DNA of 32,833 nucleotides from a virus. A program made the position numbers and the translations under genes. The DNA is taken from positions 1 to 32,833 of IMG/VR virus record IMGVR_UViG_3300009182_000200. One strand, written 5' to 3'. Within the stretch, counting starts at the first letter, position 1, and each line of letters opens with the position of its first letter. Shown here piece by piece: positions 1-32,833 of the stretch. The notes below the pieces were generated by a model, which saw only the letters and a program-made list of their open reading frames with translations, was not told where the DNA came from and made no database searches.

Positions 1-178
1 AAATTTTTACATAAAAAGTCACTCCTGTAAAACTATTAATGGAACTACCACTAATGGTTATACTTGTACCAGTAAAATTAGTTTGATATGGACTGTATGT
101 TACACCAGAATTACTTGATGTAAATATAGTACTACCACTACATGGATTACTGAAATTCATTTTTATTATTTTACTCAT
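1..178 (-). CDS. Partial structural-type protein, cut by the left edge
   Basis: A reading frame opens with ATG at 178-176 and stays open for 59 codons to the window edge, so only the N-terminus is visible. The start lies 13 bases after the stop of the 1457-aa tail protein, the same tight spacing as other genes here. The visible residues are rich in Ser, Thr, Gly and Asn (for example GSTIFTSSNSGVTYSPYQT) and end in TGVTFYVKI, a Thr-Gly-x-Thr pattern seen throughout the neighbouring virion proteins. A second in-frame ATG at codon 7 could be the true start. Position and composition suggest a further tail or fibre component. No family is recognised and the function is unknown. Confidence 0.6.
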   Translation of the reverse strand, partial: MSKIIKMNFSNPCSGSTIFTSSNSGVTYSPYQTNFTGTSITISGSSINSFTGVTFYVKI

Positions 179-191
179 ATTTTAATTTTTA

Positions 192-3100
192 TTATGCAGC
201 ACAATTATCTCCAGGACTTACGGTAAATGTTACTGGTCCTGATGTTGCATTACATAAATCAGTTACATAAACTATATAGATACCATATTCTAATCCATCG
301 ATATTTTGATTATTACTTATAAAATTCCCATAATCATCATACCAAGAATAGAAATATGTACCAGAACCATTACTAACAGTTATACTAATTGAACCGTAAC
401 TTACTATTATTAGTTCATCATTTTCATTAAAGACACATACCTGATCTATAACCTCCCCAATAACTAAAATAGGTTCTCCACTACAATATGTGTTTTCAAC
501 TAACGCATGTTTACGTGAATCAGATCCCAAAAATAAACATAAATTTGAATTTTGTCCACTATATGTGATGTCATAATACATATTTGGTGAACCATTATCT
601 AAACTTACAGATTTAATTTCAAGTAATTCACCATTATCCGAAATGATACGATCACCCTTAACATAATAATTATTTGGGTAATTACAACATGGTTTTATTT
701 GTGGTGATGATAATTGTAAATCTTCTGGATATCTTGAATCAAAAAAATAACTATCGGTTAAAATTGGTTCATGATTTACAATTTTATATCTTGTATATAC
801 CCTGAATTTTGTTGTAGGTAATACGTTAAAATTATAATATATATCTTCATATGGTGGTAAATACGTATTTACTGTATATGTTTTTATTGAAGCCAATGTG
901 GTAATACCAGTTATTACAACATATCTTGTTGTAAACGCAACACCAGTAAGGTTGGTTGGATTAGTTTTAGAATTTATGTCTTCAATACTTTGACTATTAA
1001 TTTGTGAGTTTGGTATATAATCAGCAATTAAAATAGTATTACCTGTTTTTAATTGATAAACCGGTGTTTCAACAAATGTGTTTCCTGTATATGTTCTTAC
1101 AACTGAATTCCATTTAAACCCAAAATTACTTGGTTTTTCATATACCACATCTAATGTAACCGCACTATATGATGATATCGTTGTTGCGGTTTTACTATCT
1201 ATAATACATAATTCAGGATTTGGTACACTATTGTCTTCCGATTTAAAAGTAATACTAACATTATTTGACGAGGATACTGATTTTTGTGTAAATTTTAATC
1301 TGACTTGACAATTTGCATCATCTAAATATAAAAAATCAATACTACTTGTTGATGTAAATCCAGTTATTTTTTGAGTACATTGATCAACAAATACACTATT
1401 ATCAAAAAATGTGTCATTATATAATGTCGGACTATTACCAGAATATAAGTATAAACCGTATGGAAAGGTATCTATTAATGAACCAACACTATTAACTGTA
1501 TGCATATTAATATCTCTCGTAAATGTTCCCCCATTATATTGTGGGTCAACTACTTCAGGTATGATTTCTAATAAACAAGTCGGAACGAATGGATCATACT
1601 CAGTTTTAATTGTAAAACTAAATGATTTCATTATACTACAACTATTAGGTCCATATTTCAATGAAGAAAATTTAATTTTTTCAACACCATCAACATCAGT
1701 AAAAAACGAATAATTTAATAATGGGTCATTTGTTATTGTTACAGTTTGACCTGTGGCATTTAAATATGGGTCATAAACTTCATATCCAGCGGTATAACCT
1801 GTATATCTAGTATTGATAACATTATCAATAAGTCCTGTTAACGCATCTAACCATAATGTTTTTATTTTTTCAATATCAGGGTTAAAATAATTATCATATC
1901 CATATATTAATGGTAATTTATTATTAATGTTGTATGTTCCTCCCGTTAATATTGTACAACCATATACATCTGTAATTGAGTCATATAATTTAGCATTTAC
2001 TAAAGTACTACCAGTTCCTGAAACATTAACACTATACGTTGTACTTGAATATGGTACCCCATCTATTTCAATTACAGGGTATAATTTTACACTACTAATA
2101 TCTATTAACCCTCTGAAATTTTCTTCGTAACCGATTAAATTTGATAAATCATCAATTAATATTGTATTAAAATTAGGATAAAGATTTTCAATTATTGTTT
2201 TTGGTTGACAACCTAATTTATAACCATATTTAGAACGACCAAATACACTATTTTGAATTAAATTACCTCCAGTCCATAATGTTGTAGATGGGATTATTTG
2301 TTCAATAATCGATGTCCAATATGGACTCATTTTATTTATGAATTCATGTACATCTATGATATTATATGGTGTAAAATCAGTACTTGTAATATAACTTTGA
2401 TAAGCGTCTTCTAGTGTTATATAATTCTTTTTATACCTAACCACATTAGAATTTGGTATTTGTTCGGTTAACAAACGACCCACAAATTCAGCAAACGTCA
2501 CACCTGTTTGTGGATGTAACGTATTTGGACGAAATGTCACACCTGTTAGTGTTTCTGATATTTTTGACCCAAATGTTAATAATAAATCTCTTGATTTTCT
2601 ATATATGTCAAAATTAACACCATTCGCAGAGTCTAAATAAATACTAATGTTTTTTCTGTTAAGAATATATGATGATTTAGAATCGTCTATTGACCCTTTA
2701 ATATTATCTATTCTTGAAGTAAGTTCAAACCCGCTATCTAAACCCGGTAAGGTTCTAAACGTATTAAAATATTCTTCACCATATGTATATGGTTTTGGTT
2801 TAGTTTTAATTGTTTTTGTTCTACCCGTTAAAATAGAATTTTCGGTATCTAAAATATCTGGTGTTCTATGATTTAAACTAATATCGTACCAACCTGAACC
2901 TTTTTGAAAAAACACATCACTTTTTGAATTATTTGCTCTTCTTGCAAGACCAGTTGTTTCATCAACAGGATAATCTGACCTTGTAAATGTTGTTGTTGCA
3001 GTTAAAATTGTTGTTGTATATGTAAAACCTGATGGGTCAAAATTTAAATTAATTATTTGTTTATCACCTTGTAAAACATCATAAATTTGATTTTGTATAT

Positions 3101-4565
3101 CTTTTAATTTAGGGGTATTTGTAACCTCATAAACATATTCATCAATTTTTATTAATTGTTCGGGAGCACCTAAAAATTTTAAGAAGAAATTAATTGAGGA
3201 TTTTGTACCCTTTGATTTATAGATGTGTGCTAGATTAACTAACATTCTTCTATAAAATTCATATTCCGATTCTATAAATGTTTTTCCCTGTGTTGCTCCT
3301 GAATATTGATTGACGCTTCTTGTGTATAATGTTTGGTCTATTGTACTTTCATCAAATAAACTAATAGTATCTAAACCTAAATTATTTGATAAATTTTTTA
3401 ATAAAATATCTGGTAAATTTTGAATACCATCATAGGTGATATTACGCATAAAAGCGATATTATCTATGTATCTTTTTACTCTATCAAAACTTTGTCCATA
3501 TAATTGAAATACGGATTGTATTTTTTGTTCAGGTGTGTCAAATTCAAACAATTGTGGTGACGCTAAAAATCTAACCATTAAGTTTGATTTATAATCATCA
3601 ATTAAATCTGCGTTATCACTTAAATCTCTAATTAAGGTATCAAATTCAATTCCAACAATTTTAATATTCCAATTATCATAATTAACAGGCCAATAAAAAA
3701 TCGCGTCACTAATTACTGTTCTTGATCCATCATTACTGTCTACTGGTATTTTTAAAGTGATTTTATATTTTGGAGAAGATTCTCTATTCATAAGGACTTC
3801 TTCCAAATCATCTAAATTATTGTAAAATTCCTCAGTAACACCATCATTAGGTCTTATTAAAAATGAATCAGTAAATTCTGTATTTCCACCAAATAAATTA
3901 CCATTTATCTTTATTGTGATAATATTTTGTGCGTTTGGTTCAATATAATTTAAAATATTGTATGTTTGTCCATTATAATCAACAACATATTTTGTATATG
4001 ATGAAAAAATATCTCTATAAACATTATCTGAAGTTGGTAAGTGAAAACTTTTAGGTTTTGACAATGTTAAATCAAATGGATTATATAATTTTGATTTACG
4101 AACACTAAATGTTGTTATGTTATTGTGAGCATCATATAAAATATTAAATGCTGTATTAACTTCACTACTTAATTGGTTATTTGCATCGACATATAATGCA
4201 GCAGGAAATTTATTAATAATTCTACTTATCGATACTAATAATCTACTTTTTAAAGAACCAAATAAAGATCTTGATGCATCATTTTTAGAATCTTTGAATT
4301 TAACTAAATTATCTTTTTCTTGTTTTGATGATGTGGTGGGGGCATCATTTTCCTGTTTCAGTTTATCTAAGGTTAGAAAATCTGAAAATGGCGATGTTTT
4401 AAAATTTTTGGAGTCTTTTTCGGGAATAACTTTATCAATTGCAAAGTTAGTTCCGGTCATTAAACTAGAACCATCCGTAATTTGAAAACCGACAAGATTA
4501 TCACTAAATGTATCCGCACCACTTGCCGCCTGACTTGGAACTTTATGTTTTACTGTTGTTGCCAT
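192..4565 (-). CDS. Large baseplate/tail protein with tail-protein-I-like region and C-terminal SprB-like repeat
   Basis: A 1457-aa protein, probably part of the baseplate or the host-contacting tail tip. Residues about 340-480 resemble the tail protein I/wedge type: a predicted helical stretch (RVKRYIDNIAFMRN) leads to YRRMLVNLAHIYKSKGTKSS and FFLKFLGAPEQL, which fits the family pattern of a Lys-Gly-Thr turn followed by a short helix and Gly-Ala-Pro. The middle is long, beta-rich and full of Thr/Gly/Asn. Residues about 1391-1450 match the SprB repeat pattern: SISITVSNGSGTYFYSWYDD, then GLEYGIYIVYVTDLCNATSG. SprB repeats are best known from Bacteroidota surface adhesins, so this end may touch the host. 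The start ATG overlaps the upstream stop by one base (TAATG). Being equivalent to T4 gp7 is possible but not shown. Confidence 0.75.
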   Translation of the reverse strand: MATTVKHKVPSQAASGADTFSDNLVGFQITDGSSLMTGTNFAIDKVIPEKDSKNFKTSPFSDFLTLDKLKQENDAPTTSSKQEKDNLVKFKDSKNDASRSLFGSLKSRLLVSISRIINKFPAALYVDANNQLSSEVNTAFNILYDAHNNITTFSVRKSKLYNPFDLTLSKPKSFHLPTSDNVYRDIFSSYTKYVVDYNGQTYNILNYIEPNAQNIITIKINGNLFGGNTEFTDSFLIRPNDGVTEEFYNNLDDLEEVLMNRESSPKYKITLKIPVDSNDGSRTVISDAIFYWPVNYDNWNIKIVGIEFDTLIRDLSDNADLIDDYKSNLMVRFLASPQLFEFDTPEQKIQSVFQLYGQSFDRVKRYIDNIAFMRNITYDGIQNLPDILLKNLSNNLGLDTISLFDESTIDQTLYTRSVNQYSGATQGKTFIESEYEFYRRMLVNLAHIYKSKGTKSSINFFLKFLGAPEQLIKIDEYVYEVTNTPKLKDIQNQIYDVLQGDKQIINLNFDPSGFTYTTTILTATTTFTRSDYPVDETTGLARRANNSKSDVFFQKGSGWYDISLNHRTPDILDTENSILTGRTKTIKTKPKPYTYGEEYFNTFRTLPGLDSGFELTSRIDNIKGSIDDSKSSYILNRKNISIYLDSANGVNFDIYRKSRDLLLTFGSKISETLTGVTFRPNTLHPQTGVTFAEFVGRLLTEQIPNSNVVRYKKNYITLEDAYQSYITSTDFTPYNIIDVHEFINKMSPYWTSIIEQIIPSTTLWTGGNLIQNSVFGRSKYGYKLGCQPKTIIENLYPNFNTILIDDLSNLIGYEENFRGLIDISSVKLYPVIEIDGVPYSSTTYSVNVSGTGSTLVNAKLYDSITDVYGCTILTGGTYNINNKLPLIYGYDNYFNPDIEKIKTLWLDALTGLIDNVINTRYTGYTAGYEVYDPYLNATGQTVTITNDPLLNYSFFTDVDGVEKIKFSSLKYGPNSCSIMKSFSFTIKTEYDPFVPTCLLEIIPEVVDPQYNGGTFTRDINMHTVNSVGSLIDTFPYGLYLYSGNSPTLYNDTFFDNSVFVDQCTQKITGFTSTSSIDFLYLDDANCQVRLKFTQKSVSSSNNVSITFKSEDNSVPNPELCIIDSKTATTISSYSAVTLDVVYEKPSNFGFKWNSVVRTYTGNTFVETPVYQLKTGNTILIADYIPNSQINSQSIEDINSKTNPTNLTGVAFTTRYVVITGITTLASIKTYTVNTYLPPYEDIYYNFNVLPTTKFRVYTRYKIVNHEPILTDSYFFDSRYPEDLQLSSPQIKPCCNYPNNYYVKGDRIISDNGELLEIKSVSLDNGSPNMYYDITYSGQNSNLCLFLGSDSRKHALVENTYCSGEPILVIGEVIDQVCVFNENDELIIVSYGSISITVSNGSGTYFYSWYDDYGNFISNNQNIDGLEYGIYIVYVTDLCNATSGPVTFTVSPGDNCAA

Positions 4566-5485
4566 TATACATTTGTAATAGTGTTAAAGTTTAGGGTTTC
4601 ATCAATTGTTGCTCTTTCTTCTCTAACTTCATATAATGTCTCATTAAAGGTATCTTTAATTTCATATAAATTATATTGTTTATAGATATTATTATCCTTA
4701 TCGTAAATCGTATATATACCTGGAGTAATTGCTTTAGTTTGATTACCATATAACGCATTTGCCAATGTACTTGTATCATATTCGACCATTTCAACTTCCA
4801 ATGTTGTTGGATTAACGTATGTATTTGTTAAAATAATTTTTTGAGATGGTTGACCAATAAATGGAACGGTATTTGGTTTATTAGATGGTGCAGATGATGG
4901 TGTTATTGTTAGAAACATTAAGTTTGATGCATTTTCACTATACTGATATCTAATTGCCTTTTGATTTGTGTTTGTTAAATTTGATGCAATTGGTGTGCAA
5001 TAAAAAGAAGAAGTAACTATTTTATAGAAATTAGGTATTTTTTTATTTGTTGTTGTATCCAAATATTCAATTCTATAACCAACTAAACCTTGTGGTGTAA
5101 ATTTATTTCTATCTTCTGTCGGTACGGTACTTAAATCAATAATTAATCCCCTAACAGAAGGTAATGAAGCTAAGATACCACAATCAGTAATACTTGTTCT
5201 TATTTGTTTTGGTCTAATATGTAATGTATAAATACCCAATTCACCAAAATCAGATGAATTTAATTTTAAATTATATAACCCACCCAATACTTCCACATTT
5301 TGTGCATTCACATTATCCGTTGTATTTGAATTATGATATACTGGTGTTAAAATATCAGATGATGTTAATTTTTTTAATGTAACCGCAGATGTTGCAACCC
5401 TATTTGATGTATAATGATAAAATATATCCACATCTGAGGGTGAAATATCTGAGGGTCTTATAATTCCATACGATCCTATCGCCAT
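4565..5485 (-). CDS. Virion-type protein of unknown function, 306 aa
   Basis: I do not recognise the family. The N-terminus (MAIGSYGIIRPSDISPSDVD) is followed by a beta-rich body with many Thr, Asn and Ser residues, few Cys (about residues 102 and 168), and an acidic, helical C-terminus (ETLYEVREERATIDETLNF). There is no signal peptide or membrane segment. It lies between a PKD-like virion protein and the large SprB-repeat tail protein, and its stop overlaps the next start by one base, so the two are probably translated together. A baseplate or tail-tip structural role is inferred only from this position. A 49-base A/T-only leader separates it from the upstream gene, and I see no Shine-Dalgarno motif. 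Confidence 0.65.
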   Translation of the reverse strand: MAIGSYGIIRPSDISPSDVDIFYHYTSNRVATSAVTLKKLTSSDILTPVYHNSNTTDNVNAQNVEVLGGLYNLKLNSSDFGELGIYTLHIRPKQIRTSITDCGILASLPSVRGLIIDLSTVPTEDRNKFTPQGLVGYRIEYLDTTTNKKIPNFYKIVTSSFYCTPIASNLTNTNQKAIRYQYSENASNLMFLTITPSSAPSNKPNTVPFIGQPSQKIILTNTYVNPTTLEVEMVEYDTSTLANALYGNQTKAITPGIYTIYDKDNNIYKQYNLYEIKDTFNETLYEVREERATIDETLNFNTITNV

Positions 5486-5534
5486 TTTTTTATTTTTTTA
5501 ATTAATTATTTATCTCTTTTTATAAATATAAATT

Positions 5535-6455
5535 TTATTGTTTTTTAATATTAAAAAATTTATCCCCATAAATTTCCAACTCACCAGTATTATCAATCTC
5601 TCCTAATCTTAAATTATTTTCCATAATACCTAATTTACCTCTTTCCACAAATATATCAGAATAAACTACTGGATCATCAATAAATCCAATAAAATGTTCA
5701 TTTCTTGTTAACATTTGATTAAACAACTCTTCTTTCTGAAAATCATTTGTTTTTCCTGTAATTGAAGTTATCCCATCCGCATAATCAGTATATGTTAAAT
5801 AATCAATAGTGTATGAACTATAAATAATACCATCAACAGTAGTACCGCCTGTTACACCATTGTATGTGTTACTTCCATATAATTTCTTTTCACTAATTCT
5901 ACTTCTACCTAACGCTGCAAATGAGAATGTAGTAAATCCGGTGTGATTTGTATAGTCTAAATTATTAATATAGTCCTGTGTTTGTCCTGTTATATCAGTA
6001 TATGGGATTGTGAACCCACTAAAAGTACCTAATGGATTTATAATAGATATATTTTTAGGTACTTTTATATTTTTACTTAATGTTTGTGAATTCCAAGGAG
6101 AATTTAATAAAATAGATACGGTGTAATCAGAAGGTGTACTATATGTATGTGTTAATGTTGGTAAATTTTGATTTACGTTTTGACTAACCGTAATTCCAGA
6201 TAAATTACCATCTCCCCAATCTATTGTGAATACCTGATCAACAATATGTCTTAATTGTGAAGAATCTACTGTATTATAAACTTGTATTGTTGAACCCGTT
6301 TGAGTATATGAGAAATTACATAATTGTTCCACTTGCATTAAATCCCCATCAAATCCAACCATAACTCCCATTTCATCCACGGTTGATTCTAAATAAATTG
6401 GTATTTGATAAGATGTTATACCTGTATTATGTAATATTTGGTATTTATTTTCCAT
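5535..6455 (-). CDS. Virion protein with a PKD-like beta-sandwich domain
   Basis: A 306-aa protein. Residues about 55-118 carry the hallmarks of a PKD (polycystic kidney disease) fold: FTIDWGDGNLSG, then about 20 residues later LTHTYSTPSDYTVSILL. This is the usual WGDG ... HTY ... YTV pattern. PKD domains mediate protein-protein or protein-sugar contacts on surfaces, including phage tails. The rest is beta-rich with Thr-Gly turns and no catalytic motif I recognise. The C-terminus (ENNLRLGEIDNTGELEIYGD) is short and charged. The ATG overlaps the upstream stop by one base (TAATG), and it sits in the run of structural genes downstream of the baseplate wedge genes. Tail decoration or baseplate accessory is the best inference. 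Confidence 0.7.
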   Translation of the reverse strand: MENKYQILHNTGITSYQIPIYLESTVDEMGVMVGFDGDLMQVEQLCNFSYTQTGSTIQVYNTVDSSQLRHIVDQVFTIDWGDGNLSGITVSQNVNQNLPTLTHTYSTPSDYTVSILLNSPWNSQTLSKNIKVPKNISIINPLGTFSGFTIPYTDITGQTQDYINNLDYTNHTGFTTFSFAALGRSRISEKKLYGSNTYNGVTGGTTVDGIIYSSYTIDYLTYTDYADGITSITGKTNDFQKEELFNQMLTRNEHFIGFIDDPVVYSDIFVERGKLGIMENNLRLGEIDNTGELEIYGDKFFNIKKQ

Positions 6456-7252
6456 TATTGTCGTTTTTCATAAAATTTAATTGGGTCATTTGATTCACCT
6501 ATCCTATCTCCTGTTGTTGTTCCATTACATCTAAAAATTTGATATGAATAATCTGTCCTATCTATAACCATTTTATAGTACATATCTCTTGTTTCCACCA
6601 CTTCTTGACCATATGTTAAACCAGTTGTTGTGAAATCCATTTTAGTACCGTCAATAGCATTAAAAAATTTACCTGTCATCCAAAAAGTATTTCCGGTTAA
6701 TGTTTTTGGTGTTAATGCACTATCATCCATGAACCAAAATAAATACATATTCTCCTTATTTCTATAGTTACTACCCGTAAATACTGGTAAAAAAATATTA
6801 TGTTTAATACCAGTATAAAAGTATTTTTCACCTAATGGCAATGATAAATTTCTTGACATTACTAGTTTACGATTATTTCTATCAGGAGCTTCATCATTTG
6901 GGGTTTTAAAAAATTCCAACCTAAAAAAACTTTTACTTGTATGTTTTAACATTAACATATTATCTTTTGGAGAAATACCAACTAAACTATAATCTAAACC
7001 ATTATTGTATGTTGCACCACTATCTAAGAAATAAAAATAGAACCAAATATCTGTTTGGTTTACATTATTTGTGGATACATATGGTTTATGTATATATCTA
7101 ATAGTTTCATAATTATCTATTGGGTTTATAATATCACTTAATATTTCTGTTTCAAAATCTATTAAATTTTCTTGCCAACCCGCATCTGTTTTGAAATGTT
7201 GTTCACCATTTAAAACTAAGTTTAAATTTTGTTTTGTTTGTAAAATTTCCAT
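6455..7252 (-). CDS. Virion-type protein of unknown function, 265 aa from the ATG
   Basis: No family is recognised. I chose the ATG at 7252-7250, which overlaps the upstream stop codon as TAATG exactly like three other junctions in this block. An in-frame TTG two codons upstream would lengthen the product to 267 aa and is less likely. The protein is rich in aromatic residues (for example DIWFYFYFLD, MYLFWFMDD) with Thr-Gly turns (TLTGNTFWMTGKFF), which suggests a beta-sandwich or lectin-like fold, but this is inference. There is no signal peptide and no clear membrane helix. It is flanked by virion-type genes on both sides, so it is probably a baseplate or tail accessory protein. Confidence 0.65.
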   Translation of the reverse strand: MEILQTKQNLNLVLNGEQHFKTDAGWQENLIDFETEILSDIINPIDNYETIRYIHKPYVSTNNVNQTDIWFYFYFLDSGATYNNGLDYSLVGISPKDNMLMLKHTSKSFFRLEFFKTPNDEAPDRNNRKLVMSRNLSLPLGEKYFYTGIKHNIFLPVFTGSNYRNKENMYLFWFMDDSALTPKTLTGNTFWMTGKFFNAIDGTKMDFTTTGLTYGQEVVETRDMYYKMVIDRTDYSYQIFRCNGTTTGDRIGESNDPIKFYEKRQ

Positions 7253-9054
7253 TAACAAATAATATTTTTGTTTGAATTAGGATTTGATGTTGTATCATAA
7301 AAATCAATAATACCATCTTTTTTATTAATATAATATTTTTCATTTCTTAAATAGAAATTTATATCTACTTTAACCGCATGACAATTATTAACAAATGGAA
7401 AATCTGTTCCATCACCATCTTCATCTATATAACCATGATCGTATAAATCTCTCCACTTCCATAAACCATCTTTTTCAAAATATTTTGTATTCTCTGGTAA
7501 CCCATAAATATTATTGGTGTCAGAAGTTTCAATATATGGTGATTCTTGTCTTAGTTTTACTCTATAATGTGGTTGATAATATAATCCAAATTTATTTTCA
7601 CTTGATGATCCTGAATATACTATAGGGTTATCTTGATTATAATCAAAAATGTTTTTTGGTATTGTCATCTTATGAAAAGTTTCAGATATTACTCTTTCTT
7701 TTAATTCTGATATATTATATTCCATAAATGAACCTGTTAAAATAGTACCAACAGGTAATGTAACCCCACTTTTAAAAGTATATCCAGTGTAACCATATTC
7801 ATTAGTATTACCTGTAAAATCGATACTTGTTAATGCGGTTTCATTTGATGACGAACCACTAAAATGTGTATCAACCCAACTGTCATGAAAATTAAATTTA
7901 AAACCTACTTTTGGTGGATAATCAAAATAACCATTACCATTTCTAAAAATTGTTGTTACATAAACTTCAGTTGGTGTTAATCCTAAATTATTTGTTAAAC
8001 CAGTTAAAGTTAAATTTTGTTTAAAATCAAAAAGAACTGATTCCATCCTGTTTCTTTCAACAATTACATCATTATCACCATTATAATTTTCAAATAAAAC
8101 TTTTTTTTCTTCCTCAAAAATTGGACTTTCAAATCCAACTTTATCCATTATATATCCATTAATATCTGTTAATGTTTTAAGTTTATGTACATAATATTGT
8201 GATGTAGTTCCATCAATATCGTCAATATTTACACATCTCTTACCTAATATAACATTACCTATTGTTGTACCAGATGAAAATTGATTTTTTAATATATTAA
8301 TAACATGTTTTTTAGAATTATATGTTTCATTACCTATATCATCAACATAAAAAGTCCTTCCTGATATAGGAACACTATAATTTAATGTCCCACCTGATAT
8401 TATAAGATATTCGCCAATATTAATATTGTGTTCAACAGGACTGATAAATGTGTAACTATTACCATTATCATAAACTCTAAATGGGATTCCATCACCTGAG
8501 ACAAAATTGAAGTCAGTACCACCAGATAAACTATAACCCATTGAAAATTGTGTGTCCGCAGAGTATACATATGTCATATATAAATTCCAATTCTGATATG
8601 GTGCTGTTATGGGTGTTACAATTGTATGTCCGATATCACCAGATGTTAAATTTATATTTGGAGTGAAAGTCCCCAATGTACTTCCTGAACCAGGTAAGTT
8701 TTGTTCCCTTAATAAATCCCTTCTTAAAAATGCGAATTCATCATATGGTAGATAACCCGACCAATCACCTTTTATTGCCCCATTAGTCAATAAATAAAGT
8801 CTATTTTTAAGATAAAGATATTCTGTATTTCCGCTATACATATTACGAAAAATCATTTTAATTTTTCCATAAATTTTATAGTTATTACATTGGTTTCTTT
8901 CTTTTTCAAATAAATCTCCTAAATTTAATGAAATGTCCATATCACCTTCTCTAAGTAATATTTCTTCTTTTTCTAAGTTAATTCTTAGATTAATATCTTG
9001 TTCTTCGGCTTTAAAATACCTTTTAGTAGGTAATAATATTCTTTTATTTTCCAT
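7252..9054 (-). CDS. Virion-type protein of unknown function, 600 aa
   Basis: No family is recognised. The first 110 residues are charged and mixed helix/strand (MENKRILLPTKRYFKAEEQD). The middle is beta-rich with repeated Thr/Ser-Gly turns (SGGTLNYSVPISGRTFY, FTGNTNEYGYTGYTF). Near the C-terminus the acidic loop GYIDEDGDGTDFPF resembles a calcium-binding Asp-x-Asp-Gly loop, though a single loop is weak evidence. The start overlaps the stop of the 1532-aa protein by one base (TAATG), and the stop overlaps the next gene in the same way, so the three are likely translationally coupled. A structural role in the baseplate or tail periphery is inferred from context and composition. Confidence 0.65.
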   Translation of the reverse strand: MENKRILLPTKRYFKAEEQDINLRINLEKEEILLREGDMDISLNLGDLFEKERNQCNNYKIYGKIKMIFRNMYSGNTEYLYLKNRLYLLTNGAIKGDWSGYLPYDEFAFLRRDLLREQNLPGSGSTLGTFTPNINLTSGDIGHTIVTPITAPYQNWNLYMTYVYSADTQFSMGYSLSGGTDFNFVSGDGIPFRVYDNGNSYTFISPVEHNINIGEYLIISGGTLNYSVPISGRTFYVDDIGNETYNSKKHVINILKNQFSSGTTIGNVILGKRCVNIDDIDGTTSQYYVHKLKTLTDINGYIMDKVGFESPIFEEEKKVLFENYNGDNDVIVERNRMESVLFDFKQNLTLTGLTNNLGLTPTEVYVTTIFRNGNGYFDYPPKVGFKFNFHDSWVDTHFSGSSSNETALTSIDFTGNTNEYGYTGYTFKSGVTLPVGTILTGSFMEYNISELKERVISETFHKMTIPKNIFDYNQDNPIVYSGSSSENKFGLYYQPHYRVKLRQESPYIETSDTNNIYGLPENTKYFEKDGLWKWRDLYDHGYIDEDGDGTDFPFVNNCHAVKVDINFYLRNEKYYINKKDGIIDFYDTTSNPNSNKNIIC

Positions 9055-12000
9055 TACTCTGCTGGTGGAAATGCTCCTTTAGGACCATAATATTTTATTA
9101 GTTTATTATATGATGTTTGTCCAGGTCTTAATCCAAAATAAAAATGAAACCCGGTTGATAAAACTTGTTTTGTTCCTGTGTAATTATTAACAGTTTGTGG
9201 TAAAAATATTTGATTATTTTTATCATAATAACCCATTGGTGTCCATGTTTTATTAACCACGACATATGTTGTTCCTGATGGACCTCCTACACTATTAAAA
9301 GACCCTCCAGTAATATTTAACCATAAATCACCTTCTGTTTCACCACTTGCTGCACCAAAATATAAATTGGGTGTTCCACTATATTTTATATATTCAAATC
9401 TTTCGATTGAACTACCATAATTACCTGGCCATTTAAAAGTGTCATGATCTTTTGTAATTGGTTTTAACATATATTCTTCCTCACCATCTGCCATTACGTA
9501 GTTAGTTGTTGTTCCTGTTTCACTTCCAATTGAAAATATTCTTTGAAGTTTCATTGATGCAATTGTAGATGGGTTTTTTAAAAATGTTTGTTGGTCACTT
9601 AAACCACCTGATGCACCAAAACCATCACCATATTTTTCCCATAAATAAAATGGTACTTTTTGTGTGTAATCACCTAGTCTATTATTTAAACATAATCTTA
9701 CAAATCTACCATCGGCATCTAATTTAAAATCAATTGGTGTTGGACCCCATTGACCTGTTAAACCTGTATTCCCAAAATAACCACTATACATTGTGTTTTC
9801 TGGATCCATAAATTCATTATTATAATTAAAATAATGTGGTACATCTAAATCAAACGCTTCAATTCCTACCTCATTATTAATTGACATTAATTGAGTAATA
9901 TCACCATCCAAAACTTTAGAATTATTTAATAAAGTTGTAACTGCAGGTGCTGCAAGTCCAGCAACACCAACGCCCACTAATGACACAAGTAAATTTGGGT
10001 CAGACGGACCCCATTGTGATTTACTAAAAAAATCTTCAACATTTGTTTTTGCTCCACTAACATCCATTCTATAATCAATGACATGTTCAAGTATATTTGC
10101 AGGATCTTGATATGATGTTGACCCAATATCTCTAATAACAGAACACGATGGGTCAACTCTTGGGTCATAACAAATTTCATATAAAAATTCGTCTCTAACA
10201 CCAACATCATATACTGTTGTAGGTCTTATTAAACCTTTAAAACCACCGCTATCCCATTGACCCGTAAATGTTTTAGTATTAGGATTATAAGGTGTACTTC
10301 TGTAATAAAATTTTTGTTGGTATACATCATAAAATAATAACTCCCTCGGAAATTTTGACCCTCTTTGGTTTAAATCATATATTGCTTGATTATCCCATTT
10401 GATTCTAAAATCAAATTTAAACATATATAATAAACCGTTTAACCAATTATCAATATAAGAATAATTTAATACCCCACCACAAAAAAATGAATGTACTCTT
10501 TTCCTACGATACCATTCTAATAAAAAATCGAAATTATTTGATTTTCCTTTAATAACAGGAATACATGTAAAAACCCCATCCCTTACTTCCGATAAACCTG
10601 TTTTTGTTTTTCTATCAAAATATGAACTACTGATACAACCCCAAGGAGAATATCTTGGTAACCTATCAGTATTTTCACTCGCAGAGATATCTGCCATAAT
10701 AGTATAACCAGAGTATGAAGATCCACTTGGTTTTGTTTTACTTATTACAAAACCGTTAATGTGGTATATTGAGTTAGGGTCAAATCCGGTATCTGGGTTA
10801 TGAGGTAAATATGGGTTACCATATGTAACATTACTATTTGCCCATAAATATGCTAATGATGTTGTTTCATTATATAATTTATCATATTTTTCACATCCGG
10901 TCTCAATTGACAAAGTATTTCCAGACGTTGATTTTTCTGTTAAAGGTGCCGCCCTATCATATATTCTTAAAACCGCATATAAACCAAGATCACGAACAAC
11001 ACCTGCACCATTATAACGTCCGTCTTCTTGACTCGATCCTGACCTTTTTTGACCATAATTATCATAATTTAAACCAAAATTATTAGTAAATTCTTCATAA
11101 GTGTAATTCGCAGAAATCCAGTCAGTTTTATTATTGGTATTTAAATGATGACCATATACGTCAAATATATTTGCCAAAACATTTTGATTAGTAACGCTAT
11201 TATAATAATTGGGGTACGATTCGTTATTAAACCAATTATTTGTTCCATCAATATGAAAACCTAATATATTTAAACTAGGATAATCTTGAATATTTGAACC
11301 AAACGAAATTAAACTATTAATTTCAACTGCTGCTCCATTATAATTAAAATAAACAATACTATCAGCAAAAGTACTTGATTTAACAATACCAGTTTGTGGT
11401 TTTGTAGTTGCACTGTATGGTAATATATTATCATCAATAATTGGATAAATATGTGCATAAAAACGAGAATTGTTATAGTCTCCCTCTGGTATTAAAGTTG
11501 GGTCTAATAAATGTGAGGAGTCATGTAATTGTTGTAATGAATTTATGTCTAAATTTTGTGGTGTGTACGTTGTATTTCCAGTATATGAAAAACTTCTAGA
11601 ACTTGTTTCGTTTAATGTCATACCGCTAAGAAATGTACTACCAGTTGTTGTACCTGTTCTAATTTCAAAAGGGATTAACATGACTTTATCACCATAACCA
11701 GTGACTGTATCGACTCCGACTCCAAAGACTTTACACTTTACTTCACCAATACAACAAAAATTATCATTAGTATTTTGATTGTTATTATCTGAACCAGTAT
11801 CACTAGTACATTCCTCACATTCAGGATAAACAGTTAATGGTAACTGTTTAGTTCCCCTATCTTGTAGAACATACGCAGTATTCATAAAATTCTCACCAAT
11901 TCTACAAAAAGGTCTCCAATTAAACGGCCACCCAAAATATACGTCATATAAAGATTGTCCAATAGACCTAAATATTCTACCTAAAAATTCAAAGATTTTA

Positions 12001-13652
12001 ATAAAAATAACTGCAAAAATAAATTGAAGAAATAATAAAATTTGGGTTATTAATAACCCAAATTTTATTCTATTTTTAAACCCATAATTTGTTGGGAAAT
12101 AATTCGCACTACCGGAACAGTCGTCTTCTGCATTTGGTCGAATTTCCTTAATCCCCAAAAATGCATCCCGTCTTGATAACCCAAAAAAAGATTCTATTGT
12201 TGAAACCTCATAGTGCGTACCTTGAAAAGATGATGGTGTATAAACCTTACCATATATAAATTTATAAAATGTGTCTTCCGGTATGTCATCATTATTTACA
12301 CCCAACATTAAATCCATTTTATGATTTCTTTGTTCATTTGTCATTAATGATAACGTTGAACCTGTAGGTGTTGGTACTCTAAAATAATCCTCAAATACAT
12401 CGGAAAACACGTATGATGATAACATAGTCTCGTTATATTCACCATAATCATTATAACCTTTTGGATCTAAATTAAATTCACGAATATTTGGTATTAAATA
12501 ATATGCCGATTCAGTTCCTTTAAATGTTGACACATTACCAACATCTAAACCAACTCTAAATCTTGCAGTTGTAGTAGTTGCAATACCTTTGTTTGGATCG
12601 TTTGTGATGTCTTGTTCACCAAATTCATTGGTGTATGTGTACTCCATATTCATTGGGATAACTAACATTGCACTACCATCTTCATCAATCACACCAGGTT
12701 CAAAATATTCTAATTCAGGGTATTCAGAAACACCATCAGAACCAATTACTTTAGACGTTTTAAATCTTACTCCCTCTACTTGTCCTTTTCTTGTTTTTAG
12801 ATTACATTTATATCCTGTTTTTTTCCTAATAACACCAGATCTTTTAACTGCATCTCCATTATCATCTGTTACGGTTGATAATAAAAATAATGATATTGGT
12901 TCTATTTTTATACCTTTTTCAGATAAATCAAAATCCACTCTAGTGATACCAAGTTGACATATATCTTTATTACCCCAAAATGGAACAACTTGTATTGTTT
13001 TATTAAATTTAACTATTTGTGGTAGACCATCTATATCCGTATCTGATTTAAATTTATAAAACCTATCAAACCTGTCTTCCGCCACACCATGTCTTATGAA
13101 ATCATATGGTCTAATTGAAAAACAACCCATATCAGATAAATCAATATCCACATGAATGGTTTGTTGTCCTAAAGGGACACCCCAAATCATAAAATCACCA
13201 GCATCATTTGTTTTTACTGTGAAATTATAATAATCGTGATATACTTGTAAAACTTCTTCTCTTGTTAATATGTCTTCTTGGTCAGGGAATGTACCAGTTG
13301 GTTTATGTCCACCGTGTTGTTTTCTAGCAGGTAAAAGATTATAACGATAGTTATTTTCATTCCTATCCTCAACAGAAGTGTAAGGATATAATGCGGATAT
13401 TACTGGATCTGTTGTATCAATATCTTTAATTGGTACAAAAATTGAAACTCGACAATTTGGGATACCAAATCCATTATTAGCGGTAATTCTACCACACACA
13501 ACCCCATAATCACTACAAAATGAACGATAAATATCTGTTTGACTTATTTTTATACTTAATATTTCTAATAAATCATAATTTTGTTTTAGTTCAAATGTAA
13601 TATTTTGATCTACACCAATATTGGTTGCGATTCTATGTTTTTGTAATTCCAT
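9054..13652 (-). CDS. Very large tail/baseplate protein with a carboxypeptidase-regulatory-like domain and a central hydrophobic segment
   Basis: A 1532-aa protein directly downstream of the gp6-like gene. Residues about 50-170 look like a carboxypeptidase-regulatory-type beta-sandwich: GRITANNGFGIPNCRVSIFV, later VKTNDAGDFMIWGVPLGQQ. Residues about 531-556 (FGLLITQILLFLQFIFAVIF plus IKIFEF) form a strongly hydrophobic stretch that could be a membrane helix, which is odd for a virion protein. Just after it come clustered cysteines at about 612, 615, 633, 634 and 640 (CEEC ... CC ... C), possibly a metal site or disulfides. The rest is long, beta-rich and aromatic. Its place after gp25-like and gp6-like genes suggests a baseplate protein, possibly one that meets the host membrane. 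The exact function is unknown. Confidence 0.75.
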   Translation of the reverse strand: MELQKHRIATNIGVDQNITFELKQNYDLLEILSIKISQTDIYRSFCSDYGVVCGRITANNGFGIPNCRVSIFVPIKDIDTTDPVISALYPYTSVEDRNENNYRYNLLPARKQHGGHKPTGTFPDQEDILTREEVLQVYHDYYNFTVKTNDAGDFMIWGVPLGQQTIHVDIDLSDMGCFSIRPYDFIRHGVAEDRFDRFYKFKSDTDIDGLPQIVKFNKTIQVVPFWGNKDICQLGITRVDFDLSEKGIKIEPISLFLLSTVTDDNGDAVKRSGVIRKKTGYKCNLKTRKGQVEGVRFKTSKVIGSDGVSEYPELEYFEPGVIDEDGSAMLVIPMNMEYTYTNEFGEQDITNDPNKGIATTTTARFRVGLDVGNVSTFKGTESAYYLIPNIREFNLDPKGYNDYGEYNETMLSSYVFSDVFEDYFRVPTPTGSTLSLMTNEQRNHKMDLMLGVNNDDIPEDTFYKFIYGKVYTPSSFQGTHYEVSTIESFFGLSRRDAFLGIKEIRPNAEDDCSGSANYFPTNYGFKNRIKFGLLITQILLFLQFIFAVIFIKIFEFLGRIFRSIGQSLYDVYFGWPFNWRPFCRIGENFMNTAYVLQDRGTKQLPLTVYPECEECTSDTGSDNNNQNTNDNFCCIGEVKCKVFGVGVDTVTGYGDKVMLIPFEIRTGTTTGSTFLSGMTLNETSSRSFSYTGNTTYTPQNLDINSLQQLHDSSHLLDPTLIPEGDYNNSRFYAHIYPIIDDNILPYSATTKPQTGIVKSSTFADSIVYFNYNGAAVEINSLISFGSNIQDYPSLNILGFHIDGTNNWFNNESYPNYYNSVTNQNVLANIFDVYGHHLNTNNKTDWISANYTYEEFTNNFGLNYDNYGQKRSGSSQEDGRYNGAGVVRDLGLYAVLRIYDRAAPLTEKSTSGNTLSIETGCEKYDKLYNETTSLAYLWANSNVTYGNPYLPHNPDTGFDPNSIYHINGFVISKTKPSGSSYSGYTIMADISASENTDRLPRYSPWGCISSSYFDRKTKTGLSEVRDGVFTCIPVIKGKSNNFDFLLEWYRRKRVHSFFCGGVLNYSYIDNWLNGLLYMFKFDFRIKWDNQAIYDLNQRGSKFPRELLFYDVYQQKFYYRSTPYNPNTKTFTGQWDSGGFKGLIRPTTVYDVGVRDEFLYEICYDPRVDPSCSVIRDIGSTSYQDPANILEHVIDYRMDVSGAKTNVEDFFSKSQWGPSDPNLLVSLVGVGVAGLAAPAVTTLLNNSKVLDGDITQLMSINNEVGIEAFDLDVPHYFNYNNEFMDPENTMYSGYFGNTGLTGQWGPTPIDFKLDADGRFVRLCLNNRLGDYTQKVPFYLWEKYGDGFGASGGLSDQQTFLKNPSTIASMKLQRIFSIGSETGTTTNYVMADGEEEYMLKPITKDHDTFKWPGNYGSSIERFEYIKYSGTPNLYFGAASGETEGDLWLNITGGSFNSVGGPSGTTYVVVNKTWTPMGYYDKNNQIFLPQTVNNYTGTKQVLSTGFHFYFGLRPGQTSYNKLIKYYGPKGAFPPAE
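11985..12062 (-). other. Segment coding the hydrophobic, membrane-helix-like stretch of the 1532-aa protein
   Basis: Codons 531-556 encode about 26 residues that are nearly all Leu, Ile, Phe, Val or Ala, followed by a basic, amphipathic stretch (GRIFRSIGQ). Length and hydrophobicity suit a single membrane-spanning helix. It begins just after a basic Lys-Asn-Arg-Ile-Lys. This is a reading by eye, and a buried helix in a trimeric core is an alternative. Confidence 0.5.
12034..12069. repeat. Perfect 36-bp palindrome inside the 1532-aa gene
   Basis: The 18-base arm AATAAAATTTGGGTTATT at 12034-12051 is followed at once by its exact reverse complement at 12052-12069, with no spacer. It covers the start of the hydrophobic segment (codons for Ile-Lys-Phe-Gly-Leu-Leu-Ile-Thr-Gln-Ile-Leu). 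The six central G/C pairs make chance formation from A/T bias alone less likely. It has no adjoining T-run, so it is not a standard terminator. Confidence 0.9.
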
Positions 13653-13710
13653 ATTTATATAAATAGAAAAAAATATATTTTCTTATATTAATATAAATAA
13701 TTTTAAAATT
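13653..13710. repeat. Three short A/T-only palindromes between the gp6-like gene and the 1532-aa gene
   Basis: The 56-base gap, plus two bases of the gp6-like stop codon, holds ATTTATATAAAT (13653-13664), TTATATTAATATAA (13683-13696) and AATTTTAAAATT (13699-13710). In DNA this A/T-rich, short palindromes arise easily, so a regulatory role is speculative. There is no T-run hairpin and no Shine-Dalgarno sequence in the gap. Confidence 0.4.
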
Positions 13711-15541
13711 AATATGTAGTCGTTCCTAAAGTTTTTAATCTTACCATAATATCGGTATTTGGAAATCTTATTTGATAAATTTGATTTGATTTCATAAATA
13801 CCGTCATATCTGATTGTTGAATTTCTTGAGTAGTTCTATCTACAAATGATTGTGCAACTTGTGATGATGAATATTGTCCACCGTTTAAATTATAAACTCT
13901 AATATCTACAACATTTATTACACCATTAACACTACCAATAATTTTCATTAAATCACCGATAAATAATGGGTCACCCATTTTTCTTTTTGAAATATCAAAG
14001 TAAGTAATACAGTCTTGTATGGTTGTTTTAACAATATCCGTCTGACTTGAATTTTTATCTATAAGTAAATCAATTTGTAATCCTAAATCAATAACCTCAC
14101 CACTTACAATATCCAAATAATCATTTATCATTCTATATTCAGAAAGATATGATAAAATATTATTTTTTAATGTATTTGAAACTATATCTGTTAAATTACC
14201 CTGATAATCATAAGATAATAATTTAATTTTTATTTTATTATCTTCTTCCATAACATTAACCTTTGCAGGTGCACCAAACGTTGAAGGCATAGTTTCAATC
14301 AACGATTTGTAATCATTTAATGTTACCGCTCTATCTTGTGCTGCAAAGTTAAATGAAACCATATTTCTAATTTCTTCAACAGTTGGTTGGTCTGCACCAC
14401 CTACTGCTGGTGTAACATTTGTCACATTTAATGATTGAATCACCTGATTATTTATCGACCCAACAGGACCTTGTACATTAAATTCAACAGTATCAACACT
14501 TGTTATGACATCCACACCCAAATTAGAGTCTTTACCACCACCAATTCTATATTTAACAAATAATGTGGTGTTTATCTTTGGTGTCGAACCTAAAGATAGA
14601 TTATTTAAATATGAACCCAAGGAAACTCTCATATTTCCATTCATATAATCATCTAAATTAGACAATGGGTCAACACTACCAGAACCAAACGTTAATGAAA
14701 AATATCCTTCTGGTGTATATTCTGTAACAAATTTATTATTAACAGGAAGATAAATACCTGATTTAAAATTTTGTCTGTCCGAAACAGATGTTGGATCAGG
14801 TATAAATACTTTATCTTGTATCATTGTTTTAACTTCGTACCACTTATTTTGAGATGAATAAAATTCTGACGATGTTGGATTTGATGAATATGTCGTTCCT
14901 TCTTTATGTATAACCGAAGTAACACCTAAAACATTTTGTTCAGGTAAATATAATTTTAAAAATGGTTTTTGATCTACCGAACTAATAACTCTTCTAAATA
15001 TTCTTGTTGTACCATTTACTACAGGTTCTCTCTTTGTTATGGTATATGATATTAATTTATTATTTGCATCAAAATTAGGTATCTTTAAACGGTTTGATTC
15101 TCCCCTATTATTAAATGGACTTGAAAAGTCAATATCATCTATTGTCTCAAAAACTTGACCTCCACCTGAAACTTGTGCTCCAGATTTTAAAATACCTTCA
15201 TATCTTTCATCATCTTTATCACCTCTAACAGGAACATTTATTGAAAAATCACATAATGCAACGGATGGTCTTGAACCAGGTAACCTAATTCCATAAGTTT
15301 TTGCAATATGGAATAATGATTGTCTTTGTTGTGCAAAGTCTAACATTGTTTCTTGCCAAACCCTATCAATATGAAAATGTAAATTATCTGCGACTGCAGC
15401 GTTAATATCTAATAATACGGAATAAATCGATGCATCATTTGTATTTTTTACTAAATCGGGATAATAATCTTTGGTTAAAGTTACCAATTCTTGTCTTAGT
15501 CCGGCAAAATCACGAACACTATAACTAATTTTTTTACTCAT
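13709..15541 (-). CDS. Baseplate wedge protein, gp6/baseplate J-like
   Basis: A 610-aa protein matching the T4 gp6/P2 gpJ type, which forms the inner ring of the baseplate wedge and triggers sheath contraction. The N-terminus (SYSVRDFAGLRQELVTLTKD) and the following DASIYSVLLDINAAVADNLH with DRVWQETMLDFAQQRQSLFH are the typical start of J-like proteins. A glycine-rich stretch (KYRIGGGKDSNLGVDVITSV) leads to GGADQPTVEEIRNMVSFNFA and AVTLNDYKSLIETMPSTFGA, the conserved J-family segment. Its ATG lies one base after the gp25-like stop (TAA-N-ATG), so the two are coupled, as expected because gp25 and gp6 are partners in the wedge. Its length is close to T4 gp6 (660 aa). Confidence 0.9.
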   Translation of the reverse strand: MSKKISYSVRDFAGLRQELVTLTKDYYPDLVKNTNDASIYSVLLDINAAVADNLHFHIDRVWQETMLDFAQQRQSLFHIAKTYGIRLPGSRPSVALCDFSINVPVRGDKDDERYEGILKSGAQVSGGGQVFETIDDIDFSSPFNNRGESNRLKIPNFDANNKLISYTITKREPVVNGTTRIFRRVISSVDQKPFLKLYLPEQNVLGVTSVIHKEGTTYSSNPTSSEFYSSQNKWYEVKTMIQDKVFIPDPTSVSDRQNFKSGIYLPVNNKFVTEYTPEGYFSLTFGSGSVDPLSNLDDYMNGNMRVSLGSYLNNLSLGSTPKINTTLFVKYRIGGGKDSNLGVDVITSVDTVEFNVQGPVGSINNQVIQSLNVTNVTPAVGGADQPTVEEIRNMVSFNFAAQDRAVTLNDYKSLIETMPSTFGAPAKVNVMEEDNKIKIKLLSYDYQGNLTDIVSNTLKNNILSYLSEYRMINDYLDIVSGEVIDLGLQIDLLIDKNSSQTDIVKTTIQDCITYFDISKRKMGDPLFIGDLMKIIGSVNGVINVVDIRVYNLNGGQYSSSQVAQSFVDRTTQEIQQSDMTVFMKSNQIYQIRFPNTDIMVRLKTLGTTTY

Positions 15542-15542
15542 T

Positions 15543-15995
15543 TTATATATTAATAATTATGAAATCGGAAGATGAAAACGCTCCGTTATTTACTGTATAA
15601 TCAATTTTTACTATTGCAGTATATGGATGTGTTGATGCATCTGAAACCCTAAATAATCTTTCGTCTTCAAGTATGTTTGGTGTCATTATTACATCAGGAT
15701 TATCATCTGCGGACATTACTGTTATTGAATTAATATCCAAATTAGGGATATAATTTTTAATTGCATCACGTATTTCTGATTCAATTAAATCCCATGTTGC
15801 TTGATCATTAGGTTCAAATATAAATTCATATAATCTAGTACCAAAATCAGGTAAATAATATCTACTTCCTTTTCTTGTTAATATTAAATGAATTAAATCG
15901 GCCCTGATCTCTCTTTCAGAAGTTTCAGTCATTTGAACAAAGTCACCTGTCGTACTGTCTCTAAATGGATAATCTATACCATATGTTCTTGCCAT
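15543..15995 (-). CDS. Baseplate wedge protein, gp25-like
   Basis: A 150-aa protein of the gp25/GPW family, a small wedge component that joins the sheath to the baseplate inner ring. Supporting motifs are GIDYPFRDSTTGDFVQMTET near the N-terminus, IRADLIHLILTRKGSRYYLP with DFGTRLYEFIFEPND (the family's Leu-x-Thr-x-x-Gly-x-Arg ... Pro-x-Phe-Gly signature), and WDLIESEIRDAIKNYIPNL. The length fits T4 gp25 (132 aa). It is the first gene after the nrdA terminator, so it opens the late structural block and should have its own promoter in the 40-odd A/T-rich bases upstream, although I cannot point to a convincing one. The next gene is the gp6-like wedge partner. Confidence 0.9.
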   Translation of the reverse strand: MARTYGIDYPFRDSTTGDFVQMTETSEREIRADLIHLILTRKGSRYYLPDFGTRLYEFIFEPNDQATWDLIESEIRDAIKNYIPNLDINSITVMSADDNPDVIMTPNILEDERLFRVSDASTHPYTAIVKIDYTVNNGAFSSSDFIIINI

Positions 15996-16032
15996 ATTAA
16001 TAAATATAATGAATATAGAAATGATAATAAAT

Positions 16033-16061
16033 AAAAAAAATCGGGAGAATATCCCGATTTT
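16033..16061 (-). terminator. Rho-independent terminator after nrdA
   Basis: On the minus strand the arms AAAATCGGGA and TCCCGATTTT pair perfectly (16061-16052 with 16046-16037) around a 5-base loop. The transcript runs straight into eight U at 16040-16033, four of them in the stem. It starts 13 bases after the nrdA stop. It separates the replication/nucleotide genes from the baseplate block on the same strand. Confidence 0.9.
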
Positions 16062-16074
16062 AATGTTTTTTTAT

Positions 16075-17706
16075 TTATTCACATGAAACACATTCCATTA
16101 TATTTCTTGAGAACGCCTGTGCTGAATTTTGACTAAACTGATAATATAATGTTTTTATCCCTTCTTCGTGCGCATATAAGTATAATTGATTTATATCTTT
16201 CGCTGGAATTGATGGGTCGATCATTAAATTTAAACTTTGTGATTGATCTATAAATTTTTGTCTTTGTGATGCCTGAAGTATAATTTCTTTCGGTGTAATT
16301 TCAACAAATGTTTTAAAAACATCTTTAGTTGGAAAATCTAAATGTTGTACTGAACCGTCTTTCTTTAATATACTTGTCCAAATGTCATCAGTATTTAACC
16401 CATACTTTTCTAATTCTTTCGTCAAATAAGGATTTTTATATACTGTTTTAATTTTTGCTAAATCTTTTACAAAATAATTTGATTTAATTGGTTCAATACC
16501 CATACTAACTTGACCTAAAATAAAACTACTTGACTTAGTCGGTGCAATGGCGACCAATGTTGTATTTGCATAACCATCTCTTAATGATTTATACTTTTCA
16601 GGATTAGATTTAAATAAATCTTGTGATGCTGTTTCAGTTCTTATTTTTAATGTCTCAAAAATCTCATGATTATATGATTTAGATATTATTGATTCAAATG
16701 GGATTAACTTTGATTGAAGTAATGAATGATATCCTAAAATACCAACACCAATTGCCCTATGATGTGATGCAAATCTCCAAGCCCTTTTCATACCTGCCAT
16801 ATTAACAGATTTTTGAATAAATTCATCTAATACCGCATTTAAAAATAATGTATAAATTTCAATAGCATCAGTTTCTTTAATTTCATCCCAATAAAGTACA
16901 TTTATTGAACCGATACAACAAACAAATGAATTATAACTATCCGTTGGCAATTGGATTTCGCTACACAAATTTGACGCAGTTATTTCTAACCCTAATTCCT
17001 TATATGGTGTATTGTTATTTGAGTTATCTTTAAACATAATATAGGGAAAACCAAACTCACTACGTCTTTGGATAACTTTTGCCCAAATTTTTCTTTTGTC
17101 ACTATCGCCAGATTTCATTTCTTCCAACCATTTATCAGTAACAGTTACACCATATTGTAAATTTTGAATAGGATTACCCTCAGTTCCAATATCTAAAAAT
17201 TCATTAATATCACTATGTTCTATTGGTAAGTAAACAGCACATGCCCCTCTTCTTGCTTCAGATTGTTTACATACATCAATAGTCGTATCGTACATTCTAG
17301 CATAGTGTACGGGTCCATCAGCTTTACCTCCGGTAGATATAACCGAACCCCTTGGTCTAATATTACCCAAATATGCGGAAGTACCTCCACCATACTTTGA
17401 CATCATACCAATTTCTCTACTTGCATTTAAAATACTATCTAATGAATCATCAATATTTGATCCATAACATGAAATTGGTAAACCTTTTTCTTTACCAAAA
17501 TTAATCCAAACAGGTGTTGATAAACTATAAAAACCTCTACTCATATAGTCTTCAAATTTATCTGAAAACCCATCTATTTTTAAAATTTCTTCGGCCCTGT
17601 TTGCAATATTTTTTATTCTTTGTTCAACACTTTCGGTTATATAACCTCTAGATAAAAATTTTCTGGCATCTTCATTTGCCCATTCGTACTTATTACTCAT
17701 TATCAT
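16075..17706 (-). CDS. nrdA: Class I ribonucleotide reductase large (alpha) subunit, no ATP-cone
   Basis: The 543-aa catalytic subunit reduces ribonucleoside diphosphates to deoxy forms, using the radical supplied by NrdB. Visible active-site features are Cys80 (LPISCYGS); Asn246, Cys248 and Glu250 in SNLCSEIQLP, the thiyl-radical and general-acid/base trio; Cys263/264 (FVCCIGSINVLYW), one of which should be the partner of Cys80; Tyr521-Tyr522 on the radical path; and the C-terminal redox pair Cys539/Cys542 (CVSCE). It lacks the N-terminal ATP-cone of the roughly 760-aa E. coli type, so it begins almost directly in the catalytic barrel. The start may be codon 1 or 3 (Met-Ile-Met). It follows nrdB by 9 bases and is closed by a terminator. 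No intein is present. Confidence 0.96.
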   Translation of the reverse strand: MIMSNKYEWANEDARKFLSRGYITESVEQRIKNIANRAEEILKIDGFSDKFEDYMSRGFYSLSTPVWINFGKEKGLPISCYGSNIDDSLDSILNASREIGMMSKYGGGTSAYLGNIRPRGSVISTGGKADGPVHYARMYDTTIDVCKQSEARRGACAVYLPIEHSDINEFLDIGTEGNPIQNLQYGVTVTDKWLEEMKSGDSDKRKIWAKVIQRRSEFGFPYIMFKDNSNNNTPYKELGLEITASNLCSEIQLPTDSYNSFVCCIGSINVLYWDEIKETDAIEIYTLFLNAVLDEFIQKSVNMAGMKRAWRFASHHRAIGVGILGYHSLLQSKLIPFESIISKSYNHEIFETLKIRTETASQDLFKSNPEKYKSLRDGYANTTLVAIAPTKSSSFILGQVSMGIEPIKSNYFVKDLAKIKTVYKNPYLTKELEKYGLNTDDIWTSILKKDGSVQHLDFPTKDVFKTFVEITPKEIILQASQRQKFIDQSQSLNLMIDPSIPAKDINQLYLYAHEEGIKTLYYQFSQNSAQAFSRNIMECVSCE

Positions 17707-17715
17707 TATATTTTT

Positions 17716-19668
17716 TTAAAATAAATCGTCCTCACCTATACTTTTACTTTTTTTATTATAGTCAATTTGTTTTTTATAAAAAAAATCACCTTCTTTTGTT
17801 GATGTAGTTTCAACATCAAACCACAATGTTTTTTCAATTTCTTTTAAATCAACATTAAAAATAGGGTCTATTCCAATTTTTTGTAATGAATTATTAAACC
17901 TGTTCATTATAAAATTTTTTATGGTTTCTTTTGATAAAAATTCCAATTCACCCTTTTCAAATATCCAATCAAGTATTTTACATTCTGCTTTATATGCCTT
18001 TTTACATGCAGATGTAATTAATTCGGTAAATTCTTCATCAAACCACTCTGGATATTCCGATTTTATTATATTAATAACTTCAGCACCAAAATTACCATGT
18101 ATATTTTCTTCTTTTGAAGTTGCTTCAACAACATTTGAAATTCCTTTAAAAAGGTTTTTTTCTTTATTAAAACTCATCATTATTAAGAATTGAGAAAATA
18201 AAGATACGTGTTCAATAAATAATGAAAAAAGTAAAATTGATTTCGTATACATTTTATCATCGTCACTTCTAGTACCATCTATATATTTTGTCAAATATTT
18301 TATACGATCCTTTATTGCTGGTATTTCAACAACTGTTCTAAATTCATCTTCCAATCCTAAAATTCTAAGTAATCTAGCATAAGCGTCTTTATGTCTAACT
18401 TCTGAATTACCTCCTATAAATGTTTTATTATTATATCTAGTGATTATCATACCAGAATCAACGCTAACACAATATATTTTACCATCATAATTTAATTTTT
18501 CCTCTTTTAATGCAGAAAATCCAACTCTTTCTCTATTTTCTAAAAAAGATAAAACGTAATTATCATTAAAATTATCACTTCTTTTATCAACACTAGTGAT
18601 GAAATTCACTTTATATCCTGCACATGTACCAATTGCTTGAGCAATATCCGCACAACTTTTATTTGTTGTTGTATATTTTATTTTACAATCTTTTTTTAAT
18701 GGTAACTTATACCCATCCCATTCTGATAATTCCTGAACAAATTCTTTACACCATTTCCATGATTTATCTTTTAAATTAACCCAATCAAATGTTTTGTAAT
18801 TAAAAGACATATCCATTTCAAATTCAACTTTTAAATAACCTCTTTTTTCTTTATATGTTCTATATTTTATGTCAGTATTATTTAATAGATATAAAAGTCT
18901 TTCTTTCTTTCTATTTTTTTTAACTGAAATCTCATATGTGTTAGAATCTTTACTTAATCCCCTATCAATTCTTTCACCTAACTTATTGGTAAAAAACCTT
19001 TTACTACCATCAGCCTGTATTGCGATTTTTAACCTATCTAATGTTGATAACTCATCAACATCACCAATTAACTTTCCAGCTTCTGGTAATCTATTGTTAG
19101 CGTTTCTTACACCTAAATCCTCAATAGCTTTGATTGAAAATTCGTTTTTATGATTATAATATCCAATTCGATGATTTGGTGTTATTATTGTATCTAAATT
19201 ATCCTTATAAATTCTATGTACAATACCATTATAATTTTCATATGTTTTATTATTTACTATGGTTACATTTAAAGTATTATCAGGATTGAATTGTATCACT
19301 TCATCACCAATATTAATTTTATTAAAATCAACCCAACCTTGAGGTGTTAAAATTTCAGTTCCTTCAACATGACATTCGGCAAATGTCATACCAACATCAC
19401 CAATTTCAGTAATTGGCATTCTTTTATACATATCCGCCCAAAATGTTTTAACATTGACTTCTATTTGTGCAATAGCTAACATTGTTTTTTTAATCACATC
19501 CTTTTCATTTTCTGTTATATTAACCATATAATCATTTATGTCAGTGGTAAAATTATACTCTGTATCTATCCAATATGAATGTCTTATAGCGTCTTTATAC
19601 AATAAAAGTGATGGATAATCGTATGGTAAAATGTTGACTCGTTTATTAAAAATTCCCTTTTTTTTCAT
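17716..19668 (-). CDS. nrdB: Class I ribonucleotide reductase small (beta) subunit, interrupted by an in-frame intein
   Basis: The 650-aa precursor should splice to a 327-aa NrdB that makes the tyrosyl radical for NrdA. Extein features are Glu70 (AIAQIEVNVKTFW), Glu423 and His426 (SEVRH), the radical tyrosine Tyr430 seven residues after Glu423, Glu486 (LFIEHVSLF), and Glu521/His524 (EENIHG). These supply the usual diiron ligand pattern. The sequence looks Bacteroidota-like (MLAIAQIEVNVKTFW, TFAE/SEVRHKDAY). An intein occupies residues 99-421, between Glu98 and Ser422, next to the metal and radical site, so unspliced protein should be inactive. No ATP-cone is present at the N-terminus. It follows the helicase C-terminal ORF by 14 bases and precedes nrdA by 9, forming one operon. 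Confidence 0.96.
   Translation of the reverse strand: MKKKGIFNKRVNILPYDYPSLLLYKDAIRHSYWIDTEYNFTTDINDYMVNITENEKDVIKKTMLAIAQIEVNVKTFWADMYKRMPITEIGDVGMTFAECHVEGTEILTPQGWVDFNKINIGDEVIQFNPDNTLNVTIVNNKTYENYNGIVHRIYKDNLDTIITPNHRIGYYNHKNEFSIKAIEDLGVRNANNRLPEAGKLIGDVDELSTLDRLKIAIQADGSKRFFTNKLGERIDRGLSKDSNTYEISVKKNRKKERLLYLLNNTDIKYRTYKEKRGYLKVEFEMDMSFNYKTFDWVNLKDKSWKWCKEFVQELSEWDGYKLPLKKDCKIKYTTTNKSCADIAQAIGTCAGYKVNFITSVDKRSDNFNDNYVLSFLENRERVGFSALKEEKLNYDGKIYCVSVDSGMIITRYNNKTFIGGNSEVRHKDAYARLLRILGLEDEFRTVVEIPAIKDRIKYLTKYIDGTRSDDDKMYTKSILLFSLFIEHVSLFSQFLIMMSFNKEKNLFKGISNVVEATSKEENIHGNFGAEVINIIKSEYPEWFDEEFTELITSACKKAYKAECKILDWIFEKGELEFLSKETIKNFIMNRFNNSLQKIGIDPIFNVDLKEIEKTLWFDVETTSTKEGDFFYKKQIDYNKKSKSIGEDDLF
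18406..19374 (-). other. NrdB intein with LAGLIDADG-like homing endonuclease domain, ending Gly-Asn
   Basis: Residues 99-421 of the NrdB precursor (323 aa). It starts with Cys99 in CHVEGTEILTPQGWVDFNKI (block A). Block B is TIITPNHRIGY with His166. LAGLIDADG-like motifs are LKIAIQADG (about 213-221) and FVQELSEWDG (about 310-319), each keeping the acidic Asp before Gly. The C-terminal block is YCVSVDSGMIITRYNNKTFI followed by Gly-Gly-Asn421, then Ser422 as the +1 nucleophile. The penultimate residue is Gly, not the usual His. Removing the stretch restores the conserved NrdB string FAESEVRH, which fixes both boundaries. Confidence 0.92.
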
Positions 19669-19682
19669 GTTATATTTGTTTT

Positions 19683-20141
19683 TTAATTATTTGCAATTTG
19701 ATTTCTTCTTTGATACGCCTCTCTAGCTCTATTAATATTATTTTTTGACTTCTCTTCTTCATGACCTAATAGAGTGTTTTGCATCTCAGTATCTATATCT
19801 AAATATTCGTTATTGAATTTACAGTTCTGAAAAACTACACCATCTTTACCAATACGAGATTTAAGTAATGTTAAAGTTGCCAAATTGTGATCTTTTTGTT
19901 CTAATGTTTTACCGATAGATAAGATAACGTGACCAATTTGTGCCTTCTTAATAGAACCACCCATTTGATCTGCGGTAACAACTTCAGATGAAATTGATGA
20001 ATTATGTGTATATATGTCGTTTGCAAAAAACAACTCAGTTTCATCAACAGATATATCAATTGTTTCATTTTCACCCTCTAACTCGATACTAACGATTTCA
20101 TCTAAAATAAAATCGTTTAAATTTAATTCATGTTTTAACAT
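19683..20141 (-). CDS. Replicative helicase C-terminal piece, fused to the C-half of a split intein
   Basis: A 152-aa ORF that makes sense only together with the ORF just upstream. Residues 1-47 are a C-intein (MLKHELNLNDFILDEIVSIE ... ELFFANDIYTHN) and residues 48-152 are the final part of a T4 gp41/DnaB-type helicase (SSISSEVVTADQMGGSIKKA, then QIGHVILSIGKTLEQKDHNL). After trans-splicing, Ser48 would join Arg708 of the upstream protein to give the continuous string ATQGNR-SSISSEVV, as in intact phage helicases, including the conserved Gln and Arg of DnaB motif H3 and the following motif H4 region. The start ATG lies 14 bases after the upstream stop in a different frame. The C-terminus is charged (EAYQRRNQIANN). 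Confidence 0.92.
   Translation of the reverse strand: MLKHELNLNDFILDEIVSIELEGENETIDISVDETELFFANDIYTHNSSISSEVVTADQMGGSIKKAQIGHVILSIGKTLEQKDHNLATLTLLKSRIGKDGVVFQNCKFNNEYLDIDTEMQNTLLGHEEEKSKNNINRAREAYQRRNQIANN
20001..20141 (-). other. Split intein, C-terminal half (gp41-8/gp41-1-like)
   Basis: The first 47 codons of the helicase C-terminal ORF. The end LFFANDIYTHN followed by Ser matches the C-intein blocks F and G: penultimate His46, terminal Asn47 and +1 Ser48. The stretch DEIVSIELEGENETIDISV resembles the C-half of gp41-8 (DEIASIEYVGVEETIDINV, from memory). It begins with its own Met, as naturally split C-inteins do. Confidence 0.93.
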
Positions 20142-20155
20142 ATTTTTTTTTTATT

Positions 20156-22552
20156 TTATTGTTTTATTAATAATTTATCACCTACAGATAATCCAGAACG
20201 TATTGATTTATATTTATTATAATTAACAGGAAATAAATGTTTATCTGATACAATAATTTCTTTACCGCTTTTTGTTTTAATTTTATATGTTGGTTGTGTT
20301 TGTATTGGTGAAACATATGTTACTTCTTTAAATCCAATGTGCGTTAAAATTTTATCACCTACAGAAATGTCTTTAATTTCTATTTTACCTTTACTTTCAA
20401 CATCAACAATTGTTTTAATCCAAACGCACCGATTACCTTGTGTTGCAGTCCATACCGCCATCTCAAATTCACTTGTCATAGATTCCAATTGTCTCATAAT
20501 TGAACCTTCTCCCTTCCATTCATCACCATTAACGGATCTTTCAGGTGAAATACAATCAATATAATCAATTAACAATAAATCGACCTTAAACCCGTCTGAA
20601 CACATCTTTCTGATTTTAGATTTAATTTCAGAAATTGTTACACCATCAGATTGTAATTTCAATAATTTAATTGAACCTTTTGTATTACTTTGTATTTCTT
20701 TAACACGAAACAAAACTTCATCTTTGTTATCACTTTGTTCATCAGGTGCAATACCTGACCAAATTGTATAGTGTTTTCTTTTAATGTTACCAGGATTATC
20801 TTCAAAAAATACTTGAAGTACATTATATCCTAAATTATATGCAGTATTTGCAAATTTAGTTAATAAAGTGGTATTATGTGTTAATACATAATCCCTAGTA
20901 ACAAATAATTCATCTGTATTTGATACTTTTATACATACCGCTTCTTCGTTATGTGAAAAATTAATTGATTTAATATATTTTTGTGAAATATATTTTTTTC
21001 TTTTTCTAAATCTTTCTATTTTTCTTATTAATCTAAATGGTACAATATTATTTGAAAAAGATATTGTTACAACATATGCTATTTGACCTAACTTTTTAAA
21101 ACCTTTATATTTAAAAGTTGGTTGTTTTAAAGTTATATTACATGTTCCACCTAATGATAAAACTATTTCTCTAATATTTAACGATAATTCTTTTGAAATA
21201 GTCGTTATTTGTGTACCACCTTTTTTATCCACATAACCATCAGTATCCATTAAACCTTGTAAAATTGATAATCTAACTTCAAATGAATTATATAAATAAT
21301 CATTTGGGATAAATTTATTATTAGATTCTGTCCCCAATAAATTATATTTTTCTAAATCTTTTTTAATTCTGTAATTAAATGAAATTTTTTTTATTGTTTT
21401 TATACCGGTCAATGTTTCTCTTTCATATTCATTAAATGATGTATGAATATTCAAATGTTTAATATTATCGAATATTTCATCATCTTTAGTTGAAATTTGT
21501 ATTGTACCACAACCTAAACAACCATCACCCAAGAGTAAACCTAATAAATATGGATCAATAAATACTTCTTTTTCATTAAAGTTAATTGGTTCAACAATAG
21601 GTAAACGATAATTATATCTACCTCGTTTTTTTATATCCAACATCATTTCAGATGTTTTCATAACTTTATAATTGTTATTTGGTTTATATAAAGATATACC
21701 ATTTTTTCTTATTTTTGTTGTTCTCATATTAAGAGTATTAACTGACCATAAATGTTCTTGATCACAGTTAACAAAAGTATTATCAGTGAATTCAACTCTA
21801 TATATTGGTCTATTACCTTGTGGAAAAACCCCTATTGTAAATTGTTCATTACCATCAGAACCTATGATTTTATCACCACATTTAATATCCCCAATTTTCA
21901 TCCAACCATTTGGAGTCAATATTGGTTCACTTATAGGTAATGATTTACCCGTACCAGTCGGAGCTAAAACTACACCCAATTCACCTATTCCTAAACCACC
22001 TTTTAAAAGGTTGTCAATACCTACGATACCTGTTGGTATTGGATGTCTGAAATCTTTCTCTAACGCACCTTCAATATCGTGAAACACATCTGTTGCATCG
22101 TCATTGATGATACCAACTTGTAACGCTTTTTGAATTATTTGTTCAATTTTCGCATAATTTTCAAACTCACCATTCTCAATAATACTTTGTACGTTTTTAA
22201 GTTCCCTCTTTAAATTTTGTTGTTTACAAAAATTAAGTGCGGTATCTTTAACATATTCTGTTGGTTCACTAGATTTAATTATTTCTAATGTGTCAATGTG
22301 GATTCTAGCAGATTCCTTATTACCATTTTCTGCCATAATCTTTTGTGCCAACGTATTATAGTCAGGGATTTTATTATACAATTTATATAACTCTTTCAAG
22401 TTCTCCATTATGAACTTGAAAGCGTTATTGTCGAAGAAACGAGATTCTATTACATCAATGATGTTTTCACCATACTTTTTATCTTCAATAATCGCTTTGA
22501 TTAATGATTGTTGAAATGTTGCCCCCAAATAACCGAAATTCCTTTCTTCCAT
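20156..22552 (-). CDS. Replicative helicase (T4 gp41/DnaB type) N-terminal piece, with one full intein and the N-half of a split intein
   Basis: A 798-aa precursor of the hexameric 5'-3' fork helicase. Layout: residues 1-203 are the N-terminal domain and start of Walker A (LAPTGTGK); 204-560 are a complete intein; 561-708 are the rest of the RecA-like core (TTLLTKFANTAYNLGYNVLQ, Walker B VDLLLIDYIDCIS, and AVWTATQGNR); 709-798 are a split-intein N-half ending in a stop. Removing the full intein restores GTGKTTLLTK. The helicase body from this ORF is 351 aa, and adding 105 aa from the next ORF gives 456 aa, close to T4 gp41 (475 aa). Both inteins interrupt essential ATPase motifs. The leader is A-rich with no Shine-Dalgarno. 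It follows the 148-aa unknown by 13 bases. Confidence 0.95.
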   Translation of the reverse strand: MEERNFGYLGATFQQSLIKAIIEDKKYGENIIDVIESRFFDNNAFKFIMENLKELYKLYNKIPDYNTLAQKIMAENGNKESARIHIDTLEIIKSSEPTEYVKDTALNFCKQQNLKRELKNVQSIIENGEFENYAKIEQIIQKALQVGIINDDATDVFHDIEGALEKDFRHPIPTGIVGIDNLLKGGLGIGELGVVLAPTGTGKSLPISEPILTPNGWMKIGDIKCGDKIIGSDGNEQFTIGVFPQGNRPIYRVEFTDNTFVNCDQEHLWSVNTLNMRTTKIRKNGISLYKPNNNYKVMKTSEMMLDIKKRGRYNYRLPIVEPINFNEKEVFIDPYLLGLLLGDGCLGCGTIQISTKDDEIFDNIKHLNIHTSFNEYERETLTGIKTIKKISFNYRIKKDLEKYNLLGTESNNKFIPNDYLYNSFEVRLSILQGLMDTDGYVDKKGGTQITTISKELSLNIREIVLSLGGTCNITLKQPTFKYKGFKKLGQIAYVVTISFSNNIVPFRLIRKIERFRKRKKYISQKYIKSINFSHNEEAVCIKVSNTDELFVTRDYVLTHNTTLLTKFANTAYNLGYNVLQVFFEDNPGNIKRKHYTIWSGIAPDEQSDNKDEVLFRVKEIQSNTKGSIKLLKLQSDGVTISEIKSKIRKMCSDGFKVDLLLIDYIDCISPERSVNGDEWKGEGSIMRQLESMTSEFEMAVWTATQGNRCVWIKTIVDVESKGKIEIKDISVGDKILTHIGFKEVTYVSPIQTQPTYKIKTKSGKEIIVSDKHLFPVNYNKYKSIRSGLSVGDKLLIKQ
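20159..20428 (-). other. Split intein, N-terminal half (gp41-1/gp41-8-like)
   Basis: Residues 709-798 of the helicase N-terminal precursor (90 aa). It starts with Cys709 in CVWIKTIVDVESKGKIEIKD (block A) and carries KSGKEIIVSDKHLFP with the block B His772. It ends IRSGLSVGDKLLIKQ and a TAA stop. The gp41-1 N-half has the very similar GKEIICSEEHLFPT and ends GGLKEGMCLYVKE (recalled from memory), so the break falls at the natural split site of that family. Confidence 0.94.
20873..21943 (-). other. Cis-splicing intein with LAGLIDADG endonuclease, inserted in the helicase Walker A motif
   Basis: Residues 204-560 (357 aa) of the helicase precursor. It starts at Ser204 (SLPISEPILTPNGWMKIGDI), so the first nucleophile is Ser rather than Cys. 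Block B is NCDQEHLWSV with His267. LAGLIDADG motifs are LLGLLLGDG (336-344) and LQGLMDTDG (431-439), both with the catalytic-type Asp. The end is VCIKVSNTDELFVTRDYVLT-His-Asn560, followed by Thr561 as the +1 nucleophile. Removing Ser204-Asn560 leaves GTGK joined to TTLL, a perfect P-loop, which supports these boundaries over a start at Leu205. Confidence 0.93.
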
Positions 22553-22565
22553 AGTGTTTTTTTAA

Positions 22566-23012
22566 TTATAAATTATAACCCAAATAAGTTGTTTCCAATT
22601 CTTTCATTGACATGATAGTAGTTAAATCCGTCAAGAATGTTTTTAACATTGGACGAATATCAACTGTATATCTTATCTTTGGATGAAACACATATGCGGG
22701 AAATATTCTTTGAATAAATACATGATCATTTTGTTTAATTTGCAACAAAAAGTGTTCATTTTCCACTGCGGTCGTATCTTCCACATCTTCTAAACCAAGG
22801 ATAAATTCCTTATTTTCACATAAATAATTGGAACTTTTTATTCTTAAATCTTCAGATATTTTTCTACAAATATTTTTTACATAATCATGTAAATCCATAG
22901 ACCTTGTTGCTTTAGGATTAAAATCCTTAACGTTAAAATACCTCTGACATATAATGTTTCCTTCCAATGTTAATAGAAACTCTAACTTTGTTAACTCTTG
23001 ATTGTTACTCAT
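22566..23012 (-). CDS. Unknown 148-aa protein between the exonuclease and the helicase
   Basis: No family is recognised. The protein is mixed alpha/beta with no membrane helix or signal peptide. Notable parts are KLEFLLTLEGNIICQRYFNV near the start, DLHDYVKNICRKISEDLRIK (a likely helix), an acidic stretch (GLEDVEDTTAVENEH), and FIQRIFPAYVFHPKIRYTVD. Its start overlaps the exonuclease stop by eight bases, and the helicase follows after 13 bases, so it is firmly inside the replication operon. A helicase-loading or other replication accessory role (as gp59 has in T4) is possible from position alone, but I see no sequence likeness that supports it. Confidence 0.7.
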   Translation of the reverse strand: MSNNQELTKLEFLLTLEGNIICQRYFNVKDFNPKATRSMDLHDYVKNICRKISEDLRIKSSNYLCENKEFILGLEDVEDTTAVENEHFLLQIKQNDHVFIQRIFPAYVFHPKIRYTVDIRPMLKTFLTDLTTIMSMKELETTYLGYNL

Positions 23013-24033
23013 GATTGTTAATTTTAATTGTTCTTGTTAATTTTTTGTTTTTTTCTTTTCTTGTTAATCTTAAAAATGGATTTAAAAATTTAATCCAAGC
23101 ATCCTCTGATTTTGGTAATACATTGAAAATTCCATCTTGAACCATCATCTTCATGGTATTCTTATACGACCTACCTTCAGAATCTAGATTTTCATTAATT
23201 AAATTTATAATCTCTTCTTTTGATTCATCCGTTAAGAACGGTACATCAAGACTCACTATTCTGTTGTTGACATCAAAAAACTCGTCACCTAAGACACCAT
23301 GTTTTGTAACACCTGTCAATAAATTAGTTATTGTCTTACTTTTGTTATTTTGCTCAAAAAGGAGATTACCTTTTTCTTTAATGTAGTCTACACTAAGGGG
23401 AGTTGTTTTCAGTTCAGGGAATAGGGATAAAAATGTTTTTATCCCAAGACCCTTAATACCTGAAATACTATCTGACTTATCACCACACATCATCTTAATT
23501 ATTTTAATATTTTCAATTAAAACTTCTTGATGTTCATATATAATAATATCATTATTATTATATAATTTTTGATGTGATGGGTTAAACAATTTTGTATTTG
23601 GAGATACTAATTGTGTTAAATCACCATCAGATGAGTATATTATTTTATTTTCATTAGGTGAATTTTGAACATAATATGCAATATTATCATCTGTTTCACA
23701 ATACTTGTACTCACCTTGTCTAACATATAGTTCTTCAAGGTATTGTTGTATACGTGATCTTTGATAGTTGTATGAGTTAATCTCTTCCTCACTCTTAGTT
23801 TTAGTTTTCCTATCTTCCTTATAATAAGGATAAATAAGTTTTCTACTTCTAGACCCTTCTTCACCATCCCAAAATACTACTATTTTATCTAAGTTGTAAG
23901 TCTCAAATGATCTCCTAAGAGTATTGAGAAAATGAAAAATTCCTCCAATATGTTGTCCTTTATAGAAATAGTTTTTAACACCGTAAAAACCAATTGTGAG
24001 TAGATTATCACCATCTACCAGTAATACTGACAT
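23005..24033 (-). CDS. 5'-3' exonuclease/RNase H of the FEN (PIN-like) family
   Basis: A 342-aa nuclease like T4 RNase H, which removes RNA primers and flaps from lagging-strand fragments. The metal-binding acids fit the family: Asp7/Asp9 (LVDGDN), Asp56 (VFWDGEEGSRSR), Glu113-Asp115-Asp116 (CETDDNIAYY), Asp136/Asp138 (IIYSSDGDLTQL) and Asp185/Asp188 (GDKSDS). The DNA-binding helix-hairpin GIKGLGIKTFLSLFP follows at about 192-206. The basic segment SRKLIYPYYKEDRKTKTKSE lies in the arch/flap-binding region. The C-terminus is basic (RLTRKEKNKKLTRTIKI), where T4 RNase H contacts DNA or partners. It lies between uvsX and the helicase, in a replication-recombination cluster. Confidence 0.93.
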   Translation of the reverse strand: MSVLLVDGDNLLTIGFYGVKNYFYKGQHIGGIFHFLNTLRRSFETYNLDKIVVFWDGEEGSRSRKLIYPYYKEDRKTKTKSEEEINSYNYQRSRIQQYLEELYVRQGEYKYCETDDNIAYYVQNSPNENKIIYSSDGDLTQLVSPNTKLFNPSHQKLYNNNDIIIYEHQEVLIENIKIIKMMCGDKSDSISGIKGLGIKTFLSLFPELKTTPLSVDYIKEKGNLLFEQNNKSKTITNLLTGVTKHGVLGDEFFDVNNRIVSLDVPFLTDESKEEIINLINENLDSEGRSYKNTMKMMVQDGIFNVLPKSEDAWIKFLNPFLRLTRKEKNKKLTRTIKINNHE

Positions 24034-24060
24034 TCATGTTTATTTATTGTTAAAAAAATA

Positions 24061-25047
24061 CTATTCCACTTCAAATTCACTAAGTGTTTCTGTGAATTCT
24101 ACTTCTCCTGTTCCAGTTAAAATACCATTCCAATAATCGGAATGTTTTTTCTTGTACTCTTCCAATGCTTCTTTTGTGTCCTCAATATAACCTTGAGGTA
24201 CTGCAATGATTTTACCATCTTTATATGAAAGACCACTCATATGGTTTTTAACAACCGATATTTTTGTTCTTGTACCAAATGTAACCTTTCTACCATTTTT
24301 GGTTGCATCAATGTGACTAATCCCTGCTTTCTTTTGATTACCAAACAAGAATACCAACGTAGATGCTAACCATATAGCCTCACCACCTTTTGCCTTGATT
24401 TCAGGTTGTCCAAATGGGTTATCTGGCAAATCAACCCAAGGTTGGTTAACTATTACCATTGTATTATAATATGGGTAATCTTCTTTTTTAGATTTTCCAA
24501 TCCTTGAACTAATACCCATACCAATCTTATCTGATAGTACAGACGCATTATGCATTTTACCACCCTTACCTTCATATGTCATTTTACATGGAATTGAACC
24601 TACTGAATCCCATAAAAATAATATATTACGAGGTATTTCACCTTTTTCTTGTGCATCTAATAATTCATTGACAAATTCTGTTGCTTGTTCAATATAATCA
24701 AATGTATCGTTATATATGAAATCACCGTCCCATACTCCATCAGAATCTTTTGTTGCTTGTAACCCCAATTCAACTGCGTGTTTCCAATCCCATTTTTTCT
24801 CTGTAATAATAAAAACAGGTAGGTCACCTTTCTTTTGTGCATCTGCAGCAGATAAAATCATTGCAGTTGTTTTTGATGAATTAGAATGTCCTAAAAACAT
24901 ATTAATTCCACCCATTATAGGACCTGGTACACCTGACGCTTTAAAAAAAGCATCACCGCAAAAGTAAAAATTCTCTTCTTTATATTTTGTTTTACTTGAA
25001 TACTTACTTTTGTAATCTCCAATTTCTTTTTTCTTAATTGTAGCCAT
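24061..25047 (-). CDS. uvsX: UvsX/RecA-like recombinase
   Basis: A 328-aa strand-exchange ATPase expected to coat single-stranded DNA and drive recombination-dependent replication. Walker A is GHSNSSKTT (53-61), a Ser-rich form like the unusual UvsX loop (GPSKSFKSN in T4, from memory). Glu83 (VFIITEKKWDW) sits where the RecA catalytic Glu would be. Walker B is ILFLWDSVGS (about 142-151). The RecA-type MVIVNQPWVDLPDNPFGQPE and KAKGGEAIWLASTLVFLF follow, matching the DNA-binding loop 2 and its surroundings. The C-terminus is acidic (GEVEFTETLSEFEVE), as in UvsX. The gene follows the gp32-like gene across a hairpin terminator 12 bases before the ATG. No intein. Confidence 0.93.
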   Translation of the reverse strand: MATIKKKEIGDYKSKYSSKTKYKEENFYFCGDAFFKASGVPGPIMGGINMFLGHSNSSKTTAMILSAADAQKKGDLPVFIITEKKWDWKHAVELGLQATKDSDGVWDGDFIYNDTFDYIEQATEFVNELLDAQEKGEIPRNILFLWDSVGSIPCKMTYEGKGGKMHNASVLSDKIGMGISSRIGKSKKEDYPYYNTMVIVNQPWVDLPDNPFGQPEIKAKGGEAIWLASTLVFLFGNQKKAGISHIDATKNGRKVTFGTRTKISVVKNHMSGLSYKDGKIIAVPQGYIEDTKEALEEYKKKHSDYWNGILTGTGEVEFTETLSEFEVE

Positions 25048-25059
25048 TTTCTTTGTTTG

Positions 25060-25110
25060 AAAAAAATGGCACAGACCATATTATTGATATAATAAATAAG
25101 TCCATGCCAT
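25060..25110 (-). terminator. Hairpin terminator/attenuator between the gp32-like gene and uvsX
   Basis: On the minus strand ATGGCA-tg-GAC (25110-25100) pairs with GTC-tg-TGCCAT (25076-25066), leaving one 2-by-2 internal mismatch and a 23-base A/T loop that itself holds a TATTAT/ATAATA stem. Six T follow at 25065-25060. The uvsX ATG is only 12 bases further on, leaving no room for a new promoter, so uvsX probably depends on read-through. Confidence 0.8.
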
Positions 25111-25130
25111 AAAGTTTATTATTTTTTTAA

Positions 25131-25976
25131 TTAGAACGGAAGATCATCTGAGGGTTCATCGTCTTCTTGTGGGTCAACAATTTTTGGTGTTTGTGTTTTT
25201 GGTGTACCAATTGTTTCTTCAGATACGTTCATTGAAACGTATTTCTTCAAATCAGCATCCCACTTTGGTGTTTCACCATTGGCAACTAAATCTAAATAAT
25301 CCTCAGATTTTTTTGCATAAGCACTATCCCATGTCATTTCATCATTTATCCATTTATCAGCAATTAACTGATCAGTATGTAATGGTGCTTTATCTTCAGG
25401 AATGATAGATGATACTGCGGTGTACTCACCACCAGTATTTGATTTTAAAAGTGATAATGAAAGTGTTAAATCACGACCTTCATTAACATCTGTAAGATTT
25501 CCTCTGTTTCTCCAAATTGGAACAATCTTATCTAAGATTCCGTCTCCTTTTGAAGCGTGTTTAAATCTCCAAAACTTAGGACCGTCTGCTTCGTTATCTC
25601 TGTCGATAACTTTAACAATATAAAACTTCTTAGAAGTATATTGTCTCGCCAATAAATTGTCTTCTTGTCTTTTGGTCATTAATAGACCTTCCTTTACTTC
25701 GTTTAAAGGAGAACGTTTACCATCTTGTTTTGGGTCGTAAAGTTTTACTTTCTTTCCATCTACAAAAATTTCGTGAAAATAAGCTTCAACGAATGGTGTT
25801 GAACCGTCCTTAGTAGGTAGGATTCTGATTCTTTTTTCACCAGTGGTTTGTCCTTTCGGTAAAACCGTGTTGAAATACTTTTTTAATCTGTCTGCTTCAG
25901 ACATCTGTGGGACTCCATTGTAAGAACCGTTCTTGTTTTTTTCGTACTGTGCCAGTACCGCGTCAAATGTACTCAT
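25131..25976 (-). CDS. Single-stranded DNA-binding protein, T4 gp32-like
   Basis: A 281-aa protein expected to cover single-stranded DNA at the fork and to recruit UvsX, the helicase and polymerase. The N-terminus (MSTFDAVLAQYEKN ... ADRLKKYFNTVLP) holds a basic helix comparable to the cooperative-binding arm of gp32. The core from about 46 to 200 carries EKRIRILPTKDGSTPFVEAY and KFYIVKVIDRDNEADGPKFW, as in gp32 OB folds. The C-tail is acidic and ends DDEPSDDLPF, the typical partner-binding tip of SSB proteins. There is no Cys in the whole protein, so the zinc ribbon of T4 gp32 is absent. A candidate promoter lies about 35 bases upstream and a terminator follows, which suits strong expression. 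Confidence 0.9.
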   Translation of the reverse strand: MSTFDAVLAQYEKNKNGSYNGVPQMSEADRLKKYFNTVLPKGQTTGEKRIRILPTKDGSTPFVEAYFHEIFVDGKKVKLYDPKQDGKRSPLNEVKEGLLMTKRQEDNLLARQYTSKKFYIVKVIDRDNEADGPKFWRFKHASKGDGILDKIVPIWRNRGNLTDVNEGRDLTLSLSLLKSNTGGEYTAVSSIIPEDKAPLHTDQLIADKWINDEMTWDSAYAKKSEDYLDLVANGETPKWDADLKKYVSMNVSEETIGTPKTQTPKIVDPQEDDEPSDDLPF

Positions 25977-26006
25977 AATTATTGTTTAAAAATGTTTCTA
26001 ATAAAT

Positions 26007-26014
26007 CAAATATA
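26007..26014 (-). promoter_or_regulatory. Candidate Bacteroidota-type -7 promoter element before the gp32-like gene
   Basis: The minus strand reads TATATTTG, an exact match to the Bacteroidota -7 consensus TAnnTTTG, 31-38 bases before the ATG, in a 95-base gap after the ferritin-like gene. The -33 element is poor: the only nearby TTG is too close (12 bases), and a T-run occupies the expected place. A phage-specific promoter is an alternative. Confidence 0.3.
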
Positions 26015-26071
26015 GTAAAATAAAATCAATAAAAAAAATGTAATAATAGTTTTCTAAAAATAAAGTTTCTC

Positions 26072-26443
26072 TTACTCTAATGTTAACAAATAACTCAACT
26101 TATTGACTTCTCCTAACATTTCGTCACGGATATTTAATAAGTTAGTATCCGTCTCGTCAAATTCATCGGTAAATTGTATTAGTGCTTCTCTGATAGTCTT
26201 AATCATTGATTTAACATCAATCTCACTTAAATTTTTTAATTCAAGTGTCTGATCATCACCTTCTAATGTAAATCTACCGTATTTACCCATGGCCTCCTCA
26301 ACAAACCTATCAATCAATTCAATAAGTTCCATATAGATATTGCCAAATGCCTCGTGTCTTGCAAATCCTTTAGTTTGCCAATGGTTAATTTTAAATTGTG
26401 CATGAATTTCCATGAAGAATTTCACTTTAGAACCTATATTCAT
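26072..26443 (-). CDS. Small Dps/ferritin-like protein
   Basis: A 123-aa all-helical protein. The string INHWQTKGFARHEAFGNIYM then ELIELIDRFVEEAMGKYGRF matches the core of the Dps family (His-Trp, about 9-12 residues to His-Glu, then Asp-x-x-x-Glu). Spacing from His30 to Asp45 (15) and on to Glu49 (4) equals that of the E. coli Dps ferroxidase ligands His63, Asp78 and Glu82. His21 fits His51. The position of Asp67 is Gly34 here, so one ligand is missing. It is shorter than Dps (about 167 aa) and lacks the DNA-binding lysine tail. Similar small ferritin-like proteins of unknown function occur in T4-like phages (possibly DUF5856, uncertain). It overlaps the upstream gene by 17 bases. Confidence 0.7.
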   Translation of the reverse strand: MNIGSKVKFFMEIHAQFKINHWQTKGFARHEAFGNIYMELIELIDRFVEEAMGKYGRFTLEGDDQTLELKNLSEIDVKSMIKTIREALIQFTDEFDETDTNLLNIRDEMLGEVNKLSYLLTLE

Positions 26444-27077
26444 CGTCTTCGTTTTCTTGGTTAAATGTATCTTTTATTGTGTTTTTAGAATAGTTACTAA
26501 TATCGTCTTTTCTTAATATGTATTCATTTTTACCACTTGCTTTCATTTCAGATTGTTTCTGATTAAAGAAATCAGTTGGTTTTTGACTGAATGGGTATGA
26601 ATCTAATGATCTCATTTCTAATTTTTCAATTGGAGTTTCAGGTTTCATTTGTTTAACCTCATCACCTAATTGATCAATTTTTTGAATAACCGCATCCATT
26701 TCAGATAATTTTGCTGCTAAGTCATCTAGTTTAGTAAATACATCATCCATTTTAGATATAACCGAACCATGATCTTGTTTACTTGTATCAATATCTTTTT
26801 TAATATTTTTAGTCATATTAACTAAGTCAGTAATATCAATCTCTTCTGTTGAATCTTCTTCAGGTAGAGGTGTATCTGTCGGTGGTGCTCCTACATCCCC
26901 TGTTGGTGGTACTGTGGTATCTCCTATTGGTGGTGGAACATCTCCTGTAGGAGGTACGTCTCCACCTGGTGCTGGTGGTAATTCAGTTGGGTCTGCTTGT
27001 TCATTTATAAATCTTTTTCCGTAATTATTGATTTCTCTGTAACGCAATAATTCTTCGTGTAATTGTTTCTCTAACAT
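26427..27077 (-). CDS. Pro-rich linker plus coiled-coil protein, function unknown
   Basis: A 216-aa protein in three parts: a basic helical start (MLEKQLHEELLRYREINNYG), a low-complexity Pro/Gly/Asp/Thr linker at about 29-76 with repeated PPTGDV-like units (GDVPPTGDVPPPIGDTTVPP), and a long helical, probably coiled-coil stretch at about 80-147 (DDVFTKLDDLAAKLSEMDAV). The C-terminus is charged and ends DDEYRF. No enzyme motif is seen. The DNA of the linker is noticeably richer in G and C than its surroundings because of the Pro/Gly codons. It overlaps the ferritin-like gene by 17 bases and follows the 67-aa gene by five bases. A head or scaffold/core role is conceivable, but nothing here proves it. 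Confidence 0.65.
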   Translation of the reverse strand: MLEKQLHEELLRYREINNYGKRFINEQADPTELPPAPGGDVPPTGDVPPPIGDTTVPPTGDVGAPPTDTPLPEEDSTEEIDITDLVNMTKNIKKDIDTSKQDHGSVISKMDDVFTKLDDLAAKLSEMDAVIQKIDQLGDEVKQMKPETPIEKLEMRSLDSYPFSQKPTDFFNQKQSEMKASGKNEYILRKDDISNYSKNTIKDTFNQENEDDEYRF

Positions 27078-27082
27078 AGTAA

Positions 27083-27286
27083 TTAGTCTTGTAATAATTG
27101 TCTACCGTCTTCGGTAATGAATCTTTTATTTATTCTTTCAACGATACCGTCTTTAGATTTTATTGTATAACATTCTCCAGTTTGTAAATCACAAACTTCT
27201 TGTTCTTTTCCATTATTAGAAAAACTATTAACCACATTTGGGTTTAAAAATTTATCTAATGAATTGTTTAATTTATTATTATCCAT
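27083..27286 (-). CDS. Small hypothetical protein, 67 aa
   Basis: A short ORF with an ATG start, tightly placed five bases before the next gene and 37 bases after the giant hub-like gene. The sequence is polar (MDNNKLNNSLDKFLNPNVVN at the start) with two Cys in VCDLQTGECYTIKSKDG, a likely beta-hairpin, and a basic/acidic end (RINKRFITEDGRQLLQD). No family is recognised. Compact spacing and good coding character support it as real. It may act with the following coiled-coil protein, but that is inferred only from adjacency. Confidence 0.55.
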   Translation of the reverse strand: MDNNKLNNSLDKFLNPNVVNSFSNNGKEQEVCDLQTGECYTIKSKDGIVERINKRFITEDGRQLLQD

Positions 27287-27323
27287 AATGTTTTATTATA
27301 AATATCTCAAAAATTGAATAAAA

Positions 27324-30300
27324 TTATTTTTTTTCCATTTTGAAATATACTACATCATTATCATGTAAATTCAGTTTTCTCATTAGTTCACCTGACATGA
27401 CCATACCATAACTTAAACTATTTGGTATAATATCAATTGCCCCTTGAACTTGTATTTTACCGTTATTTTTATCTAATTGATAATTAGGTTGTAATATAAA
27501 TATATCACCTTTTGTATTTGGATTATAAAATGTTGTGGTCGCTGCAGCAATATAATCTGGAGTTGTATAATGTAAATCAAATTTACACGCAAAGAAATAT
27601 TGTCCAGTATTTTTAACCTCAGACCAAGGTAATTTTCTAGGATTTATCGCTCTGAGGTTAGCGTCCAATAAACTGATTAATTGCATTTCATTATTATCTT
27701 TTACATCATATTTTGCTCCACCCATTTTAACTACCCTTGTTCTTAACCATATTTCATCTGGATTATTTGTAAATTTAATCCTTTGAACTGTTGTGTCTAC
27801 ATTTTCATCTCCATTATAATGTACACCAAATGCGTTCGCACCAGCATCTAAATTCATAATCATATTGATTGTTTCTGATTTTAACAATGTGCCAGGATCT
27901 GTTTTAAAATTACCATGATTGGTTGTTACATTAATAGTTGTTGTTGTATTTTTTAAGTCTGTTTCTTTAACTTTACTTACTGCAACATTTTTAATTTTAT
28001 CGAATAATGTTCTATAAGATGATAAAAATGAGTCTTTAGGATCTGGAAACGGTGAGACTGGCATTCTTACCCCTTTAAAGGTTGTAGTTATTGAATTATT
28101 TTTAATTGAATGACTAACATCCATAACCCAATAAGACCCCTTAAACATAGGGATATTCTTTAAATAGAAATACATTGTTGGTTGTATCATTACATTACCC
28201 ATACATGTAACAGTAACAGTATATGATGCTTGTCTATAATACTCAAATAAACCAACATCTACATTATATGTTCCTGCTCCTGATTCAGATCTACCTAAAT
28301 TTTCCATAACCATAAATGCCTCGGTAGTATTCTTTAAACTATCTTGGTTAAGTGTTAGACCTTTAAATATACCTTGGTTTTCATCACCAAAACTAACTTC
28401 AAATGCAACAACTTTATTTGATTTTGCTAACACACCTGGTGAATACACTTCTGGTAATGTTACAATTAATGGATTATTATTAATATTCGAAATATTAAAA
28501 CTATCATCGGCAAACTTATAAACCTTTTTATCCATATCTGATGGATGTTTTGATGCTCCTGAAACTAATTGAATTATTATTTTTGGTGAAGATTCTTGAT
28601 AATCAACTTCTAAAAATGTACCAAATAAGTTTTTAGCCACATTTTTAGATGGTGTGATTTTACTTACATTTGAAAAATTTGTACCATAAAAATTAACATA
28701 TGCTGGTAACGCTCTCATATCTAATCCTGAATCTTGAATTAAAATTGAAATCGCACTATACAATGTTTGGTTAATATTTTTATCATCCATTAAATTACTT
28801 ATTCTTTCTAAATTTAAATAAAACCTATCTCCAATATCTCTATTTGCCCTATCTAAAAATAAAAATTCTTCAATTAAATTTCTTTGACCAATAGAATTAC
28901 CCGCAATCCATTTATCGTTTAATGATTTAAAATAATTATAAAGTTCTAATTTTAAACCATCAATATTATAACCACCAGTTATATCAATTCTTTTATTTGT
29001 TGTACTAGTTAATAAGTTTTTAAATTGAGGTATTAATACATCTAAGAAAAAATTTAATCTATTAGTGAAACCCATACTTTTTGGTATTACCGCACTCTTA
29101 CCATATATATTATTCGCCAAATAATTTTTAAAACTTATACTATTATTTACATTACCATTATTAACATAACCAGCGTATGATAATATTAATGGTCTAAATA
29201 TTTTAATATTTTCTATATTTAATTCCACATTATTAACACTAAAGAAATTAACATAATAATTATCTATATCTTCACCAATATATAATTTAATTGCCTCTAA
29301 ATTTATTGGTGTTACTTGACTGATATTAAACGGTAAATAAGTAAAGGTATTACCAGTTGTTCCTAAAATAAAACCTTCAAACATGTATGGATTTATTTCT
29401 TTTGGATTTGTAATTGTGAAAGATAATAAATTTTCAGTAGAAAGTATTTTATTAGTAATTTCTTTTAAATTGGTAACTTGTCTTGTTTTTAATTGTGTTA
29501 TCAAATCATCAATACTTAAATTACTATCTCCATCATTTTTTGTAACTGAAACAATATCTTTTAATAAATCTTGGAATTTATAATAATTTACTTTATTAAA
29601 TCTAATAAATGGCGCTAAAGAATTAATTTTTTCTGTTGCGAATTCTAAAAAAATACTTTCAAAGTCATCAAGTATTAAAGGACTAAACGTACCAATTAAA
29701 TCAATAACTTTTCTAAAATTTGTATTAATACTATATAAATTATCATTTGTATTTCCACTATTATATGTTCTATTATATTGCCCATATGATGGAAAAGTTT
29801 TTCCACTAAATTCATTTGTCACATCCAAAATTTCATCTGACCAAATTAATCTTAAATTTGTTTGTTCCGCATCATAAAATGATTCAGTATTTATTTCTGT
29901 TTTTGGTGTAAAATATCCTTTTGAAAAAATTTTACTAGTTATGTCATTACCTCCGCTAGATGGTAAAAAAGTGTATCTTTTATCTTCACTATCAAATTTA
30001 GAATTATCAACAAAACTTGTCCAATATCTTTTACTGTCATTTATTTTATAACTACCATTTATTATGTTACTTGTTACATTTGAATTAAATGATGTATTAC
30101 CAGTCGTAATGTCATAATGTGCATAATTGTTAACAATATTATGATAAATGGCATCATAATACGGATGTACTCCAAGGTCTGATGTACTTCCTGAATACAC
30201 TATATCGATATTTGATATAGTGTACGATGTAAATGTTGATCCTGTTTGGTTATAATTAAAAAATGTTTTTCCCGGTACTACTGTTGTGGTATTACCTGTT

Positions 30301-32792
30301 GTTAAAAACCCATCTAAAATATCAACCCCATTTAATAAATAATTTTTATATCTATGATATATTGAACCCCATTTAACAATTAAGTGATATGGTATCATAT
30401 GAGTAGCACCAACCTCTTTGAATAATGTTGCCATATTGATACTACTTTTATTAATATTAAAATTTAACTTATCTTCTAAATCATAAAATGGTAATGAATT
30501 TAATAACAAATATGCAGAACCAGCATACTTTCCATAATTAACTCCATTATTAAAATCATTATAAAGTTGTTTATGAAAATATGGTGTGTTTAAAATATTA
30601 ACTTGACTATACCCTATTAATAATTTTTGACTAAATAAATTTTCAGTATATCCACTATTATTACCAATTTTAACCCAATTTTTTGGTTTTTTAGGTGAAC
30701 AAATAAAACCGTTTAATGTATCGACTTGTAAATTACCATCTATTGAAATATTGTTTGTTTGGTAATTATTTTTTGAAATGTTTTGATATGAAAGATATAA
30801 ATCAGAACTAAACGGATAAATATATTTTCTATCGTCATCAACGGTATAGTTTAATAAATTTTCATTTAACTTTGGATATTGATAATCTGTACTTATACCA
30901 CTATGTGGTATATATTGTTCAATTTTAAATGGTTTACTAATTGCATTTACCAAATAATCTGTTGTAGGTAAATTATCTTGATAATATGGATACCTCTGTA
31001 ATGGTGAATAAGTATTTAAATATGTTAGTAACGTATTTCTATTTATTATTTTATCATGTAGAAGAACTGTAATTTCATCATTTTCTTTTATTGATTTTGA
31101 TAAATTTTCAAATTCAATTTTAGCTAACTCTGTTAAGGTGTTAGTATTAAACGAATCAAAAAAAGTATAATTATATGCTCTTTCATAAATCTCATACAAT
31201 ATTGATGTCGGTATTTGTTCACTATATGGTATATTTTTATTTAAATAAGATATAGAACCAATTTTACTTGAATTGTATTCAGATGAATTAGAATCAAAAA
31301 TATAATTAATCTGATTTACACCACCTTCTTTTTCACCCAATGGATCGTATTTTTGTGTTGCAGTGCCATGAAAATTTTCAACAAAATTTACTTCAGGCCA
31401 TAAAGTACTATCATCAGATTTAAGTTTAGAAATCATGTCAGGATTACCCGGATAAACTGGTACTTTTTGATCGTTATTAATTTGTTTTTTTATTTCTGGC
31501 CACGGATATATATTTTCACCAATTGTTTCTGTTGAAAAATTACTTATTAAATTTTTTCTTTTTTCAGATACATCAAAAGCAGAAGCATGCGTTTGTTTCA
31601 TTAATCTAATGAAAACCTCAGCATTTGCCAATAAAACAGCGAATATATTTTTAACAGTCGGTGAAAATCCAATACCCTTTTTAGGGTCTTTAACAATATC
31701 ATTCATCTTTTCTTCAATGATATTTTCAAATTTAACCCTTTGTTCCTCAAATGTTCTGTGTATTTCTTGTATTTGATTATATAATTTATCAATCGCAACT
31801 AAATAATTTGTACCAACTTGTATATAATAATTAGAAATTTCACCAATTAATTTAACATTAACTTTAGTTAAATCTATTTTATTTTTGCTTGTTAGTTTTA
31901 TTTTATTTGCAAGTGTTTGTGTCTCTTTTAGTTGTTTATTATATTTTGTTATAATAGATTCTAAAGTATTTGTTGTTGTTGTACCAATTATTTTTGCCGA
32001 ACTTGTTTTGTCAGATACTGTACCCAAAAGGTAATAATAATCATCACCATTTTTTAGTTCTTTTTGTGTTGATAAGGTGGTTCTTGCCCATGTTTTGACA
32101 TCATTATCAAATGCAAGAATTGTATCACCCATTTCTTTTAATACCTTAAAAATTTCAACATTTACAACTTCTGATAATATTTCGGATTCAAATAGTTTAT
32201 CTAATGTTTGGGCAACAACAGCAATCTCTCTTAATGTTTTAACAGGGAAATCTTCTGGTAGATAACCTTTTTGTTTATATTCAGCATATACTGATTTTAA
32301 TATTGAATATCCTCTTGCCGTTTTAGAAACCTTTTTATCATATGTCTTTGTACTTGGGTTAAAAACAGGTTTTGTGGTACTTTCACTTGAAAACATATAA
32401 GGAGCATTAAGAATACCTTTTAAAGGTATATCACTCAAATATGCAAATGTTGACCCAACAAAATCTGTTGATATTTCAAAATTACCATTACTTTCATTAT
32501 ATTTTGAAGAAAATTTAACTAAATGTAATCTATATCTAATTGCCTTTCCATAAAATCCCTTAACTGTTAAATAAAATATTGGCCAAGGTACATGAAAAAA
32601 TGTTTTATATGGTGAATTCTCAGGAGATTCAAACATTGTTTTACCTCTAACATCAATAAACATAATACTAACTCTAGGAATCGCAGCAGAATTAATGGTA
32701 ATATTTACACTATCAATACCAAAAGATTGTGCTGAGGTATCGTACCATTTTTGTTGTAAATGTGGGTTAATACCATTTTCATTTTCCGACAT
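27324..32792 (-). CDS. Giant baseplate-hub-like structural protein (N-terminus possibly beyond the window)
   Basis: An 1822-aa product from the ATG at 32792. Residues about 1380-1578 resemble the C-terminal part of tail hub proteins (gpD/gp27/XkdQ type): YTVTVTCMGNVMIQPTMYFY, then GSYWVMDVSHSIKNNSITTT, the family pattern of a pre-hub strand, Tyr-x-Val-x-x-Val-x-His and a repeat strand. The N-terminus (PWPIFYLTVKGFYGKAIRYR, LHLVKFSSKYNESNGNFEIS) has the look of a beta-barrel tail domain. The long middle is Asn/Tyr/Thr-rich. The final 100 residues are beta-rich. The frame has no stop between 32792 and the right edge, so an earlier start is possible, but a stop in another frame one base before the ATG fits the tight packing seen elsewhere. 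It is far longer than T4 gp27 (391 aa). Confidence 0.7.
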   Translation of the reverse strand: MSENENGINPHLQQKWYDTSAQSFGIDSVNITINSAAIPRVSIMFIDVRGKTMFESPENSPYKTFFHVPWPIFYLTVKGFYGKAIRYRLHLVKFSSKYNESNGNFEISTDFVGSTFAYLSDIPLKGILNAPYMFSSESTTKPVFNPSTKTYDKKVSKTARGYSILKSVYAEYKQKGYLPEDFPVKTLREIAVVAQTLDKLFESEILSEVVNVEIFKVLKEMGDTILAFDNDVKTWARTTLSTQKELKNGDDYYYLLGTVSDKTSSAKIIGTTTTNTLESIITKYNKQLKETQTLANKIKLTSKNKIDLTKVNVKLIGEISNYYIQVGTNYLVAIDKLYNQIQEIHRTFEEQRVKFENIIEEKMNDIVKDPKKGIGFSPTVKNIFAVLLANAEVFIRLMKQTHASAFDVSEKRKNLISNFSTETIGENIYPWPEIKKQINNDQKVPVYPGNPDMISKLKSDDSTLWPEVNFVENFHGTATQKYDPLGEKEGGVNQINYIFDSNSSEYNSSKIGSISYLNKNIPYSEQIPTSILYEIYERAYNYTFFDSFNTNTLTELAKIEFENLSKSIKENDEITVLLHDKIINRNTLLTYLNTYSPLQRYPYYQDNLPTTDYLVNAISKPFKIEQYIPHSGISTDYQYPKLNENLLNYTVDDDRKYIYPFSSDLYLSYQNISKNNYQTNNISIDGNLQVDTLNGFICSPKKPKNWVKIGNNSGYTENLFSQKLLIGYSQVNILNTPYFHKQLYNDFNNGVNYGKYAGSAYLLLNSLPFYDLEDKLNFNINKSSINMATLFKEVGATHMIPYHLIVKWGSIYHRYKNYLLNGVDILDGFLTTGNTTTVVPGKTFFNYNQTGSTFTSYTISNIDIVYSGSTSDLGVHPYYDAIYHNIVNNYAHYDITTGNTSFNSNVTSNIINGSYKINDSKRYWTSFVDNSKFDSEDKRYTFLPSSGGNDITSKIFSKGYFTPKTEINTESFYDAEQTNLRLIWSDEILDVTNEFSGKTFPSYGQYNRTYNSGNTNDNLYSINTNFRKVIDLIGTFSPLILDDFESIFLEFATEKINSLAPFIRFNKVNYYKFQDLLKDIVSVTKNDGDSNLSIDDLITQLKTRQVTNLKEITNKILSTENLLSFTITNPKEINPYMFEGFILGTTGNTFTYLPFNISQVTPINLEAIKLYIGEDIDNYYVNFFSVNNVELNIENIKIFRPLILSYAGYVNNGNVNNSISFKNYLANNIYGKSAVIPKSMGFTNRLNFFLDVLIPQFKNLLTSTTNKRIDITGGYNIDGLKLELYNYFKSLNDKWIAGNSIGQRNLIEEFLFLDRANRDIGDRFYLNLERISNLMDDKNINQTLYSAISILIQDSGLDMRALPAYVNFYGTNFSNVSKITPSKNVAKNLFGTFLEVDYQESSPKIIIQLVSGASKHPSDMDKKVYKFADDSFNISNINNNPLIVTLPEVYSPGVLAKSNKVVAFEVSFGDENQGIFKGLTLNQDSLKNTTEAFMVMENLGRSESGAGTYNVDVGLFEYYRQASYTVTVTCMGNVMIQPTMYFYLKNIPMFKGSYWVMDVSHSIKNNSITTTFKGVRMPVSPFPDPKDSFLSSYRTLFDKIKNVAVSKVKETDLKNTTTTINVTTNHGNFKTDPGTLLKSETINMIMNLDAGANAFGVHYNGDENVDTTVQRIKFTNNPDEIWLRTRVVKMGGAKYDVKDNNEMQLISLLDANLRAINPRKLPWSEVKNTGQYFFACKFDLHYTTPDYIAAATTTFYNPNTKGDIFILQPNYQLDKNNGKIQVQGAIDIIPNSLSYGMVMSGELMRKLNLHDNDVVYFKMEKK
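30196..30224. repeat. 11-bp inverted repeat inside the hub-like gene
   Basis: TACACTATATC (30196-30206) and GATATAGTGTA (30214-30224) are exact reverse complements around a 7-base loop. It is within coding sequence and has no T-run, so it is not a terminator. Function unknown. Confidence 0.8.
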
Positions 32793-32793
32793 T

Positions 32794-32833
32794 TTATTTT
32801 GACTTCCATACGATTCGTTGGTATATGGTGTAT
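32794..32833 (-). CDS. Possible C-terminal end of an upstream gene, cut by the right edge
   Basis: In the second minus-strand frame the edge reads YTIYQRIVWKSK and then TAA at 32796-32794, one base before the ATG of the giant hub-like gene (TAA-A-ATG). The same one-base spacing is seen between the gp25-like and gp6-like genes. Only 12 residues are visible, so this is a suggestion. The competing view is that the hub-like frame continues upstream through the same bases. Confidence 0.35.
   Translation of the reverse strand, partial: YTIYQRIVWKSK

Follow-up and report, generated by a model that had tools for sequence, protein, structure and literature searches.

A divergent SprB-like unit at the exchangeable end of a tail-cluster protein from an uncultured myophage

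A tail-cluster protein encoded by the IMG/VR virus record IMGVR_UViG_3300009182_000200 ends in a stretch that resembles the repeat unit of SprB, the gliding adhesin of Flavobacterium. Is the resemblance real, where could such a unit have come from, and what would it do at the end of a phage protein? The window (the whole 32,833-nucleotide stretch of DNA analyzed here) is a linear record in which every large gene lies on the minus strand. Its genes include those for gp25, a gp6-type wedge protein, ribonucleotide reductase subunits, a DnaB-type helicase, a UvsX-like recombinase, and a single-strand-binding protein, which is the gene set of a T4-like myovirus. The same phage is also represented by an incomplete 98.8-kb contig (L003), in which the protein is 100% identical. 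Comparison of gp6 places it nearest to an uncultured 484-kb phage, Flavobacterium phage immuto (26% identity), and a Microcystis phage, and comparison of primase again places it nearest to immuto (33%); a Bacteroidota host is therefore likely, judging from these sequence neighbors. The features discussed below are as follows.

192–4565, minus strand: whole gene, 1457 amino acids, ATG at 4565, with conserved core, trunk extension, and SprB-like end (from the ORF, its translation, and relatives)
2217–4565, minus strand: core, residues ~1–783, 50–60% identity among relatives, with a weak phage-tail-domain signal in relatives at residues ~435–470
486–2216, minus strand: trunk extension, residues ~784–1360, stopping at the junction
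195–485, minus strand: variable end, here the SprB-like unit and its flanks, residues 1361–1457 (AF2 model of residues 1363–1457)
240–398, minus strand: stretch matching the full-unit SprB profile, residues 1390–1442 (profile search)
4565–5485, minus strand: conserved tail-cluster gene, 306 amino acids, immediately upstream of the core gene in those relatives that were compared
5535–6455, minus strand: neighbor gene, 306 amino acids; its C-terminal half is a stand-alone protein of ~160–210 amino acids in relatives, and its N-terminal half is weakly PKD-like
13709–15541, minus strand: baseplate wedge protein of the gp6/gpJ type
15543–15995, minus strand: baseplate wedge protein gp25 (PF04965, 54.7 bits)

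Elsewhere in the window, the DnaB-type helicase gene (19683–22552, minus strand) appears to contain two inteins, one at the P-loop and one that is naturally split, with its N-part at the end of the ORF at 20156–22552 and its C-part (...IYTHN|S) at the start of the ORF at 19683–20141. TIGR01445 matched weakly, TIGR01443 matched above its cut-off, and we take the split intein to resemble those of the gp41 type. The gene for the ribonucleotide reductase small subunit (17716–19668, minus strand) has an intein-like insert at residues ~107–420, and a small protein encoded at 26072–26443 (minus strand) matches a starvation-inducible (Dps-like) PHROG family.

The original prediction placed an SprB repeat pattern at residues ~1391–1450, in an ORF at 192–4565. 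The ORF exists, but it is read on the minus strand, from 4565 to 192. The pattern is also there: the sequence YGSISITVSNGSGTYFYSWYDDYGNFISNNQNIDGLEYGIYIVYVTDLC is present at residues ~1390–1438 (about positions 398–252 of the window, minus strand). The Pfam SprB model (PF13573) matched only residues 1391–1410, and this 20-residue match (16.8 bits, E = 0.0053; E = 2.9e-6 when the record was searched with that single family) is below the curated cut-off of 28 bits. The relative L002, which is 66% identical overall, gave 17.0 bits at the same place. Because PF13573 covers just 37 positions, a longer profile of 71 positions, spanning the full unit, was prepared by iterated search; it was seeded with phage fiber units, then built from 79 Bacteroidota adhesin loci, and never included the window. 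It matched residues 1390–1442 of the window protein with 28.2 bits (E = 1.9e-9, profile positions 13–62 of 71) and L002 with 33.7 bits (E = 3.7e-11), and no other protein of the window scored. The subthreshold Pfam score might suggest a chance likeness between a Thr/Ser/Gly-rich β stretch and the SprB pattern. However, shuffling the last 182 residues 20,000 times gave at most 13.1 bits, and the best of 1,755 reversed ORFs only 7.0 bits, compared with 28.2 and 33.7 bits in the two relatives. In the reverse direction, a profile made from the window and L002 units only had bacterial SprB units as its best outside matches (up to 26.1 bits, E = 1.4e-6). Chance similarity was rejected on the shuffles and the reciprocal search, and we regard it as extremely unlikely. 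By these profile comparisons, then, the end of the protein is genuinely related to the SprB unit, although divergent from it. The predicted pattern thus holds, and the family search came out in two ways, below cut-off with Pfam and significant with the full-unit profile.

The end shares with the SprB repeat (PF13573; found in the gliding adhesin and in other Bacteroidota surface proteins) the full-unit match, the GxGxYxYSW and GLxxGxYxVxVTD motifs, and a β-sandwich model. It differs in its altered N-terminal CNGGxDG part, an 8-residue insertion, a score below the Pfam cut-off, and its place on a tail-cluster protein. Neither the gene nor the 98.8-kb record showed more than one unit, there is no tandem repetition, and Pfam and NCBIfam scans of the protein detected no type IX secretion sorting domain. 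Given the single copy and the missing array and secretion tail, we call the end SprB-like and do not class the whole as an SprB repeat protein.

Structure prediction, proposed earlier as a check, returned a confident β-sandwich: AF2 with a 38-unit SprB alignment modeled residues 1363–1457 with a pLDDT of 92.9 and a pTM of 0.81. This model is not independent proof because the alignment presupposes SprB homology. A single-sequence model of the last 182 residues had an overall pLDDT of 46, with ~50–80 in the SprB-like part and β strands in the expected places. Fold searches found immunoglobulin (Ig)-like β-sandwiches, none at E < 0.001 and none family-specific; the Aureispira grappling-hook protein is among the top PDB matches, as are phage capsid proteins, and several matches among viral models are named "SprB repeat." A fold search from the low-confidence single-sequence model gave meaningless results and was discarded.

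What kind of protein carries this unit? Searches with PHROG, Pfam, and NCBIfam models did not assign the trunk to a family. A PDB sequence search with the core gave spurious matches only, tblastn found no match to either the whole protein or its end in 50,697 phage records, and neither Tail_P2_I nor TIGR02242 gave a significant match to the window protein. In relatives, weak tail-domain matches occur, all below cut-offs (L009, TIGR02242, E = 0.03; the distant relative L023, TIGR02242, E = 0.008 and Tail_P2_I, E = 0.0045). There is also a profile match to a 1142-amino acid protein of a 241-kb phage, encoded close to a gp6 homologue, and the window gene sits in a single same-strand cluster downstream of the gp25- and gp6-like genes. 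Gene order, the 1142-amino acid match, and the weak signals in relatives point to a putative baseplate-associated tail protein. The earlier label of a tail-tip protein was right as to the tail cluster and imprecise as to the tip. The family is previously undescribed and is abundant in uncultured virus contigs.

A comparison of relatives shows where the end begins. An initial scan yielded 22 relatives. When the core profile was used, 311 were reported, and 80 of these were retained. The core (residues 1–783) is common to all of them. Of the relatives, 46 are non-redundant and have a complete end. The core alone is present in 14 of these (their ends are 8 to about 230 residues long), the trunk reaches about residue 1340–1360 in 28, and it is partial in four, with Thr/Pro-rich stalks following in 21; these counts describe the retrieved contigs, which are not a random sample. 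For at least 18 relatives (in some cases near-duplicates of one another), the alignment stops at residue 1360, which is the start of the SprB-like unit, and for others it stops within ~25 residues of that point. After this junction, the relatives carry unrelated ends: short tails, Thr/Pro stalks of up to >1000 amino acids, and varied terminal domains. An SprB-like unit directly at the junction was found only in L002 and L003, whereas in L211 the trunk protein continues into a stalk and then terminates in SprB units. The expectation that this end would vary between related phages was strongly borne out. In L180 (7986–16109), L153 (1263–6581), and L218 (749–6847), the trunk proteins are extended by Thr/Pro-rich stalks that run for hundreds to more than 1000 residues and contain short bead motifs such as CDFxVDVxxxxPTPTP. 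The trunk protein of L227 (7025–12943) ends with a DxSGS stretch (WFDDSGSMNGT) that by eye resembles a von Willebrand A metal site, where Pfam found nothing.

In one pair, the window phage and L002, dN/dS was 0.07–0.17 in four neighbor genes and climbed from 0.23 for the core through 0.36 for the extension to 0.46 for the end. This rise, from a single pair and remaining below 1, fits faster change of an exposed end and also fits relaxed constraint. No reverse transcriptase of a diversity-generating retroelement was found in 12 records of the group, and therefore no retroelement-driven diversification was seen. Residues 15–100 of the neighbor protein encoded at 5535–6455 show a 37% match to part of a different, fiber-like protein (L009, 968–4030); set beside its separately conserved C-terminal half, this match may be a further sign of module shuffling.

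SprB units also occur next door. In 14 of the 46 relatives, another gene in the fetched DNA carries them, usually a fiber-like gene with Thr/Pro stalks or cadherin domains and 2–10 SprB units, and several of these proteins share an N-terminal domain and a tip domain. Several of the arrays exceed the Pfam cut-off, with 142 bits in L136 and 128 bits in L130. No such gene was found in the incomplete 98.8-kb contig of the window phage. The presence of true SprB arrays in an adjoining fiber-like gene of relatives makes the suggested use of the end in attachment plausible, with binding as a prediction. The record LR756502, a 642-kb uncultured phage, has 14 SprB units in one protein, in contrast to the single unit here; this protein (L158, 3097–8121) additionally contains PKD and CHU_C (type IX secretion) domains. 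Provided that the record does come from a phage, the host's secretion system perhaps exports the protein onto infected cells.

Does the name of the family reveal the origin of the unit? SprB repeats had been taken as typical of gliding and adhesion proteins, and such specificity was not supported, because the Pfam model exceeds its cut-off on the T5-type decoration protein pb10 of phage DT57C (46.8 bits) and on RB43 fibritin (41.9 bits). Both are proteins of enterobacterial phages and both are also matched by the full-unit profile; PMC5292684 describes the domain of pb10 as Ig-like. A PDB sequence search with the end gave only E ≥ 0.4; the decoration protein 5lxk, found there at E = 1, gained interest after the pb10 match to the SprB model. 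Like pb10, T4-type Hoc, and RB43 fibritin, the window protein ends in an Ig-like domain on what gene order suggests is a virion protein. Those proteins belong to the head or neck of enterobacterial phages, whereas this one is encoded in the baseplate cluster of an uncultured, probably Bacteroidota phage. Phage-encoded SprB proteins also exist by name and fold match among uncultured Caudovirales (A0A6J5MUM3, A0A6J5LD72, and A0A6J5LDA4 in BFVD). The modular Ig-like domains near structural genes of gut Bacteroidota phages, the BACON/PKD adhesins (PMC13370021) and tentaclins (PMC10743442), are likewise thought to be adhesive; however, those are gut phages with BACON/PKD or C-lectin domains, and PMC13370021 does not mention SprB. 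A literature search for SprB repeats in phages found only a paper on bacterial toxins. Ig-like and SprB-type domains on phage structural proteins are thus already known, and public databases name phage proteins "SprB repeat." The Pfam name alone does not imply a gliding adhesin.

Capture of the unit from a host adhesin, as originally suggested together with mimicry, is possible but was not established. According to this explanation, a host gliding adhesin supplied the unit, which either binds SprB or partners of SprB or allows the particle to use the moving adhesin track. The best outside scores of the unit are consistent with it (26.1 bits for bacterial SprB, 22.7 for virus-contig units, and 16.3 for pb10), and one tree groups the unit with bacterial units (local support 0.77–0.87). 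Resampled single-unit trees disagree, however: the unit lies beside bacterial units in most but not all of them, local support is low, and the placement shifts with sampling. A bacterial best match is also favored by the units available, about 1,600 bacterial versus ~100 phage. No bacterial unit is more than 52% identical to it (over ~50 residues), and a pattern-based scan of 84,980 genomes, a method that needs near-exact short patterns, found no close bacterial copy of the end. The occurrence of immuto among the nearest cultured gp6 and primase relatives agrees with capture, and the coverage of enterobacterial phage Ig-like domains by the Pfam model argues against it. Gliding proteins play a part in the adsorption of flavobacterial phages, and SprB has been discussed as a possible receptor (PMC13288928, PMC7345892); these papers make capture testable and do not support it directly. 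Overall, capture with mimicry appears distinctly unlikely. More speculative still is a broader scheme, in which the trunk would be a general socket of abundant uncultured, probably Bacteroidota myophages for interchangeable outward modules (SprB-type, long Thr/Pro stalks, and diverse tips), the SprB-type ones having been taken from host gliding adhesins for attachment via the host's gliding or adhesion partners.

Here, we propose that the end is a surface-contact module of a baseplate-associated tail protein in a large contractile-tailed phage, an explanation to which we give a slightly better than even chance. The first ~1360 residues would form a conserved trunk built into the particle, a position deduced from gene order. 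The last ~95 residues would form a single divergent SprB-type Ig-like domain at the exchange junction, most likely facing outward and contacting the host cell surface (a glycan or a surface protein) during adsorption, and the end may be exchanged by recombination as hosts change. The single copy argues against a contact module, as SprB arrays usually repeat. The domain could instead be a generic phage Ig-like decoration that sticks weakly and promiscuously to carbohydrates or surfaces, as on Hoc and pb10, and is not a specific receptor-binding part. The matches of the SprB model to pb10 and fibritin above cut-off, and the fold neighbors among Ig-like domains of phage capsids and adhesins, agree with this explanation. 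An exchange point with very diverse alternatives and a faster-evolving end fit host-specific contact better, although not decisively, and generic decoration is in our estimate unlikely but carries some weight. A purely structural cap or oligomerization domain that closes the trunk is highly unlikely. Some relatives do finish with ~60 residues at the same place and have no stalk or extra domain, as if the end may only need closing, but ends of 8 to >1,900 residues after the core are tolerated, which a required cap would not allow. With a surface-contact module as the preferred explanation, the junction at residue ~1360, on a family that has no annotation, is a testable candidate site of host recognition in these uncultured phages.
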